From Asterochloris sp. CNOR1 (Eukaryota > Chlorophyta > Trebouxiophyceae > Trebouxiales > Trebouxiaceae), in the NCBI GenBank assembly GCA_963969365.1, contig OZ017751.1, forward strand, positions 1,116,001 through 1,180,000: a stretch of DNA of 64,000 bases. Reading direction: 5' to 3'. The position numbers and the translations under genes were made by a program. Below, in pieces: positions 1 to 64,000 of the stretch (positions are counted from its first letter, which is position 1; each line of letters opens with the position of its first letter). The notes under the pieces are model-generated. The model saw only the letters and a list, made by a program, of their open reading frames with translations, was not told the DNA's origin and did no database searches.

Positions 1-489
1 CCCTGGCTGGGGCGAGCAGGTGGGCCTGCCCAGATGCGCAGATGGCATGCAGGCAGCAGCCATCACACAGCTTGCCCACTGCCGCATCGTCTGTGATGTC
101 CCTTTCAAAGTCTGTCAACTGGAAGTCCTGCATTGGCAGAGCGCACTGGGGAGATAGGTGCAGGAGCCCCAGCAAAGCATAGCATGAGCCCACGGCAAGG
201 GTGTTACACCTGAGTTTCAAGGTTCAGGCCTGCCTGGATGGCACCTTTGAGCTCGTTCAATGCGCTGCCTGTGAAGTTTAGACAGATCGCAGGGCGGACA
301 GCAGCCTTGCTGCCCACAAGTATCACCCTCAGTTGCATGGCGCAGGTGCAACCCTGTGAAGATCTTAGCTGAATTGACGACCTGGCAGTTCATGACATTG
401 ACCAGGTCAACCACTTTCAACAAATAAAGAAGTTGTGTGGCCTGGCTGGCAATCTTTGGTGCACAACAAAGACCTCAAGCGCCTGCATC
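1..489 (-). CDS. Partial unrecognised gene at left edge
   Basis: Three apparent exons read on the minus strand: about 457-330 (including the run LLKVVDLVNVMNCQVV), about 277-212 (LNELKGAIQAGLNLETQ) and about 150 to the window edge (MQDFQLTDFERDITDD). They are joined by plausible GT donors and CAG acceptors and look helical and acidic, like a large soluble protein. A possible start ATG lies at 489, 83 bp below the stop of the RUS gene, but it would need a very short first intron of about 32 bp, so the 5' end is doubtful. I do not recognise the family. The gene continues beyond position 1. The opposite strand also carries an open frame here, which makes the strand assignment moderate only. Confidence 0.42.
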
Positions 490-571
490 TGGGCTTCCGC
501 TGGTGCTTTGACATAGTTGGCAATGACACACCGCGGGTGTACCCTCTCAAGTTCAGGCGCATGTACAACAA

Positions 572-3351
572 TCACCCCAAGTGAAACCCCATGCCAGATC
601 TACAGTGCCCTTGTACTATGGCTTCAAGTCTCAGTCCCCATGAATATTCACAAGCTGCAGTCTCTGGCCAGTCAAGCTCTGTAAAGAAACTCTTGTGGTG
701 GACCAGCCACTGGCCTCCAGCTGTTCTTTCAGATGTGGGGAACTGAAGTCTGTGTGCTGGCGACGCTGCACACAGCAGCTGCATCAGTGGCTTGGGGACC
801 GCTTCTGCAACCAGCCTCACCTTTAATGAACCCACCTCTTCAGCACTGACGTGCTTGCCCAACTTGGCTGTCTGCGCATGGTAACGCTGCAGCAGGCAGC
901 CACCAGCCAGCGCCTCGAGCCTGTCCAGTGCCGTGGCATCCTCAGCAAAAGCCACAAGGCAGTGCCCAGGCTGCTGTGCAACTACAAATGGCTGCCCAGG
1001 AGCCATGCCAAGCAGGTCGAGGTCCTCCTTAGTGCACGCGATCTGAACCCAGGCAAGCACAAGCATGGAGCCTGCCCATTTTGACTGCACTGCACGCAGT
1101 GGTCACGCCTCTCACTCACCCATTGCACCCTCAGCTTGTATGGCTGCCATAAGATGTCTGTCAAGGTTGGTGGAAACAGGGGCTCCAGCTGTGCCATCCG
1201 CTCAGGGGTGGTCCTCCTGCCCTGCAGCCAGCTTGAGGCTTTCAATCAGCTTCTGGTGTGCGGGACATGTCCTGCCACCCAGCTGATGCACAGCAGGCTG
1301 CAAGTTGCACCTTGGACAGGACAAATACACCTTGTGCCCTCCACATTAGGGGTTCAGCCTGCGCAGAGACCTCCTGTCAGGCATGCTGGAGAGACAGCAC
1401 AGATGTGATGCCTAAGGAGTCAATGAGCGTTTGCCTGTAGAAGGGAAGGCCTCACAGCTGCAGGGCAGTCACCTCACCTGCTGGATAAAGATGGCCATGC
1501 GAGCCGGATTCATGGTCTTCAGCACCAGGGCACGCACGGCCCTAATGTTGCAGTAGACATGGGCATATGTCAGGCTCAGGAAGGCCGCCCACACAAGCAC
1601 GGGACTGTCTGCACCCTCAAATCAGACCTCAGGAGAGGCTCTGCAAGGGGCTGTGCTGCAGCTGTGCTCCACGGTGAAACCAGCACCCTGCTTGCCTGCA
1701 GTGCTGTAGGTCAACGCCATCCCAAGCAGCATGCCCAGAAGCGTTGTTGCTGTTTCCTGAACGAAGGCGCAGTGAGCCTCAGAGCAGCAGCAATGCCGAA
1801 CACTTACAGACAGCCAGCTGTCAGCCCTACTGTATCAAGCAGTGATTGGACTACCGCGCTGCACAGACTGTGTCTGCACCTGGCAGCCCTCCTTGGCACT
1901 GATATCAGCTGCGTTCTGCTGGATGGCAAAGTGCTGCGTCAGGGCTGCACGGACAGCTCCAGCAGCAGCCCCTGTGACCCCAGACAACACCTTGGCTGAG
2001 CACAGACAGTGGGAAGCGGCTATCTGCAGTCAATGCTGTGAGACAACTTTGCAGGGCTTCTGCAATCAAGTGGAGTGCAGACAAGCTGAGAACAGAGTGT
2101 GATGCCGGCAAGCTGGGAACAGAATGTGACAGATACCACACAGCTGACACTGTAGAATGCTAGAAGACAGGCTTGTGCAGCCAAGGGCCTTCAGGGCAAG
2201 CAATGCAGGTGTTAGAGGCCAGCAATGCCATGCAGGCAGCTTGGTATTACCTGTGATTGCCCGGGCAACGCTGCCAAGGCAGGCCATCATCAGAAACAGG
2301 GAAGGAAAGATGGGGGCAATGAGCTCCAGGCACATCCCTGCACCCCATCAGCAGGCAGGGCCTTTGACAGGCAGGCTGCTGGCAGCATCTGGGGGCAATC
2401 CATGGGGTGAGCACCAAAAGGGGAGTGTCTAACACGTGAGCATCATTGTTACTTACAAAGAGTCTGCGAACATCCTCCACTGCCCAGCAGGAAAGCATCT
2501 TTCTCACCTACATTGTTCAAGCAGTCTGCAAAGAGCCTCCATTGCTTGGCATACACATCCAAGTTACTACCCTGCAGCCAGGACAGAGCTCTGGGCCCTG
2601 GCGGCTACGTGCTGGAAGCATCGAGGAGAAGCCAGAGACTTTGAAGAGCTCCACAAGCAGCACTGCTGAGAGCCCTTGATTTCACGCTGTGGCCCCAAGT
2701 ATCAGCTCAGGTGCCAAGCATGCATTGGCAGTCTGCATAAAGTGCAAACCTGGTAGCCAGCGAAGAGGACCCCAGCCACCTGGCCTGAAAAATCCTTGAT
2801 GAACCACTGCATCACTGCTGCGAGCGGTGTGGCTGCCTGCAACACAACGTCGTGCCCATTGGCTGCCCTCGTCAATCATGCACCATCTCATGACAGTAGC
2901 AGATCTCTGCAGGAAGAGGCAGCAGCGTTTGCTCAGCTCTGCCAGCAGCAGCTACATCACTCATCTACCGGGGCATCAGTGTGCAGCAGCAGCACTGCCT
3001 CAACCATACCTCTTTGCCAACAATTCCTTTCAAAAAGGCCTGCGCACAGATGATGCCTCGCACATAGCTGCTGACAGCTTGGAGGGAGTCGAAGACCTGA
3101 AAGGCTGCAGCCAAGTGTACAGAGCAAGGTGCTTGAATTGCTGCAGGCGGACACAGAAGAGGAGCCAGATCAAGATGCCAAGACCTGATGGCATACTCAC
3201 TGGTGTAATCCTGAGTCACTGAATGAGGAAAGCCCTCAGGGATGAATGGGGCCCACAGCTTTTTGCGCCATATGGCTGCCTGGCCGCCTTCAGCTGGAGC
3301 CAGCTCAACCTGCTTGCCATTACTGAGCACAAAACGATCTGACTGCCCCAT
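572..3351 (-). CDS. ROOT UV-B SENSITIVE (RUS/DUF647) family protein
   Basis: Ten exons on the minus strand give a closed 454-aa frame, a usual length for this family: 3351-3201, 3104-3010, 2836-2750, 2571-2508, 2337-2251, 1995-1880, 1756-1696, 1608-1478, 1221-1120, 1042-572. DUF647 hallmarks appear in order: FIPEGFPHSVTQDY, VMQWFIKDFSGQVAG, GSNLDVYAKQWRLFADCLNN, the hydrophobic stretch IAPIFPSLFLMMACLGSVAR, HFAIQQNAADISAKEG, and CNIRAVRALVLKTMNP. The ATG at 3351 is the first in frame, but a splice acceptor just upstream means a targeting exon could precede it. Plant RUS proteins act in plastids in UV-B signalling, root development and vitamin B6-linked processes; the exact biochemical role is unsettled. 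The intron after exon 7 uses a GC donor (CAG|GCAAGC, GC at 1695-1694), required by the reading frame. The neighbour at about 4 kb is transcribed divergently. Confidence 0.9.
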
Positions 3352-3982
3352 TGGTACCCTGGTACTGGACAACAGCAAGTTGACATGCAAGACAAGAAGA
3401 AATCCACATGAGCTGCTTCACAGTCAGCAATGCACCTGCCACTTGCTGATGCAGGCCCACCTGAGTGCAGCTTGCCACTTTTCCAGCATCTTAGATCTTA
3501 CAGACTTGCAGGGCCACCAACATTCAATTTGTGTCTGTCGCTTGCTGAGTTTTGCTGAGGTGAGCACCCCATAAGATTGATGAATGAGTTCTGGCCTGGA
3601 ATTGTCAGAACATCACCAGAATGGGAAAAGCCCATCTGCTGTGAAGCTCAGAGGAAGGCCTCATCCTTTCATCTGATCAGCTGCCGGCTAGGAACGACAT
3701 GTTTTGGGCAAGAAGAAGAGAGGAACTTGTTCTTTCTGCCATTGCACTCACACATCAACTTGTGTATCCCCTCCTTAAACTGTTTCGTCAGATGCTCGAT
3801 ATGTCAAGCTGACGTTCTGTTCCATGCCAAGACATAACGAGGTACCAACGATTGCAATGTTATTCACCTGGCCCATCATGCACACATGCCATGCCCATTG
3901 ATCTGCTAGAGTCTCTGGCAGCAGAGTGGCCTCAAGATTCCTTTTGCAGCATTGAGAGGTGGCTGACGAGGTTTTGCTGCAC
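3352..3982. promoter_or_regulatory. Divergent intergenic region, RUS / GT31
   Basis: About 630 bp between the RUS start (minus) and the first candidate ATG of the glycosyltransferase gene (plus). It may hold 5' UTRs, an upstream RUS transit-peptide exon and promoters for both genes. I see no recognisable motif or conserved coding segment in it. Confidence 0.35.
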
Positions 3983-6851
3983 ATGCATGCTAAGGTGAAT
4001 AATATTGTGGTGCAGGGCGGGCTGCAGCCAGTCTTGCGTGCTGCTCAGCATGATGCAGAAGTATGGCTGGGCAAGGGTCATTGCTGGCACGCTGCTGTTC
4101 GGCATGCTTGCAGCCTGCAAGATGTCTTTGACAGGCCCAGCCGCCAGGTGAGTATCAATTGTATAGACAGCACCACTCGTGGCCTACAGGCAACTCATCC
4201 AATGTATGTGCTTGCAGGCCAGTCAGTAATCCCAAACATGGGCAGCAGAGGTCTTTACTGCAGGAACCCAAATCCTCGGCCACAGGCGTTGGCAGTGGAG
4301 ACTTAGAGCGCAGCATATCCAGCGCTGATGTGGTCCTGGCAATTCCGTCAGAGCTCAGCAGGTGCGCGCTGCAAGCCCAGAAGCACCAGCCAGAGAGCAT
4401 GACTGTCCCTATGAAGAGGCAGCCTCCATGCAATTTCTGCAGCAGCACCGTCCATGTGACAGCTCCTGTCCTGCTGGCTGTGCAGGCTGCCACTTGTGGC
4501 CGCCACCTCTCAAATAGCATGTGTCACCTGCAGCAGCGCTGTGATGACATCTGTGGCCGCTGCTGCAATAACCTTGCTGCAGGAGGGCCACCAGTAGGTA
4601 CACCGGCAGCAGAAGTGTCACGAGACGTGTCTCCAATAGTGCAGGCTGTCCCTGGTGGCCGCCTCAAGGGCTTGGAGGAATGGACTGCGCACTTTCATAG
4701 CTCTTGAGCAGCCCATCACGCAGGAGCTCATCAGGTCCCACCCCATCATTGAGGTCAGTCCCCTGCCTGCCTGCATACAGCTGTGCAGGGCACAGTCAAA
4801 TGCACGTGGGGCCCACCAGTCCAGTATCAACAGCTGGCAGCCGCAGCCTTTGAGCTTGGCAGCTCTTCCCATTTGGCATGATGTCCCACCCTATCTTAGC
4901 TTTCTGTCTGCCTACACCTGCAGGAGGGCATGGCTTACCACAATGAAACTTATGGCTACAGCAAGAACTGGCGGGCTGCAATGCACCGCAAAGCCGGGGA
5001 CCGCAGGTCAGCCAGACACCAGTGGCCTGCCACTGGGCTGGTGCACCATCCAAAGGCTGGGGCGGTCTTGTGACATACCAGGCTGCGCTGCAGGGCCACA
5101 CTCACTCCATTTATAGCCGCCGAGGAGCTTGGTGCTGGCTCATACAAGTGGATGGTGTTTGGAGACGATGGTGGGGCTTTGACTGTAGAATCTGTATTGT
5201 AGAACAGGGGCTGTGTGCTACCAGCTGCAACAGGGGTGACCAGTCGCAGGCTGGCGTCTTTGCACTGGAGAATCTGGATATGCTGGTACAGCTCAATCTT
5301 CTCTCACGCCATTGGCTGCTACTGCAGACACTGTGTGGTTCCTGAGCAACGTGCTGAACATGCTCAGCACCATGGACTCTGCAGTCCCTTACCTGCTGAC
5401 CGATCACATCTGGTGGGTGCTGCGAATCTGCCGTCGGCATACCTGGCAGGTAGCAGCCATTACATCATGTTTTGATCACCAGGCGGTGTGCTCTGCAGGT
5501 GGCCCTGGTGGACAGGTGAGCAGCAGCCTTGCCTGCAACTCCTTTCATTGTCAGAGGACATGTACAGCTGCGAGCGGTGGCCTGTCAGGGAGGTGCTGCC
5601 ACCATGCATGCTCATGCCTGGTGACCCAGCCCCAGCGCAGCGTCGCCTGGCGGCCTGGCTGCTGCACAGCGGACCCTGGCCACTGACACCAAATCGAGGC
5701 CTTCACCTTCCACTGAGCTGATGTGTAGCAAAGGCATGCACCGTCCTGCCGACCGCTCAACCTTCCCTGCACGGTCGCTGCAGAGGGCCGGGAGGTTCAG
5801 CTCCACGCCAACAGGCTGGCGCCTCGCTGCCTGCCCTGCAGCTACCAGGACCCCCTGTTGGCCAATCACACCCCCAGCCTCAGCCAGTTCAGTGCACAGC
5901 CTTCGTGCCACTGCAACCAGGCTGCCATCTGCGAGGGAGTCCAGCATGGCCTGCCAGGCGCCAGCTGCCCTGCTGGCTATGGCATGGGTGAGCTTGCTTC
6001 ACTCAACAGGTGCTGCTTGGGCTGTGTGCCTGCGGCTCAGTGCAGCAGTGCACTCTGGACTGCCGCCACGCCGTAGCGGCAGCTTTGCTGGCCTTGGCAT
6101 GGGTGGGCAAGCATCAGCTCAGAGAGGCGTCGAGGGGGAGTGGCCTTGGGGGGTGCCTGCCAATGCACCCCGCACGGCATGCCAGGCGCCAGCTGCCCTG
6201 CTGGCAATGCTGTCTGCCTACAGCCCACCTCTGGAGTGTACCCTGGCTGGTCTGCCCGCAACCGCACCAGCTGGCACCCAGCCTGTCGCCTGGGTCACCT
6301 GCCTATGGCCGAAGCAACCCCAGCGTCCAAGGCTGGCTTGAGGTCTGACATGATGCCCTGGTGTGTGGCATGCAGACTGTTGCTTAAGCCTGTCACCTAT
6401 GCCCTCCTGCTTCAGGGTCCTGGTACTTTCCACATGGAGGAGCTGGCATGATCTTCAGGTCAGTCACTCTCAGTGCTGCAGTTCAAGCCCTGCAAGCTGC
6501 TACTCAAGCTGCACTGGTGCTGGCCAAGTCCAGTGATTGTGTCATTTGCCTGAGGGAAGCCGCCTGCATGACGCATTGATGGCCTGTGCTCCTGCCGGGC
6601 ATGCTCAATGCTTTTGACACCTTGTGAATGTCGCCTGCATGCTGCACAGATGCAGAAGCCAGCTGCAGTTCAGCTGGCTGCCCTCACTCTGTACACTGTT
6701 GGTAGCCATGCCTGCAGCTCTGGACTCCTGCAAAGGGTCCCGCTGCAGCAGGCTACCCAATGGATCGATGCTCAGCCAGACATTGGCTCTGGAGACTCCA
6801 TGGTGGCTTCACTGGTGTACAGCCAAGTCCAGATCATGCCCACTGATCCAG
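3983..6851 (+). CDS. Fringe-like glycosyltransferase (GT31 type)
   Basis: Plus-strand exons carry the pattern of Fringe/DUF604-like glycosyltransferases. One exon at about 4262-4360 contains SSADVVLAIPSELS; one ending near 4754 contains NGLRTFIALEQPI; one at about 4931-5007 contains NETYGYSKNWRAAMHRKAGD; one at about 5081-5170 reads PFIAAEELGAGSYKWMVFGD and joins to an exon at about 5323-5420 that completes GDDDT and continues VWFLSNVLNML and YLLTDHIW. GDDDT is the metal/UDP-sugar binding DxD motif of GT31. A Cys-rich exon (about 5836-5990, CSYQDPLLANHTPS with several Cys) and an exon with GSGDSMVASLVYSQ and TDPG (about 6740-6851) fit the C-terminal half of this fold. Known members transfer sugars in the Golgi. 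The start at 3983 and the 3' end are uncertain, and I see no clear signal anchor. The exon near 7.06 kb may belong to the same gene. Confidence 0.72.
5963..6212. repeat. Degenerate tandem copies of an exon-donor edge
   Basis: The 3' end of the Cys-rich exon and its GTGAGC donor (from 5963, core TGCTGGCTATGGCATGGGTG) recurs in the downstream intron at about 6081 (CTGGCCTTGGCATGGGTGGG) and again at about 6191 (AGCTGCCCTGCTGGC). The spacing is about 118 and 110 bp. Two decayed copies of an exon/donor boundary therefore sit in the following intron. Confidence 0.65.
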
Positions 6852-7061
6852 GTGTGTGCTTCGCGTCCTGGCAGGGCGAGTGCAGCATAGGTGCACACCG
6901 TGCCCATCGCTTGAGACACCTGCTGGTTTGTGTGTGCTCAGCGCACCGAGGCGCAAGGCAGATGCTGGCTGTTGGGGCGCCCTGCAGCTGTGGTCCTACC
7001 TGGTCACACCCCAGCATCTTAAAGCCCTGACAGCAGCTCTCACACACCCTGGGAATGCTCA

Positions 7062-8426
7062 TGTGAGCAGGGTATGGCTACTTGAGACCCAACATTCGAC
7101 TGTTCGACCCAGGCTGGAAGGGCCCTCAGATGAAGGGCCCAGAGGATGAGAGCGTGCCCGCCATGGACAATGGCAATGACCCTGCAGGACTCATTCGCAG
7201 GTGATGCTGTTGCAAGGGGCTGTGTGTAGCCCTGCTCTCATGCTGCACGTGATTTTGCAGCAGGGCCCAACAATGCAGTGCTGCACAGTTGTGTTGCATG
7301 TAGCCTGCTGCGACTCGCTGTACATGTGCCCTGCCCTTAATCGGTGCCTGCCAAACGTAGTGGCAGCATTTCAGAGGGGCTGCTGTGCAGGTGCTTGCCT
7401 TTTGGTAATCCAACCTGTCTGTGGGCAGCTTGGAGTGTTGCTTCAATTCAGCAGACTATTTCTGTAGGTGCTGCGGCCCATCTGCATGTAACCTGCTGGC
7501 AGGTAGGAAAAGCAGCAGAGCCATGTACGTCTGGAGGAGAGCTGGCAGTAATGTGCTGTGCTTCTGCCGGTGTGACGCCTTTGCTGAGGACTGTCCCTGC
7601 CGCATGCAGACTTGCAGACAGTCGGCAGTGCTGCTCAGCTGCCCCTCAGGCCACCCTCAGGGGACATTGCAGACTTGCTGCCGGGTGGGCTGGAACCTGC
7701 TGCTCTGCCATCCTGCAGGTTCCAAGCTGCCATTGGCAGAGATGGCTGCCATGAGGAGTGCCAGGACCAGCTGGAGCATGTGCTGTCATGCCACCTGCGG
7801 GCCCGCCATGCCTCATCCGAGCGCAAGGCAGACCGGCTGGAGCTGGAGACTGCACTGCAGGACGCGCCCACAGAGGCCCACCAGATTGCGGTGAGGCTGC
7901 AATATATGGTGGTAAGCAGCCTACACTGCCCGCCATGCACAGGGCCGGGTGCTGCCTCTGCTCTGGAGGCTCCATAGATGCCCACCAGAGTTCAGGGGGG
8001 GCCAAGCCATGGCAGGCCTGACTGTCACAATGACCCCTCTGGCAGAGATCAACGGGGATAACAGGGAGGGGCCCCGGCATCACACTTAGCGCAAAGCAAC
8101 AGAAGAGGTTGTACGCCTTTTGCTTTGCACGTGCCTTGCCAGCCAAACGTGCATGCAGCTATATGCACCAGCATCGGGCCCCACGCTGAACTGCACTGAC
8201 AACTCTGCTTGGCTGCTGTTGCAGTTGCGGCAGGGGAATCATCAAAGTGATACCAGTGGCCTCACTGTGGCCCGATCAGGTCCCACTCAAGAGTCTGCCT
8301 TGCCTGCTGGTACAGGTGAGGCTGCACCACAGGCTGGGGCACCTGGTTGACATCTATGACGGCCTGCACCCAGGGCGGTCGTGGTTCAGCCAGCTGTCGC
8401 TGACCCCGCGCGGGAGCGGCACCTGA
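7062..8426 (+). CDS. Unrecognised gene with coiled-coil-like exon
   Basis: Three plus-strand segments look coding. An exon at about 7069-7200 contains RLFDPGWKGPQMKGPEDE and ends at a GT donor. A segment at about 7720-7910 contains CHEECQDQLEHVLSCHL followed by a charged helical run (SSERKADRLELETALQDA). A last exon at about 8312-8426 contains LVDIYDGLHPGRSWFSQLS and ends in TGA at 8424-8426. I do not recognise the family. The first exon may instead be the 3' end of the upstream glycosyltransferase gene, and the link between the segments is inferred only from strand, spacing and splice-like borders. Confidence 0.4.
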
Positions 8427-9340
8427 TGGGCTGTGGGCAGAGGGATGGACTCAAGAGCCTCTCACAGAATAGGTTTACTCGCAGGGTGCTGCTGGGCCAG
8501 CACCTATTGCTGGCCCTGCGGCAACTGCCCTCTGGATAGCTGCTGGGCAGTAGCTGGGACAGTACTGAGCGCCATGAAGCGGCCTGTACACTGATGAGCC
8601 TGCATCCAGGGCAGATGCGGCGGATTCAGCAGTCTCTGTCACAGGCGCAATGGCCTGGAGGTTGCAGCTGAGTGCTATGAAGCTGGTCGCCCACACAGGT
8701 ATACGCCCGCATGTCTGGCGCAAAGATGCAGCTCCCAGGACGGCTGAGGTGAGGGTGTGAACACAGCCTTTTCCCTTCAGCTCACAAAATTGAGCTCAGC
8801 CATTCCCCTTGGTGAAGGCGCTGGAACTTTGTGCCGTGTCAATAAATGGTCTTCTCCTATGAACAGCCCTGAAGTCACATACCGGATTGAAGTTGCCCGC
8901 TGCCTGCTCTTGGCAGTATGCCCCTGCTTGGAGCTGCTCTGCTTGTTGTAGGCCCAACCAAGGTGCTGCTGATTAGCCTGATGTGGGGTCACAGAGGCCA
9001 GCACTGTAGGATGGCCCCAGAAGCTGAGTGACTGACCAGGCCGACGTGAAGTGGCAAGCATGCAGCCATCATGCTGCTTGATGACGATTCAAGGATCTGG
9101 CCAGTCACTGGGGGCGACCTGAAAGCGAAAAGAGGCTTTGACTCGGTCCATGCTCAACACCTCTTTGAGACTGGGATAATGCAAAGATCTTAGTGGTCAT
9201 CATGCACCTGATGCAGAAACAATGAGCTGAGCGCAAATCTAAGCTGGCACAGCCATCCCTTCTACATGGCAGATTCGTCAGGTGTAGCCACCTTTCAAGC
9301 TGTTTTGGAGTGACGCAGCAGCCTGTTTCTGAAGCTCAGC
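8427..9340. other. Gene-free stretch
   Basis: About 900 bp between the stop at 8426 and the ATG at 9341, probably 3' UTR plus promoter. No reading frame with coding character, RNA gene or clear repeat was found. Confidence 0.4.
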
Positions 9341-10123
9341 ATGTCAAATTCTATTGCAGCAGGCATTGGCGATGACCTGCAGCACGCCTTGGCCACAGCT
9401 AAAGAGGTCTACAGGTTTTGCGCCTCCAACGCCAGACTCCTTTGGCCACTGGTGCTGCTGTCGCTGGTGTGCACAGCACTAACGCCAGCACTGGTGACTG
9501 CCATGCCCCTAGTGGGCATTTTGGCTGTGCCCCTCGGCTGCTTCGCGTCTGTTTTTGGCACAGCCTATTGCTGCCACGTGCTGGCACACCCAGGCACAAA
9601 CATTCTTGAAGCCGTCCAGGCTCTGCAAACACCCTCCCGCCCCCTCAGGCAGCTATGGCTGCTGATCACAAGCCTTATCCTGCCTCTTGCCCTGTGCCTG
9701 GTGGCGTTTGACGTCCTGATTTCTCCGCGGTTGCAAAGTACTATACAGGACCCGAACAGATCAGCTGCCCTTGCCATCACCCTGTTTGTGCTGGCGGCGG
9801 CATTCACCATGGCTAGCATCTATGTCTCCCTAGGCCTCATGCTCGCTCCCTGCCACGCATACCAGGAGACTCCAAACCCCTTGAACACTTCCTGGCAGGC
9901 TGCCAAGGGTCAGCGCCTCTTCCTGTTTGTGGCAGGAGTGCTGATTGGCCTGCCAATCACCGTGGCCTTGCTGCTTGTCATTGCCATTTCAGCCATTTTT
10001 GTGTCTGAAGGGGTCCTCGCCCTGGAGTGGACACTACTGTCATGTTTGTATGCTCCTGTGGCAATGTCACTGCCTGCTGTTATCAATGGACAGGCCTCTG
10101 AATCCTACACTGCGCTTGTCTAG
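9341..10123 (+). CDS. Intronless multi-pass membrane protein, 260 aa
   Basis: A single uninterrupted frame from ATG (9341) to TAG (10121-10123) encodes 260 residues. A short soluble N-terminus, roughly residues 1-30, is followed by about six hydrophobic segments: near residues 33-53, 54-75, 103-125, 143-165, 190-215 and 223-250. They are rich in Leu, Ala, Val and Ile, with a polar loop ending in SWQAAKGQR before the last pair. The general layout resembles bacterial multi-pass membrane domains of the DUF975 or glycerophosphodiesterase-membrane type, but that is only an impression and no motif decides a function. It is the only sizeable gene here without an intron, whereas its neighbours average several per kilobase. 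Recent transfer or a retrocopy are possible explanations; codon use does not look obviously foreign by eye. Confidence 0.75.
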   Translation: MSNSIAAGIGDDLQHALATAKEVYRFCASNARLLWPLVLLSLVCTALTPALVTAMPLVGILAVPLGCFASVFGTAYCCHVLAHPGTNILEAVQALQTPSRPLRQLWLLITSLILPLALCLVAFDVLISPRLQSTIQDPNRSAALAITLFVLAAAFTMASIYVSLGLMLAPCHAYQETPNPLNTSWQAAKGQRLFLFVAGVLIGLPITVALLLVIAISAIFVSEGVLALEWTLLSCLYAPVAMSLPAVINGQASESYTALV

Positions 10124-10270
10124 CTCAATTCTGAAGCCCAATGTTTCACAGACCCACAAGCTTCTGGGCTGCTCCTCACATATTGCCCGGTGCATTGTGA
10201 GTTTTGAAAATTTTTGCAAATATGCTGTCTATCCACAACTGACAGAGACTCAGAACTAGACCATGAGCTG

Positions 10271-11725
10271 ATGCACCCAGCAGCAACGCTGTTGAAAGGC
10301 AACCTGGAGCATGTAGTCGGAAGACAGTCCTCCGTCCAGCACAGGTGTCGCACCTCTGGAGTAAAACCTGTAAAATGCCTGGCAAAGAGGCTGCCCAAGA
10401 ACCCAAGCGACTTTAAGAACTATGATGACCTGAGGGAGCATCTACACAGCAAGCATGCGGGGTTCAGCATGTCAGATGTGCTCAACTGGCTTAGCAACAA
10501 TGCTTTTGGGGCCAGCAGGTGGGTCCAAGGCCTGTCACATGCAGTGCGCGGCAGTGAAGTGTGCTATGCAGCGGCAGAGACCATCTCGTAGTCCATACAT
10601 GCAGATCAACTGCCAATGGCAGCTTCGCTGCTGCATACCAATGGCTGGTCAAGAAACGGGAGCCCCAGATGTCCCGCCTGCAGGCTAAGCTGGAGGAGGT
10701 CCCAACAGTACAGCAGGTAACGACCTGCATGCTTGCACAGAGGGCGCAGGCCTGGCAATGGCCAGACGTCAGCGTGACGCCGGCCTCAGGGCTGCCAGCA
10801 CAACTGGAGAGTTGCTGCCCAGGAGCAGATAAGCTTTGAGCCTGACACCCCAGCCTCAAGCGCGTGTGCCCAGCAAGCCAGTAGGCTTGAAGGCTTGTTC
10901 CTGGCGTCACAACGATCTGTGGTGGGCATGTCCCGGTGTGACATGGCCCAGCAGGCTAGCTAGCAGGCCTGGCGTGAGTGCACATGGCCTCACACAGCAG
11001 TGTGTTGTGCTGTGCTGTGGCTGCAGGAGGAACATGTAGCAAAGGTGGCAGAGGTTCTCCTGTGCGAGCCTTGGCTGGTGCATCGCATGGCCCGGAAGAT
11101 GCCTGAGCTGCTCAGCATGGAGCGCATGGCCCTGGCTCGCAGGCTGCTGCTTCTGAAGGTCAGGCACCTGTCTTGCAATGCATGTCATCTTGCTTAGTGT
11201 GCTGGCTGAGCCGTGTTGCCCTGAGCAAGAAGGCGCTCAGTGCTCTTCTTGCTTGCTGTGGTGCCCACCTTCATGCATGAGCTCTTCACATCAGCATGGC
11301 AGGCGGTGTCCTCGATACTACTGATGAACAGTTGCCTCGGCTTGCGTCCTCCTCCAGAGGCACCTGCCAGAGTTTGAGTGGATCTCATGCCTTCATTGCA
11401 GAGGCTTCTCCCAGAATGTGATGTGGCGCAGCTGGTGGAGCTGCAGCCCTGCTGGCTGCTGCAGCAGCCAGACGATGTCGTTACAACCCAGCTTCAGAGA
11501 TCGCGACAACAGCTGCTGCAGTCCCTGCCAGGCAGTCTTTTCAGCAGAATGTGTGAGACAGATCCAACCATCTTGCTGGAGACAGACAGCAACTTAGGAA
11601 GCGGTCTGCAAGGCCTGAGGGACTTGTGGGACGCGGATGCCAGTGCACTGGCAGACAGCGATCCAGCAGACATGATACTAGCTGTCAGGGCCATGTCAAG
11701 TTCTGGGCCCCCAAGCAAGGTCTGA
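10271..11725 (+). CDS. Helical-repeat protein, possibly mTERF-like
   Basis: Four exons close in phase to 265 aa: 10271-10518, 10623-10716, 11027-11158 and 11402-11725 (TGA at 11723-11725). Exon 1 contains NYDDLREHLHSKHAGFSMSD. Exons 3 and 4 hold helical repeats with a proline-leucine spacing, for example EVLLCEPWLVHRMARKMPEL and DVAQLVELQPCWLLQQPDD, which resembles the weak repeats of mTERF-type and other organellar RNA/DNA-binding solenoids. That family link is an impression. The first in-frame ATG is at 10271; an upstream targeting exon cannot be excluded. The end of exon 4, including the stop codon, is tandemly duplicated just downstream (see 11643-11905). Confidence 0.68.
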
Positions 11726-11905
11726 GAGTGCTTACAGGCCGGCGTTGAACCACTTCAGCATTGGGAGTGCATTGGCCGACAGCAACCCAGCAGACATGAC
11801 CTGAGCTGTCAAGAGCCGTGTCAATTTCTGGGCCCCCCAGCAAGGTCTTAGAGTGCTTACAGGGCGGCAGATGAAAGACTTCAAGATTGGGAGTGCGTTC
11901 TGAGC
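11643..11905. repeat. Tandem duplication of last-exon tail
   Basis: The last part of the helical-repeat gene's final exon (from 11643; TTCTGGGCCCCCAAGCAAGG and GAGAGTGCTTACAGG around the stop) recurs about 125 bp downstream (TTTCTGGGCCCCCCAGCAAG near 11825), with a third partial copy from about 11866 to 11905. The copies are diverged and the downstream ones do not stay open. Confidence 0.75.
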
Positions 11906-12022
11906 AAAAATGTTGCCTCTTGCGGCGAAAGTCATGCTGGTAAGGTCCAGCAGTCAAGTAGTCAAATGCGGTTGCCAAGTCATCTGAGCGCACAGCAGAG
12001 CGTGATGGGGGCAGAATGTTGA

Positions 12023-13192
12023 CTACTCATGCAAGCCCCTAGTACAGGCGGACCTGCAGCAACCAGGGCAACCTGTCTTCTGTGTCAGCCTTTGCTTGTG
12101 CATCCTCGGCTTCAGGATGAAATGCAAGAGAGCCAGACAGATAGAGCAGAGGACGCTGCGGCAGTAGATCTGCCAAGAATATGCAGGGCGCTGATGCAAA
12201 GCACTCCCAGCAGAGCAGACTCACCCTGAAGAAAATAATGCTGATGATGTTGCCCACCACGACTCCTGACGCGGCAATGAAAAGAGCATCTGATAGCTGC
12301 AGCACGATTCGCAAGGACTCAGAGCAATGCAGTCTCTGCAGGCAATCTTGCAGGGCCACCGAGATGTCTTCCCATGCCACAAGTCAACATTCAGAGAAAA
12401 GCAGGCTCTTTTGATCACCTTTGCTTTGGGGTTGACGTATTGCCTCCACGCATAGAATAGTCCATACAGCACCAGGGGACCAAAGACCAGCAGCAGCCCA
12501 GGTCCTGAGGTGCCACCCTTCTGGGCAGCCTGCTGGGCAGAGTCAACCGCCTGCTGGGCAGTCTCTGCTGGTCCTGCCGCCTCCGCCCATGCAGGGACAG
12601 TCAGGGCAAATCCCAGGAAGAGAGGCAGGTGGAAGGCGCCAGATGCTGCTGCCTGGGAGGCAAAACATCAGCACTCAGTCAGCGACGCAGAATACTAGCG
12701 CTCTGTCAACGACACATGCGAGTTGGGCATAGATGCTGACTGGCTTTGTTGACGTTGCAGATCGCAGCAGGCGAAAAGTGCTGTTATAGCATCAATTTTG
12801 CTTTTTGAGGTAAAGCAGGCACATGGAGGTACAGATGCCTCAGCCTGCTCACATTGAATGCCCATCTTGCAAGGCCCTCGCGCTGTGCTTTTGTCAGGTG
12901 CAGAGGCTGCACATGCAGCGGCTCCTCACTGCTGTGCAGACTCTCCAGCCTGGCATCCTGCTCCAGAAACGACTGCCTAGCATCCACCTGCAAAGCAGCA
13001 GGATGCCTCAGCCAGAGCTGAACACCTGGCCACAAGATGTTGCAGCTGGATCGGCAAGCCTGGCGGTGCAGGACGCACCTGTGAGACGTGCTGCTGCCTC
13101 TGCTGATGCCTCTCTTGCCAGAATGACCCCATTAGCAGATTGGGCAGGAAAGCCCTTGGAAGACTCCGCTGGGCAGCAGTGCGCACGCTCAT
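12023..13192 (-). CDS. Predicted thylakoid-targeted membrane protein, 246 aa
   Basis: Five minus-strand exons close in phase to 246 aa: 13192-13079, 12987-12853, 12652-12419, 12335-12225, 12169-12023. The N-terminus (MSVRTAAQRSLPRAFLP) looks like a chloroplast transit peptide. Near residues 85-105 a second hydrophobic signal, AFHLPLFLGFALTVPAWA, ends in an AxA cleavage-type site, as in proteins passed to the thylakoid. A Gln/Ala-rich linker is followed by three likely membrane spans: GLLLVFGPLVLYGLFYAW, ALFIAASGVVVGNIISIIFF and VLCSICLALLHFIL, and a basic tail. I do not recognise a named family; a photosynthetic membrane or assembly role is inference from the targeting layout. Exon 2 ends at a canonical GTGAGC donor that keeps phase. 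The gene is head to head with the SR-protein gene, 308 bp apart. Confidence 0.66.
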
Positions 13193-13500
13193 CCTGCAGG
13201 CAAGAGTGCGGGATACTCTTGGGTGCTTGACTGTTGAGGATGCAGCAGTCTGTCTGCATGTCCCACCTCATGAGAGGCTTGCTGTGACATTGACTAGAGC
13301 CAGGCCGCTGCTGCTGCATCATGACGGCTGTGGAGGCTCCTCCTTCTGGGGGCACGTCAACCTTGCAGTAAATCTCTGAAGTGCAAGCTCGCTATGTACA
13401 CCTTGATCAGCCTACGATCTCCTCCTGCCGCAGCCAGGTCGCTCGTGTAGCGGTGGCAGCACTTGCATCTTTCACTTTGAGTTTCAAGGCACAGGACGCC
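13193..13500. promoter_or_regulatory. Bidirectional promoter region
   Basis: The 308 bp separate the start codons of the thylakoid-type protein (minus) and the SCL splicing factor (plus), so both promoters and 5' UTRs lie here. No specific motif was recognised. Confidence 0.5.
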
Positions 13501-16265
13501 ATGGGGGATCGCGATCGGAGTGGACGTGTGTCACTGCTAGTCCGTAATATGCCACTGGACTGCAGGTAGGAGGTCAGGCCACATGCTTTCCAGGCAGCAA
13601 GTGGGAGGCCTGAATTTCTTGGGATCCGTTTGCCTGGAAGCCTGCTCTCTGTGGCACAGCTGAGAGCAGCCATACTGCAGCAACATTGCCCTGGCCTCAG
13701 AAGCACTGACACTACAGCCATGGCTCACCTCACTCCGGCCTGCAGGGCTGAGGAGGTCAGAGAGACGTTTGAGAAGTTTGGGGAGCTCCGGTGGGGGCTG
13801 CTGCAGCTGCATGACGCTGTTCAGGTGCTGCTGCTCAGTCAACACATACATCCCTGCTGTGCAGGGACATTTATTTGCCAAAAGGTTCGCACTCGCACTG
13901 CTTTGTGCAAGCGCGCCTGCCTGTTTTGCTGCCTGTTCCCCACCTGGTCTACTGCTTGCTGACCTCTGCTCTCTGCACCTGCAGACTACTACACAGGGTG
14001 AGTCTGTGGCGCCTATCGCCAATTCCCACTGCTCCTGCTGGCATGGGCCTGCCAGCTGCGTGTGCTGCACAAGGCTGCCGTCTCTGGCCGGGCCACCCAG
14101 GATGTGCTGCCCTGCTCCTGGCACACAGGCGTGCGCACCAAGATCAAGCCCTGCTTTCCAAGTACAAGCCAGACACGAGAGTCACTGAGAGCAGTCCAAG
14201 TGCCAAGCGCCCAAGGCCAAGCTTGCGCGCTGGTATGCCCGGATGGCACTTGCCCAGTTCGCTGGATGTCAACCTTGCAAATGTCAGCAGCGTGCTGTGG
14301 CAGACTGACACGATAGCTGCTGCAGCTGCACCAGATTGCCAGGCAGGGGTTTCTGTTGCACCAGCAGTGGCTGCTGGGGCTTGCTGTTGCCCCGTGACCG
14401 AGGCCATACTGTGCTTTTGCACTGAAGACGCTGTCACGGCTCTTCATTGCCCCTGGTGCCTGCAGGCGCCCCAGGGGCTTTGGCTTTGTCGAGTTTGTGG
14501 ACACCAGGGACGCTGAGGACGCCATGTATGCGCTGGATGGCAAGAATATGGGCGGCAGGGACATCTCGGTGAGTCAACATGCGTCTCTCAGTGGCGGCGT
14601 TAACTTGCATCGGCAACACAGGGGCAACTTTCAAGAAGCTTCCAGCGATCTGCCAGCCCACAGGATGTGTCTTCAGACGTCTGGTTGCGGCTTTTGCCCT
14701 CTGTCAGCTGTGTCCCAGAGGCTGGGCTCAGCACAATGCTTCAGCAAGGGGCAAGCATGTAGACGACATCTGTCACCCACATGCCGTTTCTGCCATGAAA
14801 GGGGCTGTCCAGCCCTGTCAGGCGGGTGTCGAGCTGTTTTGATGCGCTCGAGGCAGCACTTGAGTCATGCAGCCAGGCTCGGCTCTTGTCACTCAGAGGG
14901 CATTACTTGGATACAGGTCGTGATGTCGAAGGAGGCCAGGAAGACCCCGCGGGACATGCAAGTTCGTGATGGTGGGCCACCGCCGTGTGGTTGTGCACTT
15001 GATTGTGACTATGATTTGAGGGTCGTTGTGGCTCAGTGGAGGCATTTAGTGCCACACATCATGCTGCTTGCCCCTCTTTGATGCAATGTCTGCTTACTAG
15101 GCCTACCTTGATGCAGCCGTTTCATCTGGCTAGCTCGGCTTGAGCATGAGGTGGCATTCGCCGCACCAGTGAAAGCCCTTCTGTTTTCAGGGCATTGGCC
15201 CCCATGTAGCCACTTGCAGGACTGCTCTATTCAGCCAACCAGCCGTGCTGCTGCCGCCAGGCACATACGCAGGGACCCAGCTTGTAATGTGAGGTTGGAG
15301 GACTGCCTCCCTTGAAGCCCTCAGCAGTAAATGCAGAGGCTCTGAGAAGTCCCCCATGCAGCCAATCCGCACTGCCAGTGCTGCTGCCCAACGCCTCCCT
15401 TCCTTTTAGGGCCCCCAGCTGGAACTGCAGATGCCTGGCGTGGCAGCGGCGGCTACAGCCGCGACAGTCGCGACACCCGCGGAGGAGGTGGGGGCCATCG
15501 GGATCGGGGCTATGACAGAGGCTCTGACAGAGGCTACGACTCCAGGAGCAGCCGCTACGACGGCCGCGACAGGCGCAGCCACCGCGAGAGATCGCCTGTG
15601 CGAAGGCGGGGCCGCAGCTACAGCCGCAGCAGGTGTGTGGAGCGTGCGCCTTGCCTTGATGCACAGCAGCAGCGCTGAGCCCAATGTGCTTCCCCATGCT
15701 TATTGACCTGCGGCCTGTGTGGTCATAGGGGTGCAGCTGCAGCGGCAGTGGGTATGTCGGCATGCACCATGCCCCTCTGTAAACCGCTGCTGCAGCCTTG
15801 TGTTGTGTTGATGGAGCTGTGCGCCTCACGCACTCAGGGCTGGCATGCTGCTGCACGCGTGCTGATTAGAGCCCAATCTTGGCTGCAGATCAGCGCCGCG
15901 GGCCAGAAGCTACAGCAGGTCCCGCAGCCGTGCCAGGTCTGTCACCAGGTCGCCCACCCGTTCGCCCCACTCACGCTCCCCTGCCAGGTCAGCTCAGGCC
16001 TTGAGTCCATACATGTCCTGGCCTGCATTAAGCGCCTACAGCCAGCTCATAGCTCACTCCTGGCAGGGCTCAAGGCTTGGGTACAAGCTGCTGCTGCAAG
16101 CTGTGATGCATACTGGGATGCCTCTCAAGCCATGCAGCTGTCACGAGCATGTGAAACCTAGCTGCCGAGCTTGCCTGCAGGGATGGTGCCAGCCCCAGTC
16201 GTAGGTCAAGAAGCCCTGCAGATAGATCACCTGTCAGAGCTGCCAGCCCAGTCAGAGACTCCTGA
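13501..16265 (+). CDS. SCL-type SR splicing factor, 235 aa
   Basis: Nine exons close in phase to 235 aa: 13501-13565, 13746-13790, 13865-13884, 13985-13997, 14466-14568, 14917-14971, 15410-15632, 15889-15987, 16181-16265. Residues 1-100 form one RRM: SLLVRNMPLDCR (RNP2 region), DIYLPKDYYTGRPRGFGFVE (RNP1 region), ALDGKNMGGRDISVVMS. The DIYLP.DYYTG and KTPRDMQ segments match plant SCL30/SCL33-like SR proteins. A Gly/Arg/Asp-rich hinge follows (SGGYSRDSRDTRGGGGG), then an RS domain ending SPVRAASPVRDS. Such nuclear proteins bind exonic RNA and recruit spliceosome parts, and RS serines are phosphorylated by SR kinases. Two exons are very small (20 and 13 nt). The frame fixes the exon 6 donor at GATG|GTGGGC rather than an earlier GT. 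The gene converges on UNG. Confidence 0.93.
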
Positions 16266-16458
16266 TGTGTGCCCCTAATGACCAGGAATAGCAGCTGGTT
16301 GCCGTGTGACCTTGTCAGACTAGCTTGAAAGACTCTCAATCTCAGTTTTGAATACATGGAAGTGAGGAGTTATTTGAAACATCTATTTGCAGGGGATCAC
16401 AACCTTGGGGTCATCTGAGAGGGTGGTACAAGAAGACTGTCAGGGTCAGCCAACTGCT

Positions 16459-19400
16459 TCAGGGGACCACATTGTCTATCTGCCAGTCTATTGTGGGCAG
16501 GCCCTTGTGCTGAAGGTGGGCATTGGTCTTAGAGAAGTGCTTGCATCCAAAAAACCCCTGCATGGCAACTCTGCAACTTGTTTTTGCCTAGGAAACGCAG
16601 CACCGCAATGACCGTCCAAACCACTGCCAATGCTGGGAAGGAGCTCGGGAGGGGCTGTAGCTGTGAACACATGATGATGCAGCAGGCCTGCAACTTGGCA
16701 AAACCCACTGCATCGCACGGACTTGTAGCTAATGTGGCAAACCTACCCTGTTGGCAGACAGCCCAGACGGGTGTGCAGCCGTTAGCACATGGTGGCGCTG
16801 CCTGTCAATGCTCTTGCCCTTGATTTCTGCATTGCGCCCCCACAAGAGAAATACTAGGTCCTTCCTCTTGCGATTTAGAGCAGCCACCACCGCATCGGTG
16901 AACTGCTCCCATCCCTTCTTTGAATGCGAGTTTGCCTCATGTGCCCGCACCGTGAGGCACACATTCAGCAGCAGGACACCTTGGTCTGCCCACTGCATTG
17001 CAGCAGAGTAGTTGCTGAGCACAGTCCAATTGGCATCTTAAGCTCGCGGCACCAGGCAAGAGGAATGCGACTGCTTGGGATGCACCCTGCTGCAGGGCAG
17101 CAACAAACACTTTGTTCATGGCTGAGTCTCAGACTGGCCCAGGCAAAGAGGCACGCCAGCAGCATGCACGTCAAGCGGACTGCAGGGCAGGCCTTGCCGG
17201 AGTGCATGACGATGAGCAGCCAGACCTCGGTGGCAAGCCTTACTGGGAAAGGGCAAAGTGCAGATCACCTTTTTTCTGCCTGACACCCCAAGCAGGCGAG
17301 GGGTTCACATGAACGCTGTTATGACTGACCTTGGCCAGGCTGCCGTGCTCTGGCACCGAGCACCCACAATCCTGCTTGAGCTCCCGGTAGATATTTTTGA
17401 GGCTGGAGGGCACTGGAACCCCGGGCGGCACAGAGAATGCCAACCCCATTGCCTGCAGTTGATCACTGTTGAGCCATTTGACATGCAGGATATGCCTCAA
17501 GCACTGGATGCTGCAAGGACATGGGTGTCGCTTGAGAACGCATGACTCAGCACGAGCTCACACAACGCTGCACAGTGCTGGGTCTGTGGGCTTACAGATA
17601 AGTGCCCTCAGTGGCTGGCATCTTGGGGGCGACCTGCTGGCCAACAGGCCACACCTTGAGGGAGGAGACCAGCGCACAAGCGCCTACACCCTGAGAACCA
17701 GGCACCACATAGCTGTGCTTGCTGCTGCAAGGAGCTGACCTGCCCATCATTGTGGTAGGGGTCTTGACCAACAATCACCACTTTAACGTCCTCGAATGCA
17801 CAGCTGTTGAGGGCCCTGCACGCCAGCACATGCTGCTTACGCCTCCGTGCCTGAAGGCCGCCTGCATGGGACAGCTTGCCGCACCAGCATCCGCCAACAC
17901 GACACGCCCCTCAGGAGGCCCAAAGTGCAGATCAGCTGAGCTCCACAGTGCACTTAGACGAATGTGCTGTGAGCCTGGGCAGCTGTGACAGGCTGGCGCT
18001 GCCCCTGGTGATTACGGCTTGAAGAGACAAGGAAGTAGCCATGGTGCAGCCATGGCAGGCGCTTCACCGCACACTCCGCCAGATGCAGCAGCTTGATTGG
18101 CATGCTGGCTGCGCCCATGCAGCAGAAAGCTCTGTGATCAGGTTGCAGACAGGCACCCTGCAGCCCTCGCACGACATGGGCTCCCTCTTGCGGCAAAGAA
18201 GCAAGTTGCACAGCCTCACAGACAGTCACAAGGGGATGCATATGGCTGGAAGACGCCATGCCTGAATATCAGCGGCTTTGGCGGGAAGATCTTCTGCTTG
18301 GCCCACTCTGCGTGCAGGTACTTCTGCAGGTGCCTGAAGTAAATTTTGTCTGACAGCTCTGTCTCCAGCTGCTGCCTCCAGGTCCCCTCCACCAGCAGGT
18401 CCCCCAGCCGGGGCAGCTGCCCTGCACCTGCTGCCTGCGCTACCACCTGTGCCGCAAGGGCGATGGCCCTGCACAGCTGGCAGGCAGCTCGTCAGGGAGC
18501 AATACCTTCCTGACCCCCAGCTTCAATAGGCTGCACATGACTGCGCCACGAGGGCGGTTGCCCTGCAAAGCAGGCAGGCAGCTTGATATTGTCAAGGAGC
18601 CCTTCAAACCTCCATCCTGGGCGGCTGCCCTGCACCAGCTGTCCGGCTGAGGTGGTTGTGCCTCCTCGGCCCTGCTCAGCAACCCAGCATTGCTGCATGC
18701 AGCCCTGCCTGCAGGCTTGCTGCAGCATTGCTGGCATGACCCCATGGCATCATTATGTAGACCCTGATTGTCCGCTCAGCCAGCTGCCAGACACTGCAAT
18801 TGTGCTTTGTCGAGGCCAGCATCTGCAGGCGCTCAGAGGTCATGCGTGCAGGCTCTAGTGAGGGCCCTTTTCAGGGCTGACTGCTCAGGTGGGGCCTTTG
18901 GCCCACAGGGCTGCCCTTGTATGGCCACCTCAGAGGGCGCTGCTGATACCCATTGTCTGCTGTCCAAGCATGGCCGCCTGCGTCTGTGCACAGCAGCTGA
19001 CCTGTTGGCTCCAAGTTGACCCCTCGAGTCACCGCCTCTGCCAAGCTGGTCCTGCTGCTCATGCTCCTGCACTTCCATCAGCGCCACGCCATATTGCGAC
19101 AACTCTGCTGTGCATGCCTGCAGGGCTGCTGCTTCCTTCAGGGGGTCCACCTGTAGGGGTGGGCTGGCTGCTGGTGTGGTCCCCACCACGCCTGCACACA
19201 GGATGGGCAATGGTGCTCGAGGACGCTGCTGGCCATGCCCATTGACCAGCATGACCAGGCAAGTATCTTGATGCTCGGTGATAGACAACCGTGTCAGGGT
19301 CCCTGCTCAGGGTGGACGCTGGTGGGCAAGCCTGACACCTCGACAGAGGAATGCAGGAGTAGAGGTTGACATGCACTCCTCATGCATGACATGCCTGCTG

Positions 19401-19668
19401 GCTTGCCTGACTGAAGTGTGGTGGCCACACAGGCCGTCTGCACACGCCCAGGGGAGCTGCTGGATTGCAGCTGTGCGCCACTTGGTGTGGCTGTCACCTG
19501 CAGGCACATGGCAGTTCTGCAGTGCATACATGGTCAGCTGAACGTGTTTGTAACCAGTGGTAGGCTCACCTTCTTCTTTTTAGCGGCAGGACCGGCCTCA
19601 TCCTTAGAAGCACTGACTCGCTTGTTCTTGTTGATCACGAAGCCATTAAGGGTGCCCTGGGGAGCCAT
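16459..19668 (-). CDS. UNG: Uracil-DNA glycosylase, family 1
   Basis: This enzyme removes uracil from DNA in base excision repair. Catalytic exons read on the minus strand: about 18463-18262 ([18 protein letters not shown], the UNG entry helix, then IFPPKPLIF), about 17816-17746 ([15 protein letters not shown], the water-activating motif), about 17454-17332 ([20 protein letters not shown]), 17000-16744 ([20 protein letters not shown] and the minor-groove loop AAHPSGLSA), and an exon ending at TGA 16461-16459 ([15 protein letters not shown]). HPSGLS replaces the bacterial HPSPLS. The start ATG at 19668 gives [11 protein letters not shown] followed by a Lys-rich run, resembling a PCNA-binding (PIP-like) peptide plus nuclear signal. 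Several exons between about 19150 and 18490 add a non-catalytic segment I cannot assign. The intron before GQDPYH needs a GC donor (TTCAG|GCATGG, GC at 18261-18260) to give LIFRALNSC. Confidence 0.92.
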
Positions 19669-19839
19669 AATCCTACACCAAGTTACAAAAGGGCGGACAA
19701 GCATGGAAGTGTCAATTGCATTTGTTGTTGCCAATTGGTCAACCTTAACGGCCTAATCACCACCCCCGACTGTTGGCTGTTGCACTGACCAAGGACATAG
19801 TCTGGGGTCCTCCTACATATCTTCCTGCGGAACGTTTTC
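19669..19839. promoter_or_regulatory. Bidirectional promoter region, UNG / START-like
   Basis: Only 171 bp separate the UNG start codon (minus, 19668) from the START-like start codon (plus, 19840), so the promoters must be shared or overlap unless an upstream exon exists. In the frame of the 19840 ATG a stop codon lies at 19798-19800, which supports that ATG as the first Met. Confidence 0.5.
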
Positions 19840-21010
19840 ATGCATCATGTGCATGCCACCCTGGAGCGCAGACAGGTGCCATTTTGCTTGATGCAGCTGT
19901 GAGCAGCTTCTTACGCTGCAACGGTGCCATCAGCAGGGGGCATCAGACCTCGTTCCAACATCTGGGCCTGCAGGGCCGGCGTCACCACCTCAAAGGCCAG
20001 ATGATGGTGAACGCTCCTGTTCAGACAGTCATGCGCATCCTCACAGCTTATGAGCAGCATCCTGCCACCTTTAGCAGCCTCCTCTCATCAAAGGTATTGG
20101 GCCACAGCACCAAGCAGGAGACTGAGGTGCTGCAGGTGAGCAGGGAGGCATCTGTACTCAGCAGATACACTCACTGCTGCCTTGAATCAGCACCTTGAGT
20201 GCTGCCAGTGCATGAGAAGGCTGACACATGTCCTGCCCTTGCTGCAGACAGGAAGGTGGCAGATGCTGTGGCTCAGCGGGCAGTTCCAAAACGTTGTCAG
20301 AATGATTGCCACCCCTGAGCGAGGCAAGCTGTCAGCCAGACTGATCAGCAGCACGATGTTCAGCGAGTTTGAGGGAGACTGGACGGTGTGCTTGCTTGTT
20401 ACATTGTCCTGCAGTCACAGGCTGCCATATCTGTTGCCTCCCTTGTCAAAGATGAGTGCAAACGCCAGGGACCTGCATGATGACCTGCTGATCTGTGTTC
20501 CGCAATCTCTGAGCCATCACATGCTGCCTTGTCAGACCAGAACCCATCGTCAGGTACCCATGTTGCTCAGCTGCAACAGCTCCTTCTCTCCCCGCCTTAG
20601 TGCTGCTGTGGCAACCCACTGTTGCAGGTGATGCCAGAGAAGGCTGGCAGGTCAAGTGTCCTTCACAGATCGGTTGTAAAGCCCAAGACGCGCATGCCGA
20701 TTGGCCTGGGTAAGACCGGCTGAGTTGCAAGCACCTGCACCCAGCACTTGCTCAGTATGTCTCCCACAACCCTGAGCCTGCACTGCAGGTGGGTGGCTGA
20801 CCAAAAATCTGTTGGAGGAGGAGTGCAAGGTCAGTAAGTTTTAGGTGCTCAGCCAGATTGCAAATTTTCATGCAAAGTCGACCTGCATCTGTGCAAATGC
20901 AGGTACTCAAAGAGCTGCGTACTGCTGCAGAGCGATCAAATGCTAAATCCAGACGCAAGCTGCCCCGTCTGACATTGGCATTGCCTGCTTGGCGGTGGCC
21001 CCCAGCTTGA
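19840..21010 (+). CDS. START/polyketide cyclase-like protein, 189 aa
   Basis: Six exons close in phase to 189 aa: 19840-19875, 19974-20135, 20248-20385, 20628-20709, 20745-20788, 20903-21010. The protein follows the SRPBCC (polyketide cyclase/dehydrase and lipid transport) pattern of plants and cyanobacteria. An N-terminal strand VHATLERRQ is followed by KGQMMVNAPVQTVMRILTAY (vector of hydrophobic strand and helix), a central ARLISSTMFSEFEGDWTVMP strand, VLHRSVVKPKTRMPIGLA, and a long C-terminal helix with QVLKELRTAAERSN. The fold makes a deep pocket for lipids or polyketides; no catalytic residue can be claimed. A short basic tail ends at TGA 21008-21010. Acceptor choice at 20745, rather than at the nearer CTCAG, is forced by phase. 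There is no obvious plastid transit peptide in this model. Confidence 0.82.
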
Positions 21011-21282
21011 CTGTATTCTATAATTGCTGCAGCAAATGATGCGCTACCTGTGGCCCCCTTATGTTGCTCCCCCTCGACTTTGTTGCAGCATTTCAGCTCG
21101 CTATTTACTGAAAGGCTATGTTGTTTGCAACTTCTGGACAAGGTGCCAATAGAAATATAACATACAGCAGAATGCAAAGCTGTGCCGCGCTCTGGTTTCA
21201 ACACTCTCTTGCAAGATCGGGATCTGGCTACAGGTCTGTACACACAGCTGCTGTGGGGGATCTGAGCAGATGAATGGGTCAT

Positions 21283-24200
21283 TCAGGGCTGAGACAGAAA
21301 AGCTGGTCCTGCAAAATTCAAAGCATCAACGCCACCATGGAGAGACTGTCGTTGCAGCACCTGATCAAGCACAGCAGAGCCGGCTGGGTCAATGGACACC
21401 ATGCCTGGCACGCGGGTGGTGGCCACCAGTGGGACGTCCATAGACATGGCACGATCTGCGTACCGGTGCTCGCTGGCCTGCAGGTGCCACGCCAGATATT
21501 CAGCTGGCTTGTGGCAGGCTGCAAGTGATGAGGTGGCAAGCTCACCTGATTGGATGCCCAGCTGCGCAGCGGGCTGCTGAGTGAACACTAGCTGTAGAGC
21601 AGATGGCTACATGAAAACCCTGCCAAGGTGCACACGGCAAGCAGCCAGGGCGATCTCACCCTTGCAGCATGGGATGGCATCGCATTTGGGCCAGTGCTTT
21701 CAGATATGACGACTCCCTGCGACTCCGCCCTGGCATCTGAGACTGCTGACTTGGCAGGATGCACTGATGGACCCCCTACAGCACAGCTGTCAACTTGGGG
21801 CAGGACTGAGACAATGCAGCCATGTGCAGGCAAGTGCATCAGAGGCTGGGGTGAGAGTGCATGCAGCGCTGGCAGAGGGCGTCAGATCGGACGGTATCAG
21901 AACGAGCGGTTGGAATGGCTGTACGGGGCTGCCATCTGGGGTTGGCCACTGGCTCCAGGCAGGCTCGCAGGGCGTCAGAACAGAAGGTATCAGAATGCAG
22001 CGGTCAGAATGGCTGTGGTGGGATGGCTGCCCCTGCAACTGCCCTGGCACAAGGCAGGCAGGCAGTGCAGCGCACCCTGAAAGGTGGGCAGGGGATTCGC
22101 CCTGGAATGGGGGCACCCGTTTCTCTGCAACAGCAGGAGCGTGGTGGGCAGGCGCCCTGTAATACTTGCTGGATGGGGAGTCGAGCTCATGATGAGCCTC
22201 CCAGTCACCTGCCAGGCAGGGTTTCAGTTGCTTGGCCTGACATTTGCAGGCCAGAAAGGGGGTGTCATGCTGAGCCTCCAGGTCACACCTGTCAGGCAGG
22301 ACAGAGGTCTGGCCAGCAAGACAGCCAGCAACACCCAATTTCATTTCCAGATCAGTATTCAGGTTGGCCTGGCAGCCTCAGGTGTTGGGGCTGCAACGCT
22401 TCAGGGGAGAGGGGAGCAGTGCAGCGGGCAGAAGGGAAGGAGGGTAGCAGAAGAGGGCAGACTGTGCTGCTCAGAACCAGAACACCTGCCAGCAAAGTTC
22501 AGTGCAGGCTGTTGTGCAGCGTGAAATCTGCAGTGAAGTGGAGCACGTCAATCTGCACGTGGCAAATGAGTCTTCCTGGTGAGCTGAGACGCCAGGGCCG
22601 GATGCCAATGTGCAGGGTCGTGAGCTCAACAAGGCAAACTCTGCACTCACAACAGCAGCGTACCTCTGCCCCCGTGGCTGGAGTGCCCCACTGCCTGTGA
22701 ACTGTTGCCCCAGTTGAGGCTCATCAGCACGTCAGCTGCAAATGAGTCGTCGTCTGTGGTCATCATGGAATTGGCGCGCCGCGTGCCAGTTCTATTGGTG
22801 CGAGGCCTCTTGCTTGCACCTGCAGGTTGGGGCAGCTTCAGTTTGAAGCAGCCCCATGTGCACTGTTCCCTTCACATGAGCTGCCCCTGGACTGGTGACA
22901 CATCTGCCTGGCACCAATGCTGCAGGGGCTGAGCCCACCCAGACGGGTGTCCTTGTCAGTCTGCATATAGGCTAACATGTTCAGGCAGTCCCATGCACCT
23001 GCGCCATGCGGTCCCCAAGAGGCCATGACCACAAAAGGGTGGTAGGAAGAACCTCAGCAGCAAGCCTTACGGTTTTGCGAGGCAACTCGTACTGCTTTGT
23101 GAGGGGCCCAAGGGCTCTGAGCCCACCTCCAGAGGCCATGCCTGCGAAGGGATCGTGCAAAGGGTCGACCTTAGTCACCATCCCTCTGCGCTTGACCGGC
23201 ATGCTGCTGGCACGGCCGCTGGTGGCGATGGCCACTTTGGGACGACTGGCAGGAACCACCTGCTTTCCCTCATCGTCCACAGCAATGTCCTGCTCTTGCA
23301 GCCACTGTCCAAGGGCGACTGCTGTGCGCACACCACGGGCATCAAAGTTGCCCACCTATAACAGGCACTCAGATCAGCAGTCAATGGACAGCAGGCTGTC
23401 GGTGTGCTGGGCTGTTGAGGCCTCACATCATCAGGCAAGCCAGCCAGCCTCTGACAAGAATCCTTGACGAGAGTTTCTACGATGCTGCAGACAAGAGGGG
23501 TCGGCAGCTGCTGAAGCTCTGCAACAAGCATGCGGGCAGAAGCATCAAGATGGAGTAGGCTGCATTCGGCACAACCTGCAACTGCAAGAGCATGCAGGTG
23601 CCTCACCTCCACTAGCAAGCTGGACCGCCAGTCCTGCCCACTGCCCATGCCAGCCTGCTGCAGGAACTCGGAGGGGCTCAGATACCGGGTATGTATCTGC
23701 AGGCAGAGGGGACAGAGTCCTTTAGTGCAAAAGAGCCTGAGCAAGGAGCTACCATGCATATGGCAGCATATCTAATCCACAGCAGAGGCAGGCACCATCT
23801 GATGGGATTTAGAGCCTTCAGGGCAGCAGTGGATGTAAGATGGCCACCAGGGCAGACTCATGTGCAGCAGGCATGATCTGCGGCCCCTCTGCCAGCATCC
23901 AATGCCAGGTCAAAGAGCTTCACCACAGGCACCCCCAGCCACCCGGCCGCCAATGTTAAAAGCAATTGGCAGTCAGGCAGCTCTCCTGCCGGCACGAAAA
24001 GCCACACGGGTGGAAAGCCAGCCCACCTGGCCATCCATACCGAAGCGGATGGCAATGGACCCGCGGCTGGTGTCATACATGCCGGTCAATCCCTGGCAGG
24101 TCACATTGACCATACGCCCAGTCTCCACAACCTGCACACGGAGGAGCAGGCTGAGTGCAGTGCCATTGCCGCCACATTTGCAAAGCATCCTGCTCCAAGA

Positions 24201-24472
24201 TGCCAGGCAAGCTTGCACTTGTAGCTATGTTTGCAGGGCAGCCTGCTTCAAGGAGCCCGGCAACAGTCACATTTGCAGCCCTGTGCCGATTGCACACGGT
24301 CTGCAGGCGCTGCACGCAACAGTCCATCAATACCAGCACCGTGGACCAAAGGGAAGCTCTGGCGTGGCCTGAGCAACTCCAGTCAACTCACCTCTGCATT
24401 CAACACGCGGTCAAGCTCCAGGTCCATGGAGGCCTTGCGCTTGCCCAGGCTGCCCTTGCGACGGTTGGCCAT
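21283..24472 (-). CDS. SAND/VARL-like DNA-binding protein
   Basis: Minus-strand exons: about 24503-24389, with ATG at 24472 (MANRRKGSLGKRKASMDLE); about 24131-24027 (VNVTCQGLTGMYDTSRGS); about 23696-23610 (RYLSPSEFLQQAGMGSGQDW); about 23355-23060 (RTAVALGQWLQEQDI, later KRRGMVTKVDPL); about 22820-22700 (KRPRTNRTGTRRAN); and a last exon ending in TGA at 21285-21283 (AEYLAWHLQASEHRYADRAM). The run V-C-x-G with S-P-x-E-F, A-G and W-R-S-S matches the SAND fold and resembles the VARL (RegA-like) version of volvocine algae, including the trailing L-G-x-W-L. SAND proteins bind DNA in the nucleus; basic patches (KRK, KRR, KRPR) fit this. Family assignment rests on motif spacing only. The gene could start at 24472 or continue from the B3 locus upstream on the same strand. 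Confidence 0.6.
21877..22015. repeat. 93-bp spaced direct repeat in intron
   Basis: Two diverged copies of a segment of about 46 bp (GGGCGTCAGATCGGACGGTA at 21877 and GGGCGTCAGAACAGAAGGTA at 21970), both ending GAATGGCTG, lie 93 bp apart in the long presumed intron of the SAND-like gene. A second pair (AGCCTCC..GTCAC..CAGGCAG) follows near 22196 and 22274. No coding role is seen. Confidence 0.6.
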
Positions 24473-24479
24473 CCGCGGG

Positions 24480-24592
24480 GGGGACAGGGGCTGGCTGTCC
24501 TGCCTGCAGGCGTGAGCAGGCCTGCTGAAATGGCAGCTCCACCTGGGTGCAGGGGCGATGAAGACTGGCTGTCCTGCTTGCAGGCATGCCAG
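24480..24592. repeat. Duplicated exon-acceptor edge, SAND-like gene
   Basis: The region around a likely acceptor (GGCTGTCCTGCCTGCAGG near 24493) is repeated about 74 bp away (GGCTGTCCTGCTTGCAGG near 24567). On the minus strand both copies read as acceptor followed by CAGGACAGCCAG, so the intron carries a second decayed exon start. Confidence 0.6.
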
Positions 24593-25362
24593 GGCGCCAT
24601 GCACGGGAAGCTAAGGTGCTGACAGGACAGCAAGGGTGCTCTACGATGACGTATGGGGTGTCTTTGCAGGCTCATCTCCACATCTTGCGCCAGAAAGAGT
24701 GAAGCAAAGGCAGGACATGTTTGCTCTGCCCTGCAAACGACTCCAAAACTTGATGAATGCAGAGTCCTTCGCTGTTTCACAGCATGACACACAGAGTGTT
24801 GTGTACAAGAACAGTTTGCGATCAATTGCAGGGCTGCATGCCCACCTGCCACTGGTCAGCACCGCAGGCCGGGAAGAGGTTGATAGACCTGCTGTAGAGG
24901 TGCCTCGGCTAATCCCTTGGGAACCTGTCTCGGCATCACTGTCATTCTCAGACCGTGCCCAGCTGCAGCACAACACCAAAACCACTGAGTATTCAGCGAG
25001 CTGGCAAGCCTGGGCTGCACAAATGAGAGCATCAGATCGATATCAGAGGAGCTAGACCCTGCCACATGCAGCCTGGTCACTTGCAACTGTATGTGTTTGC
25101 TGATTGTCTGTGCAGTGGGCAGGCTGAGAGTGTTGCAGCCGGTGCACACAGCCAAGTGCAAGCTGCGACTTTGGCTGGTGAGGAAGCACATACAGAAACA
25201 GTATGTGAGACGGTATCCCAAAGCAGCACCCCAGATGCTGGGCTCTTCTATGTGGGAGATGCGCAGCTGGAACACCTGGTGCAGTGGCTGCCGTCAAAGT
25301 GGTCCTTGACTCTTCACCCTGCTGCGCAACCAGAGAGCCAAAGTAACAGTCTGCAGCAGAGC

Positions 25363-28300
25363 TCACCTTCTCTCCTTCAGCTCCTTGGGGGGGTTGCGCC
25401 GCTTGAACCCCTTGTGCCCGCTGCAGAAGCCCTGGTGGCCGGCCGGCTTGGTGCACCCGGGGGTGCGAGCGCACACCAGGAGCTCCCCCTGAAGCATAGC
25501 TGGCGCGCGGGCTGTGAACTGTGGCGCCTCACCTGCCCGTGCCTGCTTGGGGCTGGGGCGAACCCTGGGCCGGCCCTCTGTCCGCACAGTGCCCACCGTG
25601 TCTGCCTCAGTGCTCAGCGTCTGCAGCAGGTGCCAGCAAAGAGCGGCATCTCAGTGATAGTGATGTGGGCTGCTTTTCTGCTCACCATTTGCACCAGAGG
25701 CAGTAGCAGAGCGACATATCAGCATGCACATCACCCTGCGGCCGCCCCATGAAGTCTTCCTGCATACTCAATGTCTACAGCAGAGGCACCAGCAGAGCGG
25801 CATCTCAGCATCACCCGGTGGCCTCCCACAGTGTCTGCCTCATGTGCTGAGTACTGCCAGCAGGTGCACCAGCAGAGCGGCGTCACAGTGCCTGGTTTGG
25901 CCTCCCACAGTGTCTGCCTCCTTGCTCACTGTCTGCTGCATGTGTCACCGGGTGCCTGCCGCAAGGGGAGCACGCTAACGTGCAGACTTTGACCACGCAG
26001 CGATGTGGAAGTGCACCAACTAGAGGGCAGCAGCACGTAACATGTGCAACCAGAGGCACCGGTGTGCGCCGCATGGCGCTCACCCTCTGCCACATGGCAT
26101 ATATATGCCATGCCCTGAGATTGCAGCATTGCCTGAGGCTGTCTTCTCATCAGGCCAGCTGCTCACTGTTCTTTTATCACGAACAGCACAAAAACTTCAT
26201 CTGCAGAGCTGATGATGGACGTCGCCTCCTCACGCTGCCCATGGCAGCAGGGGACCTAGATCATGGTGGATGCCCACTGGGATCAAGAGTGTGTACGGCA
26301 GCCGCAGCTGCACTCAGCGGCATTGCCACCCGCTGAAGCAGCACAGTTGCGGTGCTCACCCAGGGTGACCCTCCTTGTGCTGCAGTCTGACCACGCCGCA
26401 CTGCAGCAGGGGACTTGTGATGTCTGCCCGGAAACAGCAGCGACTCTCCTGCATGTATCACAGCTGCAGCACACCCTCAGCAGCATTCCCCTCTTCTTGA
26501 CCAGCCCACTCCCATCACTCACCATTGGCTGCCCCTCCTCGTGCTGCAACTGCAACTTGAAGCCCTCCCGCGCCGAGCCAGCCTCCAGCAGCGGCCTTGT
26601 GCGTTCCAGCATGTACATGCGCAACCCAGTGCTGCTGGTCCAATGGCGAAGGAGCACCTCGTGCTCCTCGCCTGCCTGATCCACCACCTGCAGGCAGCAC
26701 ATCACTTGAGCTCTGCTGTTGCTTGCAGCATCAAAAAGCACCTTGTCATTCTCAGCTGCCTGATTGCCACCTGCAGGCAGCAATCCAGGCTAGCAGGGTA
26801 CCTCATGCTCTTCGCCAGTCAGTCCGCAGGCAGCAGCATCTCTAGGGCGTCAGCTTGAGCAAACAGAGCTGCCTGCCTTCACACAGACCACTCCAGCCTC
26901 AGAGCTGGGGCACCACAGGGGCACCACCTGCGCATACAACTCATTAGTCTCTGCATGGCACTATAAACAAAATGGAGAAGTCTGGCTCACCACTCTGCAG
27001 GATGTAGCTGGCAGCAGCTCAGCCCTCAGGATGCTCCTCCTATCCTGGCGAGCAGAATCAGTCATCAGCAGCCAAGGTTCTTGATGCCCAAAGCCACAGC
27101 AGCTGGTGCAACGTCATGCACATGCTGAGTGGTCTGCATCTCACCCAGCAGTCAGTTGCTGACCCACCTCAAACTTCAGCACAGCGTGCTCCAGAGCTGC
27201 AGGGATGTGCTGCTCCACTGCAGGGCTGGGCAGCAGGATCTGCCCTGTCGCAATGTCTGCCGCTGTCAGATTCTTCACCACCACCGTCCCCAGCCCAATC
27301 TCTGATGACTCCAGCGCGGATGCACCCGTCAGGCTCTCCAGAGGTGCAGGCACATCTTCTACAGCAGGACCAGGGTGCAGATGTTAGTGTCTAGCAGTAA
27401 GGGGGCAAGCAGCTGCTGATGCAGTCCTTCACCCAGCACCTCAACTGAGGCAAGCAGTGCAGAATGCAGCAGCAGCAATGCACAGCATAATGGAAGGAGT
27501 GTGCTGGACAGAATTTGGCGCAAGCCTCACAGCCATTGTCAGTCAAGCGCACACATTGGGGGACCTCTGACAGGCGGCCCTCACCTGGATGTGCTGCTGC
27601 AGCTGGAGGTGCATGACGAGGCTCATTGACGACTGTCCTGCCCTCTGCTGCAGCTTTGGGGCCGCTGCAGAAGCCTGGGTGGCCGGCTGGCTTTGTGCAA
27701 TACGGATTCCGTGTGCACTTGCCAGGTGTGCCTGCAGATGAGCACTCAGTCTGGAGCACAGATGCCGCGGAAGAGACCCTGCAGGTGTTTGTTATAGGTG
27801 GGCTCTGAAGATGGCTCTGGCATCATGCTGGACACCAAGTGCTGCTGGCCTTGGAGGTCACAGCATGGGGCACTGCACAGCAAGGTTCAGACTGATGTTG
27901 ACTCAAGGGTCGTGCTGAGGCGGTTACATGCCCAGCAGCTGTAGGCCATATCAGCAGCTTGCTGGTGGACAAGTGGACGCTGTCACACCATGCACGGCCA
28001 TCTTATCAGCCTGCCTGTTGGTCAGCATAGCAGCACACGTGGAATTCAGGCATACTGCAGCGCTAGTTGCTGCCAAACAGGCTTTGCGTATCGATGCACG
28101 CCCTTTCAGGAGACATGGAAATTGATGCACATCAATTCATGCACATGCATGTGATGCCCAGCTATAGCTTCCTGGTTGTCAGCCAGCACAGCATTGCACC
28201 TGCTATCAGCGGCGCGGCAGTGCCAGGCGAGGGCGGCGAGGCATACACAGGCTGGGCACGGTATGTCGGCCGCACTGTGGCCTGCTTCAATTCATCACTG

Positions 28301-31300
28301 TTGCACTCAATGACCAGTTCTCCCTGCAGCAGCACGGTGCACCCTCAGGCAGAGTGCCGAGTGCAGTCACATTCACAGAATGACCAGCACAGCCCACAGC
28401 AGCACCAGCTGTGCAAAGCAGAGTGCCACATGCAGTCCAATGCACTTGATCACAAGCTCACCCTGCAGCAGCATTGGGAGCAGTCAGGCATGATCCAATG
28501 TGCGGGTGGAGCGACACATGTAGTTGAGGCAAATGCTCAGGTCTGCACAAAAACAAGTCTGCACACTAGCAGGTCCCAGGCAGGCGCGCACAGTAAGCAG
28601 AGGCACAGCTGCATGAGGGTGCCCTGCCCTCACAGGACTGCAGCGATGAAGTGCACAGATGAGGGTACAACCCAATCTCAATGCAGATCACCAGCCCACA
28701 TTCTTCCCCTGGGCACACATCTGAGGGCGTGGAGCAACCTTGCTTTGAGCTTACCTCTTGATTGGTGCAGATGCCTACAGCGTCGCCCATGCTCAGCTTA
28801 AAAGTGCGCAGGTACTCCGCTGCCTGCTCCAACACATACACCCGCCGGTGCTCAGTGCCATTGGCCCAGGACTTGATCACAAAGTCCCACATGCGGCCAG
28901 AGGCATCCTTGAGCTGCAGCTTGTATGACCTGCAGTCAAAAGCCAGCAGTTTGAGCCATGATGTATCTCGGTTGTTGTAGCACGGAGACCTCAACAGTAC
29001 AACTACATGCCTCTGGCATCCCCAGGCATAGTATGATGGGCCATGCCTGCCAACACAAGTGGTCAGGAGCAAGCCTGCAAGCCAAGTAACCAAGCAATAC
29101 ATGCCTACTCCTGAAGCATTTCTGTAGCTCAAAGGCTTTGCCTTAGCTTGATGATGTGCAAGCCAAGATGCCGACCGCCAGCAGCGCAAATGTAGAAGGA
29201 GAGTTTGGCCTACTCTTGAAGAAAGTAAGCTTTGCCATTAGCTCATCTGTTTCACCTGCCTGCTGCATGCGTAGTGTTCACGATGTGGCAGCTAGATTGC
29301 ACCCTGCAGTCACAGGCCTGCTGCATGCATGTGGTGTGCCCACCTGTAGCCCACTGAGGATGGCGTCAGACAGCAATGCGGGGCCAACACGTGCTCAAGC
29401 AAGTGACTGCCCATTGAGCCTCGCTGCTGCTTGCAAGCATGCAATTGAATTGCAGATCAGAGGGCCCTCTGTCTGCTATCACAATGGGCCTGACGCCTGA
29501 CTGTATGGGCCTAGGTGCTGCCCGATTGCATGCCAAGAAAACCCAAGCAAGTTTCCACAAGGCGCACCTGTAGCCCATGAGGAAGCTCAGGTTGGCCTCC
29601 ACAGCGACGCGGGGCAGAATGATGCGCCCATGGGTGTCGCTGTTGGTCAGCACCTTGGACACCAGCACAAAGGACTTGGCCAGGTTGGTGGGCTTCCCTG
29701 ACCCCTTGCCCAGGCTGCCGTGGGGGACCACGGGGGGGCCTGTCACCCGGGGTGCAACCTTGTTCCCTGCAGGGGGCCCAAGAGTGCTAAGAAAGGCCAC
29801 CTTTGCAGCTGCACAGGACAGGGTAGCAGAATCTCCCTGAGGCCAAACAATGAACACATTCAAACACCGACTGATGGCTAGCTGGCCAAGCCACTGCTGC
29901 TGGCAGCGCTGGCAAACCTCCTGCTGCACCACTGCAGATGGCACAGCAGCCAAGCTTCTACAACCCAAGGCAGATAGGAGGTGATGCCTGCGTGCTGCGT
30001 GCTCATGCAGAGTTTTGTTGCGGCAGAGAGCACACCCAGCAGGCGTCCAAGCAAACACCTGCCGAATACTAGTGGCTGTAGACAGACTGACCCAGGACCC
30101 CGAAGGACCCTGAAGTCACCTGCTGCATGCTCGTGCAGGCTCTTGTTGCCGGCTGAGGGCGGGGAGCTCCCAGCTGCCCCCCCAGAGCTCCTGCGAGAGC
30201 CTGAAGGTGAGGAGCTGGGCCTGGGACGTGTGGGAGTCCTCTCCACAGGCGCAAACATCTGCAGGTTGGCCGTGGAGGGCCTGGCCTCCTCCATCTGGCT
30301 GGTCTGGAAGCTGGGGGCAGCAAAGGGGCTGGCCATGTTGGCCCCGCTGGTCTGGGGAGCCGGCAGGCTGGCCAGCATGCCAGCGCTCAGGCTGGGCAGG
30401 CCTGGCCCTGCAGCAGGAAGACTTGGGGGTGAGGAGCCATCGCAGAACAGGCTGGGTCCACCGGTTGTGGGCTGGACAGGCCGGCCTGCATGCTGCTGTC
30501 ATGGCTGTGCAGCCCAGGGCCTGCAGCAAGAAGACTTGAGTGAGCAGAACTGGCAGGAGCAGCTGACCTGGGGGCAGCAGCATACTGGCCTGGCATGTTT
30601 GGGGCCAGACGGACCGGGCAACATGCCGCTGCCCAGGCTGTGCAGCCCCAGCCCCTGGAGCGCCTGCAGCACAGGGTGCAGCACGACAGCCTCACTTGTG
30701 CATGGCAGCAAGACAAGGTGCAAGAGACCTGCATTGAGAACAGTGGCTTGAACACGGCAAGCTCAGTTGGGGTTCAGCATGACGCACAATTGTGTGTAGG
30801 CGATGGCGTTGGCTGACAGCCTGCATGCTCACGATGCACCTGGGGACAGGCCCGTGTGTGGTGGACCCAGATGCTCACCTTCACCTTGCAGCAAGCCGCT
30901 GGACATCCCAGAGAGCTGCGTGCCAAGGGGCCCGAAGCCAAACTGCATGTCTCCCAAACTCATTGGCCTGTGCAGCAAGCGCGACGCGGGAGGCAGGCCT
31001 GGCCCCATCAGCCCTGTTGATGGGAAGCTGTCAAGACCAAGCCCCGCCCCATCACTCCTTCAGCAGTGGAACAGCCACGTCAAAAGGTGAAGCAGGGTCA
31101 GCTGGACAGCGCTGAAAGCCCCAGCACTGACGCTCTCAGGCAGCACCACTTTCTCATGAGCGGGTGTGCTATGGAGCACAATGGCTGACAGGGTGCCAGG
31201 GACCTGAGCAGGGCAGCTCAAAGCCTGAGTGCCAGTAAGCTCTAGCAAACTGCGTTTTGCTGCTCAGGTCACCAGAAATGTGGGTAGGCACCTGGCTGCA

Positions 31301-34300
31301 TTGGCCGCAGCCATTAGCAGGCATACACAGAGCGAAGCAGTGGGCTGTACCTGCTGAGGCCGGCCACTGTTGGCAGAAGATGGGCACCCCAGGTTTGGCA
31401 GGCGCCACTGACCCACATGCAGCATATTTGGCAGCGGCATGGGGTGTGCTCACCTGAACAGTGATGGCACCCCAGCCTCGGCAGGTGTAGGAATTCCATA
31501 TGCGCCGCTCTGCACAGGCCCCGGCACCATGCCGGACCCCATGCCAGGCCTCAGGGGGCCTGACACGCCACCTTGCCTCTCCCCGTCAGCCCCAGATGTG
31601 GGCACTGACCCGTCTGCCGCGGCAGAGGGGCTGAGCAGCCCTGCAATGCCAGCGCCGGCGGTCAAGGGCTGTGCTTCAGCCCCTGAGCCTGCAGGCCCTG
31701 CGCCCTGCACAATGCGTACGATGCCTGGCTGTCGCAGCTGCTGCTGTGCGGCTGCCGCCTGTGCCTGCTGGGCACGCTGCATCATGAGCTCCTGGTGCTG
31801 CTGGCGGTGCATGGCCTGCGGCCACGCAAACATGAGTCTCAGAATACCTGCTGAGGATGCTCATGCAGCATGAATTCCCAATCTGCAGCAGATCACTGAA
31901 CAGCATCCCATCACCCGCTTGCGCCTCGTCTGCGGTGCTGATCAGGCTCGAAGTGTCGGCGCACGCAAGACAGGCAGCTGTGTGGCGGATGGAATAGACT
32001 GTTGACGTTCATGTGTACACATGTGGCTCCCTCTCCCCAAGAGCCACATGACACCATGCCTGTCCTCCAGAGAGAGACGCGGGCTGCTTAATGGACATAC
32101 ACGTGCCTGAGAAAGGCTGGCCGCCAAGTGGACATACATGTGCACTTGGGATCAGGGTGTGGCCCGACTCAGTGGAGGTGCATGCAGATGCAGGGCACTC
32201 ACCTGCAGCATGGCATAGGGGTTCTGATCTGTCGGATGCTGAAGCCCCATCTCCTCCGGTTTGAGGTCCAGCTGCATATCAGGCATGGTGGGCACTGGCA
32301 TGCCAGGCCAGAAGGGGTTCAGCTGCTGCTGGGTCTGGGGAGGGCCAGGCTGCTGCATGCCAGCCTGGGACGGCGCTGCCGGCGCCTCTGCTGAGTCCTG
32401 GAAGGGGTCAGCCATCCTGGGCCCGCTGCCCAGCATGCGAGCAAAGTTGACCTCGCAGCCCGCCCTGAACTTGCGCTGCCTGCAGGATGGGTGCACGGGG
32501 CGTCCTGGTCAGCACTACTGCAAAACATGCCTTGAACTTGGCAGCCTCTGCTTCTCTCGTCCCAGAACGCTGACCCCGATGCAGCAGAGAGGTTGTGCCG
32601 CTCACAGGGTAGATACAAAGGGCGTCTTGACTCTGTGGCAGATGACAGCATGCAGTTTGGACATTCTGCCCTGGGGCAACAGCGATGGGCGTCTCAATGT
32701 CCATGCTGAGCCGCCTGGATGTGGCATATCCTCCACATGATTATGGCACAGTGTACAAGCTTGCATGGGCTGCAGAGGCTCAAGTGTGTGGCTGTCACCT
32801 GTTGGATTGTCGCCTGCTAGCCTCTGCTTCGGCGCTGGGCACTCTGCCAGCTGCCAAGGCCTACAAAGCAGTTCAGCAGCGTCACATCATCTTAGGGTGA
32901 TGGACCAGCACATGCCAATCTGGGAGGGTTGCAAGCAGCAGTATCATCTGCACAGAATCGTCTGCACAGAAATGGCGTGCATGCCCTGGGCACAAGGCAT
33001 TGCCAGGCAAGGCATAGGTCTGCATGATCTGACTCTGGGCATGCCGCCCCAGCTTTCTTGCATGCAAGCCAAGCACAGCGACTCACCTCCAGGTCAAAAC
33101 CACTGCCTATGTTTGCCCTGACAGGGTTCAGGACAATGCTCATCGACTCGTCCTGGCGCCTGATGATGCCAAGGCTATCTCCTGCCTTGAGGTTGTGGAG
33201 GCTCAGGTACCGGCCTGCAGTGCAGCAGGATGGCTCAGGCTGCACTCTCTGGTGGTGTAAGGCTGACAGCAGTGGGTGACCTTCCAGCCAAGCTGCACAG
33301 CAGAGAACGGGGAAGACCCGCACAAACAGAGAGGGTGGGCTTGCGATGAACAGCTTTGCACGGTCTCACCCATGTGCTCAAGCACGTAGCGAGACTGGGA
33401 CATGGCGATCCTCGCAGGCCACTTGCTGCCTTGCTCATCAGCCAGCACCTGCAGTGCCAGGTGACCGCCTTCTGTCATTGTTCTCCGGGGTCAACGATGG
33501 GATTGTCAGGCACCAGGCTCTGCTCATGCTGCTTGCATGCTTTCAGTGCTCATGCAACAGCCAGATACACAAGGATTAACACCAAAACTGGCCACTAGCA
33601 ACAGGTCTGTGCTGCATGCTGCTGCGAGCAGAACCTTGGTCAGGTGCACGCCCAGAGATGTGCCCCACCAGGTCCAGGCCCTGCCCTTCGACGACCTCAG
33701 GCATGTTGGTCTGCACAGCCAGCCTCGGCAACTCGATCATGCCCGACGCGAGGTCTTCCTCAGTGAGCCCCTTCCCCACCAAAAGGCCCTGCAGCAGGTG
33801 GGAAGCCTCCTGCCTCAGCTTTGCACACTCAGCCTGCACCGTCTGCAGGGGCACACCATCACAATCCTGCTTCAGAACTAGAAGCCCCTGAAGGGGTACA
33901 GCTTCAGGGCAACACCAGCATTTGCACTGTCTGCAGAATGCTGCAGCAAATGCCTGCTCCAGCCCTGTATACTGCTATGCAGGTAGGCGCCTGCAGCAGG
34001 CTCAAGCACAGTTTGCAACAGTGCTGTACACCACTGTGCAGCATCTGCAGCAGACTTGAGCATGATGCTGCCTCAGCGCTCTTCAGAATGGTGCAGGAGG
34101 CACAGGCAAAAGCAATCTGCCAGCCGTGTTTGCAGCATCTGTTGGGCAAACCTCACCCTGGTCATTTGACCAGCAAGGCAAGATCCTGGCTGCTCAGCCA
34201 ACCATCAATGGCTTGATTCAATGCGCTCTGCACATCAGCAGCCTTCAGCTGCCAGCAAGCAATGCCAGAGGGCAGCACACCTTGAACAGCTGGCCGCTGG

Positions 34301-35967
34301 CTGTGTCAAGCTCTGAGGAGTCACCCTGCTGCAGCAGATTGTGCTCCTGCCACTGCCTGCCACCTGCAAGTAGCGACAGCAACCATGCCTATAGGCCTGC
34401 AGGGTTTTTGTGCAGGATGGCAGGAATATCGTAAGTTGCTACCGATCATGTCAGCAGGTCTGCAGTGCAGGACACGCAGCCACTGAGCGCACGATGGGCA
34501 TGCCGCAGGGCCAGACCTACACTGAGATTAGTGCATGCCTGGCTGCAGAGCACGCCTCACCATAATACACCTGTGGAGATGGCATATGTAGCCCCTAGCA
34601 GCACAGCACCTGTTGACAGTCACCTGGGGAGGAGGCACGTACAGCCTGGGGCGGCTCGGCGGGGGGCGCAGCCGGAGCTGACTTCCCCTTCAGTGCGCTG
34701 TCGCAGAAGCCTGTGTGCCCCAGGGGCTTGCTGCAGGCCGCACTGCGGTGGCATTGCGCCAGATGGTCCCCCCCTGCCCTCTGGACAGCACCGCTCTGCG
34801 CAGCTGCCGCCTGCAGTGCTGCCTCAGTGTTGGCCTCAATGCCCTGCAGGCACAAGAGAGAGGGGCTGTCTTTGCCTGCGGTGAGCAGCCAGCTTAGCGA
34901 GGCAATGGCCAACTGGCGTGTGCAGCAAGTCAGCGACATCAAGGCTGCAAAGGGGCCATGAGGCGAGAGGGGCTGTCACTGTCTGAGCGAGCAGCCAGCC
35001 AGCAGGGCAGTGGCATACAGCAAGGTTAAGACATCCAGGCTGAAAAGAGTACATGATTTAGGCACGGGAGAGGTGGCTGTCTTGGGGCCTGTGCTGAGCT
35101 GTCAGCCCAGCAGGGCAACCACAATCAGGCTGCAAAGGGGACATGCTGCAAGCACCAGCAAGGAGGCTCACCAACGCCCCATCCTCTCGCCGCCTGACAG
35201 CTATCACATCGCCAACCTTCAGGTTCAGCTTCTTTAGATAGGTAGCTGCACACACAAGGCAGCAGCTTGGCACAGATGCAGGACTGTGAAGGCAGATTGC
35301 TATTTGGGGAGCCACATTGAAGCCCTGTGGAGCATGTGTATGGGAGGCATCTAGCCTGCGCAGCTCATAGCCTGGGACTACGCCCAGCACGGACCTGTGC
35401 GCTCCAGGACATAGACTCTCTTGTTCTCAGAGCCATTGGGCCAGGACTTTATCACAAACTTCCATGGGACGTCATGCTCATCAAGCATTTCCTGCAGGTC
35501 AAAGGCTGCCAGAGGTTGCTTGGCTAAGGCAGCAGCAACAACTGTCTAGAATTCCATCTCAGAAGCACAGCAATGACAGTCCATAGTCAGCAATGAGCGG
35601 TGCTCTGCATGGCACGCGGGGGCTGCTCTGAGCCAATGCCCATACCCATAAGGCACAATGCTCAGCATCGACATCCAGAGCACTCACCACCTCATTGTGC
35701 TTTCTGTTGTTCACTGCTGGCAGATTCTGCTCCACGGCCACCCTGGGCAGCGTGATGCGCCCGCTCTTGCTGATATTCAGACAGCAGTCGCTGTTGGTGA
35801 GGGCCTTTGCAAACAGCACTCGAGGCAGATCCTCTGCAGTATATCTTGGTCAGTGAGCTTCCAGAGGAACAGCCAGGATACATGTGGCTGCAAAGATGCA
35901 CTACTACCGTGGCAGTCAAACACTCACTGGTGTCAACCAAGCTCTGGGTCACTACTTCTTCGCCCAT
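25363..35967 (-). CDS. Multi-B3-domain transcription factor locus (one or two genes)
   Basis: Minus-strand exons encode four B3 DNA-binding domains and three CCHC motifs. From the 5' side: ATG 35967 (MGEEVVTQSLVDT, exon 35967-35928), B3-1 (35833-35172), CCHC-1 (exon 34843-34624), B3-2 (about 33850-33087), Gln/Pro/Met-rich exons (about 32490-32200, 31812-31470, 31040-30880, 30755-30390, 30405-30160), B3-3 (29766-28755), CCHC-2 (about 27740-27590), B3-4 (27358-26523), CCHC-3 (about 25620-25363). The first four exons are in phase through B3-1. Plant B3 proteins are nuclear and bind DNA with a seven-stranded pseudobarrel; Gln/Pro-rich stretches often activate transcription. I saw no clear stop between B3-2 and B3-3, so a single four-B3 protein is possible; two adjacent duplicate genes is the main alternative. 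The 3' end is not fixed: an acidic exon near 24960-24890 (ENDSDAETGSQG) may link to the SAND-like gene. Confidence 0.68.
25397..25475 (-). other. CCHC motif 3
   Basis: The residues CARTPGCTKPAGHQGFC match the motif exactly and are followed by a basic run (GHKGFKRRNPPKELKERR). The exon is the most downstream segment assigned to the B3 locus. Confidence 0.75.
25587..25890. repeat. Degenerate minisatellite over exon acceptor, CCHC-3
   Basis: Four units with the core CAGCAGAGCGGCATCTCAG (near 25622, 25691, 25777 and 25857; spacing 69-86 bp) also share CACAGTGTCTGCCTC. On the minus strand the first unit contains the probable acceptor and start of the CCHC-3 exon, so the others look like decayed copies of that edge. 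Confidence 0.65.
26523..27358 (-). other. B3 domain 4 (divergent)
   Basis: Two exons, 27358-27168 (VVVKNLTAADIATGQILLPS, PAVEQHIPAALEHA) and 26687-26523 (VVDQAGEEHEVLLRHW, LRMYMLERTRPLLEAG), follow the B3 order of N-terminal strand, LPxxAVE, D-x-x-G-x-E-x-x-V and MYxLE. It pairs with B3 domain 2 as the divergent type. Confidence 0.72.
26651..26838. repeat. Tandem copies of B3-4 exon start
   Basis: The acceptor edge of the second B3-4 exon (plus strand CCACCTGCAGGCAGCA near 26684) recurs near 26767 (GCCACCTGCAGGCAGCA) and in shorter form near 26821 (CGCAGGCAGCAG). On the minus strand the first intron copy is still partly open and reads GGNQAAENDKVLF against VVDQAGEEHEVLL in the exon. Confidence 0.68.
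27656..27721 (-). other. CCHC motif 2
   Basis: The residues CTRNPYCTKPAGHPGFC match the same C-x-R-x3-C-[TS]-K-P-x-G-H-x-G-F-C pattern and lie between B3 domains 3 and 4. Confidence 0.75.
28302..28500. repeat. About 72-bp tandem repeat in intron
   Basis: Two to three degenerate units carrying AATGACCAG, CAGCAGCAC and GCAGAGTGCC occur at about 28308, 28378 and 28447 in the intron following B3 domain 3. Confidence 0.55.
28755..29766 (-). other. B3 domain 3
   Basis: Two phased exons (29766-29568 and 28929-28755) give a full B3 domain: FVLVSKVLTNSDTHGRIILP, RVAVEANLSFLMGYR, then LKDASGRMWDFVIKSWANGT, RRVYVLEQ, and TFKLSMGDAVGI. This is the best match to the plant B3 consensus in the window. Confidence 0.88.
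30001..30165. repeat. Duplicated exon end in intron, B3 locus
   Basis: An exon end reading NKSLHEHAA on the minus strand (about 30160-30125, followed by a GT donor) has a decayed copy reading NKTLHEHAA about 128 bp further on (about 30032-29998) within the intron. Confidence 0.6.
33087..33850 (-). other. B3 domain 2 (divergent)
   Basis: Three exons: about 33850-33660 (GLTEEDLASGMIELPRLAV, QTNMPEVVEG), about 33441-33370 (VLADEQGSKWPARIAMSQSR, YVLEHM) and about 33212-33087 (YLSLHNLKAGDSLGIIRRQD). The order strand-helix, W-P-x-R-I, YVLE and L-x-x-GD is that of B3, but the N-terminal SD and GRI signature is weakened, as in B3 domain 4. Confidence 0.72.
34688..34757 (-). other. CCHC motif 1
   Basis: The residues CHRSAACSKPLGHTGFC fit C-x-R-x3-C-[TS]-K-P-x-G-H-x-G-F-C, spacing C-x5-C-x5-H-x3-C, which suggests a small zinc-binding unit. 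It lies between B3 domains 1 and 2. Confidence 0.7.
34853..35120. repeat. Threefold degenerate intron repeat
   Basis: Copies of a segment starting GAGAGGGGCTGTC with a following AGCAGCCAGC run begin near 34858, 34966 and 35068, spaced about 105 bp, inside the intron between B3-1 and the CCHC-1 exon. Confidence 0.55.
35172..35833 (-). other. B3 domain 1
   Basis: Three phased exons (35833-35688, 35491-35395, 35245-35172) encode a canonical B3 domain: VLFAKALTNSD, then KSGRITLPRVAVEQNLPAV, then WKFVIKSWPNGSENKRVYVL, then LKKLNLKVGDVIAVRRRED. It is most like B3 domain 3 of this window. Confidence 0.85.
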
Positions 35968-36576
35968 CTTGGAACAGTACAATGCTGCAGGGAGCCCCTC
36001 AGGCTGTGCCGCACACTCGCTGCAGTGGCCTTTGAGGTCAGAGTCTGCGTGCAAGCATACAGAGCGGTCCAACGCAGCTCTTGCGTCAAATGGGGAGGAT
36101 CTCCCTTGTCAGGCAGCAGATTTATATGCAGAATGGCCAGCTGGTCCCAGTGCATGTCCACACCTGCTACAGCGGGAAGGAAGTCGCTGGCAGCCAAGGT
36201 TTTCCCTGTGAATTAGGCTGCCACAACCTTAACCTGCTTCATACATGGCCTCAAGCAGCTGGCAGGCTGTCAAAACTGTGTTGGTGCGTTCCGTGCTCCA
36301 AATGGGTGAGACACGGAGGATACTTAAATTTTAGATCTCACACAAAAATCTCTCACTCCGTCCCTGCCACTGAATTGTGGTGGCACCTTGAATGGAAGAG
36401 TTGAAAGTGGGACGTGGATTGTGATGGGCACCAAAAGGTTGATGCAGGTCCTTTCATTCAAGTTTGATGCCCATCGACAGGAAGGCAGTCGGAGGCCAAT
36501 GCACCAGTCAGGCACATTTCCACATCTGGCACTTCTGCAGAGAGTACGGGATGCAGCGGGCACAGCAGGCAGGCTG

Positions 36577-38083
36577 TTACATGCTCGTGTCAACTAGGGG
36601 ATGCCAGGGGTCCTTCTCAGCGGAGCACGTCATCATGCACAGGGCCTGATCTGCATTGCTGGTGTGGCGAAAGCTCACAAGACCTGCCCTCAGCATTGTG
36701 GCACCAGACGCCACCACTCGGAGCAGTAAGATGGCCTCCTGGCCTACTGGGTCATACTGCCTGTCACCAGTGTCCTCTGCCATGGTCGCGACGCCCAGCC
36801 ATGTAAACACACGGCTGCAGTCCACGTTACGCAGCAGGCGCGTGAGCGTGTCAGCGTCCTCAGGCTTGAGGGAGGGCCCTCTATCTTCAGCTGCAGCCAC
36901 CGTGCCAGCATCTGAGGTGGGCTCCACATTCACAGTGTCTGCAGAAGCGCCGGCTTCAGGGACTATCTGGCTCTGGGGCCCAAAGGCGTCGTCAGGTTTG
37001 CCCAAGAGAGCTTCAGGCTCGATCTGCATGCCACCCTGCAAGTGACAACCCCTTGGGACAGTTGTAACAGAGTCAAACCAACAGACGCAGATGCCCAGCC
37101 GGGACCACACCAGGAGGGAAAGACACCTTTTGGGGGCGCTCACCACCGAAATGTTGTTGAGTAGGCTGTGGAAACTGGCTGTGATATCTCTTAATTCAGC
37201 AACAGGCACGTAGGCAGCCCCGAAGTCTGTGAATGTCGAGCCTTCAGCCCCAGCCTTTTCTGCAACCAGAACAAAACATAGCTGGACAACAATCACCGTA
37301 TGTCATGCACGTTGTGCTCAGATGAGAAGCAGGGTCACAGCAACAGTCATGCATGCTGCACATAGAAGGGCTTGCCATCTGGTGTTGCAGGGTTGTCTTT
37401 GGGCATGACCTGCATGCAGTGGCACTCCTCAGCCCATTGCTAAGGGAGCCTGCAAGTACCTGAGAGCGCTTGCTCACAATCAAAGGCTGGACTCCTGAGC
37501 GCTCTGCTCACCACATCAACATACACGCAGCCTCGGCCATGGGTTGCATATCCCTTTCTGGCTTCTTCCTGAATATATTCAACCATGCCTCGAGTCTGCA
37601 GGCACAGCCGTCACCTTACCTGACCAGCATGACGCTGATTGGGTGGATGTCATCTCTTGTGTCAGCAGTAGGGGAGCACAGTGCCTCACCACAGCAGCCG
37701 CCATGAAAGCTGAGGCCCAGAGCTTCATTGTTGAATGGTCCTTCTGCTCTTCAAGCTGGGCATCAACATCTGATGGGGACAACCACACGCTGCAGATGCA
37801 CAGACTGTGTATGAGAAGGCATGCCTTCAATTGGGCACACAGCTGATGCCTGAGGATTGATACATGAAATAGCACACCTGAGACGCGCCTTCTTAGCAAG
37901 CTTGCGTTTCAGTTGCTTTTCTGCACGTCTCTCTGCCTTGCTGGGAGCTGCTGCTTTCAATTCGCTGCTGTTCACATGTTTCTGGGTAGGAGTGGCCTGC
38001 CAGTGCCAGAGTGGTCTTTGCCATGCTGCAGGGCAATGACTTGGCTGCGTCTGGCACTGCTGCAGCCCCCCTGGGAACTGCAT
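36577..38083 (-). CDS. Unrecognised gene, basic N-terminus
   Basis: Minus-strand segments: 38083 to about 37877 (ends in a Lys/Arg-rich helix, AERRAEKQLKRKLAKKARL), about 37780-37690 (DVDAQLEEQKDHSTMKLWAS), about 37598-37513 (MVEYIQEEARKGYATHGRG), about 37408-37360 (MPKDNPATPDGKPFYV), about 37260-37145 (FTDFGAAYVPVAELRDITAS) and about 37035 to a TAA near 36577 (DADTLTRLLRNVDCSRVFTW). The ATG at 38083 lies 90 bp from the divergent gelsolin-like gene. No known family is recognised. The basic segment might be a nuclear or nucleolar signal. The joint between the first two exons needs a weak donor, so the 5' part of the model is tentative. Confidence 0.5.
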
Positions 38084-38173
38084 GGGGAGGGGACGACATG
38101 TGAGCTAGGTCATCCTAGAAACCTCTGCCCCCCAGATCTTCCATGAGCAGCGTGCGAGCTCCTCATCTCCCTG
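38084..38173. promoter_or_regulatory. Short bidirectional promoter region
   Basis: Ninety base pairs separate the two divergent start codons (38083 minus, 38174 plus). If both are correct, the transcription units must overlap or share a core promoter. No motif was identified. Confidence 0.35.
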
Positions 38174-40128
38174 ATGTCTAGTCGCTTCACTGACAATGCG
38201 CTCACAGTCTGGAAGGTCGAGGGCTTCCGGCTCAGCAGGCTGCAGCTTGATGACTTTGAGGTCTTACAATTTGAGGCAGGCAAGCAACATCAGGAGCCAG
38301 GGTCCAGCCAGTCTCAGTCTCTCCTGATCTCACTGGAGGCTCAACACTACAATGCCTGCAGGCTGCTCTTACCTCGTGCTGCACAGCCTTGGAGAGGGCA
38401 ACTGTGATGCTGAGCTGTTCATCTGGAATGGTTGCTCCATTCCAAAGGCAAGGCATGCCCAGAGCAAGTCTTCCTGCAGTTCGTGATGGCAGCAGCCATG
38501 TCTGTGATTCTGCAGCTCACGGCAAGTACTCAGTAACCCTGATACTGACAAGCGTTCCCGCTCTCCTGTTGCAGCACACACGGCAGGCTGTAAGATTTCT
38601 GTGTTCAGAGGTGAAAGCTAATCTTGGCAGGAACTGTGTTGTGGTCAGGGAAGAGGAGCAGGGCTTTGAGTCGCGCCAATTCAAGGAGGTGAGGCTGCAA
38701 CAGACCCCGCGGGACAGCATGGAAGCCTGGCTGCTCGGCACCCACTGCTTGCGGGGTGGTGTGCCTGTGATCACGGTAGTGAAGGCCGGTGGCCTTAGCT
38801 CTCGCTCCCAACAGAGGCTCCCCGGACAAACTGCATGTCAGTGTGCTGCCCAGTTCAACTCGTGTGCCCTGCAGGCAATTTTGGACTTTTCAGTAACCAG
38901 CGAGTCTCTACTCGAGTCATTTGCCTCAGAAGACTCAGTCTCAGAGAGCCTCTGGGACTCAGCTCATGCAGGTCAGCACAGCTGCACCCCACCTCGCTTG
39001 GGGTCATGTGATCATGCGGGTCCTGGCGGGTGCCTCTAAGCCGTCCTCTGGGGCAGTCGCAGCGTTGGAGGATCTGGCATATTCCCCTTAGAGAGTGATG
39101 ACATGCTTCCAAGTCTGACATACTGTACACGGCACCCACACTGGCTGACCTTACCCCTCTCCTGCAGAAAGCATGCTGAAGACTACTGACAGTGGTCGCA
39201 TGGAGGCTGCCCACTCTGGCGGCAACATTGCAGAGCTGATAGGCAAAGCACGGCACCAGTTTGAAAGAGCAGTCTATGGTGAGAGCCTGCCAGCTTTTGA
39301 CTGAGAGGTCAAGCTGAAAGCATTGCCACAAAATGCAGCCTCGGCAAAACAACTTTGCCATGTGCAGGTCAAATGCAGACCCTGAAATATGACTCTGCTG
39401 CTGCCACTGTTGCCGTACGGCCTGCCAGTAAGCAGCAGGCACATAGTGTGCCTGCCGGCACCCAGGCGGGCCAGCACCTGCCTGCAGCAGCGCCGGCATC
39501 ACAGACCGCTGCTGTGGGTGCTGCTGCGGGTGCTGAGCAGCTCCACCAGGAGCCTCAGCCCCAGCCCACAGGTACTGTACCAACATCTGCTGCCAGCCCA
39601 GCCACACTCAAACATCAGCCCAGCCGGACTTCGCGACCCAAGCGCTACAGAACGCCCCCCAGGCTCATGGCCCTGCCTGCCATCCAGGAGGCACAGGCCA
39701 GAACTACCCAGTGGCAGCCTGACTCTGCCTTTGACAGGCTGTCCAGGCTGTCCAGGCAAGCACAGGCTGAGCAGCATGATGCTGCCAGTAGTGGCCGCCT
39801 CTCCAGGCAGTCTCGCCAGCCTGACGCTGCCTGTGACAGGCCTTGCCATGACAGGATGCCAGATCGGGCTGGCAGGCACACTGTGAGGCAGGAGCATGGT
39901 GCTGACCATGTAGCGCGGCAGATGGAGCCCCCAGTGTCCGCACCAGCGCCGGCCCCTGCTGAGGCAAAGCACAAGAGAAGCCCAGGAGTGCTGCGGGCCT
40001 CCCTGATGGCTCTCAGAAAGCTGGGTGCGCACTGCTTCTCTCTCCTGTCTTGGGCTGCGAAAAGCAGTATGAAAGCTGGCATTTTAACCCGGCAGCTCTG
40101 TTTTGAGGCTGAGCAATCGTTGTCCTGA
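38174..40128 (+). CDS. Single gelsolin-like domain protein, 424 aa
   Basis: Six exons close in phase to 424 aa: 38174-38279, 38362-38447, 38575-38688, 38875-38971, 39168-39278, 39368-40128. Residues 1-100 resemble one gelsolin/ADF-H-type repeat: LTVWKVEGFRLSRLQ, FEAGCSYLVLHSL, DAELFIWNGCSIPK, then a helix AVRFLCSEVKANLG and VVVREEEQGFESRQFKE, matching the WxV, SYxVL, (L)FxWxG and Q-G-x-E-S-x-x-F positions of the fold. A Ser/Glu-rich segment (SESLLESFASEDSVSESL), a helix (NIAELIGKARHQFERAVYG) and a long Ala/Gln/Arg-rich tail follow. Gelsolin domains bind actin and calcium; here one domain stands alone with a novel tail. Introns 1 and 2 both need GC donors (GCAG|GCAAGC at 38280, AAAG|GCAAGG at 38448) to keep frame; no GT alternative fits. 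Confidence 0.74.
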
Positions 40129-41165
40129 GCCGCCCAAGGGCAGCAGAGGGGCTCCAGCACTTCACTCGCTGTAGCTGATGTGGCTGCTGCTCCACCTGCT
40201 GCACCTCAGCTGGCCATTGCTCGCGATGGTATAAGCTATCCCTGCTCTGGGATGCAGATGACTGGCTGGAGAAGCGGCGCGAAGAGTGCTACCCCACCTG
40301 GGGTGAGCAGAGCCCTTTGCCTGTCACAATTGGCCGCTGTTTTGCCCATACTTCTTTCTGCTGCAAGTCATGCTCTCATGTGCCTTGCAGGCCCACAGTC
40401 TAAGTGAAATCATCACAACATGCTCAACCACAACTTCACAAATGACTAGCCAGAAATGAGTTTTGCCAAGGCAAGCTGTTGAGCGGCCGCCTTTTCCTCT
40501 GCACATGCCTGCCAGGCACTTTGCCAGCCTGGCTGTCTTTGCTCTCTTTTTCTTCACACAACACAACTCTTGAGTGTCAGCTGACTGCTTTTTTGTGAGG
40601 TAGATCCCAAGTTTGCTTGTTGAGCAGCCCATGTCTCCAACTGGCTTGTACATGTAATACAATGCTGTATGTCAGCCACCAGAGCTGAGAGTCCAGCTCC
40701 TGATCGCATATGTAGGGGCCCTCTTGAGACTGGCAGCATTGTTGGCTGACGTCTTCAGCAGCCCCAATTTTGTTTGTGCAAGCTATGCATGCCCTGGGCA
40801 GCGAGTCAGGAGACACCAGGGTTCTCAAGCTTGCAGGGATTTCATGCAGTAATTTTGCACCATCAACAAGAACATGGTCATATCAGTAGGAGCAGTCCGC
40901 CAGAGCAACTCTGCCGCTGCAGACGTCATGTGCCATCCCCTGCATAGATACGCATCAGGAGGCGGCCTGCGTGAAACATCCATCATCCACTGGGACCAGT
41001 CAGGTAGGAACTTAGGGCTCCACCCCACGTTCAGATCTACTGTCATCGAACATTGTCAGGGTAGCACAAAGTCTTCACAGTCTGCGATAGAATATCCATT
41101 TAGCAAAGTGAAAGCAAAGCAAATCGACTTGAAAGCTATTGGCTGGAGAGCCCTGTTGCATTGGC
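40129..41165. other. Gene-poor stretch with isolated coding-like segments
   Basis: A plus-strand run at about 40225-40302 (WYKLSLLWDADDWLEKRREE) ends at a GT donor and could be an exon of an unmodelled gene. On the minus strand a frame ending at 40324 includes an internal Met followed by GCSTSKLG, a dual-acylation-like start. Neither is strong. The last few hundred bases before 41166 are probably the SUFD promoter. Confidence 0.3.
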
Positions 41166-44100
41166 ATGCAGCATACGCAGGCACCTCCTTCCCAACAATG
41201 CCTGCACTCCTGCCTCTCACACAACACACAGTCAGCTTCCAGGCATTTTGTGCAGCACCAATTTAGGAAGCGCCATGGCTCTAAGCAGCGCAGGGCAGCA
41301 GCAGCTGTCCAACATGCTGCCACCCCAGACGGCAAAGTTGAGGACAAGTGGATGGCTGCCCTCCTGACAGACATAGACCAGCAACAGCACTCCGACAGCA
41401 CCACGGCGTAAGCAAAACTTCCTGCACAGGCACTGTGCTTGCTGGCTGCACAAGCTGCCGAAGTTTAGCCAGTGCACACACAGCACCGCCTGAGATGTGC
41501 TGCACCCATCAGCAGCGTGGTTGGAGGACGTGTTTACCGACCATGTCTGTGCAGGCTGCAAGCGATGCGGGCTCAGTGCTTGGAGGCTCTGAGGACGCAG
41601 CGCATGCCCACCAATCACAACGAGGAGTACCGCTTCACTGACCTCACCCCTCTGCTGAGGCTCAAACTCCAGGTCAACCTGCTCATCTTCTAGCATGGTC
41701 TCAAAGCATGCTTTGCGATGCAGCCTGCGCTGCTGTCACAGATTCCAGTGCCCTGTAAAGGTGTGAAACTGCACCCGTGCCTTGGCGCTTGTCAACTGCA
41801 GCCTGCCGCGCCGAGTGCAGAAGTTCATCAAGCTTGCCACGTGCACAGTGCACAGTGGTATGAAAGAAACTAGCTGAGGCAGAGGTGACTGTGGGTAGCG
41901 GGAGCCACGGACGCAGACGTTCGGCTGCTGCCTTTGGCTGTACCTCAGCAGTCACAGACGCTGGCCCCTGCAGGAGGCAGCAGTTCTCAGCCAGCAGCCG
42001 CCTGAGGAGGCCTTGAGTGGCCACCGCATCGAGGGCGCCAGCAGGCTGGTTGTGGTTGACGGCGTTCTCGATCAGGCCCTCAGCGACACAGCAGTGCTGC
42101 CAGCCGAGGTGTACTGCGGCGGCCTGCAGGGCGCTCCAGCAGAGGTTGTGGACCGCTATCTGGTAAGCACAGGCTTGATTGGTGGTCACATTCCTGCTCT
42201 TGTTGCCACAGAAGGGTGTCCATGGATGCATGCCGCTGCTGTGCCTGCATGGGGTGCTCTTGCCGGGTTCTTGAGCACCTGGTGCCAGGTGCTGCATCTA
42301 GGGCATCTCCAAATCATGGCTCAGGACCATTCCTGCACAACCTCCTGATGCTGCATTGTTGGGCAGTTGTGCCGAGTTGTTGTTGTTGCAATTATGATGC
42401 TGCTGGGGGCTCCAATGCTGCCAGTTGCTTTGCAGGGCCGGCAGGCTGCAACCCGAGGCGGACCCTTTGGCGTGCTCAATGGCGCGCTGGCTCGTGATGT
42501 GGTGGTCGTTGTTGTCCCTGCGGGGACAGATGTTCTGCAGCCCCTGCACATCCTTTTCTTGTCCACAGGTAGGCTGCTTGGGCAAACCGTGCCTGCATTG
42601 CTGGTGTGACTCTCATGGGCCATCAAGCTGTTTGGCTCTTACACCCAGGCATTTCTGTGAAGTCCTGCGGGCGTGAGCACAGATGCATGCTCTGAGGACC
42701 ATGCCTTTCAGAAGGCGAGTTCCTGGCATGATGACACACCTGCCCCTTGACTGCATAGCAGGGACATGTGACCCTGCCGAGCAGCCTCGCTTGCTGGTGC
42801 ATCTGGGGGAGGAGTCCCTGTTGAGGCTGAGCAGTTGCCTGACATATTTACACTGGCGCTGCTGGGCAGGAGGGGGCCGCCACCCCAGCCAGCAGTCCTC
42901 GCCTGCCGGATGCACCTGGGCAGCACCCTGTGCTGCATGCAGCTGAAGATGCCTGCCATGCCTACACTCTGACTGCAGGGCAGCAAGGGGGCGTCACCCC
43001 AGCCAGCAGTCCCCGCCTGCTGGTGCACCTGGGCAGCAGCGCCTCCCTGGAGCTCATTGAGGAGCATGCAGGCAGCAGCTCTGCCGCCTCTGCCACCTAC
43101 TTCACCAACTCTGTGCTGGAGGCTGAGCTTGGCGAGAATGCAGCCCTGCGGCATGGGTGAGGGGCTCCCTGTGTAGTGCCTGCAAATATAGTCTGCCATC
43201 CCTGCCAAACTGTTGTTTGAGAGCCAACAAACAGGACTGCCTGTAGGACCAAAACCTTCTGCCTGCCTTGCTGCACCTGAAATGTTGTCGTCAGCAGGGC
43301 CGAAGTGTCAGTGAGGGGACCTCCTTGTCCTGCCGCTGGCTTCCCTCTGCACTGCATCCAGTGATGCTGACAGTGACAGCACCCAGCCTGATGTCTAAGT
43401 TAGAGTCAGTGGGACACCATCAAAGCAGCAGATCGTGCCCTGCAGGTATGCGCAGCTTGACGCTGCAGCTGCCTACCACATGAAGGCCACTCTGGTCACC
43501 CAGGGGCTCAACAGCAGTTACATCCTGACTGAGGCCTGCCTGGGCGCAGCCATTGCACGGCACGACATCAGCATTAATCAGGTGGGCTGTTTCTGCTGAA
43601 CTGGTTTCATGCAAGCATATCACAGGCAGGCCTGCTTGGTGTCTGCTGTGCACAAAAGCAAGGCCTCAGCTGCCTCTTGGTCTTGCGCCTGCATCCAAGG
43701 CCACAAGTGCAAAAGGAAAGCTGGAAAGTTGGGTCCTCATGCTGCAGGACAATGGTGGCACCAGCACTGTCATGCGCAGCTTTGTGCTCTGCGGGGACCG
43801 CCAGCTGCATGATGTGCACTCCAAGCTGAGGCTGAGCCATCCCAGTGGCAATGCTGTGCAGCTGCACAAGTAAGAGCGCCTGCCACGTGACGGGCTGTCT
43901 TAGTGTCTGCTGGGAGCTGCCCCAGAGTTGCGAGTGATATGTGCCAGCTGATGCCTGAGCAATGGCGGCTGTATATGAAATGGCCTGGCTGCTGAGTCGT
44001 CGCTGCAAGGTGCACAGGGCTGCTGAGCACCTTCTCATGCCTCCAGGCCAGCTCACACATGCAGTCACCAGTAGAGCCTGACTGGCACCAGCTTGAAATT

Positions 44101-44726
44101 GCAGGTGCATCGTCTCAGCCTCAACCGGGCGCGGCGTGTTTGATGGGAATGTCAAGGTTGAGCAGCTTGCACAGAAGACAGATGCCCAGCAGCTGAGCCG
44201 CAACCTGCTGCTGGTGCCCCGCGCAACAGTGAATGTGAAGCCCAACCTCCAGATCATCGCAGATGATGTGAAGTGCACCCATGGCTGCGCCATCAGTGAT
44301 CTTCCTGAGAAAGAACTGTTCTACTTCAGGTGAGGGCCTTTGAGTGAAAATGTCACAGGCCTGGTGTGTGTCTCAGGCAGGGCAAATGAGGCATCTTGTT
44401 TGCTGCCTGCCAGACTTCTGACAGCTTGCAGTGCTCTGGAGGTGTGCCTGCAGTTGCGCGTATCACATGAGCATTGCTGTATCACCCTCTGCACAATAGT
44501 AGCTGAAGCAAAGCCTTCATTTGTGGAAATTTGCAGCAGCCTGACTTAGTCTGCCTGCAGGGCGAGGGGGATTGACCCTGATGCGGCCCGCCAGGTGCTG
44601 GTGTACTCCTTTGGGAATGAAGTGACGCAGCATTTCAAGCACAAGCAGCTCATGTCACGCATCCAGTCTGCCATCAACACGACCCTAGCGAAAGCACCCG
44701 TCGCGCTGTCAGGTGCCACAGAATGA
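41166..44726 (+). CDS. SUFD: SufD, plastid Fe-S cluster scaffold subunit
   Basis: Nine exons close in phase to 502 aa: 41166-41407, 41555-41672, 41974-42162, 42436-42568, 42979-43156, 43446-43581, 43748-43869, 44105-44329, 44561-44726. Residues 1-50 are Ser/Arg/Gln/Ala-rich and free of acidic residues until DGKVEDKW, as in a chloroplast transit peptide. Family landmarks follow: EEYRFTDLTPLLR, SRLVVVDGVL, GGPFGVLNGALARDVVVVV, SPRLLVHLGSSASLELIEEH, YILTEACLGAAIARHDISIN, LCGDRQLHDVHSKLRL, GRGVFDGNVKVEQLAQKTDA, VKPNLQIIADDVKCTHGC and RGIDPDAARQVLV. SufD pairs with SufB (with SufC ATPase) in the SUF system that builds Fe-S clusters for photosystem I and other plastid proteins. The ADDVKCTHG-ISDL region, near residues 440-455, is the core of the beta-helix interface. 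Intron 4 contains two decayed copies of the start of exon 5. Confidence 0.97.
42781..43045. repeat. Tandem triplication of SUFD exon 5 start
   Basis: The start of exon 5 (42979; CAGTCCCCGCCTGCTGGTGC) is preceded in intron 4 by a copy at about 42865-42930 (CAGTCCTCGCCTGCCGGATG) and an older one at about 42781-42835 (CAGCCTCGCTTGCTGGTGCA). The aligned GCAG positions are 42781, 42892 and 43006, a period of 111-114 bp. The oldest copy still reads PRLLVHLGEESLL in one frame against PRLLVHLGSSASL in the exon. Confidence 0.85.
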
Positions 44727-45051
44727 TTCAAACGCATCAGTCTTTCTGCCAGAAGCAGTTACTGACAGCGACGAGCAGGGTGCCTGCTGCTTCTTGTGCT
44801 GCCTGCTCGTCCAGTATGCCACAGAAAGCTCATCTCAATATATTATCTGAAGTGCCAGTAATCAAGCCTAACTGTGTTCTGAATTTCACCGTAATGTCCA
44901 CAAGGCAGGGTCAGCCCATGCTAGCAACTCTCAAAACTGGTGGAGGGAATTGTCAGATTCCTTGGCCGGTATCTGCTCGCCTGTGGCATGCCACACGTCC
45001 TGTGCTCCGCTGCATAGCTGCAGGCAGCTGCTGCAGTGGCACTGACACTGG

Positions 45052-48000
45052 TCACTGTGCTGCAGGTGGTTGGTACCGGGCTGTATATGGTGTGCCAGGT
45101 GCTGAGCTGCTTCTGGGTGTCTCCCTGGGGCCGACTGCACTGTCTGGAGTGTCAGGGGCACGGGTGCTGCTGGGAGTGTTGGGGCTGCCGGGCTGCAGCA
45201 GCTTTCTCTCAGACTGCGCGTGGTGCTGTCCGTGCTTGATGACTAGGTATGTGGCTCCACAGATGAGGACAGCTGCTGCGAGGCTTCCCACCACTGCACC
45301 AGCTATCATACCTGCATCACAAACAGGGTATCTTTTGTGAGGCTTTGATCAAACCACTCCAGCAATGTTGCAGGTAGAATTGTCTCCTTCTACCACATTG
45401 TTCTGCAGATGTTATGCACCACTGCACGCACAGCATGTGCACCTTTGCGGGAGCGATGGCGGAAGAAGCATGCATGCACAGCGTCCCAGGACAACCTCGT
45501 GTGGCTGACTGCAAAGCTGGTGCCATCCTGTAGCAAACGGGGCGCCAGGCCTCGAGCTCAGGCAGACATTCACATGCATGGCCTGTGGGACAGCAGCCGC
45601 ACTCACCGGCTCTGGAGGTGCTGGTGCCAGAGGCTGTGGTGGAAGACACGGTGGTGGCTTCCACACTCAGAGGCGCAGTCTGCACCGCCACAAACACCGG
45701 GCGCACCCCTGAGGCGCACACCTCGTTGGCACCTGTAGGCAGGCAGAAGGTCAGGGTTGAGCACTTGCCTCAGCGGACGTGGTGCTAAGAAGCTTGCACA
45801 GCCCATTGCTGTCAACCAGCACAGCCAGGCGTCAAACTAACAGGCTGCAAGCCCACAGGCACCATGTCCTAGCCACATAGAACATGCAATTCCTCGCTTT
45901 GAGCTAAAGACCCACCAACTGGCCGATCTCCGTCCGATGTTGACGCTGCACAGCGTAGTGCTGCGCCAACAAAGCCAGGGCCTGCCTATTGTGCGCACCT
46001 GAGCTGAACACCTTGCACAGCACCCCGCTGTCATACAGGCCGCTAAAGACCACGCTGTCCCCATTGCTGGCAGCTAGGTACATGGATGACACCATCTGGT
46101 TCTGCCACCCGCTGTACAGGTTGAGGGACTGCAGCAGGCCGGTGGCAGAGTCCATCTGGGCGATGTAGGCACCCTGACCGTCCACGCCCAGCTGGGAGGA
46201 GAAATTTGTCTGCATGGGTCAGAGAAATAACCTCGCTCTCACTCTCAGACAGAAGGTTTGCAGACTGCAACAACAGATCTGTATGACACAGTCTGCGGCA
46301 CTTTTCAGGATTGGTCCACCAAGGTGGACAGGAGCTTTGCGACTGAGGTCATCAACCACAACTCAAATGGAACTGCTCCACAGGGGAAAATGTCAGCGCA
46401 ACGTAGGCTCTCTGGCCATGCGGGCCCAGCCGATTGGAGGAGTGGCTTTGCATGCTTGTCATTCAGAGCAAGAGCTTCCGGCCCAGCTTCCAGGCCACAG
46501 CCATGGGCTGTTGGCGCAGGCTCAAGCGGCCCGTCTGGCTGTGGTGCCACCCCGCATCGTGGGAGAGGTTGGGCTGCTTGGCTGGCCAGTGCTGCATGCC
46601 TGCCAAGCATCAATCTGGGGCAGTGGGGCTGGAGCATCCAGGGTGCAGCATGGCCCGCTGGTGCCCCGGCCAGGCCTGCCTGGGCAGCCTCACCTCGACG
46701 GTGGTGATGCTTTCCCCGTCCTGGACGAAGGTGATGGGGCTGGGGGACCAGGCGCCCCCGACCACGTACAGGGTCGTGCCTGTGGGGTTCAGCACGAGGG
46801 CAGACGCGTCCTGGGAGCCAGAACCTTGCAGTGCCGACCACCAGTTGAGCTGCAGGCCAGCATGGCCAGGCATTTCAGTCTTGAGCAGTGAAAGCAGAAC
46901 TGTTTCCTTGGCGGGCCGTTGTGTGCAGGCGAGCAGGGCTCTGCGTTTTGTAGGAGGCCTGCATGTGCTGCTGCCCCATTTTGACAGCTCACTGGCAATG
47001 CTGACCACTCAAGGAGTGCGGCAGCAGAAGGCAAGAGGCATGCAGACCCATGGCTGATGCAGCATGTGCGAATAGCCTGCCCAGAACACCCCCACACGTT
47101 CTTAGAGCAGACCCTTCCATGGAACAGGTATCTGCCACCCACCTTCATATGGGTGGTCAGTGACAGAATAAGCCCAGCAGCATAGGCTTGAGTGGCACCG
47201 CTGTCTGTGGTGCCCACAATGGTAGACGCAATGGTGGCGCTGCCAGAGTAGGTGGCTGCCAGGTAAATGCTGTCAGAGCTGACTGCCAGGTCGCCCAGGG
47301 TCATGGCCGCAGCTGTGGTGGAGGTGGAGTCTAGCAGCAGGGGCCCAGCGTCATTGGACGAGCTGTCCAGGGAGGTTCGGAAGATCAGAATGGCTGCGGT
47401 GTTGTTAGCCACCTGCTGGGTGCAAGCTTTGCCTGACTCAGATAGAAGAGTGGTGCCTTTGGGCAGGTGACTGGTGACAGGCAGGAACCCATGGCAGGCA
47501 CAGACCAGGTCCTGTCGAAATTCTCAAAGCTACAGGTCTTCAGGGCAGAGCCGCAGTGCTCTGCAAGCAAGCCGTCGGATGGGCGCGCATAGACAGGCAT
47601 GGCATCTCACAACAACGTGCCAGCCTGACATGAGTAACCCATGTAGCTGGTGCTGTGGCAGTGCAGATAGTGGGGTTCCAGCAGTCGGCCAGAGGCCGCA
47701 GCTGCCACTGTCAGGGCCGCAGGTGTACACAGAAAGTAATCAGCTAGTGCTGACATGCACAGCCCACCTGGATGGTGCCATTCTGAGGGAGTGTCAGGCC
47801 AGCAGGGCCGTCCACCTCCACCGCCACGCTTGCCACGCTGCTGAGGACCTGCAAAATGCAGGCACAAGGCAAGTCTCATCCACTGCGTGCCGCATTGCCT
47901 GGTGGGCCTGAGTGGGCTTTTTCCTGTGTGCAACTTCACGGCCCAGCACCCCAGCCTGTGTCGACCCATACATGCAGCCAAAAAGCCACAGCTACAGGCA

Positions 48001-50339
48001 GCTGCAGCATAAAGGCTTCTGTCATACTGTCATACAGGCAGCTGCCCATCAGGCTCCCCACCTTCAGCTTGATGGCATTGACATATGTGGCTGTGCTGCT
48101 GCAGTTGGCGATGCGGGCCTCTGTGCCTGCCAGAGGTCCTGGGCCGGAAGCCAGTGAGGATATAAACAGGGTGCTGTCAATGGAGGCATCCGTCCCTGCA
48201 CAGCATTTAGTCCCTCAGCTATGTTTCCAACATCTTGGGCAAGCAGCCCGTGTGACAGCAAGCCATGCAAATGAATCTGCAGACCTCTAGATGACAGCAA
48301 GGCTTGCTCAGCTTTAGTGGGGCACGCGTTGGCTGCTGCAGTGTTGCTGTGCAAGGTAGCAGCCTGATTCATTGCCACTGGACTGCTTGATTGTGCAACT
48401 CAGAAATCTGCAGCAGGTAGTGCTACGCTGCAAGCCGGCCAGCAGCATTGCCTCTGGACGCCACTGACGCCATAATGACATGCTTGGGAGACATGTCAGG
48501 CACTGCACCCCGCACAACAGCGGAGAAGCCACCCCATATCCATAAAGATGAGCCAACTGGTGAAGTCAAGCAGTGCAACAGGTCCCTTGCCCTCACCTGC
48601 CTGGAAGCCAGCCGCATACATCACACCGTTGGCTGAGTGAGTTACAGAGAACAGAGACTCCAAAGTCCCTGCACCTCCATACCGGCGTGCCCAGCTAATG
48701 CTGCCAGTGCCCACCATCAGCTCCAGGGCAAACCCATCAGTGGTGCCCTGCACCCACGACAACACTCCTTGAGGCATGCAGGCAACCAGAACAGCAGCCT
48801 GCGCAGGCCACACATGCCCAGCTCAGTGGCGCAGCGCAGCAGTCAAGGGCAGCTGACAGGTGGCAGCACATGGGGCAATCCATCAATCGTTTCCAGCACC
48901 CAGCAAAGCACGTGCTGCTATCCAGCAGCAGCTCCGGAGCAGTCATTCATGAGAGACTCATCCAGCAGAGCATTGCCTTGCAGCAGTGCATCTTGATGCA
49001 GCTAGTGACATGATGAGCACCTCACCTGGCTGGTCAGAGTCCAGGCATTCCCCATGTTGAGGGTGCCAGCGAACTCCCCGGCCAGGACGAGGGTTCTGGT
49101 GATGGGGTTGACGCTCACGCTGTGGACAGCCAGCTGCTGCTCTGCTGTGACACCAGCCTGCAGCAGGCCGGGTCTGGCTGCTTGAAGTGAATGGCACGAA
49201 ACAACAACCTAGGTGCTGGTTGCAACATTGCATCATGAGCAGGTGATGCCAGCCTGCAGGGGCCCAGGGGAGGACGGGCGGTTCGACAGGACATGATGAT
49301 ACATGGTGCCCTGCAATGGTACGGATGTATGATCTGGGTGCTGGTGGTGCCGGCAGCAATGCTTCCTTCATAGTCGGCCCCAGGCAATGTTGAGGGACCT
49401 ATGGGGCATGCTGCTCAGCAATGCCCCGCGATTGTGGGCATTAGGCGCACCTCAAATCGCCGCATGCCTGAGCTGGTCTCATGGTGTGCAGCTGCTTCAG
49501 CCCCGACAGCAGGCCAACAAACACGCACAGGCACAGCAAAGCACAAACTGCGCACCATGAGGTTGACAGCCCAGGTAGGGCTGCTGTAGGAGGTAGATGG
49601 GTATCTGAACACCAGGATGGACTGTGTGGTCGCAGTCAGGCTCTTGCTTCCTGCTGCAAAGGAGCCTGTCAAGGCGACCACCACCACATAGCGGTTGCCA
49701 GAGCTGTCTGCTGCCACAAAGCTGCGCCGCGCAGTCGCGTTGTTGCCGCCCAGGGCGTAGGCAGCCAGACTGGCTTCTGCAGGGCGGGCCGGGGGATACG
49801 GCAGCGTTTAAGGGCGGCACACCAGGCTGTCGCTCAGCCAGACAGGGAAACGAGCGACTCCTTGGTACTGGGCAGCATTGCAGGAATGCCACATCAAAAC
49901 AATGCTCTCAGTCGATCTTGAGATAAGCTGGGCCATGGCCCTTATGCTGGGCCTGGGCCAGTTTGTGGTGACAGAGCCAGGAGCTTGGGGGCCGCTGAGG
50001 GGTGAAGAGTGTCTTTTGGGATACATGTTGCAGGCACAGGACCAGGGCAGAAAAAGGAGTGTCACCTGTGGAGCTGGTGTCCAGGAGAGCTCTGTGGTGA
50101 GGGAGTCTGGGGGAAAGAACGCCCTGCTGCAGGCCGTCAGCTGCCTGTGAGGCGTTGTTCACGCAGCCCATGCGCTCAAGGGCTGGTTTGTAGACATTCT
50201 GCAGGTAGCTGTGCTGCGCCAGGCTCTCACTGAGGGCATCGCACTGGCTGCTGCTGGCTGAGGGCTCCCATGCCTGGACTGCAGCTGCCGCAGCAAGAGC
50301 ATAGCACAGGACAGCGGCCTGCGGCATGAACACCACCAT
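45052..50339 (-). CDS. Type I membrane protein, propeller-like ectodomain
   Basis: The ATG at 50339 opens a signal peptide (MPQAAVLCYALAAAAAVQA, cleavage expected near residue 23) and the TGA at 45054-45052 closes the frame. Between them about a dozen minus-strand exons repeat a motif of the form D-x-x-G-x-x-Y/V-hydrophobic-G-x-(F/Y)-x-G: AADSSGNRYVVVVALTGSF, NPITRTLVLAGEFAG, THSANGVMYAAGFQAGEG, SSDSIYLAATYSGSATI, NPTGTTLYVVGGAWS, and SNGDSVVFSGLYDSG. This resembles the blades of SBBP-like beta-propellers. The last exon has a membrane span (AGAVVGSLAAAVLICGATYL) and a short Ser/Pro-rich cytoplasmic tail with repeated S/T-P sites (PNTPSSTRAPDTPDSAVGP), likely phosphorylated. Adhesion, cell-wall contact or sensing at the surface is inference. 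Individual exon borders were only partly checked. Confidence 0.68.
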
Positions 50340-50750
50340 ATGTGGCAGGAGGCCTGGCTGCAATTAAGGACCAGAGCAGGCAAATGCAGGTCAAGCCCAC
50401 ATGGGCCATTGCTGTGCATGCTGCCTGAGCTCTGCAGCAGGACCCACCAGCATCTGGCTTGCCTCAGTGTCCCTGAGCTTTGAGAAGGCTCAGCAGGCTG
50501 TGATGCTGTCAACCTTCGGTTCAGGCAGGCGGGCGTGATTTCGTATGTCGACTGTGAGGTGGCAGTGAAGAATCACTTGATCAACTGCCCCTGTTGTGGA
50601 TGAGCAATCAGAAGCCCTGACATGTCACAAAGCAGCTCAGGTTGAGCAGTTTTCTTAGAAATGTCGTTAGGATTTAGATTCGGGTCAACCCATGCATGCC
50701 TTCGACTTTAGGAGTGCTGAGGTGCCACAAAGCTTGTGATGGAACCTGTA
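50340..50750. other. Gene-free stretch
   Basis: About 400 bp between the type I membrane protein start and the presumed 3' end of the WD-like gene, both on the minus strand. It probably holds the promoter of the former and the 3' UTR of the latter. Nothing specific was seen. Confidence 0.35.
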
Positions 50751-53700
50751 TCAGAGATGTGATGTGTGGACGTCTTGCAGGGCCAATCTCACAACAGCAG
50801 CAATTTTGCTGCGAGGCCTTGCGAGGCCAGACTCACCTGGCATGGCAGGATGCTGAACTATCAGCATTTGAGCTGGCTGTCTGCTGGTGCTGCCGCCCTG
50901 GCAGGCACTGACCTCAGCTGCTAGCAGGGCTACTGTCTCTGGCTGCTGTGCCAAGAAGGCCGTCAAAGGGCTGTGATGCACGGCATGTAGGGCCCACACA
51001 TGCCATGTTGCATGTGCAGACTGGAAAAGTAGCACCCCGCTGCAGGCAGAAAGGGCAGCATTGGACCAGGTGTGTGGCCTGTGCCTTGAGGATGTTCGCG
51101 GCAAAGTACATGCTTCGCAGGTGACCAGCAACCTGACCTGCAGTCCCATACTGCCACAGCGCCTGCAGAGGAGCAGCCAGCTATCCGCGACTGAGCAGCA
51201 TTGCACCAAAGTAGCTGCACTGTGTCCCCAAAGGGCTGCTGGGCCTGCTCAAAGTCAGAATGGCCCAAGCAGGTCTGCCAGTCCAGACTGAGGCTGAAGC
51301 TGCGCACATTGCCGTCCATGCCTGCAGCAACAGCAGAACATGTCAGCAGAACACTAGCAGGCCAATGCTCTGCAAGTGGTGCTGCATGCCCAGCAGAGGG
51401 ACCAGGCTTGCTCCTGCACGGCTGACTACATTATGCACTGAGCAAAGTGTCTCTGCCTGTCTTACGACGAACAGCACTCAATGGTGTGGAGGTCTGTGGC
51501 GCACCTCCTGCCAGCAGGCTGCCATCCTGAGCAGCCAGAACACAGGGAGCCGTCTGCTGCACCGGCAGCGCCAGCAGCAGCTGCAGGCGTCCTGGGCTGT
51601 CTGGGTGCAGGCGAAACAGCGTCACCGCTGGCTGGTGGGCCCCTGGGCAGCCTGGAACCGCTCGTTGGACTGCAGGCTGAATGCTTGCGCTGAGGTGTAT
51701 CAATGATGACAGCACCAGCACAGGCCGGTCCCTGCAGTGGCACGTTCAGTATCATGCAAACAGCAGCACAGGTTTTCCCCCTCTACCCACAATGCCTTTG
51801 CTGTCACAGCTCTTGCAATGCGCTGCTGCTAGCCTCCTGTGCCACCAGCCAGGCATCAGCAGGCTAGAGATGCATCCCTCCAGCAGTACAAGAAGTCAGC
51901 TGCTGTCCTGTCCTAGAGCATCACATCCATGCTCACCTGACAGTTACCACCATGAGGCAATGCTGCTCCTTTGACCTGTGGCACGGTGAAGCTGCGGTGG
52001 CATGCCAGGCAGCCTCTGCCACAGCCAGCACACCCACGCTGGTGTGGCCCAGCTCCAGTAGCATCAGCCGGCAAGCAGGGCTGCTGGGGACCCCTGTGCA
52101 GACTGCAGCAAACCTGCAAATGCAGATGTTGTGGGCCCCTGAGGGCAGCCACTGTGTCTTAATGCTGCAGTCTGCAGGAGCAAGTTGCTGAACAATGCTC
52201 CACACAGCCAGCCCCAGTCACTTTGACAAGTGTGCAGAAAATTTGCAGATTCCCCGCAGCCTGCTGCCAAGGCTGGTTAACAGCATCCCCAGCCTGCCTA
52301 ATGGGCTCAATTTTGGTAACATAGAGCAAGGCGGAAACCAGAACGGGTCAAAGCATCTGTGCACGGGGTGATAATTCCAGCGCCTACTGCACCTGCTGTC
52401 CAGCGACATGCTGAAACCCTGCACAGGATCCTGGAAGCTTAGCTGCTCGGAACCCAGCTGCAGAAGCCTGCTTCCATCTGTTCTTCGCACAGGGCTGCCA
52501 GCCAAGCGCTGTGCCCCAGCTATCAAGACAGGCTCTGCAGCTAGACACTGTGCCTCAGCAAGTGCTGCAGACTCTTTGTGAGCAGAGACCTGCCCTGGCT
52601 CCGCCCGGGGGCTGAGCGCGTATGGAGGTGCCATTTGGCTTGGGACGCCTTGCTCCATAGCAGCCCTGCCCTCTGCAGCCTGGAGCAGGCTGCGGCTTGC
52701 AGTGGCCTGCGAGGTGCCAGCAGGCATGTCGCTGGCAGGCCACTCTTCCTGTGCAGCCACGGCTTGCGCTTGGTTGCCAGCAGGTGACACCTCACCGTGC
52801 GGGCTGTCCGCCTGTGCAGCCTTGGCTTGTGCAGCTTGGCCGTGCCAGCCACCAGGAGAAGGCTGCAACTCGCCATCAGGCACCCAGCCGCCCAGGGCTT
52901 CCTTCTGTTCGGCCCCAGCCTGTGGAGCCTGGCTGTGGCGGCCGGCAGCAAGCCTGCTGCTGGCTGGGCCTTCCCCCTGTGCATCCATAGGCTGTGCAGC
53001 CTGGCCCTGGCTGCCAGCAGCAGATGAATGCCAGCTGTTGGCAGGCACCCCGCTGACACCCCTGTTCTGCCCTTTGCTGGGCAGCCCATCGTGGCCTGAT
53101 GCTGCAGCGGGAGTCTCAGGCACGCAGCCGTATCCCTGTGGCACGAAGGCAGCCTCTGCCCGCGGGGAGCTGCCTGCACTTGACCTGCTCTGAGGCGCTG
53201 GCACATCAACCTCCATGACGCACTGGCCGCTATCGCCTCCAACAGGGCTGCCTGCAAGCCCGCTATTGACTGCTGCACCACCGTCGACTGCGCTCTGTGC
53301 TGCTTGAGCCCCATCACCAAGTTCGCCCTCTGCGGCGTCTCCCAAACTGTCAAGAGCACCCTGGGCTGCTGCTTGCACCTTCAAGCAGCTCTCCTGGGTC
53401 TGAAGTGCCGCCGCAGCTGCAGCTCTGGGGCTGAGGCTGCCCTGGGCTGTACCATCAGGCCGCCAGGATGGGGCTGTTGGCTCAGCAGCGTCTTCCCAGG
53501 GCAGAGCTGGTGGTGGAGCAGTGTCCACCCATGGCAGAGCTGGTGATGCAGCACGGCTGTCCCAAGGCGCCAGCGCTGATGGAGCTGCGTGCTGGCGGCT
53601 GAGCAGGTGCACAGGCAGCAGATCATGGCTAAGCAGACTATGGCTGTTCAGCCCGTCATTCTCCGCCGCCTGTGCTGGCCGTATCTGCAAACCCGCAGGG

Positions 53701-54936
53701 GCAGCGCTGCCTGCCCTGGCTTGGCAAGCGTCCGGCATTCCAGCTTGCCCTGCAGCCTGCCCCTCAAGGCTTCCCAGATCGTGACGGGCTATTGATTTGC
53801 GGCTCTGCTGGTGATGCTGCTTAGCCTGCCTGCCCAGCAGCAGGCTTGTCAGCCCACCAGAGGGCTGCTGATGCTGCTCGGCTTGCCTGCTCGACTGCAT
53901 GCCCGCCGGCCCGCTGGAGGGCTGCAGCAGCAGCTGGGGCTTGGCGCTCACACCAGCAGCTGCTGCAGCTGGCCACCTGTTGCCGTTGCGCCGCTGCCGC
54001 TTCTGCTGCTGGTCTGTGTCTGTGGGGGGCGCTATAGGATCCTGCAGGAAGCCAGGGAGGCTTGCATGGCACTCCCAGCTGATTTGTAGGCTGGGCTGCT
54101 GAGTCATTCATACGTCCACCCATGATCTGTGTGGCACCCTCTAAAGGCACCGATGAGAGGCTACGGAGCTGGAATGAAGCCATCGTAAACCTCCAAATAC
54201 CTGAGGCAGTGAAAGGGTCACAGGGCTATGCCGTCATGCGCTGAGCCTGACCTGCAGGCCTCTCTCCCGCAGCGCCACCTGCTGCCTCCGGCAGCTTAAC
54301 TCTGGCACCTCTGTGGCCTGTGACGGGATGGATAGGGGCTCCTCAGCAGTGGCCCCTCGCTGTACCGCCCGACTGAGCTTCTGCCTGAGCCTATGTTGGG
54401 CCTGTGTGGCGTGCAAGCCAGGCGCTGGCAGCTTGTGCCTGGCTGGAGTTTGGAACAGCTCAGGCCTGGCCAGCTCTAGCAGCACGCTGTCAACTGCAGC
54501 CTGGGGCGGTCCCTGATCCTGTGTGTTTTGCTCATGCTGATCCTCCAGGCTTGCTCCTGCAGCCTTTGCCTCCAGTGCTACATGGCTGCCACTTTCACCT
54601 GCAGCAAGCTTGGGCTGCAGACTGGCTGCTACAGCCTGAGGCTTGCTATGCTGTGCAGGCTCCACGGGAATTGACCCCTTCTTGCGCCGCCATGGCGTTG
54701 TGACAGGACTGATATGATCCAGGGGACTGGTTTGTGCCTGAGCCGAGGACTTGAGCCTCTCCTGCGTCAACTGCAGCATGAGACCGAAGAATAGATGCAG
54801 CAGCTCTGCCTAGTCTCGGTGGCTCTGTCCCAGGCGCTACCTGAAGCATCTCCAGGATGGCTGCCTGCTTCAGTAGCAACATGCCCCTGCAGTCTGTGGG
54901 CTTCCCCCTCAGATCTTGGACCCATTCGAGCGACAT
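50751..54936 (-). CDS. Large low-complexity protein with WD40-like C-terminus
   Basis: A start ATG at 54936 (MSLEWVQDLRGKPTDCRGM, then LLLKQAAILEML) is followed by an exon at about 54775-54252 (LTQERLKSSAQAQTSPLDH). Next comes a very long Ala/Gln/Ser/Gly-rich exon, about 54170-52218, with no regular domain. Downstream exons at about 52190-51920 (LELGHTSVGVLAVAEAAWHA), about 51700-51480 (AVTLFRLHPDSPGRLQLLLA, LAAQDGSLLAGG) and about 51320-51130 (MDGNVRSFSLSLDWQ, IAGCSSAGAVAVW) look like WD40 propeller blades. The layout, low complexity followed by a C-terminal propeller, occurs in several scaffold proteins; I cannot name the family. The 5' start is 102 bp below the CCB stop, so a fusion with that gene or a different first exon is possible. 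The 3' end is uncertain. The long exon is extremely rich in CAG/CTG-type triplets. Confidence 0.55.
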
Positions 54937-55037
54937 ATGGCTGGGCTTCAGAGAGCTGATCGGGAGTGGCGCGAAAGGCACTAGGTCTTCACTGCATGAT
55001 GCGCATGACTTTGCTTTCAATCTGCAGGAGTACAGCC

Positions 55038-56319
55038 TCACATTGTCAATGAAAGCTTCTCAGCAATACTCTTAGCCCAGGCACGCCCTTGTTGTGTCCA
55101 TGCTCTTGGTGTGTCTGACAGGAGCAGCAGCACTGCCTGCTGGCCGTTGCTGTTTGCTGTAAAAGGCTGCACCAGAAGGGATTTACATGAGGGGGACAGC
55201 TGCTCCCAGATCTGTCCACCAGCACCAGCAATTGATGCTGAATCCGGATGAAACACCTGAGACTGTTCAGGTGTGACAACTTTCTGTGCCCAGGACATCC
55301 CCTGCAGGACAGCAAAAACCTTGTTAGCATGGCAACGCTGGCATCATTGCATCGGAAGCATGTCGCTGACCTTGCTGAGAGCCTCAAGGGCGTCCTTTGA
55401 ACTCCTCCCAGCCATCACTGACTGAGCAAAAACACCGCGAGCCAGGAAAACTCTGCTTTCTAAGCTGATAATGACGCAGCTGGTGTTCGTGTTTCTCATG
55501 AGAGCAAAAGAACTCCAGGCGGCATCCTGCAGGGCACAGGATCTGTACCTAACATCACCTGATGGTGGCAGATACATACCGATGGACCATCTGCTAGGGC
55601 TTCTCAGTGCTCCTGGTACAGCACTCTTCACACGACAGCATACGTGCCTGTTTGGCTGAATCTGGTATCTCATCTGCAATGGCCAGCAGAGAGGCTGTCC
55701 CAGCGGGTAGGGAGGAGGCAGCTGGCCGACCCCGCCCCGGCTGCAGCTCCTTCAGTCGCTGCTCCACTGTGGGAGTGATCAATGCCACAGCTGCCAGGGC
55801 AAGTCCCAAGGCCTCTGCTCGGGCCTGCAAGTGCACAAATGGACTGTGACATTGAGACGTGTTTCCTGGTAGCAGCAGGTGTCACAGCATTGTGCACCAG
55901 CAAGAGCCAGAGAGACCTGGCAGCAGCAGCTTCTAGCATGACCAGACCCCTGCCCTCACCTGAGCAAGTGCTGGGCTGCTGGACCCAAAAGCATGATTGA
56001 GCACCAGCAGAAGCAGGCAGAGCACGCCAATCACTCGTGGGATGTTGGCATCATCAAAACCAGGAATGCCCAGAGTGAACCTGAACACTGCCAGGTCGGG
56101 CTCATTGCTGCCTGCACAAGTAATGAGGTGTGACCTGATTGAGTTGCTGGTGCTGCCAGCAGGATGCTTACCTGATGCGCACACAGTATGACGATTAGCG
56201 TTCTTGTTCAGTACTTTATGTCTCCAGCCTCTGCCACAACCCCTGCTGGAAGGGTGCAAGATTCCTTTGAGAGGCACCAGGGGGCAGCTCAGCAATGCGT
56301 GAGGCCTGTTGCACTGCAT
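55038..56319 (-). CDS. Cytochrome b6f cofactor assembly factor, CCB2/CCB4 type
   Basis: Five minus-strand exons close in phase to 298 aa: 56319-56172, 56111-55960, 55824-55648, 55526-55371, 55301-55038. The first exon (MQCNRPHALLSCPLVPLKG, Arg/Lys-rich, no acidic residue) is a plausible chloroplast transit peptide. The mature part matches the CCB2/CCB4 pattern: PDLAVFRFTLGIPGFDD, a membrane span GVLCLLLLVLNHAFG, then ALGLALAAVALITPTVEQRL, RNTNTSCVIISLESRVFLAR and, near the end, LLLLSDTPRAWTQQGRAWAK. In plants and Chlamydomonas CCB2 and CCB4 form a thylakoid heterodimer needed for covalent heme c(i) attachment to cytochrome b6. I cannot tell CCB2 from CCB4 by eye. Intron 3 has no GT donor that keeps frame; AAACAG|GCACGT (GC at 55647-55646) does. 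It is head to head with the 65-aa gene. Confidence 0.82.
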
Positions 56320-56385
56320 GCAGCAAGTTTGACTTGCACTTGTGACCCACTGCAGCCTGCCTGACCTGCCATCGTCGCTGAGGCT
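56320..56385. promoter_or_regulatory. Very short divergent promoter region
   Basis: Only 66 bp lie between the CCB start codon (minus, 56319) and the start of the 65-aa gene (plus, 56386). Transcripts from the two genes should overlap at their 5' ends, or an unseen upstream exon moves one start. Confidence 0.4.
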
Positions 56386-56893
56386 ATGTCCCTGATACGG
56401 CAACAGAAGGGGTGGTCCTTCCTAGCCGGTCTGGGAGCAGGAGGAGCATCCTATGTGTACCTGCAGGTATGGTGCAGCACTGCCAGTCTGGCCTCAACGA
56501 CCCAGTGCGATGCCTTATCAAAGCCGCAGTAATGCTGCCTGCCCTGCCTGCAGAAGTTGATATGGCAGGGGACCGCAGTTGCAGCAGACAGGAGCCCCAA
56601 CCCGCCAGCGCCTGCACTTCCTCTGGCAGTGAGCTCTCACCTATGAGGTACTGAATGGTTCTTTGCTTGCTCCTGCTGACTCACAACCTGCGCTCCCTGC
56701 GTTGTAGCCTGCTGAGCCATTGTTTGGAGCCACAGAACGGGCATATGTAGCGGATAAGTGGAACCAGGCAAGTTGTTGCATTAAAAGCTGATGCTGTAAG
56801 GCTTGTTCAGCTAAGATTTGCCATTCCTTGTTGCAGGCAGTGGATGCTGTTTTCACACCAGTTGTGCATTGGTTGTGCAAGCGGGGCCTCTAG
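56386..56893 (+). CDS. Small 65-aa membrane-associated protein
   Basis: Three exons close in phase: 56386-56466, 56708-56767, 56837-56893 (TAG at 56891-56893). The N-terminal part (QQKGWSFLAGLGAGGASYVY) is a Gly-rich hydrophobic segment with a G-x-G-x-x-G run, fit for a single membrane span. The C-terminal part (LFGATERAYVADKWNQAVDA, then VFTPVVHWLCKRGL) looks like a conserved amphipathic helix. I do not recognise the family; size and layout suggest an organelle inner-membrane or outer-envelope small protein. Intron 2 has a textbook GC donor, ACCAG|GCAAGT at 56768. A further in-phase segment at about 56549-56636 might be an alternative middle exon. Being below usual length cut-offs, it could be missed by automatic annotation. 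Confidence 0.6.
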
Positions 56894-57009
56894 CTCCTGG
56901 CACTGCATGGCTGCACAGCTTGCAGGGCTCCTTGCCAGCGGCAGCTTGGTTTCAGGCACATGAACAGAATCAGGTACATTGAATGAATCAATTGATTGGG
57001 AATCTGTGG

Positions 57010-60000
57010 CTAAGCATAGCTGCGCAGGAACTTCTGGGCCTGTTCATGTCTGCTGCTCAGATTTGCAATAAGGTCACTGGTGCTGCGGTGACTCTGCACC
57101 GAGCAGGTTGAGGCTGCCGGGGAAGCTGGCATCTGAAGGGTCTGCTGGCCAACAATAGTAGTTGCAGCAGGGGTCCTGGCCTTACCGCCAACATCCTGGC
57201 CAGCCTGTGCAGATCGCAAAGCATTAGGTGAGGACTTCGCATATATGCAGCCGACCCTGCTGAAAAGCTCACCCAAGACCTCATGGTGTCGCATGGCAGA
57301 GGCAACTCGAGCAGCTCAAGCAGCAATGCAATAGTCAGAGAAGCATCTGCTCACCGCAGCAGCAGGGCTGGCATCCTGGGGTCTTACAGGAGGCTGCTGA
57401 GGCTTAGGAACATCCTGCAGCAGCTTGGGTGGCCGCTGCGGCGTGCTTGGTGTGCTGCCAGCCTGCAGGGCTGCCAATTGCCCTCTGTGCTGCATCAGCT
57501 GCCCTGCAAGCTAGGCACAGGAGCTCTCAGCTCAGGTCTGGAAGTGTCTCGGCTTATGTTTGTCTATCGTCAGGGGAACAGATGAAACTTAAAGCTGACA
57601 CGTGCAGGGCCCAAGCCCGACTTTGCTGTCATTCAGCAAACATCAAGGCCGGCAAGCACTTTGGCATTTGCCATCCCAGGCCTGCACCCTGCAAGCCCCC
57701 ATAGGATGCGGCCCAAAGCTTTGCAAGCATTGGACGGGCGTTGCTCCTGCAAGCACTTGGGGATGTGGTGACCCACCTTCAAGGAAGCGGACAGTCCCCT
57801 CCAGGATGGTCACTCGTGCGCCCAGCACCTCCTTCACACGCTGAACCTCTGCCTGCGTAGCAACCCCTGCTGCCTCTGCACCTGCCAGTCGAGCTCGAAG
57901 CTCAGCCATGTCAGCATTACCAGGCAAGGCTGCTTCTGGCTGCACCTGCTCAGCGTCAGCTGCTTGCTGCCCCTCAGGCACCTCCTGGGGCAGAGCAGTG
58001 CGGCTGAGCACATCAGAGGCCTCTGGACGGTCTGCACCAGGCAGCCAGTGCTGCTGCTGCAGAGCAGCTGGCTGCTCATGAGGCCCTGCCTGCTGCTGTG
58101 TGCTCCTGGCCAGCAGGCTCCCTGTCTGCGCGCAGCAGTGGTGTTGCTTGGAGCGAAGGCATGAACTCCTGACTCAGGCAGACATGCAGCCTGGACAGTC
58201 AGCAGTGCTTTGTTGCTGGCAGGACTTGGTCAGAAGCAGCCTTCCCCCTCACAGCCAACACCTGACTGGCCGCCACTCATTCAGGACCACCTGCTGGCTT
58301 AGGGGCTGGTGCCAAAAGGTGTACCATGTTTTGAAGCAGAGTGGCCAGCACTGCAGCAACATTTACATGTCAAGCAGAAGCAGAAGCAGCCATTGCCAGC
58401 ACCTCAGACGTGACTACATTTCCGGCCCACACCTGCTGGCTTAGGCGCTCCGCGGCAGCTAGCAACGCTGCAGCTGACCCCGCCCCAGCCAATGCAACAG
58501 CAGGCTGCACCTGCTGGTGGTCCCCAGCAGCGGCAGCAACCTCCTGGCCTGCACTGGGCGCCACACTTGGCTGCTGCTGCTGCACTGCCTCACGCCCCAG
58601 CACTTTTGAGGGCAGCCTGGGGGACTGCACCCTGCTGCCGCTGCTAGCTCCTGTGGTGATGGTGTAGGCAAACTCCGAGGGGGCATCCTGCAGATCCCTG
58701 CTGCTGCTCGCGTCCTGCGGGCGGCCTCCAGGCTGCTTCTGGTCCTCCAGCTCCCATATCAGGTCCACAGGGAGATTGCGTCTGGCAACAACTATGTAGG
58801 GCTCCCCCTCTTGCATGTCCAGGGCGCCCTGCAGCCAGAGGTCCAAGAATCAGAGCTTTTCAGCAGCTGCACAAGGTTCTGTCCTGACCAGCATGGTAGG
58901 TGCAGCCACTCTCTGCTGTGGTCATCTCTGCTTTCCGAAAGGCACCCCCAGAGGGCACTGCACCTCACCAAGAGGCAGTCACAACAACCACTACCAACTT
59001 TTGATTGTGCGCATTGCGTGACTACCCCATAGTCATGGGCTTGCGCAGCTAGACATGCCGCTGACCTGAGCACTGGGCACAGGTGCCTTGACGTCTTGCA
59101 TGCCAGGGCTCTGCTGCTGCATGCCATCTCCATCTTGGGGCTGTGCCAGCAAGACGCTGACGTCACCTGCCTTCACTGCAGCTGAGTGGGTCTGCAGAAG
59201 GTGTGTCCGCGCCTCCTGGTGATCCCTGGTAGCCCCAGAGAACGCTGGATTGAGGAACCAGGCATCAGAGGCCTGCAGCGGGGTGCTGCTGCTGGGCACG
59301 GCCACTGGGTGCTGCGGCCGCCGGCTGTCAGCCTGCCTGCTGCCGCTGGCTCCCCCTGGCGACCACTGGCCTGCTGGGGATAGGCCCAGCACCGCACTGC
59401 GAGGTGGGGCAAGCTGCTGCTGCCCAGGTCTGCTGCCTGCTGCAGCAGATGTTGAGGCCGGCACCCCTGCTCCGAGCTGCCCGGTATGCAGCGTGGGCAC
59501 TAGCCCAGCTTTGCTGGCACCACTGCTGCTGCTGACTGCGCCGCTGCTGGCTTGCACACGTGCTCCGTGCTCTGCAGCATGCCCTGCAGAGGGCACAGGG
59601 TCCCATTGCTGCTGCTCTGCCTGCAGCCAGGGCTGCCCCGATGGGCGCTCCTGACGCTGACGGTCGCTCAGCTCAGACACAATGCAGCCGCCCTCAACCG
59701 ATTCAGCTGGCTCCCCTGGCCGGGGCTGCCCCTGTGGAAGGCCCTGCCAATGGCTGCTGACTGACTGTGGCCCAGCATGGGCGCCCTGACCCATGCCTGC
59801 TGCACCTCCGGGCCCAGTCGCAGGCCCCCACTCCCCTGCTTGACGACCACAGTCTGCAGCACCCCCATGTCTGGCAGACTGTGCTGCCCCGCCAGCCTCC
59901 ACTGACAGCTGACTGGGAGCAGCGGGCTGTGCGGGCCCTGCGCGCTGCTCTGCAAGGACTGCTGGGGTGAAGCTGAAGGTGGCCTCGCCATCAAACAGGT

Positions 60001-61425
60001 TTCCTGGCTCCTGCAGGGGGCGCAGCGGCTGCCAAGCTCCTGTTCCTGCGCTCATCCAAACGCTGGCCCCTGAGGTGCCCAGGCCAGAGGGGCTGCTGGT
60101 CTTACAGTTCACCTGCTGGCACCGGCAGCTCAGTCAATTGGGCAGCCAGCTGTGGCACCTTGCAGACAGCTGTACTTGGCTAGGCTGCACTTGTGTCCAG
60201 CGCCAGGCAGACCTCAGAGCAACATCTCAAGCCAACTTGTGGCTGAGACAAATTGCTCACCTTGGGCTTGCCGCGAGGTGCTCGGACACCAGAGGCCTGG
60301 TTCTGGCTGCTTGCCCTGGCTGCTGGCTGAGGGTAAAGCCTGGTCATCTGCAGCAGGAAGTAAACATGTGCTCAGCTGCTGTCGTCACCTACCTAGCCAA
60401 ACCAGCTGGGCTGTGCTTCTTGGCACCTTGGCAGTCCTGCGCAAGCCGTGCCTGCGACAGGGATGCATTGTGTGCAGCCCAGGGTATGACACGGCACTCA
60501 CCACGGCAGGTGGGTGTGCAGCAGCCCTGCGCGCCTGCCTCACAGCTGCATTGTGGTAGCTGCGGCACCTCTGTATGACCTGGGACACCAGCAGAATTTT
60601 GCGCTCAGCAAACCCCTGCACCACATGGACATGAAGCGCTGAGGCAGGCTTCAACCAGTAACACGAAGCAGCCAACACCCCCTGGCCCTGACCCCAAAAT
60701 TGCCCGTTACGATATGGGCAAAGCAGATGTGTCCTGTGCTGTGCCACGTCTGTCAGTTGGGCTTTCACTGCACCGGCCCGACAAGCCGATGCCTCTGCCC
60801 ATGCTGATGTAGCACAAACAGGATGCAGCCCTTCCAGGGAGCTTATGTCATTCTACATGAGAAGGAGGCAGGCAATCTTGCCTGCTCCAGGAACTGTGGT
60901 ACTGTGAGGACTGGGCGAAGGCCAAAGATGTCCCTGAGGGCCTTAAAGGCGCATTCCGCAAAACGTGCATCAGTCTTGCTTTGCAGCTGCAGCAGAGACA
61001 CATGGCATCTGAGAATAGGGCAGCAGCTGCTCCTGCACGCACAGCATTGAATGCGCAGCACCGTATCTGCAGCACATCCTGATCCTGTTGGCAGAGTTGG
61101 GCAACATGTACAATTTGCTGCTGCTGCAAGGAAGCAGCCACACACCTCAAAGCCAGCAGAAATGAGTGCCTGGGCCACGTGCCGAGAAAACTTGGTCAGG
61201 GCATAGTTCAAAACGGGCAGAAGCGCGCCTGTGACTCCAAGTCGCACCCTGCGGCAGGGTGCAATGGCTTCCTGGCCGAATACAGGCCTGTGTTCATGAT
61301 GCACGCTTTGCACTGCACTCAATTGCAACCACCTACCCAGCCACATCCAGCTCTGCAGGGTACTTGATGGCTCTCAAGTCACTTTGCAGGCGCACAACAT
61401 TTGCCTGCAGGTCCCCTGTGGCCAT
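57010..61425 (-). CDS. CEP44: CEP44-like centrosomal/basal-body protein
   Basis: Minus-strand exons 61425-61337, 61248-61146, 60986-60882 and 60615-60569 give, in phase, the CEP44 N-terminal domain: MATGDLQANVVRLQSDLRAI, TGALLPVLNYALTKFSRHVA, DARFAECAFKALRDIFG, PVLTVPQFLEQGFAERKILL. In animals CEP44 sits at the proximal inner side of centrioles and is needed for conversion to centrosomes. Later exons are long and Gln/Ser/Ala-rich: 60112-59066, about 58828-58420 (ALDMQEGEPYIVVARRNLPV), and about 58165-57773, which contains a coiled coil (ADMAELRARLAGAEAAGVAT, then EVLGARVTILEGTVRFLEGG). The last exon ends STSDLIANLSSRHEQAQKFL near the TAG at 57012-57010. The C-terminal extension makes the protein far longer than the roughly 390-aa human one. 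Intron 3 uses a GC donor (GAGCAG|GCAAGA at 60881-60880). Confidence 0.8.
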
Positions 61426-61615
61426 GCCTGCCCCGCAAAGGGTACTGTAGCGTCAGCTGAATTGCTATAGCTCTCTTAGCAGCATGAAGTGTAGCCCCTG
61501 TGTTTCACCTGAGCTCACCCTGCCAGCGTTGCTTGGTTTTCAGTATCAAGCTGAAGGTTATCACGGGTGATCATGGCGGATGCAAACGGCAGTGTTCACC
61601 GAGGAGTTGACCAAG
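61426..61615. other. Short intergenic stretch
   Basis: About 190 bp between the CEP44 start and the presumed stop of the next minus-strand gene. It is expected to contain the CEP44 promoter. Nothing specific was seen. Confidence 0.3.
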
Positions 61616-64000
61616 TCAACATTGTTGAGGTGAAACAGTCGTGGGCCAATGGATCAAAAAGCAAAACAGCAATAGGAGGGTAACAGCAGAGGAGGGGAGA
61701 CAGCATGCATAAACTTGATGTAACAGCCTGCCAACACGACTATGTGAGGCTGCTTCCAATCTCGCTGCCGTCACCTGCATTAAACAGGGAGCATAGCACA
61801 ACAACAGCAGCACACCAACAGCAGCAATCCCATCTGTAGTACAAGCATCAAATGCAGACCGCTACTGCTTAGAGAGCAGGCCATGGACCGCAGCTCACCA
61901 TCTGCATGTGCACCTCGTGGGCTGGCAGCCTCAGGCGGCAGATTGAGAACAACATCCTCATTCTGCTCATCGTCCTGGACCCGTCGGGGGCTGCCCTGAG
62001 GCTGCGGCGTGGGCCTAGGGGACGGCGGTGGCGCCAGCGTGGCGGCATCGGCCGCTACGCCTGTGCCAATCTGCTGCAGGCCGTCTTCAGAGGTCATGAG
62101 CTCTGAGTCCTCATCTAATGCAATGGCCTGCAGCAGCAGTCCACTTACAACTTCTTCTTCTTCTTAACAGCTGCACAGATTTGGCAGGATGCATGGGATG
62201 CTATTCTTAACAGCTGCAGGCTGCACAGCGAGGCTGCAGTTGCCTGCCAGCACAAGGCTGGCCAGCAGGGCAGCCTGCAGGCTTAGGGTGGACTGCCCAG
62301 CCCGAGCAGGTGGTCGTGGTTCTCTGACCGGGGGCATCAGTGCACAGGCAGGTGCACTTCCTCACTGCATTACTTGGGGTACGGCAGCTGTGCTGAAGTG
62401 TTGCAAGGCTGCAGGCTCGCCACGGGTTTCCAGAGATAATGCAGTGAGAGAGTGCACCTGCAGGTGCACTTCTTCGCTGCATTCCTTGGTATAAAGCAGC
62501 CGTGCTGAAGGGTGGCCAGGCTGCGGGCCTCGTGGGCCCCTGAAGTCACATGAGGTTAGCAGGGGCACTGGGCAATGCTAGATGATGGAGAGGGGCAGGC
62601 CTGCCTGCCCGCACCTGCTCTGCCTCAAACAGGCTCTCATCAATGTAGATGCCGTCCAGGCCCTGGTTGTCCCAGGGGTCCTCCAAGGCAATGCTCACAT
62701 TCAGCAAGCTGACCAGCGCCGTGTGCAGCTGCAGGCAGCAACCAGGTAGATTGCATCAACACGCGTTTCTGGGGATTATGTGACCAGCAGAGCCTCCAGA
62801 AATTCGAGCAAGCGGACACGCAGCAGGCAGCATGCTGTGCGTCCACCTACAGCTGGCCAGGATCCACCATACAATGACAAATGCAGCACGGAACATCAGC
62901 CTCACCATGATTGCCAGAAAGAGTGCATATGCATAGCCATGTGCGCCCTGCCGCAGCTCAGCATAGTATGGCCCAAAAAAGAGGGGAATGACAAGCACGA
63001 TGTAGAACCTCGACATGGCACGGATGCCTTGCGGTGTTCTGCACCAGCAAATGCAAACTGACACGTCACTGCGGCAAAGCAATTGCTTGCAAGTGCTGCG
63101 GACATAACAATTGCCTGCAAATGCTACGCAACATGGTGCCTTCAAGCAGTCAGCAATGCTGAAGCAGGAGCAATCTTGAAGCAGCTTGCTCTGCAAGATA
63201 TCACAGAAATGGCCCTTGAGGTGCCAAGCTGATGACATCGTTGCTAACCTGTATTCTTTTGTGGCTGCCATGCGTTCAAAGGCTGTCTGCAGCTGCAGGC
63301 CATAGGCAGCCAGCTGGCCGCACTGTGAGTCAGGCAGCCCTGCTTTGCGCAGAACCTGCACAGATCACCCACAGTGAGGTGCATCTGGGCTCACTCGTGC
63401 CAGCACACACAGAGGTCTCTGTGCGGGGACACACAGGAATCAGCCAGAGATGTCATTGCTGCATCCAGCTGGAGGTGAGCAGACCAGCATGCCAGCAGCA
63501 GGCAGCCTCACCCCTGCAGATCTGGACAGCCTTTTGAAGCAGGCTGTGATGCGTCGAACACTCTTGGACCGTTCCTGCGCGATGTGCATCTGCAGCGGCA
63601 CGTGGCCATCAGCCTTAGCCAGCTGATGGCCTTACCCTCAACCAGATGATTGATGACCAGTGACATGCAGCCACTCAGGCCAACCCAAGGGGCCACTCAC
63701 CATGCCAGTCTTGACGCCTGTCAATGGGTAATGCCTGCAGGCACCCCAAGTGGTTCAGACCTGTCATCAAAAGCATCCTCAATAAGACAACAGTCATGCA
63801 GCAGCACGTCTGCTCACCTTGTGTAGAAGCGGGGCGGGAGAAAGTAGGCACGGAAACAGTCTGCAGAGCACTCGGCAAGAGTGAGCGAACTGAGGGAACC
63901 TGCACTTGCAGAACTGTTGAGCAGGTACACTGCTCACCAACCAGGCTGAAGAGCTGCTGCATGACAGTGGCGTGGTGGATGGGTGAGACTGCCCCTGGGG
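61616..64000 (-). CDS. Multi-pass membrane protein, bestrophin-like, 5' partial
   Basis: The gene enters from the right edge. Exons read minus: about 63998-63941 (HHATVMQQLFSLVG), about 63864-63820 (CFRAYFLPPRFYT), about 63750-63702 (HYPLTGVKTGM), about 63590-63512 (MHIAQERSKSVRRITACFKR), 63355-63249 (AAYGLQLQTAFERMAATKEY), 63038-62906 (TPQGIRAMSRFYIVLVIPLF, FGPYYAEL), 62728-62615 (LHTALVSLLNVSIALEDPWD, NQGLDGIYIDESLFEAEQ) and 62127-61899 (acidic/Pro-rich, PPPSPRPTPQPQGSPRR). The last exon has two hydrophobic stretches and ends near 61616. The four exons from 63355 to 62615 splice in phase. The order TPxGIR, a two-span block, then IALEDPxDNxGLDGI resembles algal bestrophin/UPF0187-like channel proteins, in which this acidic segment follows the last span. 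Ion-channel function is inference. Confidence 0.62.

Follow-up and report, generated by a model that had tools for sequence, protein, structure and literature searches.

The minus-strand interval 21283..35967 of the window, the whole stretch of 64,000 nucleotides analysed here, reads as a single gene whose one protein contains four B3 domains, three CCHC units and a SAND-like domain (Table 1). The gene is assigned to a green alga from its nearest relatives, and its product is a probable DNA-binding regulator. We consider it fairly likely that it is a large, mostly disordered nuclear protein, with the four B3 domains, the three CCHC units and the SAND domain carried on flexible linkers, and that it acts as a multivalent regulator of transcription or chromatin in which B3-1 and B3-3 would read DNA, B3-2 and B3-4 would be auxiliary and the CCHC units would be zinc bound.

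Gene model

The window corresponds to C6:1116001-1180000 of a genome of 56.4 Mb in 21 contigs. From the ATG at 35967 to position 22664, 25 exons with GT-AG borders chain in phase to encode 1363 aa. The exon borders were picked by eye at GT-AG sites, and the model has a gap in its splicing from 22664 to 21477. The Trebouxia protein P0001, a single predicted protein, shares 37% identity across 97% of the query and was colinear with the gene by tblastn from 35819 to 21358, including the last exon. The gene extends to about 21283, beyond the interval of the initial annotation, which had missed the SAND domain and the C terminus (24131-21283).

A separate gene start at the ATG of the exon 24503-24392 was rejected, since a duplicate copy of this segment has the ATG replaced yet keeps the frame there. 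A linker exon at 30728-30585 lacked a GT donor and was replaced in the final chain. None of the ten other long open reading frames of the window had a Pfam match. The downstream neighbour, on the minus strand at about 18450-16740, matches uracil-DNA glycosylase (Pfam UDG, 36.6 bits, with the exons joined by eye).

Table 1. Features of the four-B3 gene in window coordinates
Feature	Position	Strand	Exons	Remarks
Whole gene	21283..35967	-	25 placed exons and probable last exon 21477-21283	First ATG at 35967; stop ends at 21283
B3-1	35172..35833	-	35833-35688, 35491-35395, 35245-35172	Pfam B3 30.5 bits (cut-off 30.1); held-out profile 158.5 bits
CCHC unit 1 (CHRSAACSKPLGHTGFC)	34624..34843	-		Between B3-1 and B3-2; held-out profile 35.5 bits
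Small exon preceding B3-2		-	34363-34281	
B3-2, divergent	33087..33842	-	33842-33669, 33448-33370, 33214-33087	Pfam B3 27.7 bits, below cut-off; held-out profile 80.0 bits
Low-complexity linker exons	30120..32475	-	32475-32203, 31815-31454, 31057-30879, 30407-30120	Opens with conserved RKFR-GCEVNFARML
B3-3, canonical	28200..29766	-	29766-29568, 28929-28755, 28323-28200	Pfam B3 24.6 bits, below cut-off; held-out profile 200.3 bits
CCHC unit 2 (CTRNPYCTKPAGHPGFC)	27585..27731	-		Between B3-3 and B3-4; held-out profile 51.8 bits
B3-4, divergent	26523..27358	-	27358-27168, 26687-26523	Held-out profile 86.8 bits
CCHC unit 3 (CARTPGCTKPAGHQGFC)	25367..25620	-		After B3-4; basic tail SGHKGFKRR; held-out profile 52.0 bits
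Basic internal exon (RRKGSLGKRK)	24392..24503	-		Phase fits
SAND-like domain	23607..24131	-	24131-24027, 23696-23607, end within 23355-23127	
C-terminal region	22664..23355	-	23355-23127, 22819-22664	DSFAADVLMSL, corresponding to DSLAAEVLLSL in Trebouxia
Probable last exon	21283..21477	-		tblastn with Trebouxia C terminus as query: 48% over 29 aa, E 2e-6

Identity of the B3 domains

The four domains belong to the B3 superfamily. They lie on one strand in the order proposed by the initial annotation, and each was recovered by a held-out family profile, built without the window row from segments of relatives that had been cut by means of an alignment including the window. On 500 shuffles of the window protein, the best score of the same profiles was 7.9 bits. 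With Pfam B3, the whole spliced protein scored 73 bits over three stretches. When the domains were cut out singly, B3-1 alone exceeded the Pfam cut-off, and B3-4 gave no Pfam B3 match in the final spliced model; the first rough splice had given 32.3, 21.2 and 24.4 bits for B3-1, B3-2 and B3-3, respectively, and none for B3-4. Although Pfam alone left domains 2 and 4 below the cut-off or unmatched, their family profiles reached the solved B3 domains of LEC2, VAL1 and FUS3 (best 2.6e-13, to LEC2, for B3-2 and 7e-12 for B3-4), which bears out their earlier assignment as B3 domains. The B3-3 profile reached solved LEC2 at 3.6e-10. Structure prediction had been proposed earlier as a check on both domain types; fold comparison covered B3-4 and SAND, and B3-4 kept the B3 fold in the predicted structure, with LAV-type domains as its nearest solved relatives. 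The predicted order of the CCHC units was no more than moderate (blocks 55-77). A search with Pfam B3 over the whole genome and its 14 controls returned nothing, perhaps because exons split the B3 domain, and is no sign of absence.

CCHC units

The CCHC units stand where they had been placed, between B3-1 and B3-2, between B3-3 and B3-4 and after B3-4, and they represent one repeated motif as claimed, with the same spacing and with nine residues unchanged across 14 selected units drawn from types 1, 2 and 3, CCHC unit 1 included. The exact spacing C-x5-C-x5-H-x3-C was found in 57 of the 58 proteins of the domain table described below (none in P0057), with a few degenerate third units among the matches. 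In the whole genome, the exact pattern K-x2-G-H-x-G-F-C occurs at five places, namely three in the gene, one in the partial duplicate and one with a stop, and the reversed pattern, used as a control, was found at none. Weak CCHC-like matches were also seen on C7 and C9.

The retroviral-type CCHC zinc knuckle has the spacing C-x2-C-x4-H-x4-C, unlike the algal unit, and its Pfam model matched none of the 14 units. No Pfam family matched any of these 14 units above its cut-off. At E <= 1, the cysteine motifs Zf_WRKY19, DUF5763 and EsV_1_7 matched three, three and one of the 14, respectively, below cut-off; CCHC unit 3 of the window scored 17.5 and 17.0 bits with the first two, against cut-offs of 27 and 26.3.

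SAND-like domain

The region downstream of the basic exon may be called SAND-like on account of its predicted structure, which matched the SAND fold. Pfam SAND gave 20.5 bits for the cut-out region and 14.4 bits for the whole protein, against a cut-off of 22, and matched one of the seven relatives scanned (16.7 bits, below cut-off); the best solved SAND chain matched the window region at E 0.077. A 30.8-bit SAND match at 23768-23583 was set aside and given zero weight because it reads through into an intron. SAND proteins such as SP140 and GMEB1 carry the family motif KDWK, whereas the window protein has QDWR at this position; Trebouxia has QDWK or QDWR and Apatococcus TSWQ. The volvocine RegA/VARL proteins are SAND-domain proteins as well, and we know of no SAND protein with a B3 domain. 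Further SAND-like six-frame matches in the genome were detected at C2:3635348-3635509 (30.3 bits) and C1:2952816-2952893 (21.6 bits).

Algal relatives

The domain table holds 58 proteins, comprising the window protein and 57 relatives, which are gene predictions. Unit A denotes B3-1, CCHC1 and B3-2, and unit B denotes B3-3, CCHC2 and B3-4, with or without CCHC3. Both units and SAND are present in five proteins, those of the window, Trebouxia (P0001, P0002 and P0003) and Apatococcus (P0004); CCHC1 was unmatched in P0001 and P0002, and B3-1 was truncated in P0003. The Botryococcus model P0006 contains B3-1, all three CCHC units, B3-3 and SAND without B3-2 and B3-4, indicating either loss or exon skipping of the divergent B3 domains. 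Over the whole table, B3-3 was found in all 58 proteins, CCHC2 in 56, B3-4 in 53, CCHC3 in 42, SAND by its family profile in 9, B3-1 in 6, B3-2 in 6 (one of which, in P0020, is probably a B3-4) and CCHC1 in 4.

Among the proteins without B3-1 and SAND, 32 have B3-3, CCHC2, B3-4 and CCHC3, and 14 have only the first three. The named hosts of unit B are Chlorella, Micractinium, Auxenochlorella, Prototheca, Nannochloris and Picochlorum, and others come from metagenome contigs; P0012 and P0057 appear to be merged gene models. The unit-B proteins of Chlorella, Micractinium, Auxenochlorella, Prototheca and Picochlorum have B3-CCHC-B3 in common with the window protein, but unit A and SAND were unmatched in the unit-B proteins, which are annotated as hypothetical and once as LEC2-like. 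The B3/CCHC unit that the initial annotation had recognized is found in green algae including Trebouxia, Apatococcus, Botryococcus, Coccomyxa and Chlorella. Related algae share the layout, from which the plant B3 proteins in the comparison differ.

Alternative gene models

The initial annotation had left two arrangements open, one four-B3 protein or two neighbouring paralogues. In the latter case, one gene would encode B3-1, CCHC1 and B3-2 and the other B3-3, CCHC2, B3-4, CCHC3 and SAND, with the split in the linker at about 32.4 kb. The first linker exon holds an in-frame ATG, and unit B occurs without unit A in Coccomyxa P0007, in Trebouxia P0005 (a model that is perhaps truncated) and in 46 more proteins of the table, indicating that unit B is able to stand alone. 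However, the exon phases join across the linker, Trebouxia P0001 is colinear throughout, and P0001, P0002, P0003 and Apatococcus P0004 each carry both units in one predicted protein. Botryococcus P0006, likewise a gene prediction, links B3-1 and CCHC1 to B3-3, CCHC2, CCHC3 and SAND. Two adjacent genes are therefore very unlikely, and the single four-B3 protein is the arrangement that we retain.

It is less probable still that the locus is a repeat copy or a pseudogene undergoing decay. A 1.6-kb piece covering CCHC3 and the basic exons (24350-25973) is duplicated 0.6 Mb away, at C6:541384-542986, with 81% identity. The exons of the duplicate are 87% and 93% identical to those of the window and the other parts 83%; since the codon positions are about equally conserved, the duplicate is probably drifting. 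In the window gene, against this, 25 exons are open and bordered by GT-AG, the match to Trebouxia runs the length of the gene, and the exact CCHC core pattern is confined to the five genomic places given above.

Canonical and divergent B3 domains

The DNA-arm columns were assigned by alignment to LEC2, and residue numbers refer to LEC2 columns. Domain matches shorter than 95 residues were omitted, and the P0020 domain scored as B3-2 was counted with B3-4. K66, W68 and N70, the last of which we take to be a DNA-arm residue, were kept in B3-3 in all 53 rows, many of which come from close relatives and so do not count as independent events, and in B3-1 in all five rows. In B3-2, K66 and W68 were each present in one of five rows and N70 in none. 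In B3-4, residue 66 was lysine or arginine in 49 of the 53 rows and W68 was kept in 49, and N70 in 6. The division into canonical domains 1 and 3 and divergent domains 2 and 4, made in the initial annotation, holds at these key residues. Conservation of the two arms of B3-3 was 98% and 96%, compared with 71% elsewhere (53 rows); the values were 70% and 71% against 57% for B3-4 (53 rows), and for B3-2 80% in the N-arm, 70% in the C-arm and 69% in the rest (5 rows). The C-arm of the divergent domains fell below the rest only when the comparison was confined to the three species that have all four domains, at 60% versus 63% in B3-2 and 53% versus 60% in B3-4. From the residue counts and the arm conservation, B3-2 looks the most decayed and B3-4 only partly so.

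These values also bear on whether the divergent domains B3-2 and B3-4 bind DNA too, in which case the protein would read either four sites or one composite site of an unusual kind. The B3 fold or profile persists in both, and B3-4 mostly retains a positive residue 66 and the tryptophan, with arms more conserved than the rest. Nevertheless, all three residues are nearly or wholly lost from B3-2, asparagine 70 is absent from B3-4 in 47 of 53 rows, and the arm columns of B3-4 are 70-71% conserved versus 96-98% in B3-3, which makes a four-site protein unlikely.

In the retained two-reader arrangement, B3-1 and B3-3, which keep their DNA-facing arms, probably read DNA. LAV proteins bind the Sph/RY element CATGCA, and by analogy with LAV-type B3 domains the target would most likely be a Sph/RY-like element; the window contains 166 copies of CATGCA against an expected 183, and so shows no enrichment. 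Since arm residues are missing from B3-2 and B3-4 while the fold or profile persists, these two domains are probably modules for protein interaction or for weak binding to the backbone. Each CCHC unit would probably bind one zinc and may brace or extend the adjoining B3 domain, and SAND could provide an extra DNA or chromatin contact. For the protein as a whole, we infer a nuclear site and a regulatory role.

Position 69 is proline in four of five B3-1 rows and alanine in all 53 B3-3 rows, and never the serine of LEC2. According to PMC8136769, the difference between LEC2 and ABI3 is explained by residues 64, 66 and 69, and the B3 domains of land-plant ABI3 and VAL1 have attenuated activity within complex architectures. 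The residues at position 69 would be compatible with attenuated binding in B3-1 and B3-3.

SET-linked B3 proteins

Eight proteins of methyltransferase type (P0058-P0065) share a B3-3-like domain and the CCHC unit with the window protein. The B3-3-like domain was found in 8/8 (101-123 bits) and the CCHC unit in 7/8, C-terminally, together with AWS and SET in 8/8, Tudor listed in five and PWWP in three. Pfam B3 was below cut-off in the three SET-linked proteins scanned. Four SET-linked B3 domains used in the tree nest inside the B3-3 clade, and glutamine occupies position 66 in SET-linked B3 domains (4/4). The fusion of SET and B3 by prediction error is possible in these gene predictions of mixed source, yet it recurs in eight. 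As a reading that we hold to be possible rather than probable, B3 together with C-x5-C-x5-H-x3-C may constitute a DNA-reading module of algae in its own right, multiplied in a SAND-bearing regulator and grafted onto an AWS-SET methyltransferase (some with PWWP/Tudor). One B3 reader family would then direct both the regulator and the histone-modifying enzyme to related sites in trebouxiophytes, without a land-plant counterpart. The link from B3-CCHC to a SET-type chromatin enzyme is directly testable.

Duplication history

Of the algal domain rows at hand, 35-36 entered the trees, together with fragments of LEC2 and VAL1; a second tree was made without four long rows. The SET-linked B3 domains joined the four B3 types in one clade, separate from LEC2, VAL1 and the single-B3 gene of the host genome (96/92). 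B3-2 grouped with B3-4 (88/87, and 82/68 after removal of the four long rows), and a grouping of B3-1 with B3-3 and the SET-linked B3 domains was not rejected (p 0.42). Both groupings would fit the ancient duplication of a B3-CCHC-B3 module put forward in the initial annotation, which is a possible history alongside tandem duplication: the tree without the four long rows did not reject B3-1 with B3-2 (p 0.11), B3-1 with B3-4 (p 0.13) or B3-3 and SET-linked B3 with B3-4 (p 0.16), and a phase-1 intron is common to B3-1 and B3-2. B3-1, B3-2 and B3-4 have a phase-0 intron in common, its position agreeing to about one column. The protein represents an independent case of B3 multiplication, in which canonical and divergent copies alternate in one chain.

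Comparison with known B3 proteins

Among solved B3 domains, the closest in sequence to B3-2, B3-3 and B3-4 are of the LAV type (the group of LEC2, VAL1, FUS3 and ABI3), with LEC2, VAL1 and FUS3 leading, a point that the initial annotation had missed. LAV proteins have one B3 domain each; in the window protein, four occur alongside CCHC units and a SAND-like domain. Neither the window protein nor the seven relatives scanned whole gave a match to zf-CW, the VAL hallmark, at E <= 1. REM-type plant proteins have several B3 domains apiece, as the initial annotation pointed out. The LAV structures ranked above the REM-type structures 4i1k and 1yel, in a set with few REM structures. To our knowledge, REM proteins contain neither CCHC nor SAND.

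No description of the combination of four B3 domains, CCHC and SAND was found in the open-access literature searched, in agreement with the initial annotation. B3 and SAND are known domains, and their combination appears new within that literature. In PMC2688026, the B3 diversity of land plants is traced to an algal ABI3/HSI-like gene, and Romanel et al. give one such B3 gene each for Chlamydomonas and Volvox. The present algal genome keeps a gene of the single-B3 kind and, beside it, has the four-B3 protein, which was multiplied separately and carries SAND and the unclassified CCHC unit. The single-B3 gene, which is LAV-like, lies at C1:621481-624612 (about C1:622.5 kb) and scored 27.8 bits with Pfam B3, below cut-off, on a guessed splice.
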